A stretch of DNA of 64,000 bases from assembly GCA_020725865.1 (NCBI GenBank), contig DYEC01000019.1, positions 62,001 through 126,000 on the forward strand, in the 5' to 3' direction. The stretch comes from Anaerolinea sp. GTDB taxonomy: Bacteria; Chloroflexota; Anaerolineae; Anaerolineales; Anaerolineaceae. The notes under the pieces are model-generated. The model did not search any database. It was given only the letters and a program-made list of their open reading frames with translations, and was not told the DNA's origin. A program made the position numbers and the translations under genes. This document shows positions 1-64,000 of the stretch, one piece after another; the first letter of the stretch is position 1, and every line of letters begins with the position of its first letter.

Positions 1-163
1 CCGAGGCAATCTGCTATCTGATTACGAAATCCCTCTTTCAAATATTCATAAATGGTGTATAGTATAGAAAATCGGACTAGCCAATGCAACATGTGATCAG
101 AAATCAAGCTGCTGTTTGGCAGAGGTTATGTCCGGTAGGAAGAATCAGAGTGGAGGACAGCCA
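1..163. other. Left edge, no supported gene
   Basis: Short open stretches enter from the left edge in two + frames and stop within the first 70 bases, too little to identify. The rest is AT-rich leader of the following synthase gene. A GGAGG at 152-156 sits 7 bases before the ATG at 164. Confidence 0.5.
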
Positions 164-1138
164 ATGGTGACTTTGCGCGAAATGTTACGGGCAGCCAGCA
201 GAACGTTTGCACTGGGAATTGAGCGCCTTCCCGGTCTCTTGGGGGATGCGGTGATGGTGGCTTATCTGCTCTTGCGAGTCTCGGATTACATCGAAGACAA
301 TGATGAAATGCCCGCAGAACAAAAAGCTGCTCTGCTCCGGCTCTGGGATCAGGTGCTGGCTGGCGAGCAGGAAGTCAGCCGGTTGCTTGCCCTGATTGGC
401 GACCCAGAAGAATCAAACCCAGATGGTCTGGTTGCCAGACACGCGGCTGATGTTCTGGCTCGTTTGCGCGCTTTGCCACCTGAAGTGCAGTCACCGATTA
501 TCAGTAATGTGCGCGATACTACACTGGGCATGGCACGCTGGGTATTGCGCGGTCCACAGGTGGAAAGCGAAGATGACATGGATGATTACATGCACGAAGT
601 CGCCGGGCGCGTTGGCTATCTGTTAACTCACCTGTTTGCATGGTATTCCTTCACTGTCCGCTTGCACAAAGATGCCCTCATGCCGCTGGCGCGCGAATTT
701 GGTCTGGCATTGCAAACCGTCAATATCATCCGCGGCTTGCGCGAGGATTATGAACGTGGCTGGATATACGTTCCCAAAAGCTTTTGTGACCGCGTCCATA
801 TCGCCCGCGAAGATATGTTTCGCCCGGAACACCGTGCCGAAGCCCTGCAGGTGCTGGATATGTTAACCGACAAAGCTGAGCGCCACCTGCGTGCTGCACT
901 GACGTATATCAAAGCGCTTCCCCCCTGGCAGCACAGCATTCGCTTGTTCTGCATCTACCCGCTGATGTTCGCCGTCCGCACATTGGCAATTAGCCGTCAC
1001 AACGTTAGGGTACTGGAAGATGAGGTCAAAATCACCCGTGAAGAAGTGGCGCGTATCGTCAACGAGACTACACGCTGGGGCTGGTTCAATCCCTGGCTTG
1101 ACCATTACTACAACCGCCTTAAGCGGGCTAGTGAATAG
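164..1138 (+). CDS. Squalene/phytoene synthase family protein
   Basis: Predicted head-to-head condensing prenyl-diphosphate synthase (squalene or phytoene synthase superfamily), 324 aa, which would make a C30 or C40 isoprenoid precursor. The N-terminus has the SRTFALGIERLP signature, the first Asp-rich motif DYIED, and a VAGRVGY segment. The second Asp-rich region reads NIIRGLREDYERGWIYVP, where the family usually has DxxED; the first Asp is Gly here. The ATG at 164 is chosen because GGAGG lies 7 bases upstream; an in-frame TTG at 116 and ATG at 128 lack this. The gene converges with the next flavoprotein gene with only 2 bases between stops. The family call is firm; the exact product (squalene, phytoene or other) cannot be told from sequence alone. 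Confidence 0.85.
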   Translation: MVTLREMLRAASRTFALGIERLPGLLGDAVMVAYLLLRVSDYIEDNDEMPAEQKAALLRLWDQVLAGEQEVSRLLALIGDPEESNPDGLVARHAADVLARLRALPPEVQSPIISNVRDTTLGMARWVLRGPQVESEDDMDDYMHEVAGRVGYLLTHLFAWYSFTVRLHKDALMPLAREFGLALQTVNIIRGLREDYERGWIYVPKSFCDRVHIAREDMFRPEHRAEALQVLDMLTDKAERHLRAALTYIKALPPWQHSIRLFCIYPLMFAVRTLAISRHNVRVLEDEVKITREEVARIVNETTRWGWFNPWLDHYYNRLKRASE

Positions 1139-1140
1139 TG

Positions 1141-2352
1141 CTAAATCCCAAAAATATTCCATAATGTACGTGGGGTGAACATCACCAGCGGATCGGACGA
1201 TCCAAAACAGGCATCCACAATCGCCCGCCTTAGGTGTGGTTTTTTTTGAGCGCGCGCCAACAATTGTTCCAGTGTCCCATAACGAAAATAGAACTTTTGT
1301 GCCATATGGTTGAGCATAAGCTGATAACGATACTTCTTTGCCAATGCAGTACGATAATTATTTTGGATTGAGATGCGCGCTACGCGATCACCCTGCAAGC
1401 CTTCCAGAATAGCTTCCGCCGCCAGTTGCGCAGACTCAAGAGCATAATCAATTCCCTCACCTGTGATTGGGTTGACCAGCCCGACCGCTTCCCCCACAAC
1501 AAGAATGTACTCATTACCACTATGGGCTGGAGAAAAATCAGTGCGCAACGCATATCCTTTAATCGGTGCGGTCTGTCTGGCGTGTTTGAGCAGGCGCCGC
1601 AAATATGGGTGCTCCTGTATCAAGCGCTTCAAAAGTGTCGGTTGTGACGTTGGGCTGTCAAAAAACACACCACAACCAACATTCGCAGTTGTCGGCGAAG
1701 TGGGAAACACCCAGCCATAGCCCGGCAACTCCACATCATCAAAAAACAGAACGATGGTATCGTCTAATCCCTCAACATTTTCAAAATACGTACGGGCTGC
1801 ACGATTAATCGGCGGCGGCGCCTGTAACAACCCTAAATCACGCAACAGCGCGCTGTTTGCTCCGGTTGCGATAACTGCCAGCGCGCAGGAAAGCGGCTCA
1901 CGTCCTTGCAAATGAATCTGCACGGTGCCATCCGTTGCCCGGGTGATCATCTCAACCCAGGCATGCGGGAGAAAAGTCGCTCCGGCTGCAAGTGCATGTT
2001 GACGCACCAGATCATCAAAAATCAAGCGCGGTAAGACTAGAATGTAGTCAGGTAAGCCATTAAGGTGATCGAGCGACAGCGGGTACGTAACTGTATCAGA
2101 TTGGCGCAAAGTAATCGCGTTACAACGATAGGCGCGCTTTTCAATTTCGGTGATCAGCCCCATGATGGTTAGCATCCTCAACGCGCGCGGCGTCAAACCA
2201 TCACCACAAGTTTTATCGCGCGGAAATTCGGCTTTATCCAATAAAGCAACCTTCAGACCACCACGCGCCAGATAGTAAGCAGTTGCAGAACCAGCAGGAC
2301 CTGCACCGACAACAACGACATCAAACAAACAAGGAGAATTTGAAGGACTCAT
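1141..2352 (-). CDS. Geranylgeranyl reductase family FAD oxidoreductase
   Basis: FAD-dependent oxidoreductase of the geranylgeranyl-reductase family, 403 aa, expected to saturate isoprenoid double bonds on lipids or quinones. The N-terminal Rossmann motif is VVVGAGPAGSATAYYLARGG, followed by the FPRDKTCGDGL stretch typical of the family; the second FAD-binding block is VVGEAVGLVNPITGEGIDYA. It converges on a squalene/phytoene synthase, so a joint role in isoprenoid metabolism is likely but not proven. The start at 2352 is preferred because a TATAAT on this strand (2364-2359) ends 6 bases before the ATG, implying a leaderless transcript. A TTG at 2400 would add 16 hydrophobic residues and has an AGGA 8 bases upstream, so it is not excluded. 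Confidence 0.82.
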   Translation of the reverse strand: MSPSNSPCLFDVVVVGAGPAGSATAYYLARGGLKVALLDKAEFPRDKTCGDGLTPRALRMLTIMGLITEIEKRAYRCNAITLRQSDTVTYPLSLDHLNGLPDYILVLPRLIFDDLVRQHALAAGATFLPHAWVEMITRATDGTVQIHLQGREPLSCALAVIATGANSALLRDLGLLQAPPPINRAARTYFENVEGLDDTIVLFFDDVELPGYGWVFPTSPTTANVGCGVFFDSPTSQPTLLKRLIQEHPYLRRLLKHARQTAPIKGYALRTDFSPAHSGNEYILVVGEAVGLVNPITGEGIDYALESAQLAAEAILEGLQGDRVARISIQNNYRTALAKKYRYQLMLNHMAQKFYFRYGTLEQLLARAQKKPHLRRAIVDACFGSSDPLVMFTPRTLWNIFGI

Positions 2353-2419
2353 AAGATGATTATATACAAAAAGTAAAGAAATCAGATATAAATTCTGCAA
2401 ATTTCAGGTCCTGGTAAGC

Positions 2420-2448
2420 TTGACTTTTACAATTTGTAAGAGTAGTAT
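2420..2448 (+). promoter_or_regulatory. Promoter P1 of the adhesin-sortase gene
   Basis: TTGACT (2420-2425) and TAGTAT (2443-2448) are separated by 17 bases, a good housekeeping-sigma match. It would give a leader of about 130 bases before the ATG at 2585. Confidence 0.55.
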
Positions 2449-2543
2449 TAAAAAAACAAAAAAATACCTAAAAATGGGTGGCAGTGTACATGGATTTCTT
2501 CACGAGCAGGGGGACAATTACAGTGCGCCAGATTAAAGAGCCT

Positions 2544-2573
2544 TTGACATGCCATCGTCTGTCGCCCTATAAA
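2544..2573 (+). promoter_or_regulatory. Possible promoter P2 of the adhesin-sortase gene
   Basis: TTGACA (2544-2549) and TATAAA (2568-2573) with an 18-base spacer. Initiation near 2580 would leave a leader of only a few bases before the ATG at 2585. The same AAAGGA also serves as a ribosome site for P1 transcripts. Confidence 0.45.
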
Positions 2574-2584
2574 GGATGGTTCCT

Positions 2585-5500
2585 ATGGCTCGACGGGTTC
2601 GCTTTCCGCGTTATGGCGCTTTGCAATTGACATTTGCAGTTATCCTTTCTACAACTCTTCTTATGAGCTTCATCAGCCCTGTTGTGGCGCAAATCCTGCA
2701 TACCATCGCCTGGGAGAATCAGGGATTTGCTAATGGAGCGGCCATTCCCAGCGGCACAACGCTAACCGCAAGCACATCCCCTGCTGTTTCGGGAGCGCTC
2801 ACAGCCACTCTGACATACAGCACCAATGGGACCTATACCGTTGCACCCACATTGACTTTCAATTCAGGCGTGGTTGGTGCACATACAGGTCTTCTGTTTA
2901 TCAGTTATGAGGTTGGGGCAAATCCAAATCCCGCCACGCAATTTGTCACTTTCACCCTATCCTTCTCACGCTCTGTGTATGGACTGTCGTTTGATCTGCT
3001 GGACATTGACCGCCGAGGCGAAGCTACTAGTTGGGAAGACGCGGTGATTGTGACATACAATGCTGGTATCAATGTACGCAGTATACCGGCTGTGTACACT
3101 CTGGCAGGTCCCTGTGTGGCAGAAGGCACCGTTTTGACAGCAAATGATGGTTTTGTGGGTAACAGCACGAACAATCCTGGACTCTGCATCAATGGCAACA
3201 ATGACGCTCTGGCAAATGGCAATGTTCGCTTTAATTTCGGCAACATACCTGTATCCTCCATCACCGTCCGTTACAGCCCAGGACCAACCGCACCCAATCC
3301 CTCTGGTGAACAGCATATTGGAATCTCCGACATCACATTCACCATGAGCGATTTTGGCGATGCCCCAGCCAGTTATGGAGATGCTTCTCATGCCTTACCC
3401 ACCACGATCAGCAACTATCTTGGCAGCGTAACCCCAGATGCCGAACATACCAGTCAGTATAGCGCAGACGCTCTGGGGGACGATAACTCAGGTAGCAATG
3501 ACGAAGATGCCCTGGTTAGTGACTCCAACGGTTTTGTTACCTTACCCACCCAGCTCCACACCGGTTTAAGTGGCAGCACTTATATCCTGAGTGTGCCCTG
3601 TACAGGCACCGGCAACGTGGCAGGCTGGATTGACTTCAACATTAATGGCAGTTTCAATGCGGGTGAACGTGCGGCTGGTTCTTGCAGCGCCGGCAACGCT
3701 GTACTCAACTGGACCATCCCAGCGGATATTAAAGCCGGGTCAACTTACATGCGTCTGCGCATGGCAAGCGACGCTGCCCAGATCGCCAATCCGACCGGCG
3801 ACGCAGCGAGCGGCGAAGTGGAAGATTATCGTCTCAATATCCTGGCGGCGGTGCGGGTGGTGAAGCGGTTAATCCCCCCTGCTGATCCGGGCCGCTTTAA
3901 CCTGCAACTGACTGGAACTCCGACCCCAGTCGTTCCGGGTGGATCAAACAACCCAGCCCTCAACGCAGGCGATGGTGATAGCACAGGATGGCTGATTGTA
4001 CAACCTGGCGTCACCTACACCGCTTCAGAAACCGCAGCAAGCGGCACCAACCTGGCAGATTACACCACCACATACAGTTGTGTGAATGCAGCCGGAACAA
4101 CTCTTGCTACAGGGAGCGGAACCAGCGTCGGTGTCACACCCCCACTCATCGGTACTGGTCAGGAACAAACCATCACCTGTACATTTACCAATGCCACCGG
4201 CACCGATTTGTCTATCATCAAAACCGATAATCCCGACCCGGTGTATGTCAATGGGCAGTTTGACTATTACCTGAGCGTAACCAACAATGGTGGAGTGGAT
4301 GCCGTGAATGTTGTCGTGAGGGATACTCTTCCAACCGGCACAACTTATGTTAATGCCGCTGGCAGCGGATGGAGTTGCAGCCATGCCGCAGGGATTGTAA
4401 CCTGCACACGCCCCTTACTGGCAGCCAACGCCACTGCACCACAAATCACTGTCACTGTCACAGCGCCAGGCACGCCAGGAACGGTTATTAATCGTGTGAC
4501 AGTCACCTCAGATAACCGCGACACTAACCCCAATAACAATTCCGATGATGAAGATACGCTGATCGTTTCCAGTGATCCCAATAGTTTGGTCAAACGCATC
4601 GTGGCAACCGATCAATCGTTTACAGATGGAACGGATGTTGCCATCGGTGAGATTGTCACCTATCGCGTACTGGTAACTATCCCGCCAGCAACGCTGACCA
4701 ACGCACGAATGGTGGATACACTTGTTCAAGGTCTGGCATTTGTGGACTGCATCAGCATTGAACCCCAAACCCCTGATCTGACCACGTCTGTCGCCGGCGG
4801 TTTTCAAGCAATTTGCAACAACACCCCGCCAACGTTGTACACGGTGGATGATCCCGCTGGCGGAAGCAACCCGGTCAACGCCGGCCGCCGCGTGACGTTC
4901 CCGCTGGGCACATTGACCAATTCTTCCACAGGTAACGTGGGTTTGGTATTTACCTATCGTGTTGTGGTGCTGGATAGTCCGGGAAACGTAGATGGCAAAA
5001 ACCTGCCAAATAATGCTGTATTTGCTTGGGATGGCGGTAGCTTGTCAGCATCCACGATCGTTTCAGTTGTGGAACCAAAATTAACCATAAACAAGATTGC
5101 CGACACAACAGTTGTCTCGCTTGGCTCAACGGTCACGTTCACCCTGCAAATTCAGCACACTGCCTCAAGCCACACCAATGCGTACGACACAGTGATTGAG
5201 GACCCGCTACCTCCAGAACTAGATTATGTAGCTGGCAGTCTGGATTGCACTGGCGGCGCTCAGGACCCTGATGTAGCCTGCGAATACATAACTGCAACGC
5301 GCACCATACGCGCCGAATGGAGCAATTTTGCATTGGGAGGCGGGAATGGACTGATCAGATTTCAGGCACGAGTAACCGCGATTCCTGCAGGCGGCATTGA
5401 GAATGCCGCAAATGTTAGCTGGACCAGTCTGCCTGGAACAGTGCCAGGACCGCTTTCACCTTATAATCCTCAATATTCGCATGAGCGCTTCCATGATCCG

Positions 5501-6088
5501 GGTAGCGCGGTTGACATTTATTTTGCTCAAACCAGACTCCGTCTTAATGCGAGTGCAGGAATTATCGCAGCAGGTGTCAGTGCATTGCCTGCAACCGGCT
5601 TTGCCCCCGGTCGTTGGACAGATTTGAGTCACATACCATATACTGCTTACCACACCGCTGGTGAACTACGTCTTATTATCCCCAGTCTTGGAGTTTCTGT
5701 CCCTGTTTTAGGTATCCCCCTGGAACAGGGCAATTGGAATACTGCCTGGTTAAGTAATCAGGCTGGCTGGCTGGAAGGAACGGCTTTTCCCACCTGGACG
5801 GGCAACAGCGTGCTCACCGGGCATATCTACCTGGCGAACGGCTTACCGGGACCTTTCCTTGAGCTGGAAAGCCTGCGTTGGGGTGATCAGATTATTATTC
5901 AGGCGTTTGGATCAAAGTACATCTACGAAGTCCGTAGCAATCAACTTGTTACCCCCCGCAACATCTCAATTCTCCAGCATGAAGACCACCCCTGGCTGAC
6001 GCTCATCACCTGTAAAGGCTACGACGAAGACACAGATACCTATCGCTGGCGTGTAGTAGTCAGGGCAGTACTGGTTAACGCAGAGTAA
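2585..6088 (+). CDS. Secreted DUF11/GEVED surface protein with C-terminal sortase domain
   Basis: Large exported protein, 1167 aa from this start. Seen in order: a signal peptide (about residues 1-36, ending near VVAQ); a beta-rich N-terminal region; a calcium-type segment starting DFGDAPASYGDA and closing with the GEVEDYRL motif of GEVED domains (about 255-420); an SpaA-like prealbumin-type module (about 425-540); three DUF11-like repeats (about 542-980); then LPATGF at 1001-1006 and a sortase domain (about 1015-1167). The sortase has catalytic residues His1080 (LTGH), Cys1143 (TLITC) and Arg1154 or Arg1156 (YRWRV). The ATG at 2585 is chosen over 2576 because AAAGGA lies 8 bases upstream of it. 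It probably acts at the cell surface in adhesion or envelope assembly. Whether the sortase acts on its own LPATG motif is inference. Confidence 0.85.
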   Translation: MARRVRFPRYGALQLTFAVILSTTLLMSFISPVVAQILHTIAWENQGFANGAAIPSGTTLTASTSPAVSGALTATLTYSTNGTYTVAPTLTFNSGVVGAHTGLLFISYEVGANPNPATQFVTFTLSFSRSVYGLSFDLLDIDRRGEATSWEDAVIVTYNAGINVRSIPAVYTLAGPCVAEGTVLTANDGFVGNSTNNPGLCINGNNDALANGNVRFNFGNIPVSSITVRYSPGPTAPNPSGEQHIGISDITFTMSDFGDAPASYGDASHALPTTISNYLGSVTPDAEHTSQYSADALGDDNSGSNDEDALVSDSNGFVTLPTQLHTGLSGSTYILSVPCTGTGNVAGWIDFNINGSFNAGERAAGSCSAGNAVLNWTIPADIKAGSTYMRLRMASDAAQIANPTGDAASGEVEDYRLNILAAVRVVKRLIPPADPGRFNLQLTGTPTPVVPGGSNNPALNAGDGDSTGWLIVQPGVTYTASETAASGTNLADYTTTYSCVNAAGTTLATGSGTSVGVTPPLIGTGQEQTITCTFTNATGTDLSIIKTDNPDPVYVNGQFDYYLSVTNNGGVDAVNVVVRDTLPTGTTYVNAAGSGWSCSHAAGIVTCTRPLLAANATAPQITVTVTAPGTPGTVINRVTVTSDNRDTNPNNNSDDEDTLIVSSDPNSLVKRIVATDQSFTDGTDVAIGEIVTYRVLVTIPPATLTNARMVDTLVQGLAFVDCISIEPQTPDLTTSVAGGFQAICNNTPPTLYTVDDPAGGSNPVNAGRRVTFPLGTLTNSSTGNVGLVFTYRVVVLDSPGNVDGKNLPNNAVFAWDGGSLSASTIVSVVEPKLTINKIADTTVVSLGSTVTFTLQIQHTASSHTNAYDTVIEDPLPPELDYVAGSLDCTGGAQDPDVACEYITATRTIRAEWSNFALGGGNGLIRFQARVTAIPAGGIENAANVSWTSLPGTVPGPLSPYNPQYSHERFHDPGSAVDIYFAQTRLRLNASAGIIAAGVSALPATGFAPGRWTDLSHIPYTAYHTAGELRLIIPSLGVSVPVLGIPLEQGNWNTAWLSNQAGWLEGTAFPTWTGNSVLTGHIYLANGLPGPFLELESLRWGDQIIIQAFGSKYIYEVRSNQLVTPRNISILQHEDHPWLTLITCKGYDEDTDTYRWRVVVRAVLVNAE

Positions 6089-6092
6089 AAAA

Positions 6093-6125
6093 CGAACAAC
6101 CGCAGGATAACCCTGCGGTTGTTCG
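6093..6125 (-). terminator. Intrinsic terminator of rubrerythrin gene
   Basis: Perfect 14-bp stem (6093-6106 with 6112-6125) and a 5-base loop. On the minus strand it is followed by a six-T run, so it terminates the rubrerythrin transcript. It may also slow + strand readthrough from the adhesin gene, where no T-run follows. Confidence 0.85.
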
Positions 6126-6134
6126 TGGCTTGTC

Positions 6135-6638
6135 CTAACGAATAACCTCAAACTTTGAGCCCAGCGCACCACATACCGGACATTTATCAGGCGCATTTCG
6201 TTTGTGAACGTAGCCGCATACTGGACAGACATAGTAATCGTATTCGTCAAATGCCTCGCCCTTCTGAAGCATCTCTAGCGCCTCCCGGTAAAGCGCTTCA
6301 TGCACTTTTTCCACCTCCATTGCATCCGAAAAACTGTTCAGCGCCTTCTGATTTCCCTCCGCTTCTGCATCTTTTATAAATTCTGGGTACATGCTGACTA
6401 CTTCATAGTTTTCACCGGCTATTGCCGCTTCCAGATTCTCAGTGGTGGATTTTACACCACCCAACACACGCAAATGAGACAGAGCGTGAATGGTCTCGGC
6501 ATGTGCAGCGGCACGGAACAGACGAGCAATCTGGGGGTAGCCTTCTGTATCTGCCTTTTTAGCAAAAGCCAGATAGCGCCGATTCGCCTGTGACTCACCG
6601 GCAAACGCAGCTTTCAAATCTTCAATTGTTTTTGACAT
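6135..6638 (-). CDS. rbr: Rubrerythrin
   Basis: Non-haem diiron peroxidase that reduces hydrogen peroxide in anaerobes and microaerophiles, 167 aa. The N-terminal ferritin-like four-helix domain shows FAGESQANRRYLAFA, an AHAETIHA block and a late EVEKVHEALY block carrying the diiron Glu/His ligands. The C-terminal rubredoxin-like domain has two CPVCG pairs for the Fe(SCys)4 centre. The start is supported by GGAGG 5 to 6 bases upstream. The gene is monocistronic, with its own strong terminator. Its presence supports an oxygen-sensitive lifestyle. Confidence 0.95.
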   Translation of the reverse strand: MSKTIEDLKAAFAGESQANRRYLAFAKKADTEGYPQIARLFRAAAHAETIHALSHLRVLGGVKSTTENLEAAIAGENYEVVSMYPEFIKDAEAEGNQKALNSFSDAMEVEKVHEALYREALEMLQKGEAFDEYDYYVCPVCGYVHKRNAPDKCPVCGALGSKFEVIR

Positions 6639-6799
6639 GGTGCCTCCTTATTATAAAAAACATCAGTAAAAGATTAGCCTCTTAATCAAACTGAGCTTGA
6701 GTGTTTTTTCACAAGATTGTTTTACCATACTTATTGTCCACTGGCAACAAAAAAAGGTGTGGCATTAAAATGATAAACGTTCAATCTGTTAGGTTGTGC

Positions 6800-6871
6800 T
6801 ATAATCTTTTGGGGTGATTAACTCCACCCCTTGGGGGCTTCCGTGATGTTCATTAGTCCGGAAGCTTTTTT
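6800..6871 (+). promoter_or_regulatory. -10 box and leader terminator (attenuator-like) before the epimerase gene
   Basis: TATAAT at 6800-6805 (no convincing -35) is followed by a GGGGTG/CACCCC hairpin (6811-6816 with 6825-6830). An intrinsic terminator comes next: GCTTCCG 6837-6843 with CGGAAGC 6859-6865, 15-base loop, then TTTTTT 6866-6871. All of this lies before the ATG at 6897, and no + gene ends nearby that would need a terminator. This suggests premature termination control or a short RNA of about 60 bases. Confidence 0.55.
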
Positions 6872-6896
6872 AGACACTAACAACAGGACAATTACA

Positions 6897-7826
6897 ATGC
6901 AGATACTCATTACCGGTGCTGCCGGGTTTCTGGGCAGCGCACTTGCCAACGAGCTTGCCCGACAGGGACACTCTGTACGAGGCTTGGACGATCTCTCTAC
7001 CGGCGACCCATCTGCCCTATCGCCAGATGTTCACTTCATTCGGGGTGACATCAATGATCGTCCTAAACTCTGGACGCTACTGCAGGGTGTAGATTGTGTC
7101 TATCATTTGGCAGCACGTGTTCTGGTTGCCGAATCAGTGTTATATCCTTTTGAATATGATAAAGTGAACACTGGCGGTACGGTTTCGTTGATGGAAGCTC
7201 TACGCGATGTCGGTGTGCGGCGGGTAGTGTTCATCTCATCAGGCGCAATTTACGGCAATCAGGACACCCAGCCTGTTAGTGAGAATGCAATTCCAAAACC
7301 ACGCTCTCCTTATGCTGTTTCCAAACTGGCAGCAGAGTATTACATCCGCACCATTGGCGCACTTTGGGGCATTGAAACTGTCTGCTTGCGAGTATTCAAT
7401 GCTTACGGACCGGGGCAACATCTGCCGCCTGCCCATGCACCCGTTATTCCGCAGTTTCTGCGTCAGGCAGCCCAAAACGGCACATTGGTTATTCACGGCG
7501 ATGGCAACCAGACTCGCGATTTTGTCTACGTGGATGATGTGGTCAAAGCAATGATCGCCGCCGGCAATGCACCCGATGTCAATAACGCTATTATTAATAT
7601 CGGAAGCGGGCACGAAACCAGTATGCGTGAGCTGGTACGCTTGGTGCGCGAGGTTACCAATGGTGACCCGGAGATTGTGTATAACCCTCATTCTGATGGT
7701 GGTCCTGCCCGTTTGTGCGCGGATATTACTTTGGCAAAGAAAAAATTGGGCTATCAGCCTGAGATATCGCTGGAAACCGGGTTGAGACTAACGCTGGAAT
7801 TAGATCCGCGCCTGAAAGCCAGATAG
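6897..7826 (+). CDS. NAD-dependent epimerase/dehydratase (extended SDR)
   Basis: Nucleotide-sugar epimerase/dehydratase of the extended short-chain dehydrogenase family, 309 aa, close in character to UDP-glucose or UDP-glucuronate 4-epimerases. It has the Rossmann motif GAAGFLG at the N-terminus, the SSGAIYG serine block, the catalytic YAVSK motif, the RVFNAYGPGQ loop and the GDGNQTRDFVYVDD segment that closes the sugar site. The ATG at 6897 is chosen because AGGA lies 8 bases upstream and translation then begins directly at the Rossmann strand. It stands 37 bases before a DNA glycosylase gene and may be cotranscribed with it. The substrate cannot be assigned, but a role in cell-surface glycan or exopolysaccharide precursors is likely. 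Confidence 0.85.
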   Translation: MQILITGAAGFLGSALANELARQGHSVRGLDDLSTGDPSALSPDVHFIRGDINDRPKLWTLLQGVDCVYHLAARVLVAESVLYPFEYDKVNTGGTVSLMEALRDVGVRRVVFISSGAIYGNQDTQPVSENAIPKPRSPYAVSKLAAEYYIRTIGALWGIETVCLRVFNAYGPGQHLPPAHAPVIPQFLRQAAQNGTLVIHGDGNQTRDFVYVDDVVKAMIAAGNAPDVNNAIINIGSGHETSMRELVRLVREVTNGDPEIVYNPHSDGGPARLCADITLAKKKLGYQPEISLETGLRLTLELDPRLKAR

Positions 7827-7863
7827 CTTACACGTTGCAATCAATACGCACCATCCGCTTTCT

Positions 7864-8457
7864 ATGTCCCTCATCATGCCAGACAAAATCCTGCCACCCA
7901 TTTTTTACGACCGCCCGGCACTGGAAGCGGCTCGAGATTTGCTTGGGATGCGACTGGTACGGCTTTTAGAAGGCTGCCGAGTGGCAGGCATCATTTGCGA
8001 GGTCGAAGCCTATCAGGGTGAAGAAGACCTCGCCTGTCATGCACGGGCTGGCAAAACCGCACGCAACGCAGTGATGTACGGCAGACCGGGGCTGGCTTAT
8101 GTGTATTTTACCTACGGAATGCACTGGTGTCTAAATGCCGTCACCGGTCCGGGAACGATCCCTTCTGCGGTATTAATCCGCAGCATTATCCCTGTTGAAG
8201 GGCTAGAGATCATCGCTGTCCGTCGTTCCGGAAAACCTCCAATTCACTGGACAGATGGTCCGGCAAAAATTTGCGCCGCTCTGGGTATTGACCGGCAGCA
8301 GAACGGTGCCGATCTGTGCAGTCCCGCAGACGGTTTATGGATTGAACAGGGAGACCCGCCAGCAGCGGCATCAATAAAGAGCGGTGCCCGCATCGGCATT
8401 GCTTCCGTTCCCGAACCATGGCGCAGCCTCCCATGGCGGTTGTGGTTTACGCCATAA
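7864..8457 (+). CDS. 3-methyladenine DNA glycosylase (AAG/MPG family)
   Basis: Base-excision repair glycosylase that removes alkylated purines, 197 aa, the usual length for bacterial members. Diagnostic blocks are EVEAYQGEEDLACHARAGKT, RNAVMYGRPGLAYVYFTYGM and HWCLNAV, which together form the alkyladenine glycosylase active site and nucleotide-flipping pocket; the Glu of EVEAY is the general base in the human enzyme. No clear ribosome-binding site precedes either ATG at 7864 or the in-frame ATG at 7879, so it may depend on coupling to the epimerase gene upstream. It converges with a HAD hydrolase gene after 29 bases. Confidence 0.92.
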   Translation: MSLIMPDKILPPIFYDRPALEAARDLLGMRLVRLLEGCRVAGIICEVEAYQGEEDLACHARAGKTARNAVMYGRPGLAYVYFTYGMHWCLNAVTGPGTIPSAVLIRSIIPVEGLEIIAVRRSGKPPIHWTDGPAKICAALGIDRQQNGADLCSPADGLWIEQGDPPAAASIKSGARIGIASVPEPWRSLPWRLWFTP

Positions 8458-8486
8458 CCGCTGCGAGAGCATTTAATCCAAAATAA

Positions 8487-9191
8487 TTACATCCGGCTCA
8501 GTTTCTCGATAAGCGCCGGCAACTGCCCGAGATGCTCCAATTCATAATAGCCGTTTTTTGCTATTTCGCTCTCAACTGCCAGCTCATGAATCCAGGTGTG
8601 TTCATAAGGGATATATACCGCCTGCCCGCCGATTTCCAACACTGGCAGAATATCCGACCGCAGCGAATTTCCCACCATCAAAAAACCTGCCGCATCCAAA
8701 CCATACCGCCTCAAGATCGTCCGATAAACTTCTGCAGTTTTGTCAGCCACAATTTCAATATAGTGAAAATAACGCGCTAGCCCCGATTTTTCAATTTTCC
8801 TCCCTTGCTCAATCGCATCCCCTTTGGTTATCAACATCAACGGATGACCGGCAGACAATTCCGCCACCACCTGTTCAGCATATTCAAACAACTGCACCTC
8901 ACCACTCAGCATTTGTCTGCCGATGGCAAGAATTTCCCGCATCAAATGACCAGTGATATCCCCGCCGGAGAGTTCAATTGCCGTCTCAATCATGGATAGC
9001 ACAAAGCTTTTCGTGCCGTAGCCATATATGCTCACATTCTGATATTCATTCTCATCCAGTATTTGCAAAACTTTCCCCGGTTCTTGATAAGGCGAGAGCA
9101 ATTCGCCATATCGGCCCTTCGCATCCAAATATAACGTCTCATTGTGCCAGAGTGTATCGTCCGCATCAAAGGCAACGACTTCAAGTTTCAT
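8487..9191 (-). CDS. HAD superfamily hydrolase
   Basis: Haloacid dehalogenase-like phosphatase, 234 aa. Motif I is FDADDTLWHNE (nucleophile and acid/base Asp pair), motif II is LITKGD (Thr), the motif III Lys lies in the region before the motif IV MVGNSLRSDI segment. A helical cap domain of about 80 residues is inserted after motif I, as in subfamily I enzymes. The ATG at 9191 is chosen because GAGG is 6 bases upstream; an upstream start would add eight residues without a better site. The substrate is unknown; sugar phosphates or nucleotides are typical. Confidence 0.82.
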   Translation of the reverse strand: MKLEVVAFDADDTLWHNETLYLDAKGRYGELLSPYQEPGKVLQILDENEYQNVSIYGYGTKSFVLSMIETAIELSGGDITGHLMREILAIGRQMLSGEVQLFEYAEQVVAELSAGHPLMLITKGDAIEQGRKIEKSGLARYFHYIEIVADKTAEVYRTILRRYGLDAAGFLMVGNSLRSDILPVLEIGGQAVYIPYEHTWIHELAVESEIAKNGYYELEHLGQLPALIEKLSRM

Positions 9192-9411
9192 ACAGTACCT
9201 CAAAGTTACCTGCAACTGCTAATCTCGCTAATTTTATGAGCACGGTCAGATAGATTATAAACCAGCCACGGCGAATCATCACAACCAACGTTTGCGTTTT
9301 TCTTTCAAATGCTTTCCAACAGGCAAAATTCATTCAAACCTCTTTCACATCGTAAACTCTCCTCTCATTTGATGACTTTCCAAAATATCTACTCTCTGGT
9401 ATAAAAAGAGC

Positions 9412-10146
9412 GTGAGTACAAATGAAAATCTGCTGCACATGCCTGATTTTGTCTTTGACGCACATTCGCTGATCATCTTCGGGGGCGGCGGACACGGCAA
9501 AACGCTCATCGAGCTCGTGCAGGCAAGCGGGATGTTCACCGTTGTCGGCATCGTCGATGACAGCTTGCCAGCCGGAAGTCAGGTTTTAGATGTGCCGGTA
9601 CTGGGGCCATCCGAGATTCTGCCGGAGCTGCACCGGCGCGGGCTGCGTCTGGCGGCCAACGGTGTTGGTGGAATCAATAATGTCGCCGCTCGCTTGCAGG
9701 TGTTTGAACTGTTGGCAAAAGCAGGCTTCACCTGTCCCAATCTGGTGCATCCACGCGCCTGCGTGGAACCCAGTGCCCGCCTGATGGGCGGTGTACAGGT
9801 GCTGGCACAGGCTTATATCGGTAGTGACTCAATCATCGGCTTTGGTAGTGTCATCAATGCAGGAGCAGTTGTCTCGCATGACTGTCAGATTGGCCAGTGC
9901 GTTAATCTTTCTCCCGGTGCATTGCTGGCGGGCGGGGTCTGTGTAAAGGATTTTGCCCAAATCGGCATGGGCGCTACAATTAACCTAAACCTGACTATTG
10001 GTAAAGCCGCACGTGTCGGTAACGGTGCCACTGTGAAAACGGATGTCCCATCTGAGGGGCGCGTTTACGCCGGCGCAATCTGGCCAGCACCAGGATTATC
10101 CGGACGTGGTCACACCAGACAGATAGAGGAGAATTCGCAATCATGA
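9412..10146 (+). CDS. PglD/NeuD-type sugar acyltransferase
   Basis: Acetyltransferase of the NeuD/PglD family, 244 aa, which would acetylate an amino-sugar nucleotide or sialic-acid-like sugar. The N-terminal domain has a Rossmann-like IIFGGGGHGKTLIELV motif binding the nucleotide sugar. The C-terminal half is a left-handed beta-helix of hexapeptide repeats (about residues 115-215), with the catalytic His in VVSHDC. The GTG at 9412 lies 6 bases after TATAAA (9400-9405), so a leaderless message is likely; an ATG at 9439 is the alternative. It is followed after 9 bases by the bactofilin gene, which suggests an envelope or surface-glycan context. Confidence 0.82.
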   Translation: MSTNENLLHMPDFVFDAHSLIIFGGGGHGKTLIELVQASGMFTVVGIVDDSLPAGSQVLDVPVLGPSEILPELHRRGLRLAANGVGGINNVAARLQVFELLAKAGFTCPNLVHPRACVEPSARLMGGVQVLAQAYIGSDSIIGFGSVINAGAVVSHDCQIGQCVNLSPGALLAGGVCVKDFAQIGMGATINLNLTIGKAARVGNGATVKTDVPSEGRVYAGAIWPAPGLSGRGHTRQIEENSQS

Positions 10147-10155
10147 GGAGGAGCA

Positions 10156-10590
10156 ATGTTCCGCAAGGCGAGTGAATCCCCCGCAGTCACCCAGCCGGTT
10201 GAACGCATCACTTCTGTGCTTGGACCCGGTATTAACTGGAATGGCAATCTGCGCGGCAGCGGCGGAGTGCGCATCGAGGGCGCCTTTGAAGGCGAAATTG
10301 CCGTGCGTGGGCTGGTCGTCATCGGCGAGACTGGTCGTGTCACCTGTGAGACATTGCGCGCCAACACGGTTGTAGTTGCCGGGATCGTGCGCGGCAAAAT
10401 CATGGCGGAGAAACTGGAGATTCGCTCCACCGGCCGCGTTTGGGGCGATGTGGTAGCTGTTGCCTTTGCCACTGAAGAAGGTGCCTTCCTTCGTGGGCAG
10501 GTCACCATGGAAGAAACGGTTGATCTGGGACTGGAACTACCCAAACCAGCGGCAGAAGAAGTCAGCATCGAAGAGAAAGGGCAGCCCTGA
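10156..10590 (+). CDS. Bactofilin (polymer-forming cytoskeletal protein)
   Basis: Bactofilin, 144 aa, a beta-helical protein that self-assembles into filaments and helps position envelope or wall enzymes. The core (about residues 20-125) shows the repeated short strands GSGGVRIEGAFEGEI, VVIGETGRV and VVVAGIVRGKI typical of the DUF583 right-handed beta-helix. The N- and C-terminal tails are polar and probably disordered. GGAGGAG lies just before the ATG, and the start is 9 bases after the acetyltransferase stop, so the two form an operon. Confidence 0.9.
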   Translation: MFRKASESPAVTQPVERITSVLGPGINWNGNLRGSGGVRIEGAFEGEIAVRGLVVIGETGRVTCETLRANTVVVAGIVRGKIMAEKLEIRSTGRVWGDVVAVAFATEEGAFLRGQVTMEETVDLGLELPKPAAEEVSIEEKGQP

Positions 10591-10642
10591 TGTATAAGCC
10601 CGCACACGGCCAAATCATATTTAGTTTCTCCATTGAGGCAGC

Positions 10643-11383
10643 ATGAACACAACCCTAATTCTCACTGCTGCAGAATGGCTAGGGGTTGTCGCAGTTGCCA
10701 TGCTGGCAGGCATTAGTCCCCGCCTCAAACGTCCGCCGATTGGCTTTAAATATCCGCGCCGCGAAGGATATGTGGCGCTTTCATTATTCATCCTCGTTCT
10801 GGTTCTAAACTACATGATTTACAGCGGGAGCATTGGCTTGCAAGTCAAAACTGCCCCAAGCGACAACCTGCTGACTCCGCTCTGGACGCGCCTGATGGTC
10901 GCCGCGCTCAGCCTTCTGCCCTGTCTGGCGGCTTTGTGGGTGCGCCGTCAACCTCTGCGCAGCGCCGGCTGGCGGCGCGACCTAGCCGGACCTGCAGGGC
11001 GTCTTGCGCTGGCACTCATGGTGCTGACCGTCTTTCTTCGTGGAAAATTCCCGGCTTTGCTTAACGGTATCTCGCAGTCCGAAGGAAGCGCCCTGTTGCT
11101 CTGGCTGGGTACTGCCCTTTGCGAGGAAACCCTGGTGCGCGGCTATATCCAGATGCGCTTGAATTCCTGGCTGGGCAGTCGTTTGGGGCTAGTGATAAGT
11201 GCATTGTTCTGGATGGTCTGGCAGATTCCTCGTCTAATTGGAGACTCTTCGGCATTATTCCTTACGCTATTTCTGGTATTCGTTCAGGGGCTAGTGCTGG
11301 GCTGGGTCATGCTTAAGAGCCAGCATGTGATTGCGCCGGCGCTTTACCGGGCAGTCTCGGAATGGCTGACTGTTATTCAATAA
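10643..11383 (+). CDS. CPBP/CAAX-protease-like membrane protein, degenerate
   Basis: Integral membrane protein, 246 aa, with about 6 to 7 hydrophobic segments. The C-terminal half resembles the CPBP (CAAX protease and bacteriocin-processing, ABI) family: motif 1 is present as CEETLVRGYIQ. The motif 2 FxxxH position reads FWMVWQ, so the usual metal-binding His is missing, and motif 3 is only vaguely represented near SQHVIAPALYRA. It may therefore be inactive as a protease. It lies 52 bases after the bactofilin gene and 48 bases before the ProRS-like gene. Function is unknown beyond the family resemblance. Confidence 0.68.
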   Translation: MNTTLILTAAEWLGVVAVAMLAGISPRLKRPPIGFKYPRREGYVALSLFILVLVLNYMIYSGSIGLQVKTAPSDNLLTPLWTRLMVAALSLLPCLAALWVRRQPLRSAGWRRDLAGPAGRLALALMVLTVFLRGKFPALLNGISQSEGSALLLWLGTALCEETLVRGYIQMRLNSWLGSRLGLVISALFWMVWQIPRLIGDSSALFLTLFLVFVQGLVLGWVMLKSQHVIAPALYRAVSEWLTVIQ

Positions 11384-11431
11384 TTTAGCTTACCATCCGG
11401 CTGAAAAAATCACTCCAATCCCGGAGGCTCT

Positions 11432-13180
11432 ATGAAATACATGAACCTGTTCAGCCACACACGACGTGAAATACCCTCTGAAGCGGCTGAAGCCTCTTAT
11501 CAGTTGTTGCTTCGTGCTGGTTATATTTATCCATTGGGTGCTGGCGGCTACGCTTTCACTCCGCTGGGAGAGCGCACCCTGCAGCACATTCTGGAAACGG
11601 TCCGTCAGGTATTACGTCCGCTAAACACACAGGAAATCCGTTTACCTTGCCTGCAGCCTGCCGAACTGTGGGCAAATGCTCATCAGACGCCGCTGTGTCA
11701 CTTGCACCCCTCTGAACGCCAGATGGTGCTGGCTTCGTTGAACGAACCGGCACTGCTCGAACTGGCGCGCCTGACCTTGCGCTCCTACCGCCAGTTGCCT
11801 GTTTTTTTGATGCATCAGACCATACGCTGGCAGTTGGATGCACCGCCGCGCGCCGGTCTGCTGCGAGCGCGCGAGAACCCTGTACTGGAACTCTATGCCC
11901 TGACCGGCGATACTAAACTTGACCAGCGGCAAGACCCGCCCTACAACCTGCGATCCGTCATACGGCAGGTATGGAAAACCATCTTTGACCATCTTGAATT
12001 ACCCGTTCAGGAAGCGGAAGCCGAGCCGGATACCCCGGCAGGCGAATTCGGGCAGATATGGATATACCCGACACCTGAAGGAGATACTGAGATTTTGTTC
12101 TGCCCTGCCTGCGGTTATGCCTCCACCGCAGAAGCCGCGCGCTTCAAACGCACCCGCCCGCTACAGGAAGAACTTCTACCCCTGCAGCCTGTCCCTACGC
12201 CGGATTGCCCCACCATTGAGGCGCTGGCAAACTACCTGAATATTCCACAATCCCGCACGGCAAAAGCCGTCTTTTTGAACGCCATCCGTCATGCGCGGGA
12301 CGGCGGAGCGCCACAAAAACAATTCGTCTTTGTGGTTGTGCGCGGCGACCGTCCGGTCAATGAAACACGCCTAAAGCGACTGTTGGAGGCAGACGCTCTC
12401 GAACCCGCGGCTGAAGCCGACATCCGCGCAGTGGGTGCAGAGCCGGGTTATGCTTCGCCGGTTGGTCTGCACCGCGCTCTGGTCATTGTGGACAGCGAGA
12501 TACCCGAAACGCCCAATCTTGTCGCCGGCGCCAACCGCCCCGGTTATCACCTGCTCAATGTCAACTATGGAAGAGATTATCAGGCGGGTCTGGTAGCAGA
12601 CATCGCCGCCGCATGTCCCGGCGACCCCTGTCCAAAATGCGGCGAGGCTTTGCATGCCGGGCGCGGAGCACGATTAGCCGAATGGACACAATACCAGCGC
12701 AACTTTACCCGGCGCGCAAACTGTCTTTATCTGAATGAACAGGGTGAATTTGAATCATTGCGGCTTGGGCGCGGGCGGCTGGAACTGGGGCGTATTTTGG
12801 CTTGCCTGGCAGACCGGCATCATGATGAACACGGGCTGGCACTACCCTTTAGCGTGGCGCCTTTCCCTTTGCACATGGTTGTCTTGAACGGTAAAACCGG
12901 TCAGCCGCAAGCCATTGCAGCCGACTTGGCACAGCGGCTGGAACAAGCCGGCATTGACCTGCTGTATGACGACCGTGATGAAAGCGCCGGGGTCAAATTC
13001 AACGATGCCGATCTGATCGGTTTGCCCCTGCGGATCACCGTGAGTGAACGCAGTTTGCAGTCCGGCAGTGTGGAGTTTAAGTGGCGCCGCTCTACCGAAC
13101 GCACGCTGATCCCGCTTGTGGAAACAGTGGATAGAGTTATTCAATATGTGAGTTCAACTTCGGAATATTCTTGTTTATGA
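11432..13180 (+). CDS. Prolyl-tRNA synthetase homologue with degenerate catalytic motifs
   Basis: Bacterial-type ProRS homologue, 582 aa, with the full domain order: class II core with insertion (INS) editing domain and C-terminal anticodon-binding domain. Motif 1 is recognisable (QLLLRAGYIYPLGAGGYAF). The TxE loop reads ASLNEPALLEL instead of GPTHEEV. Motif 2 reads IRWQLDAPPRAGLLRAREN and lacks the RDE and REF pattern. The GSIGGSxSHEF and GHIFxLGTKYS signatures are unrecognisable, and motif 3 MGCYGIG is replaced by LGRGRLELGR. The INS domain is well kept (SRTAKAVFL with its Lys; VAGANRPGYHLLNVNYGRD with its His), as is the anticodon domain (GVKFNDADLIGLPLRITV). It may be a catalytically weak or dead paralogue acting in tRNA editing. 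If no other proS exists in the genome, it must be the active enzyme. Confidence 0.78.
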   Translation: MKYMNLFSHTRREIPSEAAEASYQLLLRAGYIYPLGAGGYAFTPLGERTLQHILETVRQVLRPLNTQEIRLPCLQPAELWANAHQTPLCHLHPSERQMVLASLNEPALLELARLTLRSYRQLPVFLMHQTIRWQLDAPPRAGLLRARENPVLELYALTGDTKLDQRQDPPYNLRSVIRQVWKTIFDHLELPVQEAEAEPDTPAGEFGQIWIYPTPEGDTEILFCPACGYASTAEAARFKRTRPLQEELLPLQPVPTPDCPTIEALANYLNIPQSRTAKAVFLNAIRHARDGGAPQKQFVFVVVRGDRPVNETRLKRLLEADALEPAAEADIRAVGAEPGYASPVGLHRALVIVDSEIPETPNLVAGANRPGYHLLNVNYGRDYQAGLVADIAAACPGDPCPKCGEALHAGRGARLAEWTQYQRNFTRRANCLYLNEQGEFESLRLGRGRLELGRILACLADRHHDEHGLALPFSVAPFPLHMVVLNGKTGQPQAIAADLAQRLEQAGIDLLYDDRDESAGVKFNDADLIGLPLRITVSERSLQSGSVEFKWRRSTERTLIPLVETVDRVIQYVSSTSEYSCL

Positions 13181-13250
13181 AAAGCTGAAGAATCCGGATG
13201 ACTTGCTGGCGTTTAGTCAGTACATTCACAAACGGCTGAATAAACGATAA
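13152..13250 (+). pseudogene. Possible gene remnant overlapping the ProRS 3' end
   Basis: In a second frame, a 32-codon stretch beginning VQLRNILVYEKLKNPDDLL and ending in TAA at 13248-13250 has amphipathic, coding-like character. It faintly resembles the C-terminus of HepT/DUF86-type small helical proteins. It has no start of its own because a TGA precedes it in frame. It could be the tail of a decayed gene against which the ProRS C-terminus now ends. Weak evidence. Confidence 0.25.
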
Positions 13251-13891
13251 GCAACTCTTTTCCAGCCATGCTGATTGCGTTTCCGCCATACTGAGACCAC
13301 TGTCCTAGCCACAGCATATCCAATGCCAAGTGCCAGAACCAACCCAAACAGCCAGTTTCCCGAATCGCTCAAGAGAAAACTGACCGTTTCCCACTGTTCA
13401 TAAAATAGATACCCTGCTCCACCATAGAGTGCTACCCACAAAACCTCCCCTGCTATATCATACAGAAAAAAGCGTGCAAAGCCGTAACCACTGCCGCCGG
13501 CGATCAGATTGGCGGGTAATGCCAACGAGGTGAGCAAAAAGCGCGTAACAAACACGGTTAATCCGCCAAAACGCCCAAACATTGCGTGCACCCGCTGCCA
13601 TCCTGCCCGGCTGCCATACCGCCGCGCCACCCAGCCCTGCGCAAAACGACCCAGCGAAAAACTCAATACATCTCCCAAAACCGCACACGCCACACTCACC
13701 CCGGCGGTGAGCGGTATGTTGAGCAGCCCTTGACGGGCAACGGCACCAGCCGCGACCAGCAGGATGCTGACCGGCAACGGCACACCCGTTGCTGCCGCCA
13801 TCAGTGCCAGCCCCAGCGCCGGTGTTCCCCACGATAATAAATTGCTCAACAACAGATTACTAATCGTTTCCATCTTCAGCCCGGTATTCAT
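13226..13891 (-). CDS. DedA/VTT-domain membrane protein
   Basis: DedA-family (VTT/SNARE-associated) integral membrane protein, 221 aa, with about five hydrophobic segments. The family is implicated in lipid scrambling or undecaprenyl-phosphate recycling. Seen: an ATGVPLPVSILLVAAGA segment, the re-entrant loop region with SLGRFAQGWVARRYGSRAGW, and a TRFLLTSLALPANLIAGGSG block matching the conserved DedA arginine/proline segment. The start is uncertain: ATG at 13891 or ATG at 13873, neither with a good ribosome site. It converges on the ProRS-like gene. Confidence 0.8.
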   Translation of the reverse strand: MNTGLKMETISNLLLSNLLSWGTPALGLALMAAATGVPLPVSILLVAAGAVARQGLLNIPLTAGVSVACAVLGDVLSFSLGRFAQGWVARRYGSRAGWQRVHAMFGRFGGLTVFVTRFLLTSLALPANLIAGGSGYGFARFFLYDIAGEVLWVALYGGAGYLFYEQWETVSFLLSDSGNWLFGLVLALGIGYAVARTVVSVWRKRNQHGWKRVAYRLFSRL

Positions 13892-14110
13892 AACTATTGA
13901 TCAAATCTGATACGTTTATCCTATCCGGCACGGATTTAAATTTCATTCAGGTCAGGTGTAGCATTTCGGAATAAGCTATGAAGAACTGGAAACAAGGTGA
14001 CAATTGCGTTTTTTCATATGAGAACAGCTTACAAAATCGTAAGTAAGGTTTTACCAAAAAACAACCAACCGCATGCATTTTGTCGTAAAATATATCTAGC
14101 AAGGGAAGTG

Positions 14111-17100
14111 ATGAGACAAAAACGGCATAAACCGGCAATTGGACTGCCTGACAGCACTCTGCTCCCGGCTGAACAGGAGGAACTGCGGCGCCGCGCGGCA
14201 CAGTTGCACGCCACGCTTTACAGCATTGGCGATGCAGTCATTGGCACTGACGGTGAAGGACGCGTGGAGATGATGAATCCGGTTGCTGAAAAGCTGACCG
14301 GCTGGGAGGAAAGCGAAGCACGCGGACGCCCTCTTGAAGAAGTTTTTCACATCGTTAATGAAAAAACCCGCCGCAGAGCGGCAAATCCTGTACAGCGCGT
14401 TTTGCGTGAAGGTGTTGTGGTTGGGCTGGCAAACCACACCCTATTGATTTCCCGCGGAGGGCACGAATACATCATCGCAGATGCCGGATCGCCGATTAAA
14501 GACGAACAGGGGCACATCATTGGTGTTGTGCTGGTTTTCCGGGATATTACCCAGCAGCGCCAGCTTGAACAGCGTTACCAGCTTCTTTTCGAGCATATGC
14601 TGGACGGCTTTGCATTGCACGAAATCCTGCTTGACGAATCCGGCAAGCCCGCGGACTACCGCTTTCTGGCGGTCAATCCTGCCTTTGAGCGCATGACCGG
14701 CCTTAAAGCGCAGGACATCCTCGGCAAGACAGTGAGAGAAATCATTCCCACGATTGAAGAATGCTGGATCGAAACCTACGGGCGCGTCGCATTGACAGGT
14801 GAGCCGGCGGAATTTGAAAGCTACAACCAACAATTGCATAAATTCTTCCGCGTCTCAACGTTTTGCCCCGCGCCCAGACAATTTGCCTGCATCTTTGAAG
14901 ATATCACTGAAGCCAGACGCAATGAGCACAGGCTGAAGGAAAGCGAAGAGCAATTTCGCTTGCTGGCGGAACATGCACAAGACCTCATCTACCGCTATGA
15001 GTATTTTCCCCGGCGCGGTTTTACCTATGTGTCTCCCTCATTCACCCACGTCACCGGCTACACCCCGGAAGAATACTACGCCGACCCCGATCTTGACCTC
15101 AAAATTGTCCATCCCGAAGATCGCCCCCTTTTTGAGCAATATGTCCTGAGCGATAAAATTTTTGATAAGCCGTTTGTAGTTCGCTGGATACGTAAAGATG
15201 GGCAAATCATTTGGACTGAACAAATCAATATCCCTTTTTACGATGAGCAGGGAAATTTAATCGCCTTGCAGGGTATCGCCCGCGAGATTACCGACCGCAA
15301 GCGAATGGAAGAAGCCCTGAGGGAAAGCGAAGCGCGCTTCCGCCTGATGGCTGAAAACGCCCAAGACCTCATCTACCGCTATGAGTTTGCCCCACAGCGC
15401 GGTTTCACCTATGTTTCCCCCTCCGCCACGCGCATCACCGGCTATACCCCCGAAGATCATTATACTGACCCTGATCTGGGTCTTAAGATTGTGCATCCCG
15501 AAGATCGTCCCCTGTTGGAACAATATTTTCAAGGCGGCGGGGTCTTTGATAAACCGCTCACGCTACGCTGGATACGCAAAGACGGGCAGATTATCTGGAC
15601 CGAACAGATCAACACCCCAGTTTATGACGATCAGGGCAACCTGATCGCCATAAACGGTGTTGCCCGCGATATCACCGAGCGAAAAAGAGCGGAAGAAGCC
15701 CTGCGCACCAGTGAGCGGCGTTTATCCCTTTTCATGGAAAATTTACCCGGCGTGGTCGTCATTCGAGACACTCAAGGTCGCTATGTGTACATGAACGAGG
15801 CATGGGAACGGGCAATGAGCCTGCGTCGGGAGGATTATCTTGGCAAGACCCCATTCGAAACGTTTCCACATGAGGATGCCGTTAAATTGTTGGAGGATGA
15901 TCGGCGTGTACTCGAAAGTGGACAGCCTCAGATCGCCGAAATCGAACTGCATCACGTGACCGGTTCACGCTGGTGGTTGGTTAACCGCTTCCGCCTCGAC
16001 GACGATGCCGGAAAACCAGCCTATGTAGCGGCTCTTTACGTGGACATCACCGAACGTAAACAGCACGAGCGCCTGCTTAAAGCGCAGGCACGTGTTGCTC
16101 AAGCGTTGGGTGAAACGGTTGAATTGCGTCCCTTGCTGGAACGTCTGCTGGAAGCTGCCCGCCATGCCATCCCCGTCGCCAACAAAGGCAGCATTTTGCT
16201 AGCCGAACCGGATGGCACACTACGAATTTATGCTACCATTGGCTACCGTGACCCGCGTGTCTATGATATCGCCTTCGTCCGCGATTCGGGATATGCCGCA
16301 CTTGCTGCCCGCCAGCGGCGCGCGCTGCTCATCCCCAATGTGCGTGATTACGGTTCGACTCGTTATAACGGCGAAGTGGAAGAAGCACGTCAGGTGCTCA
16401 GCGCCGTAGCTGCACCGTTGATCGTAAAGGACCGGTTGATCGGCGTCATCACTCTGGATAATACCCAACGCAAAGCTGCCTTCAACGAGACGGATATGCA
16501 CACATTAGTCAGCTTTGCTTCAACTGCCGCGCTGGTTATCGAAACCAGCCGCCTGCTCGAAGAAACCCAGCGCCGTCTGAGAGAATTAAGCGCTATGGCA
16601 CAGGTTTCCACTGCACTGCGCGCCGCCGAAACGCGCGCCGAAATGCCAGCAATCATTCTGGAACAGGTTTGCAGTCTGCTGGAAGCTGGCGGCGCCGCAC
16701 TGGAAAAGTTTGACCCCGCCAGCGGTGAAATGCTGGTTGAACTGGGAGTTGGCATTTGGTCACCAGTCACTGGCGACCGTATCCCGCCCGGCGGTGGCAT
16801 CAGTTACGCGGTATTAGAAAGCGGTCAGCCGTACCTGAACAATGATGTCACCACCGATCCGCGCCTTTACCGCCCGGAACTGATCGGCGAAAACCGTGCA
16901 ATTGCCGGTTTACCACTCAAAGCAGAAGAAACGATTGTTGGACAATTATGGGTCGCCAGAAATAAAGCCTGGAGCGAAGCAGACCTGCACCTGCTTCATG
17001 CAGTGGCTGAAATTGTTGCCAGTGCCCTGCAGCGCGCCGAACTGCACGAAGAGACACAAAAACAGTTACACATACAACGCGCCATACGAACGATTGACCG

Positions 17101-18154
17101 CACTATCATCAATAGCCTCGACCCGCAGCTTGTCTTGAACACTATTGTAGAGGAAGCCGCTGCGCAGCTCGAAGCAGATGCTACCGAGATACTGTTTTTT
17201 AATTCGCAAATGCTATTGCTTGAACCTGCTGCCAGCTACGGTTTTCACACCGATCTTGCAAACTCCATCCGCTTTCCATTAGGTAGCGGATATGCCGGCA
17301 GCGCCGCCCTTGAACGCCGCACTATCAGCATTCCCAACTTGCTGAGTGAGCCGGAAAGCAATGCCTCCGGTGCCGCGATGGCTAAAGAAGAAGGGTTTGT
17401 CTCCCAGCACGTTACCCCCCTGACTGTCAAAGGCGAACTCAAAGGTGTCCTGGAAGTATTCCACAGGCGCCCGTTTGCACCCGACCAGAAATGGCTGGAA
17501 CTGTTTGAAGCCTTTGCCAATCAGGCTGCCATCGCCATCGAAAATGCTAGCTTAATGGAAAAACAGCGCAACACTCTGCTGGAACTTCAATTGGCTTATG
17601 ATGAAACGCTGGAAGGCTGGTCGCGCGCCATGGATCTACGCGACCGTGAGACCGAAGGTCACGCTCAGCGAGTCACAGAAATGACCCTGCAGATCGCGCT
17701 CGCCATGGGGCTTTCCGGCGATGAGTTGGTGCACATTCGACGCGGTGCACTTTTGCACGATATCGGTAAGCTGGGTGTACCGGATGAAATTTTATTCAAG
17801 CCCACGCCTTTGACCGAGCGGGAATGGGAAATCATGCGCCGCCATCCGCAGTATGCTTATGAAATGCTCCTGCCCATTGAATATCTGCATCCAGCGCTGG
17901 ACATTCCCTACTGCCACCACGAAAAATGGGACGGCACCGGCTATCCGCGCGGTCTAAAAGGCGAGGAAATCCCGCTCACTGCACGCATTTTTGCCGTTGT
18001 TGATGTATATGACGCTCTTATCAGCGACCGCCCTTACCGCCGTCAGTGGTCGAAGGAAGAAGCCCTGGAATACATCCGCGAACAAGCGGGCAGACACTTT
18101 GACCCCAAAGTGGTTGAGGTATTCTTGCAGTTAATTAGTCAGGGGAAATTTTAA
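14111..18154 (+). CDS. Multi-PAS/GAF HD-GYP signalling protein
   Basis: Cytoplasmic receptor, 1347 aa, ending in a cyclic-di-GMP phosphodiesterase domain. Domains in order: five PAS (about residues 30-150, 155-270, 280-403, 408-527 and 535-652), three GAF (about 663-813, 827-977 and 990-1150) and HD-GYP (about 1170-1340). The HD motif is LLHDIGK with His1216/Asp1217, and the GYP motif is at 1277-1279 within HHEKWDGTGYP. PAS3 and PAS4 are near-identical tandem copies, also at DNA level. No membrane segment is seen. The ATG at 14111 is chosen because AGGG lies 5 bases upstream; an open frame extends back to 13997 without a ribosome site. It probably integrates several small-molecule or redox cues to lower c-di-GMP, which often controls adhesion proteins like the one at 2585. 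Confidence 0.9.
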   Translation: MRQKRHKPAIGLPDSTLLPAEQEELRRRAAQLHATLYSIGDAVIGTDGEGRVEMMNPVAEKLTGWEESEARGRPLEEVFHIVNEKTRRRAANPVQRVLREGVVVGLANHTLLISRGGHEYIIADAGSPIKDEQGHIIGVVLVFRDITQQRQLEQRYQLLFEHMLDGFALHEILLDESGKPADYRFLAVNPAFERMTGLKAQDILGKTVREIIPTIEECWIETYGRVALTGEPAEFESYNQQLHKFFRVSTFCPAPRQFACIFEDITEARRNEHRLKESEEQFRLLAEHAQDLIYRYEYFPRRGFTYVSPSFTHVTGYTPEEYYADPDLDLKIVHPEDRPLFEQYVLSDKIFDKPFVVRWIRKDGQIIWTEQINIPFYDEQGNLIALQGIAREITDRKRMEEALRESEARFRLMAENAQDLIYRYEFAPQRGFTYVSPSATRITGYTPEDHYTDPDLGLKIVHPEDRPLLEQYFQGGGVFDKPLTLRWIRKDGQIIWTEQINTPVYDDQGNLIAINGVARDITERKRAEEALRTSERRLSLFMENLPGVVVIRDTQGRYVYMNEAWERAMSLRREDYLGKTPFETFPHEDAVKLLEDDRRVLESGQPQIAEIELHHVTGSRWWLVNRFRLDDDAGKPAYVAALYVDITERKQHERLLKAQARVAQALGETVELRPLLERLLEAARHAIPVANKGSILLAEPDGTLRIYATIGYRDPRVYDIAFVRDSGYAALAARQRRALLIPNVRDYGSTRYNGEVEEARQVLSAVAAPLIVKDRLIGVITLDNTQRKAAFNETDMHTLVSFASTAALVIETSRLLEETQRRLRELSAMAQVSTALRAAETRAEMPAIILEQVCSLLEAGGAALEKFDPASGEMLVELGVGIWSPVTGDRIPPGGGISYAVLESGQPYLNNDVTTDPRLYRPELIGENRAIAGLPLKAEETIVGQLWVARNKAWSEADLHLLHAVAEIVASALQRAELHEETQKQLHIQRAIRTIDRTIINSLDPQLVLNTIVEEAAAQLEADATEILFFNSQMLLLEPAASYGFHTDLANSIRFPLGSGYAGSAALERRTISIPNLLSEPESNASGAAMAKEEGFVSQHVTPLTVKGELKGVLEVFHRRPFAPDQKWLELFEAFANQAAIAIENASLMEKQRNTLLELQLAYDETLEGWSRAMDLRDRETEGHAQRVTEMTLQIALAMGLSGDELVHIRRGALLHDIGKLGVPDEILFKPTPLTEREWEIMRRHPQYAYEMLLPIEYLHPALDIPYCHHEKWDGTGYPRGLKGEEIPLTARIFAVVDVYDALISDRPYRRQWSKEEALEYIREQAGRHFDPKVVEVFLQLISQGKF

Positions 18155-18326
18155 CTCTCAGCCGTTCTTTGCCGATGCCCTATTCGCACAAAATGCAACA
18201 ACGTGCCCCATTTTCTCAACAACAGACAAATTGTATAAGGTTCAAACAGGATTGACATTGCATTCTATGGTTAAAAACCTACAATTGTGACTGTAGATAT
18301 GACCAAAATTCTGGCAGGAAAAAGAA

Positions 18327-19208
18327 ATGACTTCCGGTTGGACAATTCAAAATAAAATCGTTTTGATTACCGGCGCGACCAGCGGCATTGGCAAAGAGAC
18401 TGCACTAGAATTAGCCCGCAAAGGAGCAAAGGTGGTAATTCATGGGCGTAACCCTGAAAAAGTCGCTGCAACCGCTCTAGAGATTCGAGAAACGACTGGC
18501 AACACACAAGTGGATACACTTACCGCCGATCTTTCCAGCCAAAGCGAAATCCATCGCATGGCAGATGAATTCCTCAGCCATTACGATCAGCTTCATGTGC
18601 TAATCAATAATGCTGGGGCAATTTTCATGAAGCGCCAGTTGAGCATTGATGGATTGGAAATGACCTTTGCGCTGAATCACATGAGCTATTTTATCTTGAC
18701 CCAAAGGCTGTTACCCCTTCTGAAATCCAATACGCCAGCGCGCATCATCAATGTGTCATCCGCTGCCCACTTTGGCGCCACGCTCAACTTTGACGATTTA
18801 CAAAATATGCATGGATATAACGGGTGGAAAGCATATTCACAATCCAAGCTTGCTAATCTTTACTTTACATATGAGCTGGCGCGTCGTTTAGAAAATAGCG
18901 GGATAACCGCTAACGCTTTGCATCCGGGATTTGTTGCTACCGGCTTTGGGAAGAACAACGGGCGTTTGTTAAACACACTTTTCGCGTTCAGCCAACTCAT
19001 GGCAGTTTCACCACAAGAAGGAGCCGAAACCTCTATTTACCTTGCCAGTTCGCCTGAACTGGATGGGGTTAATGGCAAGTACTTTGTCAATAAACGAGAC
19101 GCACCTTCATCTCCGATTTCGTATAATGAGCAAATCGCAAGAAGGCTCTGGTCAGTTAGCGAGCAACTCTGCTGTCCATTGACCGTGGATAACCCAACAG
19201 CAGTTTGA
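18327..19208 (+). CDS. Short-chain dehydrogenase/reductase (retinol-dehydrogenase-like)
   Basis: Classical SDR oxidoreductase, 293 aa, using NAD(P)H. It has the cofactor motif TGATSGIGKETALELARKG, the NNAG motif, catalytic Ser in INVSSAAHFG and the catalytic YSQSK (Tyr and Lys). The long C-terminal part and NFDDLQ stretch resemble retinol dehydrogenase/WW-oxidoreductase-like SDRs, so a lipid or hydrophobic carbonyl substrate is plausible but not shown. AGGA lies 8 bases before the ATG. A TTGACA at 18252-18257 may be its -35 element, although no well-spaced -10 is obvious. It stands alone, converging with the lipoprotein gene at 19309. Confidence 0.88.
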   Translation: MTSGWTIQNKIVLITGATSGIGKETALELARKGAKVVIHGRNPEKVAATALEIRETTGNTQVDTLTADLSSQSEIHRMADEFLSHYDQLHVLINNAGAIFMKRQLSIDGLEMTFALNHMSYFILTQRLLPLLKSNTPARIINVSSAAHFGATLNFDDLQNMHGYNGWKAYSQSKLANLYFTYELARRLENSGITANALHPGFVATGFGKNNGRLLNTLFAFSQLMAVSPQEGAETSIYLASSPELDGVNGKYFVNKRDAPSSPISYNEQIARRLWSVSEQLCCPLTVDNPTAV

Positions 19209-19227
19209 TGAAGCTAAACAATCAAAC

Positions 19228-19293
19228 AACCGCTTGCATTGCTGAGAAATGATCCGTTTGTAACACAAAGGTCTCTCGGCAAAGCAAGCGGTT
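19228..19293. terminator. Inverted repeat between convergent genes
   Basis: AACCGCTTGC at 19228-19237 pairs perfectly with GCAAGCGGTT at 19284-19293 across a 46-base loop, between two convergent genes. It may be a bidirectional terminator, although the loop is unusually long. Confidence 0.35.
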
Positions 19294-19308
19294 TTGCCAT
19301 AACACCAA

Positions 19309-19953
19309 TCAGCCTTTGGCGCGCTGCTCAAGCAATGTGATCAAAGGATTTACAAACATCATGTTCATCCCGCCCGTTCGCCGCTGACCAGCAGCCGGCG
19401 TCCGCTGGACACCGCTCTGTCCGCCGGCATCCGGCGGCGGCCCCATCATGTCCGGCCCGCCCATTGGAATCATACCTGAGGGACCTCCACCCGAACTTTG
19501 CGAGCGTTGGGCGGTGCGCGTGGCGATGTCACTTTCGCTCATGATTTGACCGCCTGCCATAAATCCGCCTTCGATACCCAATTTCTGCATCAAAGCCTGT
19601 GTCGCTTCCGGTGTGATGTCCATATCCCGGATCGCCTGCAATTGCTCGGCAGTCATAGTTTCCTGTATCTGGTCATACAGCGCCTGGATTTCTGCCTGCG
19701 AGGCGGTATCACTCGTGCTAAGGCTTTTCACGGCTTTCCAGAGCGGGAGCAGTGCTTTTGCCTGCGCGGTGGTCACTGCCAGTTCGGTATCTTCCAGCAT
19801 CAGGGTGCCAACTGCAAGTTTGATTTGCAGAGCAGTTTGGGCTGTGTCGGTTGTTTGCGTTGCCTGTTTGCTCCATGGGAGCTGAAACGTACAGGCTGCC
19901 ACAGAAACCACAAGGATAGGTAGAAGATATAACCAAAAGACTCTCTTATTCAT
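19309..19953 (-). CDS. Putative lipoprotein of the efflux operon
   Basis: Predicted lipoprotein, 214 aa: a short charged N-terminus, hydrophobic core and lipobox VAAC (Cys at about residue 21). The middle is helical and contains a TAEQLQAIRDM segment recalling the LTxxQ repeats of Spy/CpxP-like proteins. The C-terminal third is low complexity and rich in Gly, Pro, Met and Gln (GGGPSGMIPMGGPDMMGPPP), a possible metal- or surface-interacting tail. The ATG at 19953 is chosen for the GGAG 8 bases upstream. It is the last gene of the adaptor-ABC operon, 34 bases after the permease, so it likely serves the exporter or senses its substrate. Function is not established. Confidence 0.65.
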   Translation of the reverse strand: MNKRVFWLYLLPILVVSVAACTFQLPWSKQATQTTDTAQTALQIKLAVGTLMLEDTELAVTTAQAKALLPLWKAVKSLSTSDTASQAEIQALYDQIQETMTAEQLQAIRDMDITPEATQALMQKLGIEGGFMAGGQIMSESDIATRTAQRSQSSGGGPSGMIPMGGPDMMGPPPDAGGQSGVQRTPAAGQRRTGGMNMMFVNPLITLLEQRAKG

Positions 19954-19987
19954 CACTTTTTCTCCAAGGTAAAAAGATTTTTCAGAA

Positions 19988-21226
19988 TTATTCATGCCGC
20001 AGTGCTTCGATTGGGTCAAGCTGAGCGGCGCGCCGCGCCGGCATGTAACCGAAGAAAATGCCCACCAGCGCTGCCGATGCAAAGGACAGAAGCAGCGAAT
20101 ACGGGACAATCACCGTGCGCATATCGCTGAGCGCCCCAAACAGGATGGACCCGCCAATACCCGCCAGGACACCCAGCACCCCGCCCAACAGGCTCAACAT
20201 GAGCGCCTCGGAGATGAATTGAATCTGAATGTCGCCGGGCGTGGCACCCAGTGCCTGGCGCAGACCGATTTCGCGCGTCCGTTCGGTCACGCTGACCAGC
20301 ATGATGTTCATAATGCCAATCCCGCCGACAATGAGCGAAACCCCCGCCACCCATGCCAGCAGTGTACGGAAAGAACTGGTCGTGGATTCGCGCGCTTCAA
20401 TGATGTCTGCCTGTGTGCGAATGGTGAAATCGAGTGCATCCAGGCTGACATCATGCCGTTTAGCGAGCAGCAGGGTGATCTGCGAATTTACCTCGTCCAT
20501 GTTGGCATTGGGTTCCACCGAAACGATGATCTGCCGCACCCGGTCGCCAATCATCCGGGCAAACTGCGAAGGGGTAAATTTCTTGAATACCACCGTTATC
20601 GGTGTATAAATCAACTCATCAAAGTTCACCCCGCCGGAAAGCCCCTTTTCCGCCAGCACGCCAATGACTGTCAGTTTAGTAGTGTTGACTGTAATGCTCT
20701 GACCAATTGGGTCTTGCTCACCAAACAATTCTTCAGCCACATCTGCGCCAAGCACCACCACTTTTTGGGCGCGCTCCAGATCCTGCTCCGAGTAAAACCG
20801 GCCGCGGCTGACTTTGATGTCCCGAACCGTTGGATAATCCGGGGTAGCCCCCAGGATGGTAATATCTTCCAGCGTCACATTACCGGATTTCACCGTGACG
20901 CTGGCTTGCTGTTCTACTGTTACCCCTGCCACACCGCTGATCTTTTCGCGGATAGCGGTCATATCATCATAAACCAGCCCTCCCTGCATTCCCCCCGGAG
21001 AACCGGGCGCCGGTCCGCCGCGGGTCATCGCCGAGCTGATAAAAACCAGATTCGAACCCAGTCCCTGAATAGACTCGGCTATGCTTGCCTCTGTGCCAGC
21101 GCTGACAGAAATCATCACGATCACCGCCGTCACGCCGATAATTACCCCCAGCATGGTAAGCAGCGAACGCAGCTTATTGGAAAGCAGGCTTTTCCAGGCA
21201 ACCCCTAACAACTCCGAATAGATCAT
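19988..21226 (-). CDS. MacB-type ABC transporter permease
   Basis: ABC permease of the MacB/FtsX mechanotransmission class, 412 aa. The layout is one N-terminal TM helix (after LRSLLTMLGVIIGV), a large extracytoplasmic MacB periplasmic-core domain (about 45-285), and three C-terminal TM helices with GGIGIMNIMLVSVTERTREIG, the usual coupling segment. The start overlaps the ATPase stop (ATGA). With the ATPase and adaptors it forms a MacAB-like export system. In MacB the ATPase and permease are fused; here they are separate, as in Gram-positive and Chloroflexi-type versions. The substrate is unknown (peptide, antibiotic or lipid). Confidence 0.92.
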   Translation of the reverse strand: MIYSELLGVAWKSLLSNKLRSLLTMLGVIIGVTAVIVMISVSAGTEASIAESIQGLGSNLVFISSAMTRGGPAPGSPGGMQGGLVYDDMTAIREKISGVAGVTVEQQASVTVKSGNVTLEDITILGATPDYPTVRDIKVSRGRFYSEQDLERAQKVVVLGADVAEELFGEQDPIGQSITVNTTKLTVIGVLAEKGLSGGVNFDELIYTPITVVFKKFTPSQFARMIGDRVRQIIVSVEPNANMDEVNSQITLLLAKRHDVSLDALDFTIRTQADIIEARESTTSSFRTLLAWVAGVSLIVGGIGIMNIMLVSVTERTREIGLRQALGATPGDIQIQFISEALMLSLLGGVLGVLAGIGGSILFGALSDMRTVIVPYSLLLSFASAALVGIFFGYMPARRAAQLDPIEALRHE

Positions 21227-21984
21227 GGCTCAACTCCTTCCAGAATAGTTTGCAATGCGGCATCTGATCTCCGCACAGGATTGCCGTTCTTGCGGTCCGA
21301 AGCCAGTTTGCCATCCCGAATGTAAACAATACGCTCTGTATGGTGAGCGATATCCGGCTCGTGGGTGACCATTACAATCGTGCGCCCGCGGTCATGCAGA
21401 TTATGCATCAGCTCCAGTATCTCCTCGCTGGAGCGGGTATCCAGATTGCCAGTCGGCTCATCCGCCAAAATCAACAGCGGGTCGTTCACCAGTGCGCGCG
21501 CAATTGCCACGCGCTGCTGCTGACCACCGGAAAGCTGATTGGGATAATGATGCAGACGGTTGCCCAACCCAACGCTCTCCAGCAATGCAATAGCTTTCTC
21601 CTTCCGCTCGCGGATACTCAAACGGTTCTCACGCTGATACATCATCGGCAGCATCACATTTTCCAGTGCAGTCAGGCGCGGCAATAAGTTATAAGACTGA
21701 AAAATGAAACCTAGCTGACGACCGCGGATAATCGCCAGCTCGCGGCGCGTGTATTCACTAACATCCTCCCCAGCCAGAATATACTTTCCCTCGGTTGGGC
21801 GATCCAGGCAGGCAAGGACATTGAGCAATGTGCTTTTACCCGAGCCGCTGGGGCCAACCACCGCCACAAACTCGCCGGCATGAATTATCAGCGAAATGCC
21901 ATCCAGCGCAGCGACCTGAGCCTCACCGGTGCCGTAAATCTTCTTCAGGTCTATGGTTTGAATAATCGGGGTGTTCTCGCTCAT
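21223..21984 (-). CDS. MacB/LolD-type ABC transporter ATPase
   Basis: ATP-binding subunit, 253 aa, of the MacB/LolD/FtsE class. Walker A is GPSGSGKST, the Q-loop is [18 protein letters not shown] (a hallmark of this class), the signature is [15 protein letters not shown], Walker B is [13 protein letters not shown] and the H-loop is VTHEP. The C-terminal extension is short. It overlaps both neighbours by ATGA junctions, so adaptor, ATPase and permease are translationally coupled and probably stoichiometric. Confidence 0.95.
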
Positions 21985-23429
21985 GACTGCGTCTCCATTG
22001 TGCCGGTTGTAACCACATCACCAGCATTCAGCCCGCTTTTGATTTCAGCATAGGTAGCATCCATCAAACCAACCTCAACCACCTTCAAGCGCGCTTTGCC
22101 GTCACTGCCAATTACAAACACACCATATTCACCGTTTCCCAAATCACGTACTGCTTCCACCGGCACCAGCAAAGCATTCTCCGCCTTACCGCCAATGATT
22201 TCCACCGAAGCATTCATGCCAACCAGAAAAAGTGCTGGATTATCGCCTGCTTCAAGCTCCAGTTGAATGATGCCCTTCAACACCTGATAACCGCTTTCGG
22301 TTTCCAGACTGGGGTTTACCTGAATAACACTGCCTTTGAAAGTGCGGTTTGGGAGAGCATCAAAAACCACTTCTGCATCATTCCCAACGGAGACTTTATC
22401 CAGATCGGTTTCGTCAATCGAAAACTCTACCCGAGGGTGATATAGGTCCACAATAGTAATAAATGTCGAGGTGCTTACTTCATCGCCTACTTCGACCTCA
22501 TCCCCAGCCTGTCCAGAAACCGAGAGGATTGTTCCGGCAAATGGAGCGCGCATCGTTGCCTTTTCAAGATTTGTTTTGGCTTTGTTATAAGCAAGTTGAG
22601 CACTGGCAAGTTCATTTTCAAGCTTTGCCAGCTCTTCGGGGTCAATGCCGCTGTTTTCCTGCAAGGTTTTCAGGGTTTCCTGTGCGGTTTTCAGTTGCGC
22701 TTCAGCCAAAGCAAGCTGGGCATGAGAAGCATCTATCTCATAATCGGTAAAACCGGCGCAATACGCATAGGCTGCATACGCCTGCGCCACACGGTTCTTT
22801 GCCGGCACAATCACCGAAAGATAATACTCTTTGCTGCCGCCGCCGTCGCCGAGCGCATCCAGTTCCCGCTGAGTTTTCATGTACGTCTCGTAATAAGCAT
22901 CGGTGGTGTCCTGGTCACAGCGCGCCACACCCGGCTGCTTGAGATCCTCTTTTGCCTCTTGATAAGCTTCTTCCGCTTCTGCAACGGCAAGCTGTGCTTC
23001 CGCCAAACGGGAAGCCGCGTTTTCTTTGTATTCCCTCAAAGCCTGCTCTGCGGCTCTTAACTCAAGTTCAGCCACCTTCAGCGCGGTTGACAATGTCCCG
23101 CCGTCATCCAGCTCAGCCAGCACCTGCCCCTCGCTCACCTGATCGCCAGCTTTGACATAAACTGCAGAAATCTTTCCCGAAACGGGAAAACTTAGCTCGG
23201 CTTCTCTGGCAGCGATCAGTGTACCCGTCCCTGAAGCCGAGAGCATCAGATTGCCACGCCGCACCTGGGCTGTCTGAAAGGCCGCTTGAGTTGGTGTCGC
23301 TGAGTTGCTGGCACTTTGCTTCCACAGGATACTCCCCGTCACTACTGCAAACAACGCCAGCACAGCCGACAGAATCAACCACAGTTTCCTGCGATTTTTC
23401 ATCATGGTCAACTTTCTCGTTATCGTCAT
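21981..23429 (-). CDS. Membrane-fusion/adaptor protein (MacA/HlyD-like), paralogue 1
   Basis: Adaptor subunit of the exporter, 482 aa: an N-terminal TM anchor, split lipoyl halves (LSFPVSGKISAVYVKAGDQVSEGQVLAEL and a later APFAGTILSV), a long coiled-coil hairpin, then beta-barrel and membrane-proximal domains. The hairpin contains an insert with two Cys in the pattern ARCDQD...YCAGFTDYE, conserved in the two upstream paralogues. The ATG at 23429 is chosen because AGGAG lies 5 bases upstream; the GTG at 23435 would overlap that site. Its stop overlaps the ATPase start. It probably links the permease to the wall or surface rather than to a TolC channel, since no outer-membrane factor is encoded nearby. 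Confidence 0.88.
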   Translation of the reverse strand: MTITRKLTMMKNRRKLWLILSAVLALFAVVTGSILWKQSASNSATPTQAAFQTAQVRRGNLMLSASGTGTLIAAREAELSFPVSGKISAVYVKAGDQVSEGQVLAELDDGGTLSTALKVAELELRAAEQALREYKENAASRLAEAQLAVAEAEEAYQEAKEDLKQPGVARCDQDTTDAYYETYMKTQRELDALGDGGGSKEYYLSVIVPAKNRVAQAYAAYAYCAGFTDYEIDASHAQLALAEAQLKTAQETLKTLQENSGIDPEELAKLENELASAQLAYNKAKTNLEKATMRAPFAGTILSVSGQAGDEVEVGDEVSTSTFITIVDLYHPRVEFSIDETDLDKVSVGNDAEVVFDALPNRTFKGSVIQVNPSLETESGYQVLKGIIQLELEAGDNPALFLVGMNASVEIIGGKAENALLVPVEAVRDLGNGEYGVFVIGSDGKARLKVVEVGLMDATYAEIKSGLNAGDVVTTGTMETQS

Positions 23430-23447
23430 GGTCACTCCTAAAAAATC

Positions 23448-24884
23448 TCATTGGATGATTACTCTCTCACCTTCCTGTAAGCCGCTGCGCACCTCTACAA
23501 AAGTGCTACTGCGCGCACCGACTTCAATCTCGCGTTTTTCTTTCTCGCCGCTCTGGTTCAGCACGTATACGTATACAGAGCAATCGTCCTCGTGTACGGC
23601 CGCAACGGGAACCAGCAAGACATTGCTTGCCTTTTTACAGGAAATATCTACCGTTCCGCTCAATCCCAAAACCAGCGTTTTTTGCGGGGTCAGCACGGCG
23701 TTTTCCAGTTTCACCAGCCCCTCCAATACATTCACATTGCCCATCGCGACAAGAACCGGAGAAACTTGTGTCACAATACCCTCAAACCCCCGCCCTGGGA
23801 TGGCATCAAAGGTCACTTCAGCAGAACATCCCCCAGCAAAACTTTGCAAATCAGTCTCATCAATGTACACCCGCACCAGCGGATGTTCCAGATCAGCTAG
23901 AGTCAGGAAAACCACCTCGCCCTCGCTCTCATCCGCGTTTCTTCCTGTAACTGCTTCGCCTTCATCTGCATTGATGGCAATGACCGTGCCATCCATCGGG
24001 GCGACCAGTGAGGCGCCTTCCAATTCTGCCTGAGCCTTTTTCAATTGCGCTTCGGCATTTTTTACCTCCGCCTCTGCAATCGAAACCTCATCCGGATCAA
24101 TCCCCGCATGAGCCAGTAAATCCTGATACGTCTTTTCTACCTGACTCAGGTTTGCCTCAGCCAGTTTCAGATTGGCTTCGGATTCGAGTATTTCCTGTTC
24201 GGTATACCCCTGACAATAGGTAAGGTTGGCATAAGCCAGATCACGTTCTTTGCGCATCGGCGCCAGCGTTTTGAGGATGTAATCCGTGCCATAACCAGTT
24301 TTACCGCTTTCCAGATAGTCCTCCCAGATATTCACGTTGTTCTGTGCATTGACGTATTTGTAGTAATAAGAAACAATCTGATCTTGAGAACAGCGCGGGA
24401 CACCTTTCTGGCGCAGGTTCTTTTTTGCTTCCTCATAGGCAGACTGAGCTACTGCTCGGTCCGCAAGAGCCTGCGCCAGACGTTTATCCGCTCCATTCAA
24501 AAGTTCACTTAAAGCCTGCTGCGCCTCTTGCAAAGCAAGCTGTTTTTCCTGAACATTGACTCTCAGCTCATCTGCTTCCGCCAAAACCGCCAAGACCTGA
24601 CCAGCAGAGACCTGCTCGCCCACGCGAACCTTCAGCTCGCCTACTGTGCCAGACACAGGAAAACTCAAATCGGCGCTCTGACCAGCAATCAGCGAACCGG
24701 TTCCACTGGCAGTCAGGGTTAGATCACCGCGCTGGACAGTGGCAATCGAATAGGATGGCGAGCTGGTTTCAATAGTCGGTCGCTGCCAGATTGTGCCTAT
24801 TTTCAACCCTACAACCACGAATATACCCAGCACACCAGCCGCCAACCAGGGCAACTTTTTTGACATAGGCAATGTAACTCTCAT
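23448..24884 (-). CDS. Membrane-fusion/adaptor protein, paralogue 2
   Basis: Second adaptor paralogue, 478 aa, with the same plan: N-terminal TM anchor, lipoyl half LSFPVSGTVGELKVRVGEQVSAGQVLAVL, coiled-coil hairpin with Ala/Glu-rich heptads, second lipoyl half APMDGTVIAI, beta-barrel and C-terminal domain. It has the same Cys pair within the hairpin (PRCSQD and TYCQGYTEQE) and one further Cys in the barrel (AGGCSAEV). An acidic insert NADESEGE lies just after the second lipoyl half. It lies 18 bases before paralogue 1 in the operon. The ribosome site is weak (AAAGG, 11 bases away). Confidence 0.86.
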   Translation of the reverse strand: MRVTLPMSKKLPWLAAGVLGIFVVVGLKIGTIWQRPTIETSSPSYSIATVQRGDLTLTASGTGSLIAGQSADLSFPVSGTVGELKVRVGEQVSAGQVLAVLAEADELRVNVQEKQLALQEAQQALSELLNGADKRLAQALADRAVAQSAYEEAKKNLRQKGVPRCSQDQIVSYYYKYVNAQNNVNIWEDYLESGKTGYGTDYILKTLAPMRKERDLAYANLTYCQGYTEQEILESEANLKLAEANLSQVEKTYQDLLAHAGIDPDEVSIAEAEVKNAEAQLKKAQAELEGASLVAPMDGTVIAINADEGEAVTGRNADESEGEVVFLTLADLEHPLVRVYIDETDLQSFAGGCSAEVTFDAIPGRGFEGIVTQVSPVLVAMGNVNVLEGLVKLENAVLTPQKTLVLGLSGTVDISCKKASNVLLVPVAAVHEDDCSVYVYVLNQSGEKEKREIEVGARSSTFVEVRSGLQEGERVIIQ

Positions 24885-24910
24885 GATTGCTTTTGCCTTT
24901 CCAAAGCGTC

Positions 24911-26335
24911 TTAGGATTTCGAGGTAGAGAGCAGACCAGTGGAAACAACTTCACCTTCACTCAAACCGCCGGTAACCTGCACAAATACATCCCCGATTAA
25001 TCCAACTTCAATCTCGCGTAGCTTGAGTTTACCGCCGCTATCTACGACAAAAACGGCATATTCGCCCTCACCCAGATCACGCAGTGCCTCAACCGGTATC
25101 AACAGCGCGTCGTTTACCTCCTGATGAATAACCTCGACCGTTGCGCTTAAACCCAAAGGCAGAGATTTCAGCACTTCAGCAGTCCGAACATCCAGTTCGA
25201 TCAACCCTTTCGCCATCTTAACCTGCTCGCTAGTGACCAGCTCCGGTTCAACATTCACCAGTTCACCGCTAAAGGTATCATCAGGCAGTGCATCAAAAAC
25301 CACCTCGGCGCGGCTGCCGGGGATGAATAGATTCAAATCGGCTTCATCCACCAGCACTTCTACCTTAGGTTGACTGAGATCAGAAATGGTGATGAAAGTA
25401 CCCGTTCCGACCATAGCCCCTTCACTGGCTGCCAGATATGTGACCGTGCCATCTATCGGTGCGATGATTGTTGCACCCTCCAGATTCAGTTTTGCCTGCG
25501 CCAGCTTTGCCTCCGCCGATTTCAACCGGGCTTCTGCCAGCGCCAGCTCATCTGGATCAATGCCGGATGCATCCTTCAAGGTGTTGTACGTAAGCTCGGC
25601 TTTCTTCATCTGCACTTCAGCCATCGTCAATGCTGCCTGCGCTTTGTTTTTTTCTCCTTCCGTGTAAGCAGTGCAATAACTGTAATTCGCCAGCGCGGTG
25701 TCATAATCGTTCTTGGCGTCAATCCATTCATCCGATCCATATAGCTTTTTGCCCAAATTATCACGGGCGCGCTCGAGCGCCGCAGCATACTTCTTGTTCA
25801 CCTCCTCACTGCACCGGGCATACGCCGTTCGCTCATAAGCTTCCAGCGCGTTCTCATAATCAGACTTTGCCAGCACCCAATCTTGATATGCCTGCGCCAG
25901 CGCTACCCCCGAGCTTTCCTGAAGTTCTTTTAGGGTTTGCTGTGCCTGTAAATATTCAAGCTGTGCGCTGGCAACTTCCGCTTCTAGTGATTCCCGGTTT
26001 CCCAACCGCGCCAGCACCTGCCCGCTGGATACCTCATCGCCTTCACGAACATTTAGCTCAGTCAGCGTCCCCCTTACAGGAAAACTCAAATCCACATAGC
26101 GGTTAGCAACCAGTTTCCCGGTGCCAGTAATCGAAACCCGCAGGTCACCGCGGCGTACCGTTGTTGTTTGAATGGCAGTGTTGGTATCATCGGCGGCGTC
26201 CTGAGCAGAAGCCCCAGTGCCGTGCAAAACATACCAGCCGCCTGCGCCCAACAACAACACAACAGCAAATATCACCCACCAGAAACGTTTTAGCCAGCTC
26301 AATCTTTGCCAGCTCCAAAATCCATTTTTTCTCAT
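24911..26335 (-). CDS. Membrane-fusion/adaptor protein, paralogue 3 (first gene of operon)
   Basis: Third adaptor paralogue and first gene of the operon, 474 aa. It has a basic, Trp-rich N-terminus followed by a TM segment, lipoyl half LSFPVRGTLTELNVREGDEVSSGQVLARL, hairpin with the conserved Cys pair (ARCSEE and SYCTAYTEGE), second lipoyl half APIDGTVTYL, and C-terminal barrel domains. GGAGG lies 6 bases before the ATG. Three divergent adaptors for one ATPase/permease pair suggests a hetero-oligomeric adaptor ring or alternative assemblies. It is transcribed divergently from the two-component genes. Confidence 0.88.
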   Translation of the reverse strand: MRKNGFWSWQRLSWLKRFWWVIFAVVLLLGAGGWYVLHGTGASAQDAADDTNTAIQTTTVRRGDLRVSITGTGKLVANRYVDLSFPVRGTLTELNVREGDEVSSGQVLARLGNRESLEAEVASAQLEYLQAQQTLKELQESSGVALAQAYQDWVLAKSDYENALEAYERTAYARCSEEVNKKYAAALERARDNLGKKLYGSDEWIDAKNDYDTALANYSYCTAYTEGEKNKAQAALTMAEVQMKKAELTYNTLKDASGIDPDELALAEARLKSAEAKLAQAKLNLEGATIIAPIDGTVTYLAASEGAMVGTGTFITISDLSQPKVEVLVDEADLNLFIPGSRAEVVFDALPDDTFSGELVNVEPELVTSEQVKMAKGLIELDVRTAEVLKSLPLGLSATVEVIHQEVNDALLIPVEALRDLGEGEYAVFVVDSGGKLKLREIEVGLIGDVFVQVTGGLSEGEVVSTGLLSTSKS

Positions 26336-26432
26336 GAAAACCCTCCCGGGTTGGTGAAATACGGCAATCTAAGCGATCCAGCGGCAAACCATACGAAGCC
26401 GTTGCATAGATACGGTGATAATATCCATTGCG

Positions 26433-26554
26433 GATTTAGGAATGATTTAGATAGGATTGATTTTTGAAAAAAAGTTGAATTCGAAGATTTAGTCAGGGTA
26501 TACTGTTTCTACATCAAATCTAAATAACTCCATGATAAGCTTGGCAAGATTTAG
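26433..26554. promoter_or_regulatory. Phased GATTTAG repeats between efflux operon and regulator
   Basis: GATTTAG occurs four times in direct orientation, at 26433, 26444, 26486 and 26548, with start-to-start distances of 11, 42 and 62 bases, close to whole helical turns. A related TATTTAG lies inverted at 26520-26526. The third copy sits between the -35 and -10 of the regulator promoter. Likely binding sites of the adjacent OmpR-type regulator (inference). Confidence 0.5.
26475..26504 (+). promoter_or_regulatory. Promoter of the two-component operon
   Basis: TTGAAT (26475-26480) and TATACT (26499-26504) with an 18-base spacer. The leader would be about 65 bases, and GAAGGA lies 6 bases before the regulator ATG. 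Confidence 0.55.
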
Positions 26555-26576
26555 GTAAACAACCGAAGGAAATGGT

Positions 26577-27263
26577 ATGGCTGAAACAATTCTTGTCGTA
26601 GATGATCAATCTAGTGTACGGCAGTTATTGCAGGAATATTTGAGCGAGCAGGGTTTTCGGGTCCTGACCGCCAGCGATGGGCAAAGTGCGTTGTATATGG
26701 CGCGCCATGAACAACCCGATTTAATCCTGCTGGATATTATGATGCCCAAAATGGATGGCTATCAGTTTTTGCGTCAGTTCCGGCAGGAACGCCAGACGCC
26801 AGTCATCATTATCACCGCCCGAGAAGAAGAAACCGACGCCGTGCTGGGTCTGGATATGGGCGCAGATGATTACGTTGTCAAACCGTTTCGGATGAGAGAG
26901 TTAATAGCTCGAATTCGTGCCGTCCTGCGGCGGGCAGATGAAACTCCCGAAAAAATGGAGTATTTACATGCCGGTGAGATCACTTTAGATGAGCGTACCC
27001 ACACCGTTACTGTCCGAGATGTTCCGGTATCACTGACACCGCTCGAATTTGACTTGCTGGCAGTTTTGATGCGTTCCCCAGGAAGGGTTTTTACCCGTGC
27101 CGAGCTGGTGGATCGTCTTTTCAACAGCGGTTTTGCTGGGCTGGAAAGCACTCTCAATGTACATATCCGCAACCTGAGACGCAAAATTGAGGACAATCCG
27201 GCAAATCCGACTTATATAGAAACGGTTTTCGGCGTTGGATACCGCTTTCGCAAACCGGATTGA
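26577..27263 (+). CDS. OmpR-family response regulator
   Basis: Two-component response regulator, 228 aa. The receiver domain (about 1-120) has the acidic pair DD near residue 9, phosphoacceptor Asp53 (LLDIMMPKMDG), Thr in IITA and Lys in VVKPF. The C-terminal winged helix (about 130-226) has LTPLEFDLL and the recognition region STLNVHIRNLRRKIE. It partners with the kinase that follows, and the divergent efflux operon with its GATTTAG repeats is the obvious target. Confidence 0.95.
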   Translation: MAETILVVDDQSSVRQLLQEYLSEQGFRVLTASDGQSALYMARHEQPDLILLDIMMPKMDGYQFLRQFRQERQTPVIIITAREEETDAVLGLDMGADDYVVKPFRMRELIARIRAVLRRADETPEKMEYLHAGEITLDERTHTVTVRDVPVSLTPLEFDLLAVLMRSPGRVFTRAELVDRLFNSGFAGLESTLNVHIRNLRRKIEDNPANPTYIETVFGVGYRFRKPD

Positions 27264-27268
27264 ATAAC

Positions 27269-28744
27269 ATGCTCAAATCTCTTTACTGGAAACTTACCCT
27301 TGCTTTCATGCTCGTGGCTTTTATCACTGCCGGGCTAGTGGCAGTATTCATTCGCATCACCAGCACCGACCGCCTGCTGAAACTGGTTATTGACCAGCAG
27401 CGCAGCAATCTGGAACAGGTGCTTACCGACTACTATGCCACTCGCGGATCATGGGATAACATTGCCAATGACTGGTGGGAAATTCAAAAAGAGTTACCCT
27501 TTAACCCTGCCCGCAATGAGCAGACAATGAGAATAATTGTTGACAATCAAAATCCTCCCCCGGGCATTCCGCCGGGTTCAACAACCCCACAAGTGGAAAA
27601 CGTTATCGTAATCAACGGCAATCCCCGCCCTGAGCGGCGCAGTCTGTTTGGGCTTGCCGATTCGCAGGGCAGGGTGATTATTCCCATTGAGCCGGACTAT
27701 CCCGGTAACACAATCTTGTCCCGCTCGGTTCTAGATTCAAGCACACCGATTGTCGTCAACGAGAAAGAGGTCGGTTACATCCTAACTGCGCGCCGAATGC
27801 CGGGATTCAACCCAGCCGAGGCGCTCTTTATCCGCCGCACCAACGAGGCTCTCTTACTGGCAATACTGGGTGCTATGCTGATTGCACTTCTGGTCGGTAT
27901 TTTTCTGGCGCGCACACTGACCCGCCCACTGCAGGCACTCACGCAGGCAGCACAGAATATCGCTCAGGGACAACTTGAACAGGAAGTTAAAGTCAATTCG
28001 CAGGATGAAATCGGTCAGCTCGCCGAGGCATTTAACCGCATGAGTCGAGAAGTTGCCCGCGTAAACCAGCTTCGCCGTCAGATGACTGCCGATATTGCCC
28101 ACGATTTGCGAACGCCGCTCACCGTGATCGCCGGATATGTCGAATCCATGCGTGACGGCATCCTGCAACCAACGGCGCAACGCTTGTCGTTGATTTATGG
28201 AGAAATCGAGCGCCTTCTCAATATGGTTGGCGACCTGCGCATGCTCTCACAAGCTGATGCAGGTGAACTACCCATGCACCCCCAGCCGGTGTTCCCAAAA
28301 ACATTGCTGGAGCGCGTTGCCGAGGTTTTTCGGCATCACGCCGAGCAAAAACAAGTCTCACTACTGGTGAACACAGATGACAATCTGCCCGAAATCAAGG
28401 TAGATGAAGCGCGCATGATGCAAATCATGGACAACCTGATCAGTAACGCCTTACGTTACACCCCTGCCGGGGGCAGAATCACACTGTCTGCCCAACAGAA
28501 CGCACAAACAGTGGTGTTCACCGTACAGGATACCGGAGAAGGGATTGAACCAGAAGAACTGCCCTTTATTTTTGACCGTTTTCACCGTGCCGACAAATCT
28601 CGTCACTCCGAAACGGGAGAAACGGGGCTAGGGCTGGCAATTGTCAAGGCATTGGTAGAAGCGCACAAAGGACGGGTTTGGGCAGAGTCAACACCGGGTA
28701 CTGGTACAACCGTTCTGATCGAAATCCCTGTTCATACAAGCTGA
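27269..28744 (+). CDS. Sensor histidine kinase (HAMP, HisKA)
   Basis: Membrane sensor kinase, 491 aa: TM1 (about 10-30), an extracytoplasmic domain of about 155 residues with a Pro-rich loop (NPPPGIPPGS), TM2, HAMP, HisKA with His278 (ADIAHDLRTPL), then HATPase with N-box NLISNALRYTP, G1 DTGEGIEP, F-box FIFDRFHRAD and G2 GETGLGLAI. A TTG at 27260 overlapping the regulator stop is an alternative start; the ATG at 27269 is given here. Either way translation is coupled to the regulator. The signal may be the exporter substrate or envelope stress. Confidence 0.93.
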   Translation: MLKSLYWKLTLAFMLVAFITAGLVAVFIRITSTDRLLKLVIDQQRSNLEQVLTDYYATRGSWDNIANDWWEIQKELPFNPARNEQTMRIIVDNQNPPPGIPPGSTTPQVENVIVINGNPRPERRSLFGLADSQGRVIIPIEPDYPGNTILSRSVLDSSTPIVVNEKEVGYILTARRMPGFNPAEALFIRRTNEALLLAILGAMLIALLVGIFLARTLTRPLQALTQAAQNIAQGQLEQEVKVNSQDEIGQLAEAFNRMSREVARVNQLRRQMTADIAHDLRTPLTVIAGYVESMRDGILQPTAQRLSLIYGEIERLLNMVGDLRMLSQADAGELPMHPQPVFPKTLLERVAEVFRHHAEQKQVSLLVNTDDNLPEIKVDEARMMQIMDNLISNALRYTPAGGRITLSAQQNAQTVVFTVQDTGEGIEPEELPFIFDRFHRADKSRHSETGETGLGLAIVKALVEAHKGRVWAESTPGTGTTVLIEIPVHTS

Positions 28745-28754
28745 TTTTCAGCGA

Positions 28755-28794
28755 AATCTTAAAAAATCAAAAACTCTCATGATTTTTTAAGATT
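28755..28794. terminator. AT-rich inverted repeat after the kinase gene
   Basis: Perfect 15-bp arms (28755-28769 and 28780-28794) with a 10-base loop, directly after the kinase stop. The arms contain runs of A and T. Probably a terminator separating the two-component operon from the ilv promoter 7 bases further on, although the stem is weak. Confidence 0.5.
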
Positions 28795-28800
28795 AACCTG

Positions 28801-28829
28801 TTGACTTTAGACCTCGAAAGTGTTAAACT
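28801..28829 (+). promoter_or_regulatory. Promoter of the branched-chain amino-acid operon
   Basis: TTGACT (28801-28806) and TAAACT (28824-28829) with an exact 17-base spacer. Initiation near 28836 gives a transcript starting about 27 bases before the leader-peptide GTG. Confidence 0.65.
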
Positions 28830-28862
28830 AGCTGGTAATTAAGTTTAAAACATTGGTGTAAA

Positions 28863-28976
28863 GTGGTGATTAACCTTTCTTCCCTCTTCATCCTGGTTCT
28901 TATTATTGTAGTCCTTATTATTAAGGACTCTTTGTGTTCCGGGTGGAAGGTGAGAAAGGTGTTTAGTGTAGTGTAA
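28863..28976 (+). CDS. Ile/Leu/Val-rich leader peptide of the ilv-leu operon
   Basis: A 37-codon open frame (GTG 28863 or 28866, stop 28974-28976) between the promoter and the ilvD terminator. Residues 8-20 read LFILVLIIVVLII, with 12 of 13 being Ile, Leu or Val; overall 20 of 37 are. This is the classic composition of an attenuator leader peptide for branched-chain amino-acid genes. The Val-Leu-Ile-Ile-Lys-Asp codons also form a 7-bp hairpin (28911-28917 with 28922-28928). The ribosome site is weak (GGTG 28855-28858). A small membrane peptide is an alternative reading, but position and RNA pairing favour attenuation. Confidence 0.72.
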   Translation: MVINLSSLFILVLIIVVLIIKDSLCSGWKVRKVFSVV

Positions 28977-29036
28977 GCCAAATCTTACCAGACCAGAAAG
29001 TAAAACCAACCGCCCGGAACACCGGGCGGTTTTTTT
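28934..29036 (+). promoter_or_regulatory. Antiterminator/terminator switch (ilv attenuator)
   Basis: The terminator has a 10-bp stem, 29008-29017 with 29022-29031, loop AACA and a T-run through 29036. The segment GTGTTCCGGGTGG at 28934-28946 can pair with 29010-29022 over 13 bp with one G-U, which uses up the left arm of the terminator. The two structures are mutually exclusive. A ribosome stalled on the upstream Ile/Leu/Val codons would leave 28934-28946 free to form the antiterminator. Confidence 0.75.
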
Positions 29037-29060
29037 ATTCTACCGCTCGTGAGGAAATCA

Positions 29061-30752
29061 ATGCGATCTGACAGAATCAAAAAAGGCTTTGAACACGCAC
29101 CGCACCGCGCATTGCTCAAAGCCACCGGCGTCACAGACGCCGACATGGATAAACCCTTTGTCGCCATTGTCAATTCTTATGTGGACATTATCCCCGGTCA
29201 TGTCCACCTGCAGCAGTTTGGACGGCTGGTCAAGGAAGCCGTGCGCGCAGCAGGAGGTGTCCCGTTCGAGTTCAATACCATTGGTGTAGATGACGGCATC
29301 GCCATGGGACATGCAGGCATGAAATATTCACTTCCATCCCGCGAGCTGATTGCCGATAGCGTTGAAACCATGATCGAGGCACACTGCTTTGACGGCATGG
29401 TGTGTATTCCCAATTGCGACAAAATCGTCCCCGGGATGTTAATGGCGGCTCTGCGTGTCAACATCCCGGCGATTTTTGTATCCGGTGGACCAATGCCCGC
29501 CGGGCGCACCCCCGAGGGTGAAGTCATTGACCTGATCAGTGTTTTCGAAGGTGTAGGCGCATATCAAAAAGGCAACATCACCCCGCAGCGCCTCAAAATG
29601 CTGGAAGATTACGCCTGCCCCGCCTGCGGTTCCTGCTCTGGCATGTTCACTGCCAACAGCATGAATTGCCTGATGGAAGCCCTGGGTCTGGCGTTACCTT
29701 ACAATGGCACTGCGCTGGCATTAACCCCCGAACGCGAAGCACTGGCACGCCGCGCCGGTGAGCGCATCCTCGAATTGATCGAAAAACAAATCACTCCGCG
29801 CAGCATTGTCACAATCGAAGCATTGGATGATGCCTTTGCACTGGATATGGCAATGGGCGGATCAACCAATACCATCCTGCACGGCATGGCTCTTGCTGAA
29901 GAAGCCGGCATCCATTATTCGCTCGACCGCATCAACGCAATCTCTGATAAAGTTCCTCACCTGTGTAAAGTTAGCCCTTCGGGGCAGTGGCACATGGAAG
30001 ATGTTCACCGTGCAGGTGGTGTACCTGCCATCATGAAAGAACTCCAACATGCCAGTGGAATACTGCACCTTGAACGTTTGACCGTCTCCGGACAAACCCT
30101 ACATGAAATACTGGAAGCCGCCAAAGTAAAAGATTACGATGTTATCCGCCCTCATAACCAGCCCCATTCCACCAATGGCGGTCTGGCATGTCTGTTCGGC
30201 AACCTGGCACCCAACGGCTCTGTAGTTAAGACCGGCGGCGTTCACCCGTCCATGCGTCAGTTCAGCGGACCGGCGCGTATTTACGAATCGCAGGAAGAAG
30301 CGCTGGCAGGTATTTTGGCGGGCGAGGTACAGCCCGGCGAAGTGGTCGTAATCCGCTACGAAGGTCCGCGCGGCGGGCCGGGGATGCAGGAAATGCTCAG
30401 CCCGACCAGTGCCATCATGGGCATGGGACTGGGCGATAAAGTTGCCCTGATTACCGATGGTCGTTTTTCGGGCGGTACACGCGGCGCCTGCATTGGGCAT
30501 GTATCGCCTGAAGCAGCTGCGGGCGGTCCAATCGCTGCCCTGCAAGCAGGTGACATAATTGAGATTGACCTGGAAGCCCGCACCCTCAATGTTCGTTTAT
30601 CACAAGAAGAAATTGGCCGGCGCCTGGCAGCGCTCCCCCCGTTTCAAGTGCGCACCCAAAGCAAGTGGTTGCGGCGCTATGCGTACTTTGTCACCAGCGC
30701 TGACCGCGGGGCAGTTCTGGACTCAAACGCAAAATCATTCTATAGGAGGTAG
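29061..30752 (+). CDS. ilvD: Dihydroxy-acid dehydratase
   Basis: Fe-S dehydratase converting 2,3-dihydroxy-isovalerate and -methylvalerate to the 2-keto acids, the third common step to Val, Leu and Ile; 563 aa, full length. Cluster and active-site Cys are seen in CIPNCDK (about 115-119) and [11 protein letters not shown] (about 186-192). Other family blocks include GGSTNTILH and [10 protein letters not shown]. The ATG at 29061 is chosen because GAGG lies 7 bases upstream; the GTG at 29049 overlaps that site. First structural gene of the operon, 25 bases after the attenuator T-run. Confidence 0.97.
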
Positions 30753-30754
30753 AA

Positions 30755-32473
30755 ATGAAACTTACTGGTGCAGAAATTCTCTGGGAAAGCCTGAGACGCG
30801 AAGGTGTTGAGGTTGTTTTCGGCTATCCTGGCGGCGCAAATCTGCCTATTTATGACGCTTTACCAAAGTTTCCTATTCGGCATGTACTGGTTCGCCACGA
30901 GCAGGGCGCTGCACACATGGCGGATGGTTATGCCCGTGCCAGCGGCAAGGTAGGGGTAGCCATGGCAACCTCAGGACCAGGCGCAACGAATCTGGTCACC
31001 GGCATTGCAACTGCCATGATGGATTCTTCGCCCACTGTATTTATTACTGGGCAGGTGGTCAGCAAATTCATCGGCTACGACGCCTTTCAGGAAACCGACG
31101 TTACTGGCATCACTCTGCCCATTACCAAACACAACTATCTGGTAACAGATGTGCGCGAATTGGGTCATGTTGTCCGTGAAGCCTTTTATATTGCACGAAC
31201 CGGACGACCTGGACCGGTATTGATTGACATCACAAAGGATGCACAACAAAACTCGACTAATTGGGAATACGATGATAGCCCCATCCAGCTTCCCGGCTAC
31301 CGCCCTGACCTCAGCCCCAGCGAGAAAGACTTTCAAACCGCAGTGGAGTTAATCCAATCGGCAGAAAGACCGATTATTCTAGCAGGGCGTGGCGTATTGC
31401 TGAGCAGTGCGATGAATGAACTGAAAGAATTTGCCGAGCGCACCAATACTCCTGTTGCCATGACTCTGCTAGGGTTGAGCGGTTTTCCTTCTAGTCATCC
31501 GCTGTATCTGGGTATGATGGGCATGCATGGTGAAGCGTGGGTGAACCATGCCATTCAGAACGCTGACCTGTTGCTCGCCTTCGGCATGCGCTTTGATGAC
31601 CGCGTTACCGGCAATCTGAAAACCTACGCACCCAATGCCCGCAAAATTCACTTGGATATTGATCCATCAGAGACTAACAAAAACGTCAAAGTAGATGTTG
31701 CTCTGATCGGAAACTTGCGCGATACCCTGCGTCAGTTGTTACCACGCATTCAGCCCTGCGAACATTCTGACTGGCTTTCCTTTATTGACAGTCTGAAAGG
31801 TGAAAGCGCCGTACGCGATATTCAAAATATGCCGGATAACGGCAAACTCCATGCTCCGCACGTCATCTTCGATATCTGGCGTCTGACCAACGGCAAAGCG
31901 CTGGTAGTCACCGATGTAGGACAGAATCAAATGTGGACGGCACAATACTATCATCAGGACATACCCGGTTACTTTATCAGTTCCGGCGGTTTGGGTACGA
32001 TGGGATTTGGATTGCCGGCAGCCATTGGTGCTAAATTCGCTCGACCCGAGGCAGAGGTTTGGGTGGTTTGTGGAGACGGCGGTTTTCAAATGACACAGGC
32101 TGAGCTGGCCACCATCGCCCAAGAGGGTATCAAAATCAACATTGCCATCATCAACAACGGCTACCTGGGTATGGTGCGCCAGTGGCAAGAGTTTTTCTAC
32201 GACAGCCGCTACACTGCAACCCCCATGCGTAGCCCCGATTTTGTCAAAATCGCCGAAGCCCATGGGCTGACTGGCCTACGCGTGACCAAACGTGATGAAG
32301 TTGAAGAAGCTGTCCAGCGGGCACGCCAGAGCAAAGAAACCGTCCTGATTGATTTTCGCGTTGAGAAAGAGGACAGCGTTTACCCAATGGTGCCGGCAGG
32401 TGCCGATTTGCATCAGATGATCCGCAGACCATTACCCAACCCTGTTTTGGAAAATATGGAAAACGATATTTGA
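30755..32473 (+). CDS. ilvB: Acetolactate synthase, large (catalytic) subunit
   Basis: ThDP-dependent acetohydroxyacid synthase, 572 aa, condensing pyruvate with pyruvate or 2-ketobutyrate. It has the ThDP Glu region FGYPGGANLPIYDAL with RHEQGAAHMADGYARASG, the FAD-site middle domain, and the C-terminal ThDP/Mg motif GDGGFQMTQ followed by INNGYLGMVRQW. A near-consensus AGGAGG precedes the ATG, and only 2 bases separate it from ilvD. The regulatory subunit follows immediately. Confidence 0.97.
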   Translation: MKLTGAEILWESLRREGVEVVFGYPGGANLPIYDALPKFPIRHVLVRHEQGAAHMADGYARASGKVGVAMATSGPGATNLVTGIATAMMDSSPTVFITGQVVSKFIGYDAFQETDVTGITLPITKHNYLVTDVRELGHVVREAFYIARTGRPGPVLIDITKDAQQNSTNWEYDDSPIQLPGYRPDLSPSEKDFQTAVELIQSAERPIILAGRGVLLSSAMNELKEFAERTNTPVAMTLLGLSGFPSSHPLYLGMMGMHGEAWVNHAIQNADLLLAFGMRFDDRVTGNLKTYAPNARKIHLDIDPSETNKNVKVDVALIGNLRDTLRQLLPRIQPCEHSDWLSFIDSLKGESAVRDIQNMPDNGKLHAPHVIFDIWRLTNGKALVVTDVGQNQMWTAQYYHQDIPGYFISSGGLGTMGFGLPAAIGAKFARPEAEVWVVCGDGGFQMTQAELATIAQEGIKINIAIINNGYLGMVRQWQEFFYDSRYTATPMRSPDFVKIAEAHGLTGLRVTKRDEVEEAVQRARQSKETVLIDFRVEKEDSVYPMVPAGADLHQMIRRPLPNPVLENMENDI

Positions 32474-32486
32474 AGGAGAAAAAGCG

Positions 32487-33062
32487 ATGCAACATACAAT
32501 AGTCGCACTGGTTGAAAATAAACCCGGTGTGTTGAATCGGGTGGCATCTCTGTTTCGACGGCGCGGTTTCAACATTGATTCGCTCACGGTCGGCCGTACC
32601 GAACAGCCCGAAATCTCGCGCATGACCATTGTCGTGGATACCGACGAGACCAGCGCGGAACGGCTGATATCTTACCTGTACAAGCTTGTCAATGTCATTC
32701 AAGTGCACGACTTGAGCAAAGTCCCCACCGTCAATCGTGATCTGGCGATGATTAAGATCAACGCAAACGATGAAAACCGCACCCACATTATGCAACTTGT
32801 GGATGTGTTCCGCGCCCGCATTGTGGACGTGTCTAACAATTCATTCATCATCGAAATCACTGGTGACGAGGAGAAAATCGAGGGCTTCATTGACGTCTTG
32901 CGCCCTTGGGGCATCATCGAAATGGTACGCACCGGTATTGTTTCAATGGCGCGGGGTGCAGCCCCTTTATACCCCAACGGTAAAAACGGCAACGGCTATC
33001 ACCAAGAAACCAGAGCAGGGTTCAACCTGCCTCTCGCATCACAACCTTACAGAGGAGCATAA
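32487..33062 (+). CDS. ilvN: Acetolactate synthase, small (regulatory) subunit
   Basis: ACT-domain regulatory subunit, 191 aa, conferring Val feedback control on IlvB. The N-terminal ACT domain has VALVENKPGVLNRVASLFRRRG and NIDSLTVG; the second, C-terminal ALS-small domain includes FRARIVDVSNNSFIIEITG. GAAGGAG lies upstream at good spacing. Some schemes name the gene ilvH. The last 20 or so residues are a polar tail. Confidence 0.95.
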   Translation: MQHTIVALVENKPGVLNRVASLFRRRGFNIDSLTVGRTEQPEISRMTIVVDTDETSAERLISYLYKLVNVIQVHDLSKVPTVNRDLAMIKINANDENRTHIMQLVDVFRARIVDVSNNSFIIEITGDEEKIEGFIDVLRPWGIIEMVRTGIVSMARGAAPLYPNGKNGNGYHQETRAGFNLPLASQPYRGA

Positions 33063-33065
33063 ATT

Positions 33066-34121
33066 ATGGCAAAAATGAGTTTCAGTGGCGTTGAAGAAGA
33101 AGTTGTTACCCGAGAGGAGTTCCCTCTTGAAAAAGCGCGTCAGGTATTGAAAGATGAAACCATCGCTGTACTGGGCTACGGTGTACAAGGACCTGCACAG
33201 GCACTAAATATGCGCGACAACGGCTTTCGAGTCATTGTCGGCGTCAACGAAGGGGGACGCTCCTGGCAAAAAGCATTGCAGGATGGCTGGAAGCCTGGGG
33301 AAACTCTCTTCCCGATGGCAGATGCTGCCCGACGCGGTACCGTCATTCAGTATTTGGTATCCGACGCAGCGCAAAAAATGACCTGGCCAGAGATTAAACC
33401 CTGTCTGAATCCGGGCGATGCGTTGTACTTCTCACATGGCTTTTCGATTGTATATAAAGACCAGACTGGTGTGATTCCCCCGGATTATGTGGACGTCATC
33501 ATGGTTGCACCTAAAGGCTCCGGTACCAGCGTGCGGGCAAATTTCTTGAACGGTAGTGGCATAAACAGCAGCTTCGCTGTTGAACAGGATTACACCGGTC
33601 GTGCCCGCGAACGCACGCTGGCGTTAGGCATTGCCATTGGCTCCGGATACCTATTTGAAACGACCTTCAAGCATGAAGTATATAGTGATCTGGTGGGAGA
33701 GCGCGGTGTGTTAATGGGTGCGCTGGCTGGCATCATGGAAGCGCAATACAATGTCTTGCGTCAGCATGGTCATACTCCCAGTGAAGCTTTCAACGAAACC
33801 GTCGAGGAATTGACCCAAAGCCTGATCCGTCTAGTGGCACAAAACGGCATGGACTGGATGTATGCCAATTGCAGCACCACCGCCCAGCGCGGCGCTCTGG
33901 ACTGGCTACCGCGTTTCCGCGAAGCAGTAAAACCCGTTTTTGATGAGCTCTACAAGAGCGTGGTTTCCGGCGAAGAAACCCGCATCGTTCTGGAAGCCAA
34001 CAGCGCCCCCGATTATCGCGAAAAGCTGGAAGAAGAGCTGCGTCAGATGCGCGAATCCGAAATGTGGCAGGCAGGTGCAAAGGTGCGTAGCCTGCGACCG
34101 GAGAATTGGAAACGAGATTGA
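33066..34121 (+). CDS. ilvC: Ketol-acid reductoisomerase, eukaryote/Bacteroidetes-like subtype
   Basis: NADPH-dependent isomeroreductase, 351 aa. The nucleotide-binding motif is AVLGYGVQGPAQALNMRDNG, not the GYGSQGHAHA form of ordinary class I enzymes. The blocks SHGFSIVYKDQTGVIPP, VAPKGSGTSVR, GSGYLFETTFKHEVYSDLVGERG and MDWMYANCSTTAQRGALDW match the version found in fungi and Bacteroidetes. The Mg ligands lie in the EVYSDLVGE and EAFNETVEELTQ segments. It is 3 bases after ilvN with GAGGAG upstream. The subtype is uncommon in a bacterial ilvBNC operon and may mark an old transfer. Confidence 0.95.
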   Translation: MAKMSFSGVEEEVVTREEFPLEKARQVLKDETIAVLGYGVQGPAQALNMRDNGFRVIVGVNEGGRSWQKALQDGWKPGETLFPMADAARRGTVIQYLVSDAAQKMTWPEIKPCLNPGDALYFSHGFSIVYKDQTGVIPPDYVDVIMVAPKGSGTSVRANFLNGSGINSSFAVEQDYTGRARERTLALGIAIGSGYLFETTFKHEVYSDLVGERGVLMGALAGIMEAQYNVLRQHGHTPSEAFNETVEELTQSLIRLVAQNGMDWMYANCSTTAQRGALDWLPRFREAVKPVFDELYKSVVSGEETRIVLEANSAPDYREKLEEELRQMRESEMWQAGAKVRSLRPENWKRD

Positions 34122-34141
34122 ACCCAGAGGAGTGAACTCTT

Positions 34142-35773
34142 ATGCAGGACAACTACGTACGGATTTTTGATACCACCCTGCGCGATGGCGAGCAGTCGCC
34201 CGGCGCAACCATGACCAGTGCCGAAAAGATTGAGGTGGCGCGGGGTCTGGCGCGGCTGGGTGTAGATGTCATTGAAGCTGGCTTTCCAGCCGCCTCGCCA
34301 GATGATCTAGAAGCCGTACGGCGCATTGCCGTCGAGGTTGGCAATGACGGCAGTGATCGTCAACCGCCAATTATCTGCGGTCTGGCGCGCGCCACCCGCA
34401 GTGACATTGACAAAGCCTGGGAAGCCGTGCGCCCTGCCGCCCGTCCGCGCATCCACACCTTCCTGGCAACCTCCGAGATTCACATGCAATACAAGCTGAA
34501 AATGACACGTCAACAGGTAATCGAACGCGTGCGCGAGATGGTGGCTTATGCCCGCAGCTTGTGCGAAGATGTCGAATTCAGCCCGGAAGATGCGGGGCGA
34601 AGCGACCCGGAATTCCTCTATCAAGTACTGGCTGTGGCAATTGAATCGGGCGCAACCACGCTCAACATTCCGGACACAGTTGGCTATACGCTGCCCGATG
34701 AATTCGGCGCGCTGATTGCCGGTATTATCCGCAATACCCCCGGCATTGAAAACTGCGTCGTTTCGGTTCATTGCCACAACGATCTCGGGCTGGCAACTGC
34801 CAATACACTCGCTGGTCTGAAAGCCGGCGCACGCCAGGCTGAAGTGACCATAAACGGCATTGGCGAGCGGGCAGGAAACACCGCCTTGGAGGAAGTAGTA
34901 ATGGCACTGCATACACGCAGACCAGCGTTTGGGTTAGTCACCGGCATTAACACTACCCAGATCACCCGCATCAGCAAACTGGTCAGTAACTACACCGGTA
35001 TGGTCGTCCAGCCTAACAAGGCAATTGTCGGCGCAAATGCCTTTGCCCATGAAGCGGGAATTCATCAGGACGGCATGCTGAAGTACAACCAGACTTATGA
35101 AATCATGAGTCCCGAACTGGTCGGCGCGACACAAAGTAAACTGGTGTTAGGCAAACATTCCGGACGTCACGCGCTCAAGGTTCGCCTGACCTCGCTGGGT
35201 TATTCGCTAAATGAAGAAGAGATGAATCTGGTCTTCGAGCGCTTCAAGGCGCTGGCAGACCGCAAGAAGGTAATTACTGATGCAGACCTGGAAGCATTGG
35301 TTTCGGACGAGCTTTATCAGCCGCGCGAGCTGTTTTCGCTGGATGGACTGCAGGTCGCCTGCGGCACAATGGGTATGCCTACCGCATCGGTTCGCCTGCG
35401 AGACCCAGAAGGCAACGTCCATATCCATGCCAGCATTGGCACGGGACCCGTGGATGCTACCTACAAAGCCATTGACGCCATCGTGAAATCTCCCAATATC
35501 CTGCAAGAATTTGTCATTCATGCAGTTACGGAAGGCATTGACGCACTGGGTGAGGTAACCGTGCGCATTCAAAGCACCGACTTACCTGCTACAGTAGATG
35601 CCCAAAGTGATACAGAACAGCCGCGCACTTTTGGCGGCTACGGCGCTGATACTGATATCGTTGTCGCCAGCGCAAAAGCTTACCTCTCAGCTCTTAATAA
35701 AATGCTGGTGGCTAGCGGAAAATTTGGTACACCAGAAAAGCCCGCCACTCATGCTGTCGTTCATTCACCTTAG
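34142..35773 (+). CDS. leuA: 2-isopropylmalate synthase
   Basis: First committed enzyme of leucine synthesis, condensing 2-ketoisovalerate with acetyl-CoA; 543 aa. The HMGL-like TIM barrel begins [18 protein letters not shown] and has metal ligands in [17 protein letters not shown] and the NGIGERAGN motif. A linker and the C-terminal LeuA dimer regulatory domain (after about 390) with [13 protein letters not shown] bind the feedback inhibitor. GAGGAG precedes the ATG. It lies 20 bases after ilvC. Confidence 0.96.
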
Positions 35774-35795
35774 TTTTTGAGAAAGGAACTATGCC

Positions 35796-36002
35796 ATGAA
35801 CCCCGCTTATTATTTTCAACCTCAACCTCCCGATGAATATGACTTCCCCTTTGGACATCCCAACACTATCCCAGCTGGTTGGGACCTCTCCGAGCTTTTC
35901 AAGCCAACCTCAAACGGATCGCATCCCCAAGCGGTCGACGCAAATTCACCCCTGAAAGCATCGGATACCGAGTATGGAAACACCCAAAACCCTGTTTCAT
36001 AA
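35796..36002 (+). CDS. Small unknown protein between leuA and leuC
   Basis: A 68-aa frame with AAGGA 8 bases before the ATG, starting 22 bases after leuA and overlapping leuC by 29 bases in another frame. The first 37 residues are Pro- and aromatic-rich ([24 protein letters not shown]) and look like a folded or binding peptide; the rest is polar. I do not recognise a family. leuC itself has only a weak ribosome site, so translation of this frame probably delivers ribosomes to leuC. It could be a real small protein or mainly a coupling device. Confidence 0.55.
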
Positions 36003-37398
36003 AATCTGGGAAAAGCATGTCGTTACCCAGGAGCCAGACTCGCCCGCTGTTCTGTATATAGACTTACACCTTGTCCATGAGGTTACCTCACCTCAGGCAT
36101 TCGCCGGGTTGAGAGCGCGAGGCTTGAAAGTCAGACGACCAGACCGCACCGTTGCCACGATTGATCATGGTGTTCCAACGCGCACAAACGGCGGTTCAAA
36201 GGGGCGGCTGTCTTTTGCCGATGAGTTAAGCGCCCGCCAGATACATCAGCTCGAAGATAACTGCCGCGAATTCGGTATCCGTCTCTATGGACTGGAAAGT
36301 GAACAACAAGGCATTGTTCATGTTATCGGTCCCGATCTGGGGTTAACCCAGCCCGGAATGACCATCGTCTGCGGCGACAGCCACACTGCCACACATGGCG
36401 CATTTGGCGCACTGGCATTTGGCATCGGCACTAGCGAAGTAGAGCACGTTCTGGCGACCCAATGCCTGCTCCAGTGGCAGCCTAAAGCCTGCAATGTTCG
36501 CATTGAAGGAAAATTGCAACAGGGCGTCACCGCCAAAGATGTCATTTTGGCATTGATCGGTAAAATTGGTGTTGGTGGGGGCGTAGGTTATGTATTTGAA
36601 TATTCTGGTTCAGCCGTGCGCGCCATGAGCATGGAAGAACGCATGACACTTTGCAATATGTCCATTGAAGGTGGAGCACGCGCGGGGCTGGTATCACCTG
36701 ACGAAACCACATTTGAATACCTAGCCGGACGTCCATACGCTCCTAAAGGTGACGATTGGGAGCGCAATCTGGCATACTGGAAAACCCTGCCGAGCGACCC
36801 CGGTGCACCATACGATCACGAGGTATTTCTAGAGGTGTCCGATTTGCAGCCAATGATTACCTACGGCACCAATCCGGGCATGAGCATTCCCATCACCGGA
36901 TATATCCCCGACCCGCAGGCCATTGCCGATAGCAGCCAGAAATCTGCTTTGGAAAAGGCACTGCAGTACATGGGACTTCAACCCAACCAACCCCTGTTAG
37001 GTCATCCTGTGGATGTAGTGTTTATTGGCAGTTGTACCAACGGCCGGCTCACCGACCTGCGCATGGCTGCCAGCCTGCTCAAGGGGCGCCGGGTTGCCGC
37101 TGGGATGCGCGTCCTTGTCGTCCCCGGCTCACAGCAAGTCAAACGTCAGGCAGAGGCGGAAGGGCTGGATCACATATTTAGGGACGCCGGGGCAGAATGG
37201 CGTGAACCGGGGTGCAGCATGTGTATCGCCATGAACGGTGACCAGCTCGAACCCGGACAATATGCTGTCAGCACCAGTAACCGAAACTTTGAAGGACGGC
37301 AGGGAAAAGGCGGACGCACCTTCCTCGCCAGTCCAATGACTGCCGCTGCTACTGCAATCACCGGTCGTGTCACCGACCCGCGCACCTTCTTGAGTTGA
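35974..37398 (+). CDS. leuC: 3-isopropylmalate/citramalate dehydratase, large subunit
   Basis: Aconitase-family large subunit, 474 aa, which with LeuD isomerises isopropylmalate and, given the cimA gene in the operon, probably also citramalate. The N-terminus [14 protein letters not shown] is typical. [4Fe-4S] ligands are in GSCTNGR and PGCSMC. Substrate-side blocks include [32 protein letters not shown]. The start is fixed by the conserved N-terminus, although its ribosome site is poor and it lies inside the preceding small frame. Confidence 0.96.
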
Positions 37399-37427
37399 AA
37401 CATCTACCTACCAAATGGGAAAATGCA

Positions 37428-38024
37428 ATGGAGCAGTTTACCACCCTTACTTCACGAGCAGTTCTATTACCAGTCAACGATATTGATACTGACCAGATCA
37501 TTCCGGCACGCTTCCTGAAAGTAACTGACAAAGCTGGTCTCGGCGCCAACCTGTTCGCCGATTGGCGCTACCTGCCGGACGGCTCACCCAACCCCGATTT
37601 TGTACTGAATAAGGCAGAAAACCAAGATGCCCAGATTCTGATTACCGGAAACAATTTTGGTTGCGGTTCCTCACGTGAACATGCCCCTTGGGCGCTAATG
37701 GGCTACGGCTTTCGGGCTATCATCTCCACCAGTTTTGCCGATATCTTTCGTAACAATGCTCTCAAGAACGGGTTGCTCCCGGTCACTCTCGAACCTGCCG
37801 CGTATGAGACAATAATTGACTTGGTGAAGCGTGCCCCCCAAATGAATCTGACCATTAATCTGGCACAACAAACTGTTACCTTGCCTGACGGGCACTCGTT
37901 TTGTTTTCCAATGGATGCCTTTTCAAAAACATGTTTATTAAATGGGATTGACGAATTGGGGTATCTGCTCAGTCTGGAAACACAAATTACCGCTTACGAA
38001 CAAAAATTTGCCTTATCGGGATAA
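37428..38024 (+). CDS. leuD: 3-isopropylmalate/citramalate dehydratase, small subunit
   Basis: Swivel-domain small subunit, 198 aa, partner of LeuC. Blocks seen: VNDIDTDQIIPARFLK at the N-terminus, NNFGCGSSREHAPWAL (substrate-binding loop), and AIISTSFADIFRNNALKNGLLPV. The ATG at 37428 is chosen because it begins 13 or so residues before the conserved segment and has GGGA upstream; earlier in-frame starts overlap leuC. It is followed by cimA after 4 bases. Confidence 0.95.
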   Translation: MEQFTTLTSRAVLLPVNDIDTDQIIPARFLKVTDKAGLGANLFADWRYLPDGSPNPDFVLNKAENQDAQILITGNNFGCGSSREHAPWALMGYGFRAIISTSFADIFRNNALKNGLLPVTLEPAAYETIIDLVKRAPQMNLTINLAQQTVTLPDGHSFCFPMDAFSKTCLLNGIDELGYLLSLETQITAYEQKFALSG

Positions 38025-38028
38025 TCTT

Positions 38029-39600
38029 ATGAAACGAATCGAAATTTATGACACAACCCTTCGAGATGGCACACAACGCAAAGATATCTCATTATCAGTT
38101 AACGATAAACTGAACATTGCCCGTCGGCTGGACGAGCTTGGTGTGGCTTTCATCGAAGGCGGCTGGCCCGGCTCAAATCCCAAAGATGCCGAATTTTTCA
38201 AGCGCGCTGCCCGCATGACCTGGAAACACGCCCGCATTGCGGCTTTTGGCTCTACCTGCCAGGCGAACAAATCGCCATCCGAAGATGCCAATATTCAGGC
38301 GTTGCTTGAAGCCGAAACGCCTTATTGCACGGTTGTAGGAAAAACTTCCATCCTCCATGTTACCGATGTTCTGCGCACCACGCGCCAGAATAACCTGCGC
38401 ATGATTGAGGAAAGCGTAGCTCATCTGCGTGCGCATGGTCGGCAGGTCATCTACGATGCCGAGCATTTCTTTGATGGATACAAAGAAGATGCCGAATATG
38501 CATTGGCAACGCTGGAAGCTGCAACGCGCGGCGGTGCAGAGACCGCTGTCTTGTGCGATACCAACGGCGGCACAATGCCGTGGGAAATCGCTGAAATTGT
38601 ACGCGTAGTCCGCCAGCGTTTGAACATTCCACTGGGCATTCACGCTCATAACGACAGTGAGTGTGCGGTGGCAAATTCAATTACCGCTGTTAAAGAAGGT
38701 TGTATCCAAGTACAGGGCACCATTAACGGCTATGGGGAGCGCTGCGGCAATGCCAACCTCTGCTCGATTATTCCCAACCTGGAACTTAAGCTGGGCTTGC
38801 AGGCCCTCCCGGAGGGACATCTGGTACAGCTATCCGACATTTCCCGCTATGTTGCCGAAGTCGCCAACCTGACCTATGATGAACACCTTCCTTACGTGGG
38901 CAGAGCTGCGTTCGCCCACAAGGGGGGTATTCATGTAGCTGCTATGCGGCGCAACGAAAGATCATATCAGCATATTGACCCACGCCTGGTCGGTAACCAG
39001 ATGACAGTGGTGGTTTCAGAATTATCTGGGCGCGGCAACCTGCTCAGCAAAGCCGAAGAATACGGTATTCAGATTACCGATGAGGAGCAGGTCAACCGAG
39101 TACTTAAGACCGTGAAGCAACTAGAAGCACAGGGCTTCTCCTTTGAGGCGGCTGAGGCTTCGGTAGTCATGATGTTCAAACGACAAGAGAAGGACTACAA
39201 GCCACCCTTTGAACTGATTGATTTTTCAGCAGAAGTAGAGCACCGTCAGGGACGCGGTATTTTTGCCGAGGCAACGGTCAAAGTTCGTGTAGATGGTGAA
39301 GTGATCCACACAGCCGCTGAAGGCAATGGCCCGGTCAACGCCCTCGATCTTGCTTTGCGCAAAGCACTGGTGGCGCGCTACCCCAATATCAATAACTTCC
39401 ATTTGGTGGACTACAAAGTGCGCATTCTAGATGGTCATAATGGGACAAATGCTACCACACGCGTATTAATAGAAACGCAAAACGGCTCAAAAAGCTGGAG
39501 CACCGTTGGTGCCAGCACCAACATCATTGAAGCAAGCTGGCAGGCACTGGTCGATTCGATTGAATACGGACTGCTGGTTTGCAATGACTATCAGGAGTAA
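38029..39600 (+). CDS. cimA: (R)-citramalate synthase
   Basis: Condenses pyruvate and acetyl-CoA to citramalate, giving 2-ketobutyrate for isoleucine without threonine; 523 aa. It begins [20 protein letters not shown] and has [11 protein letters not shown], which separates the CimA group from LeuA. Metal site is [14 protein letters not shown], then [13 protein letters not shown]. The C-terminal LeuA-type regulatory domain contains [16 protein letters not shown]. Placement among leuCD and leuB, whose products catalyse the next steps, supports the assignment. The ribosome site is weak (GGGA), probably coupled to leuD. Confidence 0.94.
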
Positions 39601-39610
39601 GGACAGTTTC

Positions 39611-40678
39611 ATGAAAGCCAACATCGTACTTTTGCCGGGTGACGGCATTGGTCCAGAGGTCGTCGCTTCTGCCCGCCGAACATTGGAAGCCATCGCCCAA
39701 TTATTCCATCATCAATTTGTTTTCAGTGAATATTTGATTGGCGGGTGTTCCATCGATACCTATGGTATAGCCCTGACTGATGAAGCGCTGGAAGCCTGCC
39801 GGGCAGCAGATGCCGTCCTGCTGGGCGCGGTGGGCGGCCCAAAATGGGATGACCCCACCGCCCCCGTTAGACCCGAACAAGGCTTATTAGCATTGCGCAA
39901 AGGGTTAGGTGTCTTTGCAAACCTGCGGCCGGTGAAGGTTTACCCAAGCCTGATCAGCGCTTCTCCGCTCAAGCCAGAGAAATTACAGGGAGTGGATCTG
40001 ATCGTCGTGCGCGAGCTTACCGGTGGGCTGTATTTTGGTCAGCCCAAAGGACGCAGCCGAACGACAGATGGGCGTGAGCGAGCAGTGGATACCCTCGAAT
40101 ACCATGAAGACGAAATCGAACGCATTGTACGTATGGCATTTCAATTGGCGCAGTCGCGTCACCAGAAAGTAACCTCGGTGGACAAAGCTAACGTACTGGA
40201 ATCCTCACGGCTCTGGCGTCAGGTTGCCAATCGTGTTGCACAGGAATTTCCACAGGTCAGGCTGGAACACATGCTGGTGGATACTGCGGCTATGCGGTTG
40301 GTTTCGAACCCGGCAGGGTTTGATGTCATTGTTACCGAAAACATGTTTGGTGACATCCTGACCGACGAAGCCGCTGTCTTGAGCGGCTCAATGGGTGTGT
40401 TACCTTCAGCCTCACTAGGTACTGATGGCCCCGGACTTTATGAACCGATTCATGGTTCAGCTCCAGACATTGCCGGCAAAGGTATTGCCAACCCGATTGG
40501 TACAATTCTGAGTGCCGCTTTTCTGCTGAGGTATTCTTTAAAGCTGGAAGAAGAAGCGCGGCAACTCGAGGTAGCGGTCGAAAAAGCTATTGACATGGGA
40601 CAGACAACGGTTGACCTGGGTGGGACTTACACAACATCGCAGGTGACCGATGCCATTATTCACCATCTTTTACACTGA
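39611..40678 (+). CDS. leuB: 3-isopropylmalate/3-methylmalate dehydrogenase
   Basis: NAD-dependent beta-decarboxylating dehydrogenase, 355 aa, acting on isopropylmalate and, with CimA present, probably also 3-methylmalate. Seen: [13 protein letters not shown] at the start, GAVGGPKWD, the substrate Arg region [32 protein letters not shown], and [28 protein letters not shown] (Mg and cofactor site). AGGA lies 8 bases upstream. The ATG at 39611 directly begins the conserved Rossmann-like strand. Confidence 0.96.
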
Positions 40679-40690
40679 GGAGTTGCTCTT

Positions 40691-41614
40691 ATGGGAATAG
40701 AATCAAAGTACATCTGGATGAACGGTCAGCTTGTTGAATACGAAAAAGCGACTGTGCACTTCCTGAACACCGCCCTGCACTACGGGCTGGGGGTGTTTGA
40801 GGGGATACGCTGTTATAGCACCGAGCGCGGACCGGCGGTTTTCCGCCTGCGCGAACATATGGAACGGCTGGTTAATTCAGCGAAGATTCTCGGCTTCCGC
40901 GACCTGCCTTATAACGTCAATGAGTTGATGGAAGCGACTAAAGAAACCATCCGTGCGAATGGATTTCAAGCCTGCTATATTCGACCACTCATCTATCATC
41001 ACAGCCCCAATCCCAACCTTAACCTTGACAGCGGGTATCCCATGGTTGGAATTGCCGCATGGGAGTGGGGTGCCTATCTGGGGGATGAAGCCATGGAAAA
41101 GGGTATCCGTGCCAATATTGCCTCTTTCACCCGCCACCACGTCAACATCTCGATGACCAAAGCCAAAATCACAGGAAATTATTCCAATAGCGTGCTGGCA
41201 AAGACTGAATCAGCACGTCTTGGCTTTGACGAAGCAATCATGCTTGATCCGCAAGGCTACGTAGCAGAATGTACAGGAGAAAACCTGTTCCTGGTGAGGC
41301 GAGGCGTGGTATATTCCCCGCACACCGCCGCAATTTTGGAAGGCATCACGCGGGACTCGGTTATCGTCCTGGCGAAAGACATGGGCTACGAGGTCAGGGA
41401 AGAGCCCATCGGGCGCGACCAGCTTTACATCGCCGACGAGGTGTTCGTCACCGGTACCGCCGCAGAATTGGTAGCTGTCACCGAAATTGACTTTCGCGTC
41501 ATCGGTAGCGGCAAAATGGGGCCTGTTACCCGTAGCATCCAAAAAGCCTTTCACGAAACCGTGCGAGGCAAACACCCGCGCTCAGCGGAATGGCTGGATT
41601 ACGTCAATCCATAA
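40691..41614 (+). CDS. ilvE: Branched-chain amino-acid aminotransferase
   Basis: PLP-dependent class IV transaminase, 307 aa, performing the final step to Val, Leu and Ile. The N-terminal block is HYGLGVFEGIRCY, the PLP Lys lies in SMTKAKITGNY, and GYVAECTGENLFLVRRG binds the cofactor. The C-terminal FVTGTAAELVAVTEID block is typical of BCAT rather than D-amino-acid transaminases. GAGG lies upstream. Last gene of the operon, closed by a strong terminator. Confidence 0.96.
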   Translation: MGIESKYIWMNGQLVEYEKATVHFLNTALHYGLGVFEGIRCYSTERGPAVFRLREHMERLVNSAKILGFRDLPYNVNELMEATKETIRANGFQACYIRPLIYHHSPNPNLNLDSGYPMVGIAAWEWGAYLGDEAMEKGIRANIASFTRHHVNISMTKAKITGNYSNSVLAKTESARLGFDEAIMLDPQGYVAECTGENLFLVRRGVVYSPHTAAILEGITRDSVIVLAKDMGYEVREEPIGRDQLYIADEVFVTGTAAELVAVTEIDFRVIGSGKMGPVTRSIQKAFHETVRGKHPRSAEWLDYVNP

Positions 41615-41639
41615 CCTCGAGCCATGCTGGCTTTCCTAC

Positions 41640-41670
41640 CCGCCCGCTTCATCTCCGGGCGGTTTTTTTT
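41640..41670 (+). terminator. Terminator of the ilv-leu operon
   Basis: CCGCCCG 41640-41646 pairs with CGGGCGG 41656-41662 over a 9-base loop, followed by eight T (41663-41670). Confidence 0.9.
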
Positions 41671-41702
41671 CGATGGTAAATTTATAGGATTGATTTCTCT
41701 GC

Positions 41703-41708
41703 TATAAT
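41703..41708 (+). promoter_or_regulatory. -10 box of the degV gene
   Basis: Perfect TATAAT 29 bases before the ATG; no convincing -35 is seen. A ribosome site GAGG is 7 bases before the start. Confidence 0.45.
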
Positions 41709-41736
41709 CAAAAAAAGACCTATCCGAGGACTGCCA

Positions 41737-42594
41737 ATGAGTGCTTACGATGTTGAGTTGATTACTGATTCCACCTGTGACATTCCTAAAGAGCTAATTG
41801 AGCAGTATGGCATTGAGGTGTTATCGCACTTTGTTATCTGGGGAGAAGAACAGTACCGCGACCGGGTAAGCATCTCGCCGCAGGAATTTTACGAGCGTCT
41901 AAAAACAGACCCCCGCTGGCCTACAACCGCTGCCATCTCCACCCCGGATTTTGTCAAAGCTTTCCTGGAAGCCAAGGCGCGCGGTGCAAAACAGGTTCTG
42001 GCAATTCTGATTTCCAGTGCCATGAGCCGTGCTTTTGAATCGGCACAGCAAGCGGCAAAAGAGGTGGACATCCCTGTCTATCTGGTAGATGCCAAAGGTC
42101 CAACAATGAGCGTAGGCTGGCAGGTGCTGGCTGCGGCACGCGTCCGCGAGGCAGGCGGTAAACTTGCCGATATGGTCGCTGCCGCAGATGCTGTGCGCAA
42201 ACGCCTGGTACAATTTGTGCTGATGGATAGCTTGGAATATCTGGCACGCGGCGGGCGTATTGGCAATGCGAAACGCTGGATTGGCACCGTGCTGCAAATC
42301 AAACCGCTGGTTTCCATAAATCATGAGAGTGGATTGGTCGAACCTGCTGCTACACCGCGCACCCGCCAGCGCGCCATTGAAACACTCTATCAAATGTTTT
42401 TTGAACGCTTGGACGTCACTCGTCCGCTACACATCGCCGTATTGCACGGCAATGCTCTGGAAGCAGCCCAGCAGCTTGCCAAACGCATCCAGAATGAATT
42501 TCACCCGCTCGAATTGCTCATCAATATCACCGGACCAGTCCTGGGCATCAACACCGGACCTGGCGCATTGGCATTATGCGGATACAATGAGTAA
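41737..42594 (+). CDS. DegV family fatty-acid-binding protein
   Basis: DegV-fold protein, 285 aa. The family binds long-chain fatty acids and can act as FakB, presenting fatty acid to the FakA kinase for phospholipid synthesis; no fakA is visible here. Seen: ITDSTCDIPKEL at the N-terminus, TAAISTPDFVKAF and the LISSAMSRAFESAQQAA loop, VDAKGPTMSVGW, and the LEYLARGGRIG motif near the ligand pocket. The C-terminus ends GPVLGINTGPGALAL, as usual. Confidence 0.93.
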   Translation: MSAYDVELITDSTCDIPKELIEQYGIEVLSHFVIWGEEQYRDRVSISPQEFYERLKTDPRWPTTAAISTPDFVKAFLEAKARGAKQVLAILISSAMSRAFESAQQAAKEVDIPVYLVDAKGPTMSVGWQVLAAARVREAGGKLADMVAAADAVRKRLVQFVLMDSLEYLARGGRIGNAKRWIGTVLQIKPLVSINHESGLVEPAATPRTRQRAIETLYQMFFERLDVTRPLHIAVLHGNALEAAQQLAKRIQNEFHPLELLINITGPVLGINTGPGALALCGYNE

Positions 42595-42611
42595 CGGAAA
42601 AGAGGTGTTCC

Positions 42612-42887
42612 ATGGCTGTTCACAATACCCCCGAAGAACGAAAACTGATCCAGCTAATCGGCCAAATGCCACTTTCTGCGGAACAAAAGCAAAGCTGGAC
42701 GGACACCATTCGTGAATACGGTTTGAATGAGGAATTGGCGGAGGAAATTCGTCAGAAGCTGATACAAATCCCAGAAGGGGAAGACGAACCTGCCAAAGCT
42801 CGCCGCGCCCGCTTAGCCATTGAGTTGACTCATCTGGTCAAGCAATGGCGCTTTTCACAGCAATCTCGCCGTTTCAACAAGCGTTAA
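42612..42887 (+). CDS. Small hypothetical protein
   Basis: A 91-aa highly charged, helical protein with no Cys, no signal peptide and no membrane segment, ending in an Arg-rich tail (RRFNKR). AGAGGTG precedes the ATG. It begins 17 bases after degV and is probably in the same transcript, with a terminator close behind. No family recognised. Confidence 0.7.
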   Translation: MAVHNTPEERKLIQLIGQMPLSAEQKQSWTDTIREYGLNEELAEEIRQKLIQIPEGEDEPAKARRARLAIELTHLVKQWRFSQQSRRFNKR

Positions 42888-42908
42888 ACGCAGCCGATAA
42901 AAATCAAA

Positions 42909-42947
42909 ACACTGGGGCATTTTTCATCCTGCTGCCCCAGTGTCTTT
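42909..42947. terminator. Bidirectional terminator
   Basis: ACACTGGGGCA 42909-42919 pairs with TGCCCCAGTGT 42933-42943 (11 bp, 13-base loop). A short T-run follows on + and a T-rich stretch on the minus strand, serving the convergent lipoprotein gene too. Confidence 0.8.
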
Positions 42948-42977
42948 AAATTCCCCAAACAACAAAGCTTAAGACTC

Positions 42978-44120
42978 TTACTTCACCATCACCGGCTTGA
43001 ACCAGATTGCCCAATCCTGTGCCGAAGAGCCATTTGCCGCTACTCCCAGGACAAACTCCACTGACTTGCCCGCCAGCGAGGATACATCAATATCCAGCAC
43101 CTTGGGAGCATCCGCATATTTTATATTCCATTGTCCCAGATTCTGGAGCGAGCCGCCATCAGCGCGGTAATTCAGCTGGAAGATAACATCACACGCTGTC
43201 CCACCATTCAAACACCCTAGCGTCGTCTGGAACCGCCAACCAGATTGGACATCCAGCGGCGGGAATTTTCCCGTGATGGCGCCATCATCTACCCATTGCG
43301 GATGAGTTTGCAAAGCGCGCCCGCTGTATGTCGTACCATTTTGCAATGTTGGGTTATCCCGACGAATGACAAACCCATTGGCGTCCGCGTCGGTTCCCGG
43401 GCAAGGCAAAACGCCCGCACCAGAAATCCACTGGGCGGCACAGTAGTTGTTAGCAAAGTCATAAATCAGCATCGAACCGGGTGCCGGCGTGGTAGCCGTT
43501 GGGGAAACCACTTCAATTTCAACCCAGAAAGAGACATTGCCTGCCGCTCCAATACCAAAGGTTGCTCCAGCGGCATTGCGCAATTTCCAGAACCCTTTAT
43601 ACTTTCCCGCCGAAGCCGGTGCTTTCAGGTTTACCGAAAGATCAACCATTTGTCCCGGCACTACTGTAGACGGTATCGGCACGGAAACCGGCCCGCCCAT
43701 GCTGTCACCGCTGTCAAAAATAAGTGCATATGATGTGTTCCAGGTACAGGAACCATTGTTCTGCAAACGCCATGTCTTGGTAAAAGTTTGATTCGGACTA
43801 AATTTAGTTCCGTCCGGCACGGTAATATCTGCAATGAATAAAGCCCGGTCACAGGGGATATAGACCGCTGTGGCAGTAGGCGGTATGCTGGTTGCCGTCG
43901 GGATAAAGAGCGTGGCAGTTGGCGGAATAGTTGGCGGCGCTGGTGTACTGGTTGCCAGCATTGCAGCCATGGTTAGCTGTGCTGAGACCGTCTTCGCCGC
44001 CACTGTCAACACCGATTCGGTGGGTGTACGGGTAGCTGCCCCGGCACGCGGCAGATTGCAGGCGCTCAACAACAGTGCACCCAGCAACACCCAGAAAACC
44101 AGTTTTCGAATATGGGACAT
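42978..44120 (-). CDS. Lipoprotein with NBR1-type FW domain
   Basis: Exported lipoprotein, 380 aa. The signal peptide ends in lipobox LLSAC, followed by a Thr/Pro-rich linker (about 30-90: TSTPAPPTIPPTATLFIPTA). The next domain (about 95-215) matches the FW/NBR1 four-Trp Ig-like domain: FTKTWRLQNNGSCTWN, VVPGQMVDLSVNLKAP and GFWKLRNAAGATFG. The C-terminal part (about 225-380) is a beta-rich, carbohydrate-binding-like domain of unknown ligand. The ATG at 44120 has AAAGGAGG 10 to 11 bases upstream. It is probably a surface binding protein. Confidence 0.82.
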   Translation of the reverse strand: MSHIRKLVFWVLLGALLLSACNLPRAGAATRTPTESVLTVAAKTVSAQLTMAAMLATSTPAPPTIPPTATLFIPTATSIPPTATAVYIPCDRALFIADITVPDGTKFSPNQTFTKTWRLQNNGSCTWNTSYALIFDSGDSMGGPVSVPIPSTVVPGQMVDLSVNLKAPASAGKYKGFWKLRNAAGATFGIGAAGNVSFWVEIEVVSPTATTPAPGSMLIYDFANNYCAAQWISGAGVLPCPGTDADANGFVIRRDNPTLQNGTTYSGRALQTHPQWVDDGAITGKFPPLDVQSGWRFQTTLGCLNGGTACDVIFQLNYRADGGSLQNLGQWNIKYADAPKVLDIDVSSLAGKSVEFVLGVAANGSSAQDWAIWFKPVMVK

Positions 44121-44267
44121 GTCAAAACATCCTCCTTTAGCTTCGAGCATTTCTTTAGTATCAGAAACTCTCTCAATTTTTCTCATTCTAATACAAAAAT
44201 GCCCGTTTCATGCTCAGAAATAAGCCATAACATTTACTATAACGTTACAAGAAGCCCAAAAGTTCCT

Positions 44268-45875
44268 TCAGAGGTGCTTTAGCATATACAATTCACCCAT
44301 ATGGAAACCACGCGCTGCATAATACCTGCGCGTTCCAACAGCCGCAATTACCGCTAAACGGCGAAAACCAGCCGCGCGGGCAAGCTCTTCCGCTTTCTGA
44401 AGGAGTTGACTGCCAAGACCAGCATGTTGTGCCACGCCCGGTTCTTCTTCTCCGACGCGTAGCGACTGGCCATAAATATGTACTTCGCGTACCAGCGCCG
44501 CGCCACTCAGTTCCTCGATACCCGTCTTCAGCGCGTTGGATTCAGGCAGTGAAAGGCGCAGATAGCCGGCTATGCGATCCTCTGGGGTGACAAACTGCAG
44601 GAAGTGTTCCTCAGCCATCTTCGGATGATAGACAAAATCTTGCAGTTCCAGCCTTTCAGTAGAAATTTTCTGATTGCGTACCTCGCGGCAGCGAATGCAA
44701 CGGCAACGCTGTCCGCGCCGCGTCAATTCTACCAGTACATCTTGACGCAAACTGGTGCGTTTGTTGCCTGCCACTACATGTGTTGAAGGAATATCGCGAA
44801 TAACCCGGTTCACCCGACAATACTCCGGGATGGTTGGCTTCAAGTCAGCAATCAACTTGATCAGCTCTTCAGTCGAATAGGGATGATATTCGCCATTTTT
44901 CCAATGTTGATACAGCACGGTACCTTCTAGAAGCTGGGTTGGGTAGATTTTGATTTCATCTGGGCAAAACCCCAATCCATCTTGCGCCTCAAGCCAGAGT
45001 CGGGCAAAATCTTTGCGGTCTGATTCGGGCGTGGCACCCAGTAGATTGGGCATCCAGTGCAATACAATTTTGAAACCCGCTGCGCGTAAGCGTGTCACTG
45101 CTTCTAATGCCTGTTGCACCGTATGCCCGCGCCGGTTCAGCTCCAGAATCTGGTCATCCAAACTCTGTACACCCATCTGCACTTTGGTCACTCCCAGCCG
45201 CCGCAGCCATTCCAGCTCTAGTAAATTAATTTCGTCTGGCCGCGTCTCAATCACAAGTCCAACGTTACGGTGAGGAGCAGTTTCATTCCGCTGATGAGCC
45301 TCTGTCAACGTTTTGCTATCCACCCCATTCATGGCATCGAAACAACGCCGCACAAACCACTCCTGATATTGACGCGGATATGCCGACCACGTCCCGCCCA
45401 AAATGAGTAATTCAATCTTATCGGTCGGGTGCCCGACGGCATGGTAGGATTCCAATCGGGTACGTACCTGCAAATAGGGATCAAACTGGTTTTGAAAAGC
45501 CCGGGCTGCTCCCGGTTCATCCGGCAAATAACTCTTGGGCATGCGTATATCTTCCGGGCAAAAGATGCATTCCCCAGGACAGGCAGCTGGTTTGGTCAGC
45601 ACCGTGACCGTCGTTACTCCCGAGAGGGTGCGCACTGGCTTCATCCGGATACGCGCCAGCAGTGCAGTGTCTTCTTCCCACTCACCACTCTCAACGAGCC
45701 CGCGATAGGCTGCCACCAGCACATGCTTGGCGATATGACCTCCGCCGGGTAAGGGGTGCCGGCGGATCGCCTGAAGCGCATCTTCACCACGGCGCACTTC
45801 TTCCAGCACTACCCGCGCCACTGCCAGCAATTCGTCAGAGTATTGTTTCGACTTCAACCAGTTTTCCACATCCAT
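44268..45875 (-). CDS. Elp3-family radical SAM/acetyltransferase (tRNA wobble U34 modification)
   Basis: Bacterial Elongator protein 3 homologue, 535 aa, the catalytic enzyme that makes 5-carboxymethyluridine (cm5U34) on tRNA using SAM and acetyl-CoA. The N-terminal tRNA-binding helices are followed by KPVRTLSGVTTVTVLTKP and the radical-SAM Cys triplet CPGECIFC (Cys99, 103 and 106), then KSYLPDEPGAARA and FDPYLQ as in all Elp3. The zinc-type segment CRCIRCREV precedes the GNAT domain (about 440-535) with GLGSQLLQKAEELARAAG and VGTRRYYAARGF. The ATG at 45875 has AGGA 10 bases upstream; a GTG at 45893 is an alternative. Divergent from a Trm9-like methyltransferase gene. Confidence 0.93.
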   Translation of the reverse strand: MDVENWLKSKQYSDELLAVARVVLEEVRRGEDALQAIRRHPLPGGGHIAKHVLVAAYRGLVESGEWEEDTALLARIRMKPVRTLSGVTTVTVLTKPAACPGECIFCPEDIRMPKSYLPDEPGAARAFQNQFDPYLQVRTRLESYHAVGHPTDKIELLILGGTWSAYPRQYQEWFVRRCFDAMNGVDSKTLTEAHQRNETAPHRNVGLVIETRPDEINLLELEWLRRLGVTKVQMGVQSLDDQILELNRRGHTVQQALEAVTRLRAAGFKIVLHWMPNLLGATPESDRKDFARLWLEAQDGLGFCPDEIKIYPTQLLEGTVLYQHWKNGEYHPYSTEELIKLIADLKPTIPEYCRVNRVIRDIPSTHVVAGNKRTSLRQDVLVELTRRGQRCRCIRCREVRNQKISTERLELQDFVYHPKMAEEHFLQFVTPEDRIAGYLRLSLPESNALKTGIEELSGAALVREVHIYGQSLRVGEEEPGVAQHAGLGSQLLQKAEELARAAGFRRLAVIAAVGTRRYYAARGFHMGELYMLKHL

Positions 45876-45954
45876 AGCATCGAATTCCTGCACTACCAGT
45901 AAACATTACAAAAACGCACAGGCAACCAATTTTCTAGACAAGCCCCAGAAACGA

Positions 45955-45960
45955 TATAAT
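45955..45960 (+). promoter_or_regulatory. -10 box of the methyltransferase gene (leaderless)
   Basis: TATAAT ends 7 bases before the ATG at 45968, placing initiation at the start codon. No ribosome site is present. TAGACA at 45934-45939 may be a -35 with a short 15-base spacer. Confidence 0.55.
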
Positions 45961-45967
45961 ACACAAT

Positions 45968-46726
45968 ATGCAGATAGAAACCATCCAAAAACTTCTGGAG
46001 CTTAATCGTCAATTCTACCGCGATTTTGCAGCTGCGTTTGCCGCAACGCGCCGCCGTATCCAGCCGGGGGTGCGACGTATTCTGAATATGCTCCCATCGG
46101 GGGGAAATTGGCTGGACCTGGGTTGTGGTTCGGGCGCGCTGGCAATAGAGTGGATCAGATGCGGTCGTTCGGGTTCTTACACCGGTCTGGATTTCAGCGC
46201 CGAATTGCTACAAGAAGCCCAAAACAGTCTGGAAGGGCTTGCAACGCCAGGTTTACGGATTCGCTTCATTCAAGCAGACCTCACAGATAGCAACTGGATG
46301 AGGCTATTAAGTCCGCCTGACCATTGGGATGGTGTTCTGGCATTTGCAGTTTTCCATCATATCCCTAGCAGCGCCCTGCGCCGGAAAATACTTAATCAGG
46401 TGCACACCCTGCTCAAACCCGGCGGCTGTTTAATCCATTCGGAATGGCAATTCCATCATAGTCCGCGCCTGCTGAAGCGCGTTTTACCCTGGCAAACTAT
46501 TGGCCTGGTTTCCAGCGATCTTGAAGAAGGTGATTACTTGCTGGACTGGCGGTATAACCTACCAGGCCACCCTGCCAAGCGCGGGTTTCGCTATATACAT
46601 CTTTTCAGCCGGCAAGAATTAGCTGGATTAGCCAACGAGTGCGGCTTTCAGATCATCGAGGAATTCGAGTCAGATGGCGAGGGGGGAAAACTGGGACTGT
46701 ATCAAATCTGGCAGTCCAGCTCTTGA
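45968..46726 (+). CDS. Trm9/ALKBH8-like class I SAM methyltransferase
   Basis: SAM-dependent methyltransferase, 252 aa. The N-terminus LNRQFYRDFAAAFAATRRR resembles the Trm9/ALKBH8 entry motif (xYNEIAxHFSxTR). SAM motif I is WLDLGCGSGALAIEW; the later AFAVFHHIPSSALRRKILNQV and LLKPGGCLIHSEWQF blocks again match Trm9 (IAVxHH, LRxGGxALIYxWAxE). The end FRYIHLFSRQELAGLANECGF parallels YRYYHLxREGEL. In eukaryotes Trm9 methylates the cm5U made by Elp3 to mcm5U; here the gene stands back to back with elp3. The methyltransferase call is firm; the tRNA role is inference from motifs and context. Confidence 0.78.
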   Translation: MQIETIQKLLELNRQFYRDFAAAFAATRRRIQPGVRRILNMLPSGGNWLDLGCGSGALAIEWIRCGRSGSYTGLDFSAELLQEAQNSLEGLATPGLRIRFIQADLTDSNWMRLLSPPDHWDGVLAFAVFHHIPSSALRRKILNQVHTLLKPGGCLIHSEWQFHHSPRLLKRVLPWQTIGLVSSDLEEGDYLLDWRYNLPGHPAKRGFRYIHLFSRQELAGLANECGFQIIEEFESDGEGGKLGLYQIWQSSS

Positions 46727-46768
46727 GTTTAATGTTCCCTTGTTCTCCAGACCTGTAGTATTTTCAGG

Positions 46769-46774
46769 TATAAT
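46769..46774 (+). promoter_or_regulatory. -10 box of the EamA transporter gene
   Basis: TATAAT ends 10 bases before the ATG at 46785, so the leader would be about 3 bases. No ribosome-binding site is seen. Confidence 0.5.
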
Positions 46775-46784
46775 CCCTGCGAAT

Positions 46785-47729
46785 ATGGAAAAAACCATCA
46801 CAGCACAACCGCGCATTTCACGCCTTACCAAAGGTTATCTGATTGCCCTGATTGGCACTATCATCTGGTCAGCAACAGCAGTGTTCATTCGCTACCTTAC
46901 CGAAGAATATGCCATGCCACCAATTGTGCTGGCTTTCTGGCGTGATGCAGTCACTGCTGCCGCGATGGCGCTCTTTTTTATTCTGTTCACCCCAGTCCGT
47001 CTTTCTATTGAACGACACCATCTGCCATTTCTGGTACTGTACGGCTTTACCCTTTCAATTTTCAATTCACTCTGGACAGTCTCTGTCTCCCTTAATGGTG
47101 CGGCGGTTTCTACCGTGCTGGCATATTCCTCTGCTGGATTCACCGCCATCATAGCCTTTTTCCTGTACCACGAACGGCTGGATTGGGTAAAAATCCTGGC
47201 AGTTATTTTGAGCATCGGCGGTTGTGTACTGGTAGCAGGGGCATATAACCTAGACTTGTGGCGGATCAACGCGTTGGGCATTCTCACTGGTCTTCTTTCT
47301 GGAGTAGCATTTTGTGCTTACAGTTTACTGGGTAAGGCTGCCACGCGGCGCGGGATGAATTCTTGGACAACGCTTTTGTACACTTTCTTTTTCGCCGCGC
47401 TTTTCCTTTTGAGTTACGTCAATGTACCGGGGCTGTTCTCGAAAACCGCTCCACCTTCCATGTTCTGGTTGGGTAGTGCCTGGTTTGGCTGGCTATTGAT
47501 TTTCCTGCTTGCAATCGGACCAACCATTGGCGGATATGGTTTGTACACTTACAGCATGAACTTTTTACCTGCCAGCGTTGCCAACTTGATCGCCACACTC
47601 GAACCAAGTTTTACTGCCTTGCAATCCTATTTTTTGCTCGGCGAACGCTTCACACCACCACAGATTATTGGCAGCATCATGATTATTGGGGGAGTAATCT
47701 TCCTGCGGATTATGGAAGAGAGAAAATAG
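46785..47729 (+). CDS. EamA/DMT-superfamily transporter
   Basis: Drug/metabolite transporter with two EamA repeats and ten predicted TM helices, 314 aa. The first repeat runs about 18-145 (GTIIWSATAVFIRYL to ILSIGGCVLVAGA), the second about 165-305 (GLLSGVAFCAYSLLGKAA to GSIMIIGGVIFLRI). The conserved Glu/Pro block ANLIATLEPSFTALQSYFLLGE marks the second repeat. Likely an exporter of amino acids or related metabolites; the substrate is unknown. The start at 46785 is fixed by the promoter spacing and the first TM segment. Confidence 0.9.
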   Translation: MEKTITAQPRISRLTKGYLIALIGTIIWSATAVFIRYLTEEYAMPPIVLAFWRDAVTAAAMALFFILFTPVRLSIERHHLPFLVLYGFTLSIFNSLWTVSVSLNGAAVSTVLAYSSAGFTAIIAFFLYHERLDWVKILAVILSIGGCVLVAGAYNLDLWRINALGILTGLLSGVAFCAYSLLGKAATRRGMNSWTTLLYTFFFAALFLLSYVNVPGLFSKTAPPSMFWLGSAWFGWLLIFLLAIGPTIGGYGLYTYSMNFLPASVANLIATLEPSFTALQSYFLLGERFTPPQIIGSIMIIGGVIFLRIMEERK

Positions 47730-47732
47730 TTG

Positions 47733-47759
47733 TATAATTTGGATATTATTAGTAATAAT
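47733..47759 (+). promoter_or_regulatory. -10 box and dyad operator before moaA
   Basis: TATAAT at 47733-47738 is followed by a perfect 7-bp inverted repeat, ATTATTA 47745-47751 and TAATAAT 47753-47759, around a single base. The dyad covers the expected transcription start, a typical repressor position. Confidence 0.45.
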
Positions 47760-47784
47760 TAGATAAACTTCTACGAGGTGCTGA

Positions 47785-48765
47785 ATGGCCCAGGATCGCT
47801 TTGGTCGGCAGATTCATTATTTGCGCATCTCCCTGACGGATCACTGCAATCTGCGCTGCCTGTACTGTATGCCAGAGCAGATGATTTTCCGCCCCAATCA
47901 TGAAATGTTGCAGGATCAAGAGTTGTTACTACTGGTGCGGATCTTTGCAGATTTGGGGTTCGATAAAATCCGCCTGACGGGCGGCGAACCCACCATCCGC
48001 GCCAATATTGTTGAACTGGTGCGCTCCATTGCAGCTACACCCGGAATCGAAAAACTCACCATGACTACCAACGGTGTATTGCTGGGCAAGCTGGCTGCGC
48101 CGCTCAAAGCCGCCGGCCTGCAACGGGTCAATATTTCGCTGGATACGCTTAACCCGCAGCATTTCCGGACACTGACCCGTTGGGGGACTTTCGAACAGGT
48201 CTGGGAAGGCATTCGCGCGGCTGAGTCGGCGGGACTGATCCCGATTAAGATTAATACAGTGGTTGTGCGCGGTTATAACGATATGGATGTGGTTGACCTG
48301 GCACGTCTAACACTCGAGCATCCCTGGCAGGTGCGATTTATCGAGATGATGCCCTTTGGCGGCGTTACAGAACTGCAACAAAGCCATGTTGTCAGCATGA
48401 CAGAGGTGCTGGCGCGTATTGAGTCGGCACTGGGTTCGCTCGAGGTCGCCAATGATGGCAAACTGGACGGTGAAGCACGTTTATTCCGCGTGCCTGGAGC
48501 AGCAGGCGAAATCGGCTTTATTTCCTCAGTCACGGCGCCTTTCTGTGCAGCCTGTACACGTGCCCGTCTGACTGCTGACGGCAAACTGCGACTGTGTCTG
48601 TTACGTCCCAAGGAAGTGGACTTGCTCGCACCTTTGCGTCAAGGCGCAAATCTGGAAGAATTGAAAAAACTCATACTGGACGGCGTCTGGAATAAACCTT
48701 GGGGGCATGGTCTTGCCCAGGGTGAAATCGCTACCAACCGCACGATGAGCGAAATCGGTGGATAA
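47785..48765 (+). CDS. moaA: GTP 3',8-cyclase (molybdenum cofactor step 1)
   Basis: Radical SAM enzyme converting GTP to the 3',8-cyclised intermediate of molybdopterin synthesis, 326 aa. The N-terminal cluster motif is CNLRCLYC (Cys21, 25 and 28), with RLTGGEP for SAM. The C-terminal cluster has CAACTRARLTADGKLRLC (Cys254, 257 and 271). The C-terminus ends in SEIGG, the essential Gly-Gly tail. GAGG precedes the ATG. No moaC, moaE or other cofactor gene is in the window. Confidence 0.96.
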   Translation: MAQDRFGRQIHYLRISLTDHCNLRCLYCMPEQMIFRPNHEMLQDQELLLLVRIFADLGFDKIRLTGGEPTIRANIVELVRSIAATPGIEKLTMTTNGVLLGKLAAPLKAAGLQRVNISLDTLNPQHFRTLTRWGTFEQVWEGIRAAESAGLIPIKINTVVVRGYNDMDVVDLARLTLEHPWQVRFIEMMPFGGVTELQQSHVVSMTEVLARIESALGSLEVANDGKLDGEARLFRVPGAAGEIGFISSVTAPFCAACTRARLTADGKLRLCLLRPKEVDLLAPLRQGANLEELKKLILDGVWNKPWGHGLAQGEIATNRTMSEIGG

Positions 48766-48773
48766 AAGCCCGC

Positions 48774-48802
48774 TTGTCAGCCACACATAGCATGAGTACA
48801 AT
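48774..48802 (+). promoter_or_regulatory. Promoter of the kinase-regulator pair (leaderless)
   Basis: TTGTCA (48774-48779) and TACAAT (48797-48802) with a 17-base spacer. Initiation near 48809 would put the ATG at 48811 at or near the 5' end; no ribosome site is present. Confidence 0.6.
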
Positions 48803-48810
48803 CAAGATAT

Positions 48811-51003
48811 ATGGAGAACACTGCGCAGTTGCCGCGCCCAGTGAGCCAGTTGTTACTGCCAGGCATGGTCTCTTTTATGGGTCTGTATCTGGCTTGGCTC
48901 TTTTGGGGACGAGAAGACCCATCAGAACGCCTCCTTGCAGGCAACATGACCCTCTTATTCACTGCACTGGTCGTCCTCGCATTGGCTCTGTGGACGCGGG
49001 AAAGAATTACAGGCATTGGATTACGTCGCGCGTGGAACTGGCTATGTACCGGGCTGGTTCTGTGGGCACTGGGTGACCTGATACGCCTTCTGTTGATAAT
49101 GATACAACCAACCCGCAGTCTGCTGTTCTCGTCTTTTGACCTACTTTCTCTGTTCGGGAGCATCCCCTTTTGTATTGGTTTGATACTCTATCCACGCCCA
49201 CCCCGCCCGCGCTGGGGGCGGTTGCCTCTGTTCTTCGATACCACACTGGTCGCCGCCTCAACCCTGACCATGATCTGGCTGGTGGTGCTTCGACCAGCAT
49301 CGCTGGCACTCGGTGTTATGCAATCGGGTAGTTTCCTAGTGTTACTTTATCCGATTGCAGACCTTCTGATCGCACTGGTGCTACTCAACCTGTTTTTGCT
49401 TTCCGACCCACGCCAAACAACAATCTCCTTCCTCTGGATCACGTTGGGTGTGCTGGCTTATTCATTCAGCGATCTCATCTATGCCGCTTTGCTGGCAGGG
49501 AGCGGTTACCAGCCCGGCGTTCCGCTGGATGCCGGGTGGGTTCTGGGAGATTTGTTCCTTTTTGGGGGAATTGCATGGCAATTGAAGGTTCCATCCACCC
49601 CATCCAAAATATGGCAACAGCTGCTGGTGAATTTACAGAGAGCTGCACCGCTGATCGCCACGCTGGTTGTCGGCTGGTACACGCTACTCAACTGGCAATT
49701 GGGTGGACAACTCGAACCATTAGGTCTCTGGATGACCATCATCCTGAGTCTGGGACTGGTTGCCCGTCAGGGTGTCGTCGCCGGCGAACTGGAGATGCAA
49801 AAATACGCCAGTTTGGTAAACAGTGTAGCAGAACCCGCTTTCGTCTGCGATGCCCAAGGACGATTGCAACTGGTCAACCCGGCTCTGCTTGCAGCTACGC
49901 TATACCCGGATGAGACAACCCTGCTTGGTCAGTCATTGCTGTCGTTGCTACACCCGGAACATGAGACTGACCAATTACTACAAAAAGGGCTGATGGGAAG
50001 CTGGTCAGGCGAAGCGCATTTGCGGCGAAAGGATGGAACGCTGCTACCGGTCTTGCTCGCCCTGCGTCCCTTGATGCCCGCTGGCAACAGCCGCCTAGCG
50101 CTGGCTGGTACGGCTCATGACCTGAGCGAGCAAAAACGCCAGCAGGCTGCACTTCAAGCCGCCTACGAGCAGATTGCCGCCGACCGCAACGAACTCGAGA
50201 TACTTAACACTCAACTGGAACAGAAAGTCGCTGAAAAAACTGCTGACCTCCTTCAGGCAATGGAACAACTGGAACGTCAGAACCAGGCGCTGCAACAGCT
50301 TGACCGCCTTAAGTCCGATTTTGTCTCGCTGGTCTCACATGAACTGCGCGCGCCGCTGACCAATATCAGCGGCGGAATCGAAGTACTACTCTCTACAGGT
50401 AGTAAGCTTCCGGAGCAAGCGCGGCACAACTTGGAACTGGTGCAGGGTCAAATCCAGCGTCTGAGCCGTTTTGTGGAAACCATCCTGGATCTTTCAGCGC
50501 TTGATGCCGGCAAACTGCCGCTGTATCTGGCACCAGTCAGTCTGCATGGGGTCGTGTCCACTCTGCAAAATCAGGTTCGGCACCTTCAGGGCGCTGAGCG
50601 AATCCACTGGAACATTCCCACCGATCTCCCTCCTGCCCTAGCAGATGAGCAGGCGTTGACCAGTGTATTGTTTCATTTGCTGGACAATGCACTTAAGTAT
50701 GCTCCCCAGGGTGAAGTTATTGTTCGCGCTGAACTGCAGGATGGACGTTTATATGTGCATGTCGCTGATCAGGGTCCCGGCATTCCGCCGGAAAGCATGC
50801 CCTTCTTGTTTGACCGTTTCTACCGCCTGGAAACCAGCGATTCACAATCCGTGTACGGGCATGGCTTGGGCTTATATATCGTCATGCGGCTGTTAACTGC
50901 GATGGGTGGTCAAATTAAGGTTCAAAATCAGCCGCAAGGCGGCGCCCTCTTTTCCTTCTGGCTACCATGCGCTATCGGTAAAGGAGCAGAGGATGCTTTA
51001 TAA
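48811..51003 (+). CDS. Membrane PAS sensor histidine kinase
   Basis: Sensor kinase, 730 aa. The N-terminal third (about 20-325) has nine or so TM helices in a 7TM/MASE-like input domain of no named family. A PAS domain follows (about 335-445), then a coiled coil (about 450-500), HisKA with His510 (LVSHELRAPL) and HATPase with N-box HLLDNALKYAP, G1 DQGPGIPPE, F-box FLFDRFYRLE and G2 GHGLGLYI. It overlaps the response regulator by 11 bases. Candidate signals are membrane or lipophilic compounds. Confidence 0.92.
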   Translation: MENTAQLPRPVSQLLLPGMVSFMGLYLAWLFWGREDPSERLLAGNMTLLFTALVVLALALWTRERITGIGLRRAWNWLCTGLVLWALGDLIRLLLIMIQPTRSLLFSSFDLLSLFGSIPFCIGLILYPRPPRPRWGRLPLFFDTTLVAASTLTMIWLVVLRPASLALGVMQSGSFLVLLYPIADLLIALVLLNLFLLSDPRQTTISFLWITLGVLAYSFSDLIYAALLAGSGYQPGVPLDAGWVLGDLFLFGGIAWQLKVPSTPSKIWQQLLVNLQRAAPLIATLVVGWYTLLNWQLGGQLEPLGLWMTIILSLGLVARQGVVAGELEMQKYASLVNSVAEPAFVCDAQGRLQLVNPALLAATLYPDETTLLGQSLLSLLHPEHETDQLLQKGLMGSWSGEAHLRRKDGTLLPVLLALRPLMPAGNSRLALAGTAHDLSEQKRQQAALQAAYEQIAADRNELEILNTQLEQKVAEKTADLLQAMEQLERQNQALQQLDRLKSDFVSLVSHELRAPLTNISGGIEVLLSTGSKLPEQARHNLELVQGQIQRLSRFVETILDLSALDAGKLPLYLAPVSLHGVVSTLQNQVRHLQGAERIHWNIPTDLPPALADEQALTSVLFHLLDNALKYAPQGEVIVRAELQDGRLYVHVADQGPGIPPESMPFLFDRFYRLETSDSQSVYGHGLGLYIVMRLLTAMGGQIKVQNQPQGGALFSFWLPCAIGKGAEDAL

Positions 51004-51688
51004 AATCCTGCTTGTGGATGATGATACCACCTTGCTCAAATTCCTGAGAGAATACTTCGAAAACGAGGGCGAATATATTGTTTTGACTGCCACTAGCGGT
51101 ACTGAAGCATTACGCATAGCTTATCGTGACCATCCAGATCTGGTTGTTCTGGATGTGATGATGCCGGGCATGGATGGCTGGGAAGTGACCGCCCGTCTGC
51201 GTGAGCTCTCGGATATTCCTATTATCCTGCTGACCGGCAAAGGTGCCGAAGCAGACAAACTGCGCGGCTTCAGGTTGGGAGTGGATGATTATGTGGTTAA
51301 GCCGTTTAGTTTTGCCGAGCTTTCTGCCCGCATCCAGGCAATCCTGCACCGTGTCAGACGAACATCAGGGATGGTGTCCGATATTATTCCCATTGGAGAA
51401 TTACGAGTGGACTTGAACAAACGCGAAGTGCGGCGCGGGGAGCAGATGGTTGCACTCACCCCTACTGAATTTCGCCTGCTGGAATGTCTGGCACAGCATG
51501 CTGGTCGGGCAGTAGCTGAAAGCGAATTGATTCAATCTGTCTGGAGCGGTACAAACGCCGAGCAACATACCGCTGCTGTACGGCGTTATATCTGGCTACT
51601 ACGCCAGAAAATCGAACCCGACCCGGCAAATCCCAAATATCTGTTGACCGTCAGAGGCTACGGCTACCGCCTGGAAGTAGGCGAATAA
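50993..51688 (+). CDS. OmpR-family response regulator
   Basis: Response regulator, 231 aa, partner of the kinase upstream. The receiver has ILLVDDDTTLL, phosphoacceptor Asp54 (VVLDVMMPGMDG), LLTGKG and VVKPFSF. The winged-helix DNA-binding domain has LTPTEFRLLECLAQHAGR and TAAVRRYIWLLRQKIE. The ATG at 50993 lies inside the kinase 3' end with AAAGGAG upstream. It converges on the orphan peptide-binding lipoprotein gene with only 3 bases between. Confidence 0.95.
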   Translation: MLYKILLVDDDTTLLKFLREYFENEGEYIVLTATSGTEALRIAYRDHPDLVVLDVMMPGMDGWEVTARLRELSDIPIILLTGKGAEADKLRGFRLGVDDYVVKPFSFAELSARIQAILHRVRRTSGMVSDIIPIGELRVDLNKREVRRGEQMVALTPTEFRLLECLAQHAGRAVAESELIQSVWSGTNAEQHTAAVRRYIWLLRQKIEPDPANPKYLLTVRGYGYRLEVGE

Positions 51689-51691
51689 TGC

Positions 51692-53647
51692 CTATTGCGC
51701 CAGGCAATTCTCCCCATAATCAATATTCTCCAAATTCCAGAGCAAACTGCGTGCAGTGACATCCATTTCTAATCCGCACAGGTCTTTACGCGAGATCGCC
51801 AGTTTCAAGCGATAATACAATGGCACTGCCGGCAACTCTTCAGCAAACAGGCGCTGCACTGCCATCTGTCTCTCTGCATAGTCCGATGCCTCAGGCCGGG
51901 CGCTCAACGCCGCCTGACAGGCAGCATCAAACGCTGGATTGTTATAGCCACCGATATTGATCCCGATCCAGTAATTCTCCGCTGTCGGAATCTGGTTGCT
52001 GGTATATTGAAGACAGGGGAGCTGCTCTCCGCTTTCCCAGCCAAACTGCGCCAGATCGAATTTTCGTCCAAACAAAATCCCTCCCGAGGTACCAGGCGCG
52101 TAGAGTTCACCAGTTTCCATGCGTTTGAGATTGACCTTAATCCCACAGCCTTTGAGCGACTCAATCAAAAACTCTGCCGTCTGGATGCGCGCCGTTGCCA
52201 GCGTTGTGGCATAACTCACCTCTAACGGTGTACCATCCGGAATGCCAGGAATACCTATTGCTTGGCGCGGTGTTGCAGGATCACCATCGGTGTCCCGCCA
52301 GCCCACTTCATCCAGCAAGCGCATTCCCGCTTCAGGGTCATATGGCAATGGAGCAACCTCGGCGAAAAAATATGGGTGGCTTGGCGGCGTCAGCCCAACC
52401 GGAATACTTGACGCATTGAACGTCACCCGGTCAATCACCCGCTGGCGGTCCATGCAGTACACAAAAGCCTGCCGCATGCGCACATCGCCAAAGAAATCCG
52501 GGCGGTCACCGCCCCAGCCGGAATAGCCATCATCATACGAAGCCGGTCGAATGCCAAAGGTGATTTGCTCCCACTCTGGTCCCTGACCAACATAAGCCTT
52601 GAGTTTTTTATCACGGTTCATTTCCAGAATCGATTCCAGTTGCTGTTCCAACATGGCAGTCTGATCCACTATATCGCACTCGCCTGCCAGCAGAGCCGCA
52701 ATGTTATTATCCGCCGGTTCACCCAGAAAACGGAACACCAGCGTATCAAACTTTGGCAATCCCTCACTTGCGCGGAAATAAGACGGATTCTTTCGCAGCG
52801 TGATGTGGTCGCGCGCCACCCATTCCTCAACAATATAAGGACCCCAGCCAAGCGGTTTTTGCGAGGATTCGGGAGCGGTCAACAAATCCGCCGCTGATAA
52901 ATGCTGCCAGGCATGGCGCGGCAATGGCAGCCAGAAGTGGGTCTGATAGCGGTGGGGGATGTACCCCGGTTTACCTATCCATCGAACGGTTAGATCGTCT
53001 AATGCTTCGTAAGAAGCTGTGCGCTCATTTGTATAACGGGACACCGGTGTCGCCGGATCGGAGCTGAGCTGAAACGAATAAACCGAATCATCTGCCGTAA
53101 GCGGTTCGCCATCTGACCAGTTAATATCCGCTCTGAGCTTAAAAGTTACACTCATCTGGTCCATTTGTAGCAGCGAGCTGCCATCCCAGTTCACTGCACA
53201 ATCCGGCGAGTAACAACCCGCCGGAAGCACGCGAGAACCCGAGGTGAGGTACTCCAGCCCCCCGCTCGCATTAACCACCTCATCACCCGCCTTGACCATT
53301 ACTGGCTGAATGGTCGCATCGCCATCGCTCAATGAGGGACTCTTTTCCAGAATAACCGGATGGACAGTGTATTGCCGCACATCAAAAGGCCCGTCATAAA
53401 TTGCCTCCAGCACGCTCCACATGTTGCGAGAGGCACTGCCATAGGGATAGAGCGTTGTCGGCTCCTGCCCCAGACAGATTACCAGAGTACGTTTGGGCAA
53501 CAATGTTGGAGTGGCGGTCGGAGCGCTGGTAGCAGTCACCGCAGGAAGAGAAATTTCTGTGGCAGCAGGTGTGTCGCAGGCGGTCAACAGGAAAATCACC
53601 GTTAATAATGTGTACAAAACCGATTTGCTATGAAAACGAATGGACAT
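51692..53647 (-). CDS. Extracellular peptide-binding lipoprotein (SBP family 5), orphan
   Basis: ABC substrate-binding protein of the oligopeptide/dipeptide family 5, 651 aa, larger than usual (about 520-600). A signal peptide ends in lipobox LLTAC, followed by a Thr/Pro/Ala linker. Family blocks seen: WSDGEPLTADDSVYSFQL, GWGPYIVEEW, RMRQAFVYCMDRQRVIDRV and a C-terminal ELPAVPLYYRLKLAISR. The insertion with several Cys (PAGCYSPDCAVNW) is unusual. The ATG at 53647 has GGAG upstream. No permease or ATPase adjoins; it may share the Dpp permease at 54.5-60.6 kb or act as a sensor partner of the adjacent kinase. Confidence 0.88.
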   Translation of the reverse strand: MSIRFHSKSVLYTLLTVIFLLTACDTPAATEISLPAVTATSAPTATPTLLPKRTLVICLGQEPTTLYPYGSASRNMWSVLEAIYDGPFDVRQYTVHPVILEKSPSLSDGDATIQPVMVKAGDEVVNASGGLEYLTSGSRVLPAGCYSPDCAVNWDGSSLLQMDQMSVTFKLRADINWSDGEPLTADDSVYSFQLSSDPATPVSRYTNERTASYEALDDLTVRWIGKPGYIPHRYQTHFWLPLPRHAWQHLSAADLLTAPESSQKPLGWGPYIVEEWVARDHITLRKNPSYFRASEGLPKFDTLVFRFLGEPADNNIAALLAGECDIVDQTAMLEQQLESILEMNRDKKLKAYVGQGPEWEQITFGIRPASYDDGYSGWGGDRPDFFGDVRMRQAFVYCMDRQRVIDRVTFNASSIPVGLTPPSHPYFFAEVAPLPYDPEAGMRLLDEVGWRDTDGDPATPRQAIGIPGIPDGTPLEVSYATTLATARIQTAEFLIESLKGCGIKVNLKRMETGELYAPGTSGGILFGRKFDLAQFGWESGEQLPCLQYTSNQIPTAENYWIGINIGGYNNPAFDAACQAALSARPEASDYAERQMAVQRLFAEELPAVPLYYRLKLAISRKDLCGLEMDVTARSLLWNLENIDYGENCLAQ

Positions 53648-53755
53648 AGTCACTCCAGTGCAACAATTGATGCCTCGATTATAACAGAGCCACTTAATAG
53701 CAAAAATTAACGAGGGATTAAAAACAAATCACTTCAAAGAACTTACCACAACATA

Positions 53756-53785
53756 TTGAAAGCGATAAGCATTCTTCATTATAAT
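53756..53785 (+). promoter_or_regulatory. Promoter of the HExxH membrane protein gene
   Basis: TTGAAA (53756-53761) and TATAAT (53780-53785) with an 18-base spacer; the leader would be about 75 bases. Confidence 0.55.
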
Positions 53786-53865
53786 TATTATGAAAAAATG
53801 TAGTGTTGTGATTCATCAGCGCCAGTTTGATCGGTGTTATTGGTATTTCAAAGGAGAAGGAAGAT

Positions 53866-54465
53866 ATGAAACGCTCAGATGCGATCTGGCTTCTGATGCT
53901 ACCTGTTTATATGGCGCTGGACACCTTACGTCACGAAGCCAGTCATGCGCTGGCGGGTTGGATTTTTGGGGGAAATGTACTGGAGATCAGTTTCCTGCCC
54001 AACAGAAACTTGGGGCATTTCTCTTTTGGCTATACTGTCCTGACGGTAGAGCTAAACTGGTTAATTGTGGGAGCGCCGTTCATTGTGGACCTGATCGTTT
54101 TTGCGCTGGCTTTGTGGCTTTGCCTGCGATACCAGCAAATGCCCCGTTGGTTATGGGTCAATGTGGTTATTCTGGGAATGTTTCTGCCGGCACTGGATAC
54201 ATATCAGGCATGGTGGGGCAGCCAGGACCGAATGAACGACGTTGCCAATCTTCTTAGAATGATGTCGCCCTGGCTGGTTCATGGTTGCTTTCTGCTCGCT
54301 TTGCGTTTTTATGCCATTGGGATTATCATCGTCTGGGTCCAAAGAGCACCAAAACCTATGCCGAGAGACCCCCTGTCACTGCTCGCGGCAGGAAATGGGA
54401 TAGGGCGTCAGCTCTACCAGCAGCTTCATCAACGCCCGAACGGTGTTGGTATACCGGTTTCTTAA
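53866..54465 (+). CDS. Membrane protein with HExxH motif (M50-like)
   Basis: Integral membrane protein, 199 aa, with about four to five hydrophobic segments. A zinc-metalloprotease-like HEASH motif lies near residue 24, at the end of the first helix (TLRHEASHALAGWIFGG), the arrangement of site-2-protease (M50) homologues. The usual NPxxD partner is not evident; LPALDTYQAWWG is the only candidate. AAGGAG precedes the ATG region. It could be an intramembrane protease, or a non-protease relative. Monocistronic. Confidence 0.65.
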   Translation: MKRSDAIWLLMLPVYMALDTLRHEASHALAGWIFGGNVLEISFLPNRNLGHFSFGYTVLTVELNWLIVGAPFIVDLIVFALALWLCLRYQQMPRWLWVNVVILGMFLPALDTYQAWWGSQDRMNDVANLLRMMSPWLVHGCFLLALRFYAIGIIIVWVQRAPKPMPRDPLSLLAAGNGIGRQLYQQLHQRPNGVGIPVS

Positions 54466-54491
54466 TTTAGCGTCGTGCGTATAAAGAAAAA

Positions 54492-54522
54492 AAGAGGGCA
54501 CACAAAACCCGTGTGCCCTCTT
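54492..54522 (-). terminator. Terminator of the dpp operon
   Basis: A 12-bp stem, 54492-54503 with 54511-54522, and 7-base loop. On the minus strand it is followed by a run of seven T, then CTTT. It closes the dpp operon 11 bases after the dppC stop and may also act on the + gene. Confidence 0.85.
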
Positions 54523-54532
54523 GCATCGTTTT

Positions 54533-55561
54533 TTATTGTGTGCCGCGCAGGCGGGGATCCAGTGCATCCCGCAGACCATCACCCAGGAAGTTAAAGGCAA
54601 ACATGGTGATCGCAAGCGCCAGCGCCGGGAAAATCGTCTGATTGGGATAGGTACGAATCACCTGCGCGCCGTCTGAAATCATCGCACCCCATGAGGGTGT
54701 TGGTGGGTTCACACCCAAACCAATGAAGGAAAGAAAGGCTTCGGTAGAAATATACCCGGGTATTGCAAGTGTTTCAGCCACCACCAAGGGACCAATAATA
54801 TTCGGCAAAATGTGACGGAACATAATGCGGAGATTGGACGCGCCAATCGTGCGCGCCGCTTCAATAAATTCCTTTTCGCGAACAGAAAGTACCTGACCGC
54901 GCGTCAGGCGCGCCATTGTCTCCCAAGCAGTTAATCCAATCCCAATAAATATAAATAGCATACCGCCCATTTGCGCGTCTAACTGGCTTATAGAGTATGA
55001 AAAGGTGCCAGGTTCAGGTCTGGCGAGTGTACCGCGGAAGAAAGCCAGCAACAAGATAATAAACAACAGGGTTGGAAAGCCATACAGCACATCCACAATG
55101 CGCATCATGATATTGTCCACCCTGCCGCCGAAAAAGCCGGAAATTGAACCGTAAATCACGCCTATGATTAAACTGATGATTGGTCCAATAAACGCCACAG
55201 TTAATGACACACGAGCACCGTACACAATTCGACTGAAAAGATCGCGCCCAACGTAATCTGCCCCCAGCAAATAATTATTATTAATCTTGGCATAATTCTT
55301 CATCACTGGAAATAGATTCAGAATCCATTGGGGTACAGTATTTTGGTCTTTTAAGATCTGCCCATCATATGTATATGGGGCAATGAAAGGGGCAAAAACA
55401 GCGGCAAGAATCAGAATCACAATAATGGTGCCACCAACCACCGCCGCCCGGTTGCGAACCAGACGACGCAGGGCATCTTTCCAAAGACTTTCTCGCGTTG
55501 CAGTCAGCGGCGCGCCACCAGCGGTTGTTTTCCTTCCCAAAGCTTGGAGTTGTTCTGCCAT
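54533..55561 (-). CDS. Dipeptide/oligopeptide ABC permease (DppC/OppC)
   Basis: Second permease subunit, 342 aa, six TM helices, with the N-terminal OppC-type segment before TM1 (RRLVRNRAAVVGG). The EAA coupling motif is EFIEAARTIGASNLRIMFRHILPN. The extracytoplasmic insertion after TM1 (about 60-105) is typical. AAGGAG precedes the ATG. Last gene of the operon. Confidence 0.94.
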   Translation of the reverse strand: MAEQLQALGRKTTAGGAPLTATRESLWKDALRRLVRNRAAVVGGTIIVILILAAVFAPFIAPYTYDGQILKDQNTVPQWILNLFPVMKNYAKINNNYLLGADYVGRDLFSRIVYGARVSLTVAFIGPIISLIIGVIYGSISGFFGGRVDNIMMRIVDVLYGFPTLLFIILLLAFFRGTLARPEPGTFSYSISQLDAQMGGMLFIFIGIGLTAWETMARLTRGQVLSVREKEFIEAARTIGASNLRIMFRHILPNIIGPLVVAETLAIPGYISTEAFLSFIGLGVNPPTPSWGAMISDGAQVIRTYPNQTIFPALALAITMFAFNFLGDGLRDALDPRLRGTQ

Positions 55562-55600
55562 TTGCTCTCCTTGAGTTTAACTCACAGATATTTCTCAAGA

Positions 55601-56656
55601 TCAATCATAGCGAATACGCGGATCAAGATACGCGTACAGAATGTCCACAACCAAATTGGCAATAACCAGAAAAACTACGTACAACAGGATGGTACCCATG
55701 ATCACCGGGTAATCTCTATTGGTGATACTGGTGACAAAATATTTTCCCATCCCAGGAATGCCAAAAGTCAGTTCGGTCACAAAAGTCCCGGTCACCAGCG
55801 CAGCAAACATGGGACCAAGAATGGTGACAACCGGGATCAACGAATTTTTGAGTGCATGGCGAGTGATCACCAGACGTTCCTGCAAACCCTTGGCACGAGC
55901 CGTGCGGATGTAATCTTCGCGAATGACTTGCAGCAAACTGGCACGTGTCAGCCGGGCAATAATCGCCGATGAACCCAAACCCAAGGCAATCGGCGGCATA
56001 ATCGCGTACTTCCAGAAGTTCCAGTCAAGTTTGGCAGGCAGGAACCCCAGCACATAGGGCGGCTTTGCGCCCCACCCCGTAGGAGGAAGCAACTTAAGCG
56101 ACACGCCAAAAATGTAAATCAAGATCGGACCCAGCACAATAACGGGCACCGACACACCAAAGATAGCGACGCTCATCCCAAGATAGTCGAAAATCGTGTT
56201 TTGCTTGAGTGCCGCCAGTATTCCTAACGGTAAACCAATAACAAGAGCTACAAAAAGCGCCATCAGACCAAGCTGCATCGAAATTGGCAACTGATCGCGG
56301 AAGATATCGTTGACTGTTCGGCTACGGGAAGAGTACGAGGGTCCAAAATTCATCCATTTAATCCAGATAGGACCCACCTTCACATTAAAGAGATGATCAT
56401 CTAACAATGAGGATGTTGGAGCTTTGATTGAGAAATGCGGGATCATCACATCATACATGTACCGCCCGTATTGCATAACCAACGGCTCATCCAGATGATA
56501 CCGTTTATTGAGATTTTCCATGATCTCTTTGGGCAGTTTTTTCTCCCGGTCAAACGGCCCACCCGGAACCGCGTGCATAAGACCAAATGTGATTACCGAA
56601 ACCACAAACAAAACCACAAACAGATAAATTAGTCGCCGGGCGATATATCGTCCCAT
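55601..56656 (-). CDS. Dipeptide/oligopeptide ABC permease (DppB/OppB)
   Basis: First permease subunit, 351 aa, six TM helices. It begins YIARRLIYLFVVLFVVS; the EAA coupling motif is DYIRTARAKGLQERLVITRHALKN. The TM1-TM2 loop is long, as in OppB proteins. GGAGG lies 7 bases upstream. It follows the binding-protein gene after a G/C-tract hairpin. Confidence 0.94.
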   Translation of the reverse strand: MGRYIARRLIYLFVVLFVVSVITFGLMHAVPGGPFDREKKLPKEIMENLNKRYHLDEPLVMQYGRYMYDVMIPHFSIKAPTSSLLDDHLFNVKVGPIWIKWMNFGPSYSSRSRTVNDIFRDQLPISMQLGLMALFVALVIGLPLGILAALKQNTIFDYLGMSVAIFGVSVPVIVLGPILIYIFGVSLKLLPPTGWGAKPPYVLGFLPAKLDWNFWKYAIMPPIALGLGSSAIIARLTRASLLQVIREDYIRTARAKGLQERLVITRHALKNSLIPVVTILGPMFAALVTGTFVTELTFGIPGMGKYFVTSITNRDYPVIMGTILLYVVFLVIANLVVDILYAYLDPRIRYD

Positions 56657-56700
56657 CCAGAAACCTCCTCAATCCATCATCGGTATCTACCACAAGGTAG

Positions 56701-56723
56701 AGGGGGGGAGAAATCCCCCCCCT
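56701..56723. repeat. G-tract/C-tract hairpin between dppA and dppB
   Basis: A run of seven G faces a run of eight C across a 4-base loop (AGGGGGGGA 56701-56709 with 56714-56723). It is very stable and has no T-run. It is probably an mRNA stabiliser or partial terminator that raises binding-protein over permease expression. The homopolymer arms could also slip during replication. Confidence 0.55.
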
Positions 56724-56736
56724 CCAAAGAACCAGC

Positions 56737-58548
56737 TTATTTCTTAATATCCCATTTGTAAATGGCTTCTTGACCGCCCAGCACTGAGAACGTGCGCTGG
56801 ACGTAGGGTTTGGTCACCGTCACACGGGTATACCAGTAGATCGGAGCAATGGCTGCATTCTTGACCACCAGCATATCCTCGGCTTCGGCGTAGAGCTGCA
56901 CACGCTTGGCAGGATCAAGTTCTCTGGCAGCTTCGCGCACTTTGGCTTCGAATGCCTCATCCAACAGATTGATACCACCATCCGGGACGCCATCTTTTGG
57001 ATCCTCATCCGGGTTACCAGAGCCGCCCAGTGAGAATACTTCACGGATGAAGTTATTGGCATCGGGATAGTCCTGACACCAGCCAAGTCGCCAGATTTGT
57101 GGTGTGTCTTTACCTTTGATGGTCTTCAGGTAAACCTTCCATTCCTGGTTGACCAGTTTGACATTCACACCCAAGTTGTCCTTCCACATTTGCTGGATCG
57201 CTTCGGCGATCTTCTGGTGTCCGGAGCTGGTGTTGAACATCAGGGTCAGGTCAAGCTGATCAGCGGTTAGATTCTTCTCTTTCAGGTACTCATCCAGCAG
57301 TGCTTTGGCACCTTCCGGATCGTACTTGACGCCCAGATCGGGGAACTTATCAATGGTGGGTGCGCCAGCCAAACCGGGACGGGAGAACCACTGCGCCGGT
57401 TCCTGACCGCCCTTGAGCACGTTGTCAATTAAGCCCTGGCGGTCAATTGCCTTGGAGAGCGCCAGACGGACACGCACATCATCCACCACCGGGGCTTTGG
57501 TGTTGAAGCCATAGTAGTACGTGCACTGCACAGGGGCGATCTCGAGCTCGGCGGAGAGCGTGGGATCAGCTTTCACGCGGTCAATATCCGCCAGCGGGAC
57601 ACCCGTTGCATCCATATTGCCGGCTTCGTATTCGGCAAAAGCAGGCACCTCATCCAGCATGGTGAAGGTAACTTCATCAATCTTTGCCTGCGGGATGTCC
57701 TCGGTTCCAGGCCAGAAGGGGTTCTTAATCAACGTGATGTAGGAGTCATGTACCCATTCCTTCAAGGTGTAGGGACCATAACCCTGGAAGAAGCCGGTCT
57801 CGGTCCAGCGGTCGCCGCGTGCTTCGGTGCAGTCATCGCCGTCAATCAGCCAGGAAGGCTGGGCATAAGCAACCCACATGCCGGCAATCTGAGCATTGTA
57901 GGCAGCCGGCTCATTGAAAGTCAACTCGAGCGTATAATCGTCAATCACTTTCACGCCCACGGTTTCGGGATCCTCAGTTTTGCCAGCATTGTAATCAGCG
58001 GCACCTTTCAGGGCGAAAGCCAGCACATAGGCATAATCGGAAGCCGTGGCAGGTGCCAACGTGCGCAGGATGCCGTACTTGAAGTCATTGGCTGTTACCT
58101 TGCGCGGGTTACCCTCACAATCGGTTACCTGGACAACCTGCGTGCCATCGTACTTGACCCAAGTCACATCGTCACGCAGTTTGAAGGTATAGGTCAAACC
58201 ATCTTCAGAGATTGTCCACTCTTTTGCCATACCGGGTTTGGTTTCGGTGGTTACCTCATCCTGGCGGGTCAACCCAACCATAGTCAGTATATTGATTTGC
58301 GTGGATGAAGTGTCAGTAGCCAGTGCCGGGTCAATCGTTGGCACGTCTCCAGGACCCAGATTCAGGCGAAGAGTCTTCGGGCCAGCTTCTTCTGCCGGCG
58401 CAGCCTCCGGGGTCGCTGTGATGACCACCGTCTCGCCTTCTTTTTCCACAACAACGGTTTTAACAACCTCAACCGCCTGTGGCTGGCAGGCAGCCAGTAC
58501 CATGCTGGCAAGGACCAACAAGGATATTGCAAGATACAATTTACGCAT
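56737..58548 (-). CDS. Dipeptide/oligopeptide-binding lipoprotein (SBP family 5)
   Basis: Substrate-binding lipoprotein of the transporter, 603 aa. The signal peptide ends in lipobox VLAAC. An acidic Ala/Pro/Glu linker follows (AAPAEEAGP). Family 5 blocks: VTWVKYDGTQVV region, FQGYGPYTLKEWVHD, RVRLALSKAIDRQGLIDNV and WRLGWCQDYPDANNF. The ATG at 58548 has GGAG 8 bases upstream; an upstream start at 58569 adds only seven polar residues. A Cys-rich short frame overlaps its first bases. Confidence 0.94.
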   Translation of the reverse strand: MRKLYLAISLLVLASMVLAACQPQAVEVVKTVVVEKEGETVVITATPEAAPAEEAGPKTLRLNLGPGDVPTIDPALATDTSSTQINILTMVGLTRQDEVTTETKPGMAKEWTISEDGLTYTFKLRDDVTWVKYDGTQVVQVTDCEGNPRKVTANDFKYGILRTLAPATASDYAYVLAFALKGAADYNAGKTEDPETVGVKVIDDYTLELTFNEPAAYNAQIAGMWVAYAQPSWLIDGDDCTEARGDRWTETGFFQGYGPYTLKEWVHDSYITLIKNPFWPGTEDIPQAKIDEVTFTMLDEVPAFAEYEAGNMDATGVPLADIDRVKADPTLSAELEIAPVQCTYYYGFNTKAPVVDDVRVRLALSKAIDRQGLIDNVLKGGQEPAQWFSRPGLAGAPTIDKFPDLGVKYDPEGAKALLDEYLKEKNLTADQLDLTLMFNTSSGHQKIAEAIQQMWKDNLGVNVKLVNQEWKVYLKTIKGKDTPQIWRLGWCQDYPDANNFIREVFSLGGSGNPDEDPKDGVPDGGINLLDEAFEAKVREAARELDPAKRVQLYAEAEDMLVVKNAAIAPIYWYTRVTVTKPYVQRTFSVLGGQEAIYKWDIKK

Positions 58549-58639
58549 TTTTTTCTCCTCCGAACTCAAAATTTAGTTTGTTGCTCTTACTACAACAAAA
58601 AGAGTAACAGCACAACACGCAACTCAAGAAATCAGCCAT
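58541..58639 (-). CDS. Cys-rich short open frame before dppA
   Basis: A 32-codon frame (MADFLSCVLCCYSFCC then a polar tail) whose TAA overlaps the dppA start region. It has five Cys within ten codons. AAAGGAGG lies upstream but 15 bases from the ATG, longer than ideal. It begins 37 bases after the dppF stop. It could be a translated leader sensing cysteine supply, or chance. Too short for family assignment. Confidence 0.35.
   Translation of the reverse strand: MADFLSCVLCCYSFCCSKSNKLNFEFGGEKNA
58580..58608 (-). promoter_or_regulatory. Hairpin in the dppF-dppA spacer
   Basis: GTTGCTCTT (58580-58588) and AAGAGTAAC (58600-58608) form a 9-bp stem with one mismatch or wobble, on the transcript within the Cys-rich frame and ahead of the dppA ribosome site. 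Possible processing or attenuation element. Confidence 0.35.
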
Positions 58640-58676
58640 TTAACGAATTAATCACCTCCTTTCATCTGTCAGACCA

Positions 58677-59654
58677 CTAAACCAGATGGCAGGCAACCCA
58701 ATGGCCTGGACTTACTTCCCGAAACTCGGGTTTGACTTCAGCACAGATCGCCTTCGCCAGCGGGCAACGCGTACGGAAGCGGCAACCTGAGGGTGGGTTG
58801 ACCGGCGAAGGCACGTCACCCTGCAAAATAATGCGTTGACGTTTTTCTTCAGCCACAGGATCAGGTATTGGCACCGCCGAGAGCAATGCCTGCGTGTATG
58901 GGTGCAACGGGTGATTATACAACTCAAAGCGGTCAGCGAGCTCTACAATCACCCCAAGATACATCACCGCCACACGATCGCTGATGTGCCGTACCATCGA
59001 AAGATCGTGTGCAATAAACAAATATGTCAACCCAAGCTCTTTTTGCAGATCTTCCAACAGATTTACGACTTGCGCTTGAATTGAAACATCCAGCGCCGAT
59101 ATCGGTTCATCACAAACGATCAACGCAGGTTCAAGCGCCAAAGCTCGAGCAACACCAATACGCTGCCGCTGACCGCCGGAAAACTCGTGGGGATAGCGAT
59201 TGGAAAATGCCGGGTTTAAACCCACCATCGCCAGCAGTTTCTCCACCCGATCCTGCATTTCCTTCCCGCGTGCCACTCCATGAATCAAAAGCGGCTCGCC
59301 AATAATTTCTCCAACGGTCATCCGAGGGTTCAGACTGGCATACGGATCCTGAAAAATCATCTGCATCCGCCGCCGCATGTGACGCAGTTCTTCACCTTTT
59401 AACTGAACCAGATCCTTGCCATCAAAATACACATGACCGGAAGTGGGGCGATAGAGCTGAAGAATGGTGCGCCCGGTGGTGGATTTTCCACAGCCAGATT
59501 CACCTACAAGCCCTAAAGTCTCACCTTTATAAATCTCAAATGAAACATCGTCCACCGCATGGACGGCACCAATCTGCTTCTGAATAATGATTCCCCGTGT
59601 GATCGGGAAATACTTAACCAAATGCTCCACTCGCAACAAGGCTTCTTGAGGCAT
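58677..59654 (-). CDS. Dipeptide/oligopeptide ABC ATPase (DppF/OppF)
   Basis: ATPase subunit, 325 aa. Walker A is GESGCGKST, the Q-loop region [16 protein letters not shown], signature [15 protein letters not shown], Walker [13 protein letters not shown] and H-loop AHDLSMV. The C-terminal oligopeptide extension has [19 protein letters not shown], the Cys-rich region typical of OppD/DppD-type subunits. It begins with ATG overlapping the preceding stop by one base (TAATG). Confidence 0.95.
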
Positions 59655-60640
59655 TAGCGTTCCCTCCCTGTAGCAGGATCCACCCAGCAGGCAACAGTAT
59701 GACCTGGCCCTACCGGTATCAAAGATGGATTTTCATGCCAGCAATGTTCAACCGCATAAGCACATCGCGGGGCAAAGGGACAGTAATTCGGTTTCTCCAG
59801 CAAAACAGGGGGCAACCCATCAATGGAATAAAGACGGCGGTGATCGGTTTCATCCATGCGCGGCAGACTGTTCAATAAACCAAGGGTATAGGGATGTGTC
59901 GGATTAGCATAGAGTTCTTTGACCAGAGCTTCCTCAATTATGTAACCCCCATACATAACGCTTACCCGGTCAGCTAACCCGGCAATAATTCCCAAATCAT
60001 GTGTGATCCAGATGATCGCCATCCCCAGTTCATCACGCAGTCGTTTGACCAGTTCAACAATCTGTGCCTGAATTGTGACGTCCAGCGCTGTGGTCGGCTC
60101 ATCCGCAATCAGAATTTGCGGCGAGCAGATCAGCGCCATCGCAATCATCACACGCTGACGCATACCGCCCGAGAATTGATGCGGGTAATCGTTCAAGCGT
60201 TCTTTGGCACGCGGAATCCCAACCATTTCCAGCATCTGCACCGCACGGTCATATGCCTGCTGGAGGCTGAGCCCATTATGTATCTCCAGCGGCTCAGCCA
60301 ACTGACGCCCGATAGTCAAAACCGGGTTAAACGAAGTCATCGGATCCTGAAAGACCATGCTGATTTGTGCGCCGCGGATATGACGAATTTCTTCGTCGCT
60401 CATCTTCAGCAGGTCCTTCCCTTGATAAATAGCCTGACCTGCAACCACTTTTCCGGGTGGAGAAGGGATCAGACGCAGCATTGACATAACAGTAACGCTC
60501 TTTCCGCAACCGCTCTCGCCCACAATACCAAGCGTCTCGCCTTCTTTCAGGTTGAACGAGACCCCATTGACAGCATGGACCAGGCCTTCGCGGGTGCGGA
60601 ACTGTGTTTCAAGACCAGCAACCGTTAGCAAATCGGTCAT
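59654..60640 (-). CDS. Dipeptide/oligopeptide ABC ATPase (DppD/OppD)
   Basis: First gene of the transporter operon, 328 aa. Walker A is GESGCGKSV (the final residue Val in place of the usual Ser/Thr pair partner), Q-loop [16 protein letters not shown], signature [15 protein letters not shown], Walker [13 protein letters not shown] and H-loop THDLGII. The C-terminal Cys region is [21 protein letters not shown] lies about 10 bases upstream. ATPases first, binding protein third, is a known but less common gene order. Confidence 0.95.
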
Positions 60641-60914
60641 GCGCGATGTTCCTTTTTATTCGATAAGATGGGGAAAATCACAAAATGATAACCTCTACAC
60701 ATGTCCTTCGTCTTCTCAAAACTGTGTTCATTTTAATATCAAAATGCAGGATTGTCAAATGCGACACACTGAGGCGGCACTTCGTTCGGCATCGCATAGT
60801 TTGCCTGTACTCCTTACCCTTTTTGTCTCTCTGACTGGCAAAATTGCACAGCTGACGCTATACTTATCTCCAATCACTCAGGCAAATCCGCCGTACAAAA
60901 ACTCTGGAGACACA
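60641..60914. promoter_or_regulatory. Divergent promoter region, dpp operon and LmbE gene
   Basis: No gene is seen in these 274 bases. For the + gene, CTGGCA (60835-60840) and TATACT (60859-60864) with an 18-base spacer form a plausible promoter. No clear promoter for the dpp operon was found on the minus strand. Confidence 0.4.
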
Positions 60915-61676
60915 ATGAACGTTATGGTCTTTTTTGCCCATCCGGATGATGAAACTATGTTATGCGGAGGGACGCTGGCTTTGTTATCTACATTAGGGGT
61001 GCAATTGCATTACCTGTGTGCCACGCGCGGAGAGGGCGGGGAATTAGGGGAGCCACCAATCTGTACAAGAGAAGAGCTTGGACGGGTGCGCTCGGCAGAG
61101 CTTGCCTGCGCAGTTGAGCAGTTAGGCGGTAATAATCTGACTTTTTTAGGCTTCACCGATCCCCAACCAGACGCTGAAGGCTTTTTACACCCCTTCGCTG
61201 AGAATCCTGATGAAGTTGTTAGTAAGCTTCAAGCTCATTTTCAACGTATCAAACCACAGGCATTGCTCACGCACGGTTCAAACGGAGAGTATGGACATCC
61301 GGCGCATACTCTCTGTCATCAAGCAGCAACTGAATTGATTCGTCAATTGGGGAACAAAGCTCCCCTCTTATACACCTTTCAGGCTGCTTTCGATGGACAT
61401 CCCAGACCACGCCTGTGCAACCGTGACGATCCTGCCGATTTCATTCTGAACTTTCCACATGAGATTGTGCAAAGAAAAACTGCTGCGGCCTTATGCCACC
61501 GCACCCAGCATGCCCTCTTTGTCCGAAACCGCTCGCAAGAAGTTGGGCGTCAACTCAGCGTTCCTGAAGTTATCATTGCCACCGAGAGTCTCCACCGCGC
61601 TTACCCCTCTGAACGTCCGCCACAAGATGATCTGGCATCACTTTTGCTGAAAAGCGGCTGTGTCCGGCGTGCATAA
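60915..61676 (+). CDS. LmbE/PIG-L family N-acetyl-sugar deacetylase
   Basis: Zinc-dependent deacetylase of the LmbE/PIG-L family (MshB, BshB and GlcNAc-PI deacetylase), 253 aa. It has the FFAHPDDETMLCGGTLA motif (His, Asp and Asp for metal and catalysis), ATRGEGGELG, and the third metal His in EYGHPAHTLCHQA. The ATG at 60915 has GGAG 5 to 6 bases upstream and starts directly at the first strand. The substrate could be an amino-sugar thiol precursor or a glycolipid; no companion genes are present. Confidence 0.9.
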   Translation: MNVMVFFAHPDDETMLCGGTLALLSTLGVQLHYLCATRGEGGELGEPPICTREELGRVRSAELACAVEQLGGNNLTFLGFTDPQPDAEGFLHPFAENPDEVVSKLQAHFQRIKPQALLTHGSNGEYGHPAHTLCHQAATELIRQLGNKAPLLYTFQAAFDGHPRPRLCNRDDPADFILNFPHEIVQRKTAAALCHRTQHALFVRNRSQEVGRQLSVPEVIIATESLHRAYPSERPPQDDLASLLLKSGCVRRA

Positions 61677-61692
61677 AAAACGTTGACAAGGT

Positions 61693-62130
61693 TTACATCT
61701 CCATCAGAATCGTTACCGGTCCATCGTTTTCAATTGTGACCAGCATATGCGCGCCAAACTGACCGCTCTGAACGGCAACCCCCTGCGCGTGCAGGCTTTC
61801 AGCGAAAATATCCACCAACGGACTGGCAAGATCGGGAGGGGCAGCGTCCGTGAAAGAGGGACGATTTCCCTTGCGTGTATCCGCGTAGAGTGTGAATTGT
61901 GAAACAACAATCGCTTCTCCCCTGACATCAAGCAGCGAAAGGTTCATTTTTCCCTGTTCGTCCTCAAAGATGCGCAGCATAGCAATCTTGCGCGCCATTG
62001 CCTGCGCCGTTTCCGGACGGTCTTGCGGACCAACCCCCAGAAGAATCACCAAACCTTGACCAATACTTGCGATGACCTTTTCATCTACCGTCACCTGACC
62101 ATGACGAACACGCTGAACAACAGCCCGCAT
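61693..62130 (-). CDS. dtd: D-aminoacyl-tRNA deacylase
   Basis: DTD, 145 aa, which removes D-amino acids (and Gly from tRNA-Ala) from mischarged tRNAs. It begins [16 protein letters not shown] and has the active-site [17 protein letters not shown] and the C-terminal [11 protein letters not shown] with the cross-subunit Gly-cisPro. GGAGG lies 7 bases before the ATG. It converges with the LmbE-type gene. Confidence 0.97.
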
Positions 62131-62311
62131 TTACTACCCTCCATTCCTGCAATTATCATAACGGAAATTATACCTTCCCATCCTCAAAAAGTCCCCCTTG
62201 TAACATAAGGCTTCACCCAAAACGGCAGTCCATCCGCATAACACTGGTATTCAACTTAATTTTATGGGATAATAGCCTCACATTTTCCAATTCGCTGAGC
62301 AAAGGTAAGAT

Positions 62312-63289
62312 TTGGTTATGAGCATGCGGTATCGAATCATTGCTAACCCGGTTGCCGATAAAGGCGGCAGCGGGAAAATCCTGCCCGCTGTGGAAAAAGA
62401 ACTCAAAGCAAAAGGGCTAAACTATGATCTGGTAAAAACCCGCCACCCCTGGCATGCTGCTGATTTAGCGCAACAGGCAGTTGCTGCCGGTTATGATGTT
62501 GTGGTTGCAGCCGGCGGGGATGGTACGGTCAACGAGGTGATCAATGGTTTGATCTTGGCAAAAGACGCGGGGCTAGGCAGCGCTGCACTTGGTGTAATTC
62601 CTATCGGGCAAGGTAACGACTTCTGCTTCGGTATGCAGCTTCCAACCAACTGGAAAGCAGCCATTGAGGTACTGGCGCAAGGCCAACGCAGGCTGATCGA
62701 TGTGGGGTGCATACGCGGGGGATTGTACCCGGCAGGGCGTTTTTTGGGTAATGGTGCCGGGATTGGCTTTGACGCCTCAGTGAACATTGTCTCGCGTGGG
62801 CTGAAACTGACAGGCTTCCTATCCTATTTTGTTGCCGCGCTGAAAACCCTCTTTCTGGACTTTCACACCCCCAAAATGGAAATCATCCTGGACGACAAAA
62901 CGCTTGTTCAGGAAACCCTGATGGTATCAATCATGAACGGGCGGCGTATGGGCGGAGGCTTCCTAATGACACCGAAAAGCCAACCCGATGATGGTCTTTT
63001 TGACATTTGCATTGCCGACAAAATCTCACCACTTCGCGCCCTGACGATTATTCCCAGTTTCTTCAATGGCACACAAGCTGTGCACAGAAAAGTCATCCAT
63101 TTTCACCGCAGCCGGCGGGTCACAGTGCGCGCCTTAACGGACAATCTACCCTGTCATGCCGATGGCGAAGTTATTTCCACCCGCAGCCCTGAGCTGTCGC
63201 TGGAAATTGTCCCGGGAGCACTTGAGTTGGTTGTTTCTCCCGTGCGAACTGCGAAGTCACTAAAAACGAAAAAAGCAAAACAAAAGTAA
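62312..63289 (+). CDS. Diacylglycerol/sphingosine kinase-like lipid kinase 1
   Basis: YegS/DgkB-type lipid kinase, 325 aa. It has NPVADKGGSGK near the N-terminus and the nucleotide motif VAAGGDGTVNEVINGL, then VIPIGQGNDFCFGM, and a C-terminal beta-sandwich with NGRRMGGGFLMTPKSQPDDGLFDI. The TTG at 62312 has AAAGG 6 bases upstream; ATG at 62318 or 62324 are alternatives. The C-terminus ends in a Lys-rich tail. Probably recycles diacylglycerol or modifies a lipid. Confidence 0.88.
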   Translation: MVMSMRYRIIANPVADKGGSGKILPAVEKELKAKGLNYDLVKTRHPWHAADLAQQAVAAGYDVVVAAGGDGTVNEVINGLILAKDAGLGSAALGVIPIGQGNDFCFGMQLPTNWKAAIEVLAQGQRRLIDVGCIRGGLYPAGRFLGNGAGIGFDASVNIVSRGLKLTGFLSYFVAALKTLFLDFHTPKMEIILDDKTLVQETLMVSIMNGRRMGGGFLMTPKSQPDDGLFDICIADKISPLRALTIIPSFFNGTQAVHRKVIHFHRSRRVTVRALTDNLPCHADGEVISTRSPELSLEIVPGALELVVSPVRTAKSLKTKKAKQK

Positions 63290-63371
63290 AGCCGGGCGAG
63301 CATCCATTGCGCAACGTCGGCATAAATTTGATGTTTTAATGTATAGCAAAACCCTATAAAGGATTCTACTT

Positions 63372-64000
63372 ATGTCTAAATTGCGCATTGTGGTCAATCC
63401 GGTAGCCGGAAAAGGTAGGGCGGTCAAACTGTTGCCGCTGATCGAACAGGAACTTAAACAATTTCCATTGGAATATGAAGTCCGCCTGACCGAATATCCC
63501 TGGCATGCCGCAAAGCTGGCAGAAGAAGCAGTGATACAGGGGTATGACGTGGTAGCCGCTGGTGGTGATGGCACTGCTAATGAGGTGTTGAACGGTATTA
63601 TGCTTGCCCGGAACAATGGACTGGGAACGACCCGCATGGGCGTCTTACCCATTGGGCGGGGCAATGATTTTGGCTTCAGCATGGGCATTCCTTCCGATCC
63701 CAAGGAAGCCTGTCGGGTACTAGCAGAGGGAAAGACGCGCTGGATTGATATCGGGCTGGTCAGGGGAGGTTTGTACCCGCAAGGGCGTTACTTCGGCAAC
63801 GGTGTCGGAATTGGCTTTGATGCGGTGGTGGGTTTTGTCGCCGCAGAATTACCCCTCTCCGGTTTTCCAGCTTATCTTGTTGCCACTCTCAAGACCATGT
63901 TGCTCTATTATCATGCCCCTTTGTTGGAAATCACGCTAGATGGTCAGGTATTTCAGAAATCCTGTTTGATGGTTTCTGTGATGAATGGCTATCGGCTGGG
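63372..64000 (+). CDS. Diacylglycerol kinase-like lipid kinase 2 (partial)
   Basis: Tandem paralogue of the preceding gene, cut by the right edge after about 209 codons. It has NPVAGKGRAVKLLP, VVAAGGDGTANEVLNGI, VLPIGRGNDFGFSMGIP and FGNGVGIGFDAVVG in the same order. AAAGGA lies 8 bases before the ATG. The two copies diverge clearly, so the duplication is old or they entered as separate types. Confidence 0.88.
   Translation, partial: MSKLRIVVNPVAGKGRAVKLLPLIEQELKQFPLEYEVRLTEYPWHAAKLAEEAVIQGYDVVAAGGDGTANEVLNGIMLARNNGLGTTRMGVLPIGRGNDFGFSMGIPSDPKEACRVLAEGKTRWIDIGLVRGGLYPQGRYFGNGVGIGFDAVVGFVAAELPLSGFPAYLVATLKTMLLYYHAPLLEITLDGQVFQKSCLMVSVMNGYRL

Follow-up and report, generated by a model that had tools for sequence, protein, structure and literature searches.

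The region upstream of ilvD in the window, i.e., the whole analysed stretch of 64,000 nucleotides, is with high confidence best explained as a ribosome-mediated transcription attenuator that senses isoleucine, leucine and valine. The elements of such a system are present, they are conserved among relatives and three of their helices covary. A leader-peptide attenuator had already been proposed at this site from the sequence alone, and the complete four-segment anatomy, the kept codons and the covarying pairings described below support this original prediction. All features mentioned lie on the plus strand. The source genome comprises 3.1 Mb in 26 contigs, and the named sequences closest to its IlvD come from metagenome-assembled genomes (MAGs) labelled Chloroflexi and Anaerolineae, so that it was assigned to Chloroflexota, Anaerolineae.

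Downstream of the leader, ten same-strand genes (29049-41614) were assigned by protein-family matches in the order ilvD-ilvB-ilvN-ilvC-leuA-leuC-leuD-cimA-leuB-aminotransferase. The first of them, ilvD (29049-30752), encodes dihydroxy-acid dehydratase (TIGR00110), its frame being counted from a GTG at 29049 with an ATG at 29061 as alternative start. It is followed by ilvB (30755-32473), ilvN (32487-33062), ilvC (33066-34121), leuA (34142-35773), leuC (35974-37398), leuD (37395-38024), cimA (37942-39600), leuB (39506-40678) and a gene for a class IV aminotransferase, putatively of the branched-chain type (40691-41614). For cimA and leuB, the first ATG, GTG or TTG was taken as the start, and the true start probably lies further in. 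Citramalate synthase, the product of cimA, can feed isoleucine synthesis from pyruvate via LeuCDB, and TIGR01127, one model of threonine deaminase, found no match above cut-off in the genome. The ten-gene operon is plausibly able to make all three branched-chain amino acids, so that a mixed Ile/Leu/Val leader fits. The predicted ten-enzyme gene content was confirmed by the protein families. Control of all ten genes by one attenuator is plausible in view of the gene order, of terminator-like sites within the operon that show no excess over shuffles, and of a candidate operon terminator at 41644-41662, located behind the last gene and followed by T8. The sole large gap in the operon separates leuA from leuC (35774-35973, 200 nt) and contains the beginning of a small frame, near 35796, which is out of frame with leuC. 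On the upstream side of the leader, a sensor kinase gene ends at 28744. Between this gene and the candidate promoter lies a perfect 15-bp A+T-rich inverted repeat (28755-28794), which could represent the end of the upstream transcript or an operator.

The candidate promoter (28801-28829) is of the sigma-70 type and consists of TTGACT and TAAACT (9 of 12 matches) at a distance of 17 nt, with a TG preceding the -10 element and a predicted transcription start near 28836. The 17-spaced promoter proposed earlier is hence present, but it is weak evidence by itself, as chance alone would give about 0.8 matches of this quality in the region scanned. The leader peptide frame (28863-28976) comprises 37 codons, starts with the GTG at 28863 or the adjacent one at 28866, ends with TAA at 28974-28976 and translates to VVINLSSLFILVLIIVVLIIKDSLCSGWKVRKVFSVV. 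Its control codons, LFILVLIIVVLII (28884-28922), specify Ile, Leu or Val in 12 of 13 positions and are conserved in homologues. Frame and run agree exactly with the original prediction, and the run is unique in the window: at least 11 of 13 was found only at 28884-28922 in the six frames of the 64 kb within which the chance level was estimated, and the maximum never exceeded 10 of 13 in 2000 dinucleotide shuffles of 28800-29040. A short frame enriched in codons for the amino acid products of its own operon is therefore given. It is presumably translated; less favourable to the attenuator are the GTG start of the window leader, where homologous frames start nearly always with ATG (67 leaders), and the rarity of cores resembling a Shine-Dalgarno sequence (13 of 67).

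The leader RNA has a folding energy 5 standard deviations better than that of shuffled sequences, and four segments can be assigned to it. Segment 1 (28873-28896), the 5' strand of a protector helix, overlaps the first control codons and folds with 28937-28960. Segment 2 (28934-28960) lies inside the leader frame and combines two overlapping strands, namely the antiterminator strand (28934-28951) and the 3' strand of the protector (28937-28960). Segment 3 (29005-29022) can pair either with segment 2 to form the antiterminator or with segment 4 (about 29022-29031) to form the terminator. The latter hairpin (29008-29031; 10 pairs, 8 of them G-C; -19.5 kcal/mol) is followed by T7 and lies downstream of the leader frame and upstream of the first gene, which bears out the strong intrinsic terminator described just before ilvD. 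Likewise, the 13-bp alternative pairing of 28934-28946 with 29010-29022 was reproduced exactly, with 13 consecutive pairs including one G-U, and extends to 28934-28951 with 29005-29022 (-30.8 kcal/mol). Two further structures had been overlooked by the earlier reader. One is the protector helix 28873-28896 : 28937-28960, which sequesters the antiterminator strand. What would do so when the amino acids are plentiful had been left unanswered, with the suggestion that transit of the leader ribosome may be enough. The protector helix overlaps segment 2 and is therefore a specific candidate for this missing step, whereas ribosome transit alone need not suffice. The other one is an apical hairpin (28910-28929; AGTCCTTA / TAAGGACT) in the loop of helix 1:2 and inside the control codons. 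Similar apical hairpins are visible by inspection in homologues, and the one of the window leader possibly acts as a pause hairpin.

According to the proposed mechanism, the switch would sense the charging of isoleucine, leucine and valine tRNAs and control expression of the ten-gene operon. With amino acids plentiful, the leader ribosome would clear the control codons and segment 1 would pair with segment 2, which would leave segment 3 free and allow the terminator 3:4 to form before ilvD. With any one of the three in short supply, the ribosome would stall in 28884-28922 and either cover segment 1 or part it from segment 2. Segment 2 could then capture segment 3 before segment 4 is made, leading to read-through into the operon. 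While termination and the starvation response of the leader are predictions from its sequence, the ribosome positions that would permit antitermination were modelled. For RNA up to 29022, i.e., truncated before segment 4, the position of the ribosome decides the fold in the model: the probability of 2:3 was 0.99 as long as the A site had not moved beyond the last Ile codon (28920) and dropped to 0.54 with the ribosome at 28926 and to 0.03 at 28929. Measured from the last control codon, the modelled boundary in homologues lay further downstream by a median of 3 codons (range -5 to +12). Once the ribosome had reached the stop codon, the model showed 1:2 together with the terminator. For the window leader, equilibrium folding favoured the terminator at every ribosome position as soon as segment 4 was present, and the RNA ending at 29022 favoured 2:3 in the absence of a ribosome. 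Taken together, these equilibrium results imply that the switch would have to work kinetically, by the earlier formation of 1:2.

Covariation was assessed in 67 leaders by a swap test, in which native pairing partners were compared with partners exchanged between genomes (5000 permutations). The native partners were superior in 65 of 67 leaders for 2:3, in 64 of 67 for 1:2 and in all 64 for 3:4. On exchange, the mean energies changed from -20.5 to -15.3 kcal/mol (2:3), from -32.0 to -24.8 kcal/mol (1:2) and from -20.2 to -13.3 kcal/mol (3:4), the native mean being reached in 0 of 5000 permutations for each helix. For the control helix 1:3, native partners did not differ from swapped ones (31 of 67 leaders). 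Kinship makes swapped pairs more alike and thus works against, not for, this result. Furthermore, segment 2 matches the terminator loop of its own genome, with none of 5000 permutations being as good; as the terminator stem does not constrain the loop, this match is independent evidence for the antiterminator. The central triple of segments 2-3-4 was C-G-C (26 leaders), T-G-C (12), G-C-G (9), T-A-T (7) and A-T-A (4), an illustration rather than a test, since it was the best duplex that defined the partner bases in segment 2. The antiterminator pairing that excludes the terminator is hence conserved by covariation, and the search for covariation in both helices of homologous leaders, which had been suggested as a check, succeeded for antiterminator and terminator and additionally for the protector. 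RNAalifold returned the terminator alone from an alignment of 32 leaders, with compensatory changes in 5 of 9 terminator pairs. The other helices were missed because the plain alignment fails to register segments 1 and 2, segment 2 being shifted by a one-base bulge in some lineages; swap and permutation tests were used for this reason. In addition, synonymous recoding of the leader weakened both 1:2 and 2:3. For 1:2, 29 of 40 single leaders showed this at p<=0.05, and for 2:3 a p of 0.05 was reached in only 16-25 of 40, a number that varied with the codon table used.

Among 147 genomes of the window's GTDB family, 48 had an IlvD match. All 37 genomes with the window-type IlvD (identity 66% or more, usable upstream DNA) showed a leader frame rich in Ile/Leu/Val codons (8-13 of 13), followed by a strong terminator. 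Accordingly, the search for such frames before ilvD in related genomes, as proposed earlier, was positive in all of these 37, and the homologous leaders kept both their Ile/Leu/Val codons and their alternative pairing, the loss of which had been named as evidence against an attenuator. Family members with a second IlvD type (53-56% identity) featured neither leader frame nor terminator upstream of it. A class-wide sample of 297 genomes revealed leaders in the other sampled families of the order and in several further ones, some preceding an IlvD of only 54-58% identity, and no leader before ilvD in many other families. At least two loci outside Anaerolineae carry the leader as well. Outside the class, the leaders of L244 and L245 possess a matching antiterminator strand and a terminator and lie 330-440 nt or more before ilvD; in L243, a 13 of 13 run occurs and no terminator was reported by the terminator finder used.

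The runs of the 67 leaders consist of 32% Leu, 29% Ile and 20% Val, with 1% Phe and 0.1% Met, and 64 of them contain all three of Ile, Leu and Val. Compared to ilvD in the respective genomes, the choice of synonymous codons is skewed: CTT accounts for 50% vs. 8% and CTC for 29% vs. 17% of Leu codons, ATT for 86% vs. 37% of Ile codons, and GTC for 57% vs. 31% and GTG for 3% vs. 38% of Val codons. A biased choice of regulatory codons is expected from selective-charging theory (PMC1183508), and constraints by pairing and base composition could contribute. The preference for the rare codons CTT and CTC would also suit a real attenuator that senses one amino acid, probably leucine, with the Ile and Val codons as filler, and the ilvD attenuator of Staphylococcus aureus was reported to respond above all to leucine, limitation of isoleucine having additional effects (PMC5794164). 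This narrower sensing is nevertheless rather unlikely here, as nearly half of the run (48%) is Ile or Val, nearly all runs hold all three amino acids, the Ile and Val codons are skewed as well, and pairing or composition constraints could explain part of the skew.

Far less probable is another sensor, i.e., a T-box, a riboswitch or a protein, that acts on the same terminator and renders the leader peptide incidental. Such a reading could draw on T-boxes in the same genome at ileS, valS, leuS, thrS, pheS and serS, but the modelled boundary of the switch is dictated by where the control codons lie, and neither an Rfam family at cut-off nor a T-box was found at the locus. The T-box model RF00230 matches seven sites elsewhere in the genome and none here, so that a T-box was rejected for the leader. 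These seven matches (L157-L163) lie before the genes mentioned and before that of a TrpB-like enzyme. No Rfam family reached the gathering cut-off in the window, a search by E-value gave no family either, and the best weak match was Phe_leader with 23 bits against a cut-off of 55. Probably, the charging of isoleucine, valine and leucine tRNAs is read by T-boxes at the synthetases and by the leader ribosome at the biosynthetic operon. A broader reading is a serious possibility that falls somewhat short of probable: clade-wide attenuators absent from Rfam would sense all three amino acids via a codon set shifted to CTT/CTC, ATT and GTC, while T-boxes before the synthetase genes of the same genomes would directly read uncharged tRNA(Ile), tRNA(Val) and tRNA(Leu), the T-box survey behind it covering the window's own genome. 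If true, two sensors would serve one signal, divided by gene function. Finally, a small hydrophobic membrane peptide with a terminator that merely ends the upstream transcript is hardly credible and was rejected: the run is hydrophobic and about as long as a short membrane segment, and the sensor kinase gene does end upstream, but the runs contain hardly any Phe, Met, Ala, Gly or Trp, residues in which ordinary membrane segments are not so poor, the codons hold pairing information beyond the peptide according to the recoding test, the antiterminator covaries, and the element accompanies ilvD across the family.

The ilvGMEDA and leu attenuators of enterobacteria represent the textbook four-segment design, which the window leader shares, while the Rfam leader families gave no sequence match at their cut-offs. 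Closer in scope is Rli60 of Listeria monocytogenes, a ribosome-mediated attenuator before ilvD that was demonstrated by experiment (PMC5864092). It likewise features branched-chain codons and alternative 2:3 and 3:4 hairpins and controls an ilv-leu operon. However, it belongs to Firmicutes, has a leader peptide of 13 amino acids and acts together with CodY, whereas the leader described here belongs to Chloroflexota, comprises 37 codons, holds segment 2 inside its frame and precedes an operon with cimA. Similarly, the S. aureus ilvD leader combines an attenuator peptide and a terminator before ilvD of an ilv-leu operon (PMC5794164), but is leucine-rich and from Firmicutes, in contrast to the balanced Ile/Leu/Val content of the window leader. 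Short frames with Ile/Val/Leu runs and terminators before ilv genes are further described for Corynebacterium, Mycobacterium and Streptomyces (PMC1262725, PMC10272879, PMC11857589). They differ in preceding ilvB and in a control-codon run that overlaps the terminator, and codon changes in the Streptomyces ilvB leader were without effect.

Attenuator logic and whole-pathway scope are thus not new, being preceded by Rli60 and the S. aureus ilvD leader, both of which have experimental support. Leader-peptide systems were known only from Proteobacteria and Actinobacteria before a 2010 study reported them from Firmicutes (PMC2965389), and the literature searched on attenuators in Chloroflexi/Chloroflexota or Anaerolinea yielded no description. 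Within this literature, the phylum Chloroflexota and the clade-wide distribution are new. An earlier prediction is possible, as some of these genomes may fall within a comparative study by Lopatovskaya et al. (2010, cited in PMC4833913). A textbook mechanism with good documentation in Proteobacteria, Actinobacteria and some Firmicutes is extended to a large group of Chloroflexota. Moreover, the 67 leaders offer a deep comparative set, with overlap between the coding, protector, antiterminator and terminator functions, and they allow tests of selective-charging theory on synonymous codon choice (PMC1183508). The presence of T-boxes and a leader attenuator in one genome additionally raises the question of what two read-outs of a single signal are good for.

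Some individual leaders show further peculiarities. In the leader of L104, located before ilvD, segment 2 is duplicated in tandem (AGCCAAATTACGGTTGGATGGAAGAGGGA twice) and the peptide is lengthened. Short Ile/Leu/Val-rich frames without a clear intrinsic terminator were noticed before ilvD in L004, L006, L007, L011 and L014, which are MAGs labelled Ignavibacteriae, Bacteroidetes, Calditrichia, CSSED10-310 and Neomarinimicrobiota; these frames possibly rely on a different read-out. Besides, a MAG labelled 'bacterium' from a marine glass biofilm (L018:2860-3000) contains an Ile/Leu-rich leader and a strong terminator before ilvD, and its GGGAAGGGG strand could pair with the terminator.

Follow-up and report, generated by a model that had tools for sequence, protein, structure and literature searches.

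Organization of the elp3-methyltransferase locus

The window, i.e. the whole analysed stretch of 64,000 nucleotides from Anaerolinea sp., carries an elp3 gene on the minus strand at positions 44268..45875, with an ATG start codon at 45875 and the stop at 44268; an alternative GTG start codon is located 18 bp upstream and would lengthen the protein from 535 to 541 aa. The gene product is a predicted radical SAM and GNAT tRNA U34 carboxymethylase, which matched TIGR01211 with an E-value of 1.2e-144 and with 482.6 bits passed the curated cut-off of 350. Pfam assigned the domains PF04055 (radical SAM), PF16199 (Radical_SAM_C) and PF00583 (GNAT), and in a phmmer comparison residues 79-535 aligned with Elp3 of D. 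mccartyi (5l7j) at an E-value of 1.1e-117. The [4Fe-4S] radical SAM motif C99-x3-C103-x2-C106 (45558..45581, minus strand) reads CPGECIFC and aligns with CPGKCIYC of the D. mccartyi enzyme, the zinc-site cysteines C391, C393 and C396 (CRCIRC; 44688..44705, minus strand) are identical in 5l7j, and the GNAT/KAT (acetyl-CoA) domain at approximately residues 422-535 (44271..44612, minus strand) was recognized by PF00583 and by the 5l7j alignment, which continues through the YMxKHL end. As judged from its sequence, the Elp3 of the window is intact and full-length.

The divergent intergenic region of 92 bp (45876..45967), presumed to be a shared promoter region, separates elp3 from a plus-strand gene for a Trm9-like class I SAM methyltransferase of 252 aa (45968..46726). 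Pfam and NCBIfam returned matches to generic methyltransferase domains only (PF13489 with 81.7 bits, PF13649); the class I fold is supported by Pfam and by an AF2 model with a pLDDT of 93.8, and the SAM-binding motif I LDLGCGSG is encoded at 46112..46135 (plus strand). Three further motifs, compared with yeast Trm9, are encoded on the plus strand: FAATR (residues 24-28; 46037..46051), in which R28 corresponds to Trm9 R29, a residue involved in tRNA/cm5U binding (PMC5372719) and invariant in all four groups of sequences; VFHH (residues 128-131; 46349..46360), in which H130/H131 correspond to H115/H116; and RYIHLFSRQEL (residues 208-218; 46589..46621), the counterpart of RYYHLYREGEL in Trm9, with I210 at the position of Y243. 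In the AF2 secondary structure, a predicted two-stranded lid (46532..46600, plus strand) is formed by strands 189-196 and 204-211 and carries R208, the equivalent of Trm9 R241; the assignment was made by matching these strands to the description of the lid in PMC5372719. The preliminary description of this DNA had reported a full Elp3 divergent from a methyltransferase across 92 bases, with FxxTR, VxHH and RYxHLxxxxEL motifs in the latter, and the coordinates, domains, TIGR01211 match and motif positions bear this out.

No tRNA genes were found in the 64-kb window. The flanks at 39506-42594 and 47785-51688 were inspected by eye and appear to contain ordinary genes (LeuB-, IlvE-, DegV- and MoaA-like, histidine kinase, response regulator), and no further tRNA-modification gene was seen there adjoining the pair.

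Co-occurrence and linkage of elp3 and the methyltransferase gene

The distribution of both genes was determined in a set of 301 Chloroflexota genomes, 54 with and 247 without Elp3. At a cut-off of E <= 1e-20, relatives of the window methyltransferase were detected in 30 of the 301 genomes, every one of which encodes Elp3. In the class Anaerolineae the methyltransferase was present in 30 of 31 Elp3 genomes and in none of the 10 genomes without Elp3, where the best match was about 1e-13 or weaker compared with 2.7e-103 in the genome of the window. The remaining 23 Elp3 genomes, belonging to Dehalococcoidia and related lineages, are without this family; the ORFs beside their Elp3 genes represent a second methyltransferase family with the motifs SWYxxRHW, HH, RYYHLF and SRNIC, and a profile of this family found all 23 genomes plus one weak match elsewhere. 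Two diverged methyltransferase subfamilies, each travelling with its own Elp3, were thus distinguished, and one or the other is present in 53/54 Elp3 genomes compared with 1/247 of the others (Fisher 7e-57, a value which overstates independence because the genomes are related). The sole Elp3 genome without a detectable Trm9-like methyltransferase is G184 (locus L175), in which MnmE/MnmG are also absent.

The two genes are neighbours in 49 of the 54 Elp3 genomes, divergent each time, and no other orientation occurred within 5 kb. In four Elp3 genomes the pair is not adjacent, with the genes on different contigs in three of them and 641 kb apart in the fourth. A lack of conserved linkage in relatives, which would have spoken against the proposed link, was therefore not observed.

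The divergent arrangement is shown by Patescibacteria independently of Chloroflexota. Elp3 was detected in 87 of 239 Patescibacteria genomes, and at 18 of 30 Patescibacterial Elp3 loci, analysed with about 1.5 kb of flanking sequence, a divergent Trm9-like methyltransferase gene lies within 1.5 kb (L195, L197-L203, L206, L208, L209, L211, L213-L215, L218, L220 and L221). Sixteen of these methyltransferases are complete, and scores ranged from 90 to 204 bits, the two lowest belonging to proteins clipped by the locus ends. Due to its recurrence in 49/54 Chloroflexota genomes and at 18/30 Patescibacterial loci, the divergent pair cannot be attributed to chance. In Omnitrophota an adjacent methyltransferase was seen neither at one Elp3 locus inspected by eye nor at a second locus searched with the profile, and no Trm9 relatives were found in the viral and phage collections.

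Relationship of the methyltransferase to Trm9

In eukaryotes, Elongator makes cm5U34, which is then methylated to mcm5U by Trm9/Trm112. When the profile of the Anaerolineae methyltransferases was compared with all PDB sequences, the best match was Trm9 of Yarrowia (5cm2; E 5e-14), with the next match only 2.6 bits lower; among the five best alignments, that of 5cm2 alone runs through the C-terminal RYYHLY region. The same structure was the top match of the Dehalococcoidia profile (E 4.6e-21) and of the Patescibacterial profile (E 1.5e-27, 99.4 bits), the latter followed after a gap of 21 bits by a match of 78.4 bits that covers the SAM domain only.

For the comparison of individual residues, the Yarrowia Trm9 sequence was taken from the PDB alignments, and for S. 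cerevisiae Trm9 a sequence was used which we take to be the correct one, its R29, H115, R241, Y243 and N271 falling on the published numbers. These five residues are required for tRNA binding and activity of yeast Trm9 (PMC5372719). R29, H116 and R241 (yeast numbering) do not vary in any of the bacterial groups, and 15/16 Anaerolineae proteins have H115; the window protein has all four as R28, H130/H131 and R208. The position of Y243 is occupied by V, I, A or C in Anaerolineae, by Y in 17/17 Dehalococcoidia proteins and by Y in 10/16 Patescibacterial proteins. At the position of N271, where the C-terminal alignment is uncertain, G, A or S was found in 14/16 Anaerolineae proteins and N in Dehalococcoidia and in 14/16 Patescibacterial proteins. 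The proposed assignment to Trm9/ALKBH8 consequently holds in part: the window protein is Trm9-like and tied to a bacterial Elp3, but its naming as Trm9 or ALKBH8 itself is not supported, as Y243 and N271 are not conserved and the trees do not place its family inside Trm9.

Structural comparison returned many class I methyltransferases. With the model of the window protein, Foldseek ranked 5cm2 fifth, with other class I methyltransferases tying, and VIA-align placed METTL6 structures among the highest scores (Z ~21), 5cm2 not being among the best 50 matches listed; the fold therefore does not decide the identity of the enzyme. These observations have to be weighed with regard to the possibility that the methyltransferase acts together with Elp3 on U34 and forms a non-ester product, modifies another atom, or acts on another nucleoside of the anticodon loop, e.g. 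C32 as METTL6/Trm140 do. Such an activity would agree with the high scores of METTL6, a tRNA m3C32 enzyme, and with the lack of conservation in the window family of the two residues by which yeast Trm9 positions cm5U34 (Y243 and N271). It is nevertheless considered unlikely, as the near-perfect tie is to Elp3 and not to tRNA genes in general, the best PDB match of the sequence profiles is Trm9 and not METTL6, and N271 is kept in the Patescibacterial and Dehalococcoidia partners, in the latter together with Y243.

For the window protein, a profile score by itself was not accepted as sufficient proof, because this protein obtained 66.9 bits on a combined Dehalococcoidia and Trm9 profile and was outscored by L183, a generic methyltransferase with 80.7 bits. 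The deciding evidence for its predicted Trm9-like relationship is the bridge formed by the Patescibacterial family. This family matches the window family over the full length (hhalign, 231 columns, E 1.5e-50) and likewise the Dehalococcoidia family (E 7.8e-46). On the Patescibacterial profile the window protein scored 128.9 and yeast Trm9 123.4, compared with a background median of 52 and a maximum of 107; the latter belongs to L183, the sole background sequence overlapping the lowest family members. Moreover, the RYxHL lid motif is absent from 40/40 background methyltransferases.

Phylogenetic trees were calculated with a limited background set and with three Trm9 sequences, two from fungi and one from an archaeon. 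The Dehalococcoidia partners grouped with Trm9 (SH-aLRT 97), as did Dehalococcoidia and Patescibacteria together (SH-aLRT 94). The window family was not placed inside Trm9, but a joint clade was not rejected (p-AU 0.54-0.79), and the tree constrained to unite it with Dehalococcoidia, Trm9 and Patescibacteria exceeded the free tree by 14.8 likelihood units (p-AU 0.79). The comparison with Trm9/ALKBH8 that had been suggested thus joins two of the bacterial families to Trm9 without fixing the exact place of the window family, and a clustering with small-molecule methyltransferases did not occur. The reading that the methyltransferase acts on small molecules or proteins, is unrelated to Elp3 function and merely shares a divergent promoter with elp3 could draw on the purely generic Pfam and NCBIfam domains and on the higher score of L183. 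It is highly improbable in view of the co-occurrence in 53/54 genomes, which extends to genomes with the genes apart, the same arrangement in Patescibacteria, the lid motif missing from the background enzymes and the profile match that covers the Elp3 partners of Patescibacteria over their full length.

Mutual exclusion of Elp3 and MnmE/MnmG

MnmE and MnmG are the usual bacterial enzymes for modification of the wobble uridine at C5 (cmnm5U34/nm5U34), and MnmA is the bacterial U34 thiolase. MnmG (TIGR00136) was detected in 119 of the 301 Chloroflexota genomes, none of them among the 54 with Elp3. MnmE above its curated cut-off was likewise found in 0/54 Elp3 genomes, which contain only shorter matches to the GTPase domain, probably Der; it is present in two Anaerolineae lacking Elp3, the same two that have MnmG. 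The exclusion holds across many families and within the class Anaerolineae, with statistics inflated by relatedness. MnmA is encoded in 52/54 Elp3 genomes, that of the window included. Since the pair was found in Chloroflexota only where MnmE/MnmG are missing, it probably replaces these enzymes there. In the Anaerolineae genomes G032, G120, G144, G198, G247, G261, G268 and G287, Elp3 and MnmE/MnmG are all absent and MnmA is present.

A putative bacterial pathway to mcm5U34

The gene identities, co-occurrence, linkage, absence of MnmE/MnmG, presence of MnmA and family relationship computed here are well accommodated by a bacterial pathway from cm5U34 to mcm5U34, and with MnmA to mcm5s2U34, that replaces MnmE/MnmG, and we regard this as the likely function of the pair. 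The following substrate, product, set of tRNAs and order of steps are the most likely ones. Elp3 would use radical SAM chemistry and acetyl-CoA to make cm5U34 in tRNAs, the Trm9-like methyltransferase would esterify the cm5U34 carboxylate with SAM to yield mcm5U34, and in the tRNAs for Lys, Glu and Gln thiolation by MnmA may then lead to mcm5s2U34. The mcm5s2U34 predicted here would mix archaeal/eukaryotic C5 chemistry with bacterial thiolation.

On balance, the evidence also favours the wider reading that Anaerolineae, Dehalococcoidia and many Patescibacteria use Elp3 and Trm9-like enzymes for their wobble uridines, in Chloroflexota instead of MnmE/MnmG and together with MnmA for mcm5U and mcm5s2U34, and in Dehalococcoidaceae without Trm112. 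The preliminary description had envisaged a two-enzyme pathway without Trm112; of this, the genetic tie of a Trm9-like methyltransferase to Elp3 stands, and independence from Trm112 is not established. The genome of the window encodes a 73-aa Trm112p/YcaR-like zinc knuckle protein on contig C22 (L167:4126-4347), unlinked to elp3, though no small Trm112 ORF was found in 11 Dehalococcoidaceae genomes. The Trm112-like gene sits between LytR-like and VanW-like genes. Trm112-like proteins are widespread in bacteria, with unknown function (PMC5372719).

A merely auxiliary or repair role of the methyltransferase, with cm5U, ncm5U or cnm5U as the main end product of Elp3-made cm5U34, would fit the accumulation of ncm5U in yeast trm9 mutants (PMC3110198), the report of ncm5U from an archaeon (PMC5372719) and the presence of Elp3 without a detectable methyltransferase in G184, but is very improbable given the retention of the methyltransferase in 53/54 Elp3 genomes, which suggests that any cell making cm5U requires this enzyme.

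Comparison with known systems

Elp3-type tRNA modification is thought to be typical of eukaryotes and archaea. The eukaryotic Elongator (Elp1-6) with Trm9-Trm112 or ALKBH8-TRMT112 shares with the bacterial pair the succession of Elp3 and a class I methyltransferase with R29, H115/H116, R241 and, according to the model, a two-stranded lid, and the product mcm5(s2)U34, which is a prediction for the pair. The bacterial system differs in consisting of two adjacent genes, in a window methyltransferase without Y243 and N271, and in its thiolation, for which bacterial MnmA is present instead of Ncs6/Ctu. MnmE/MnmG modify C5 of the same wobble uridine and have the same decoding role, but with other chemistry and other enzymes, and were never found together with Elp3 in one Chloroflexota genome of the set.

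The Elp3 of Dehalococcoides mccartyi (DmcElp3) is a solved bacterial Elp3 from the same phylum and with the same fold. It was studied without a partner, whereas at the Dehalococcoidia loci L032-L052 a D. mccartyi-type elp3 lies divergent from a gene of the second Trm9-like family, in which the five active-site residues of yeast Trm9 are all present and which is the most promising one for experimental work. A partner methyltransferase is not mentioned in the Elp3 literature passages considered, and in the open-licence literature searched, neither a pairing of Elp3 with Trm9 in bacteria nor the exclusion between Elp3 and MnmE/MnmG was found described. A review from 2020 placed Elp3 in one bacterial clade (Dehalococcoides) and described direct evidence of xcm5U34 there as lacking (PMC7663514), another gives mcm5U and mcm5s2U as nucleosides that do not occur in bacteria (PMC7694415), and a review from 2017 stated that no bacterial homologues of Trm112-dependent methyltransferases had been found (PMC5372719). 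Given that both nucleosides are listed as non-bacterial, the pair makes this open question testable: the conserved methyltransferase partner would supply the missing downstream enzyme and names the expected nucleoside, and the pair points to the genomes where MnmE/MnmG have apparently been replaced by the pathway. For studies in vitro, no smaller pathway of the Elongator type may be available, and the pair is also relevant to the question of how old the association between Elp3 and Trm9 is.

Archaea such as Haloferax and Sulfolobus share with these bacteria an Elp3 plus a Trm9 homologue. In S. solfataricus elp3 and the Trm9 homologue are clustered, and the two are predicted to act in Haloferax (PMC2584109); mcm5U34 is documented in H. 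volcanii according to PMC7663514, which cites van Tran 2018. In the archaeal system Trm9 occurs in only a subset of archaea and the thiolase is Tuc1/NcsA, whereas the bacterial pairs are divergent and probably replace MnmE/MnmG. One haloarchaeal Trm9-like sequence was of plasmid origin.
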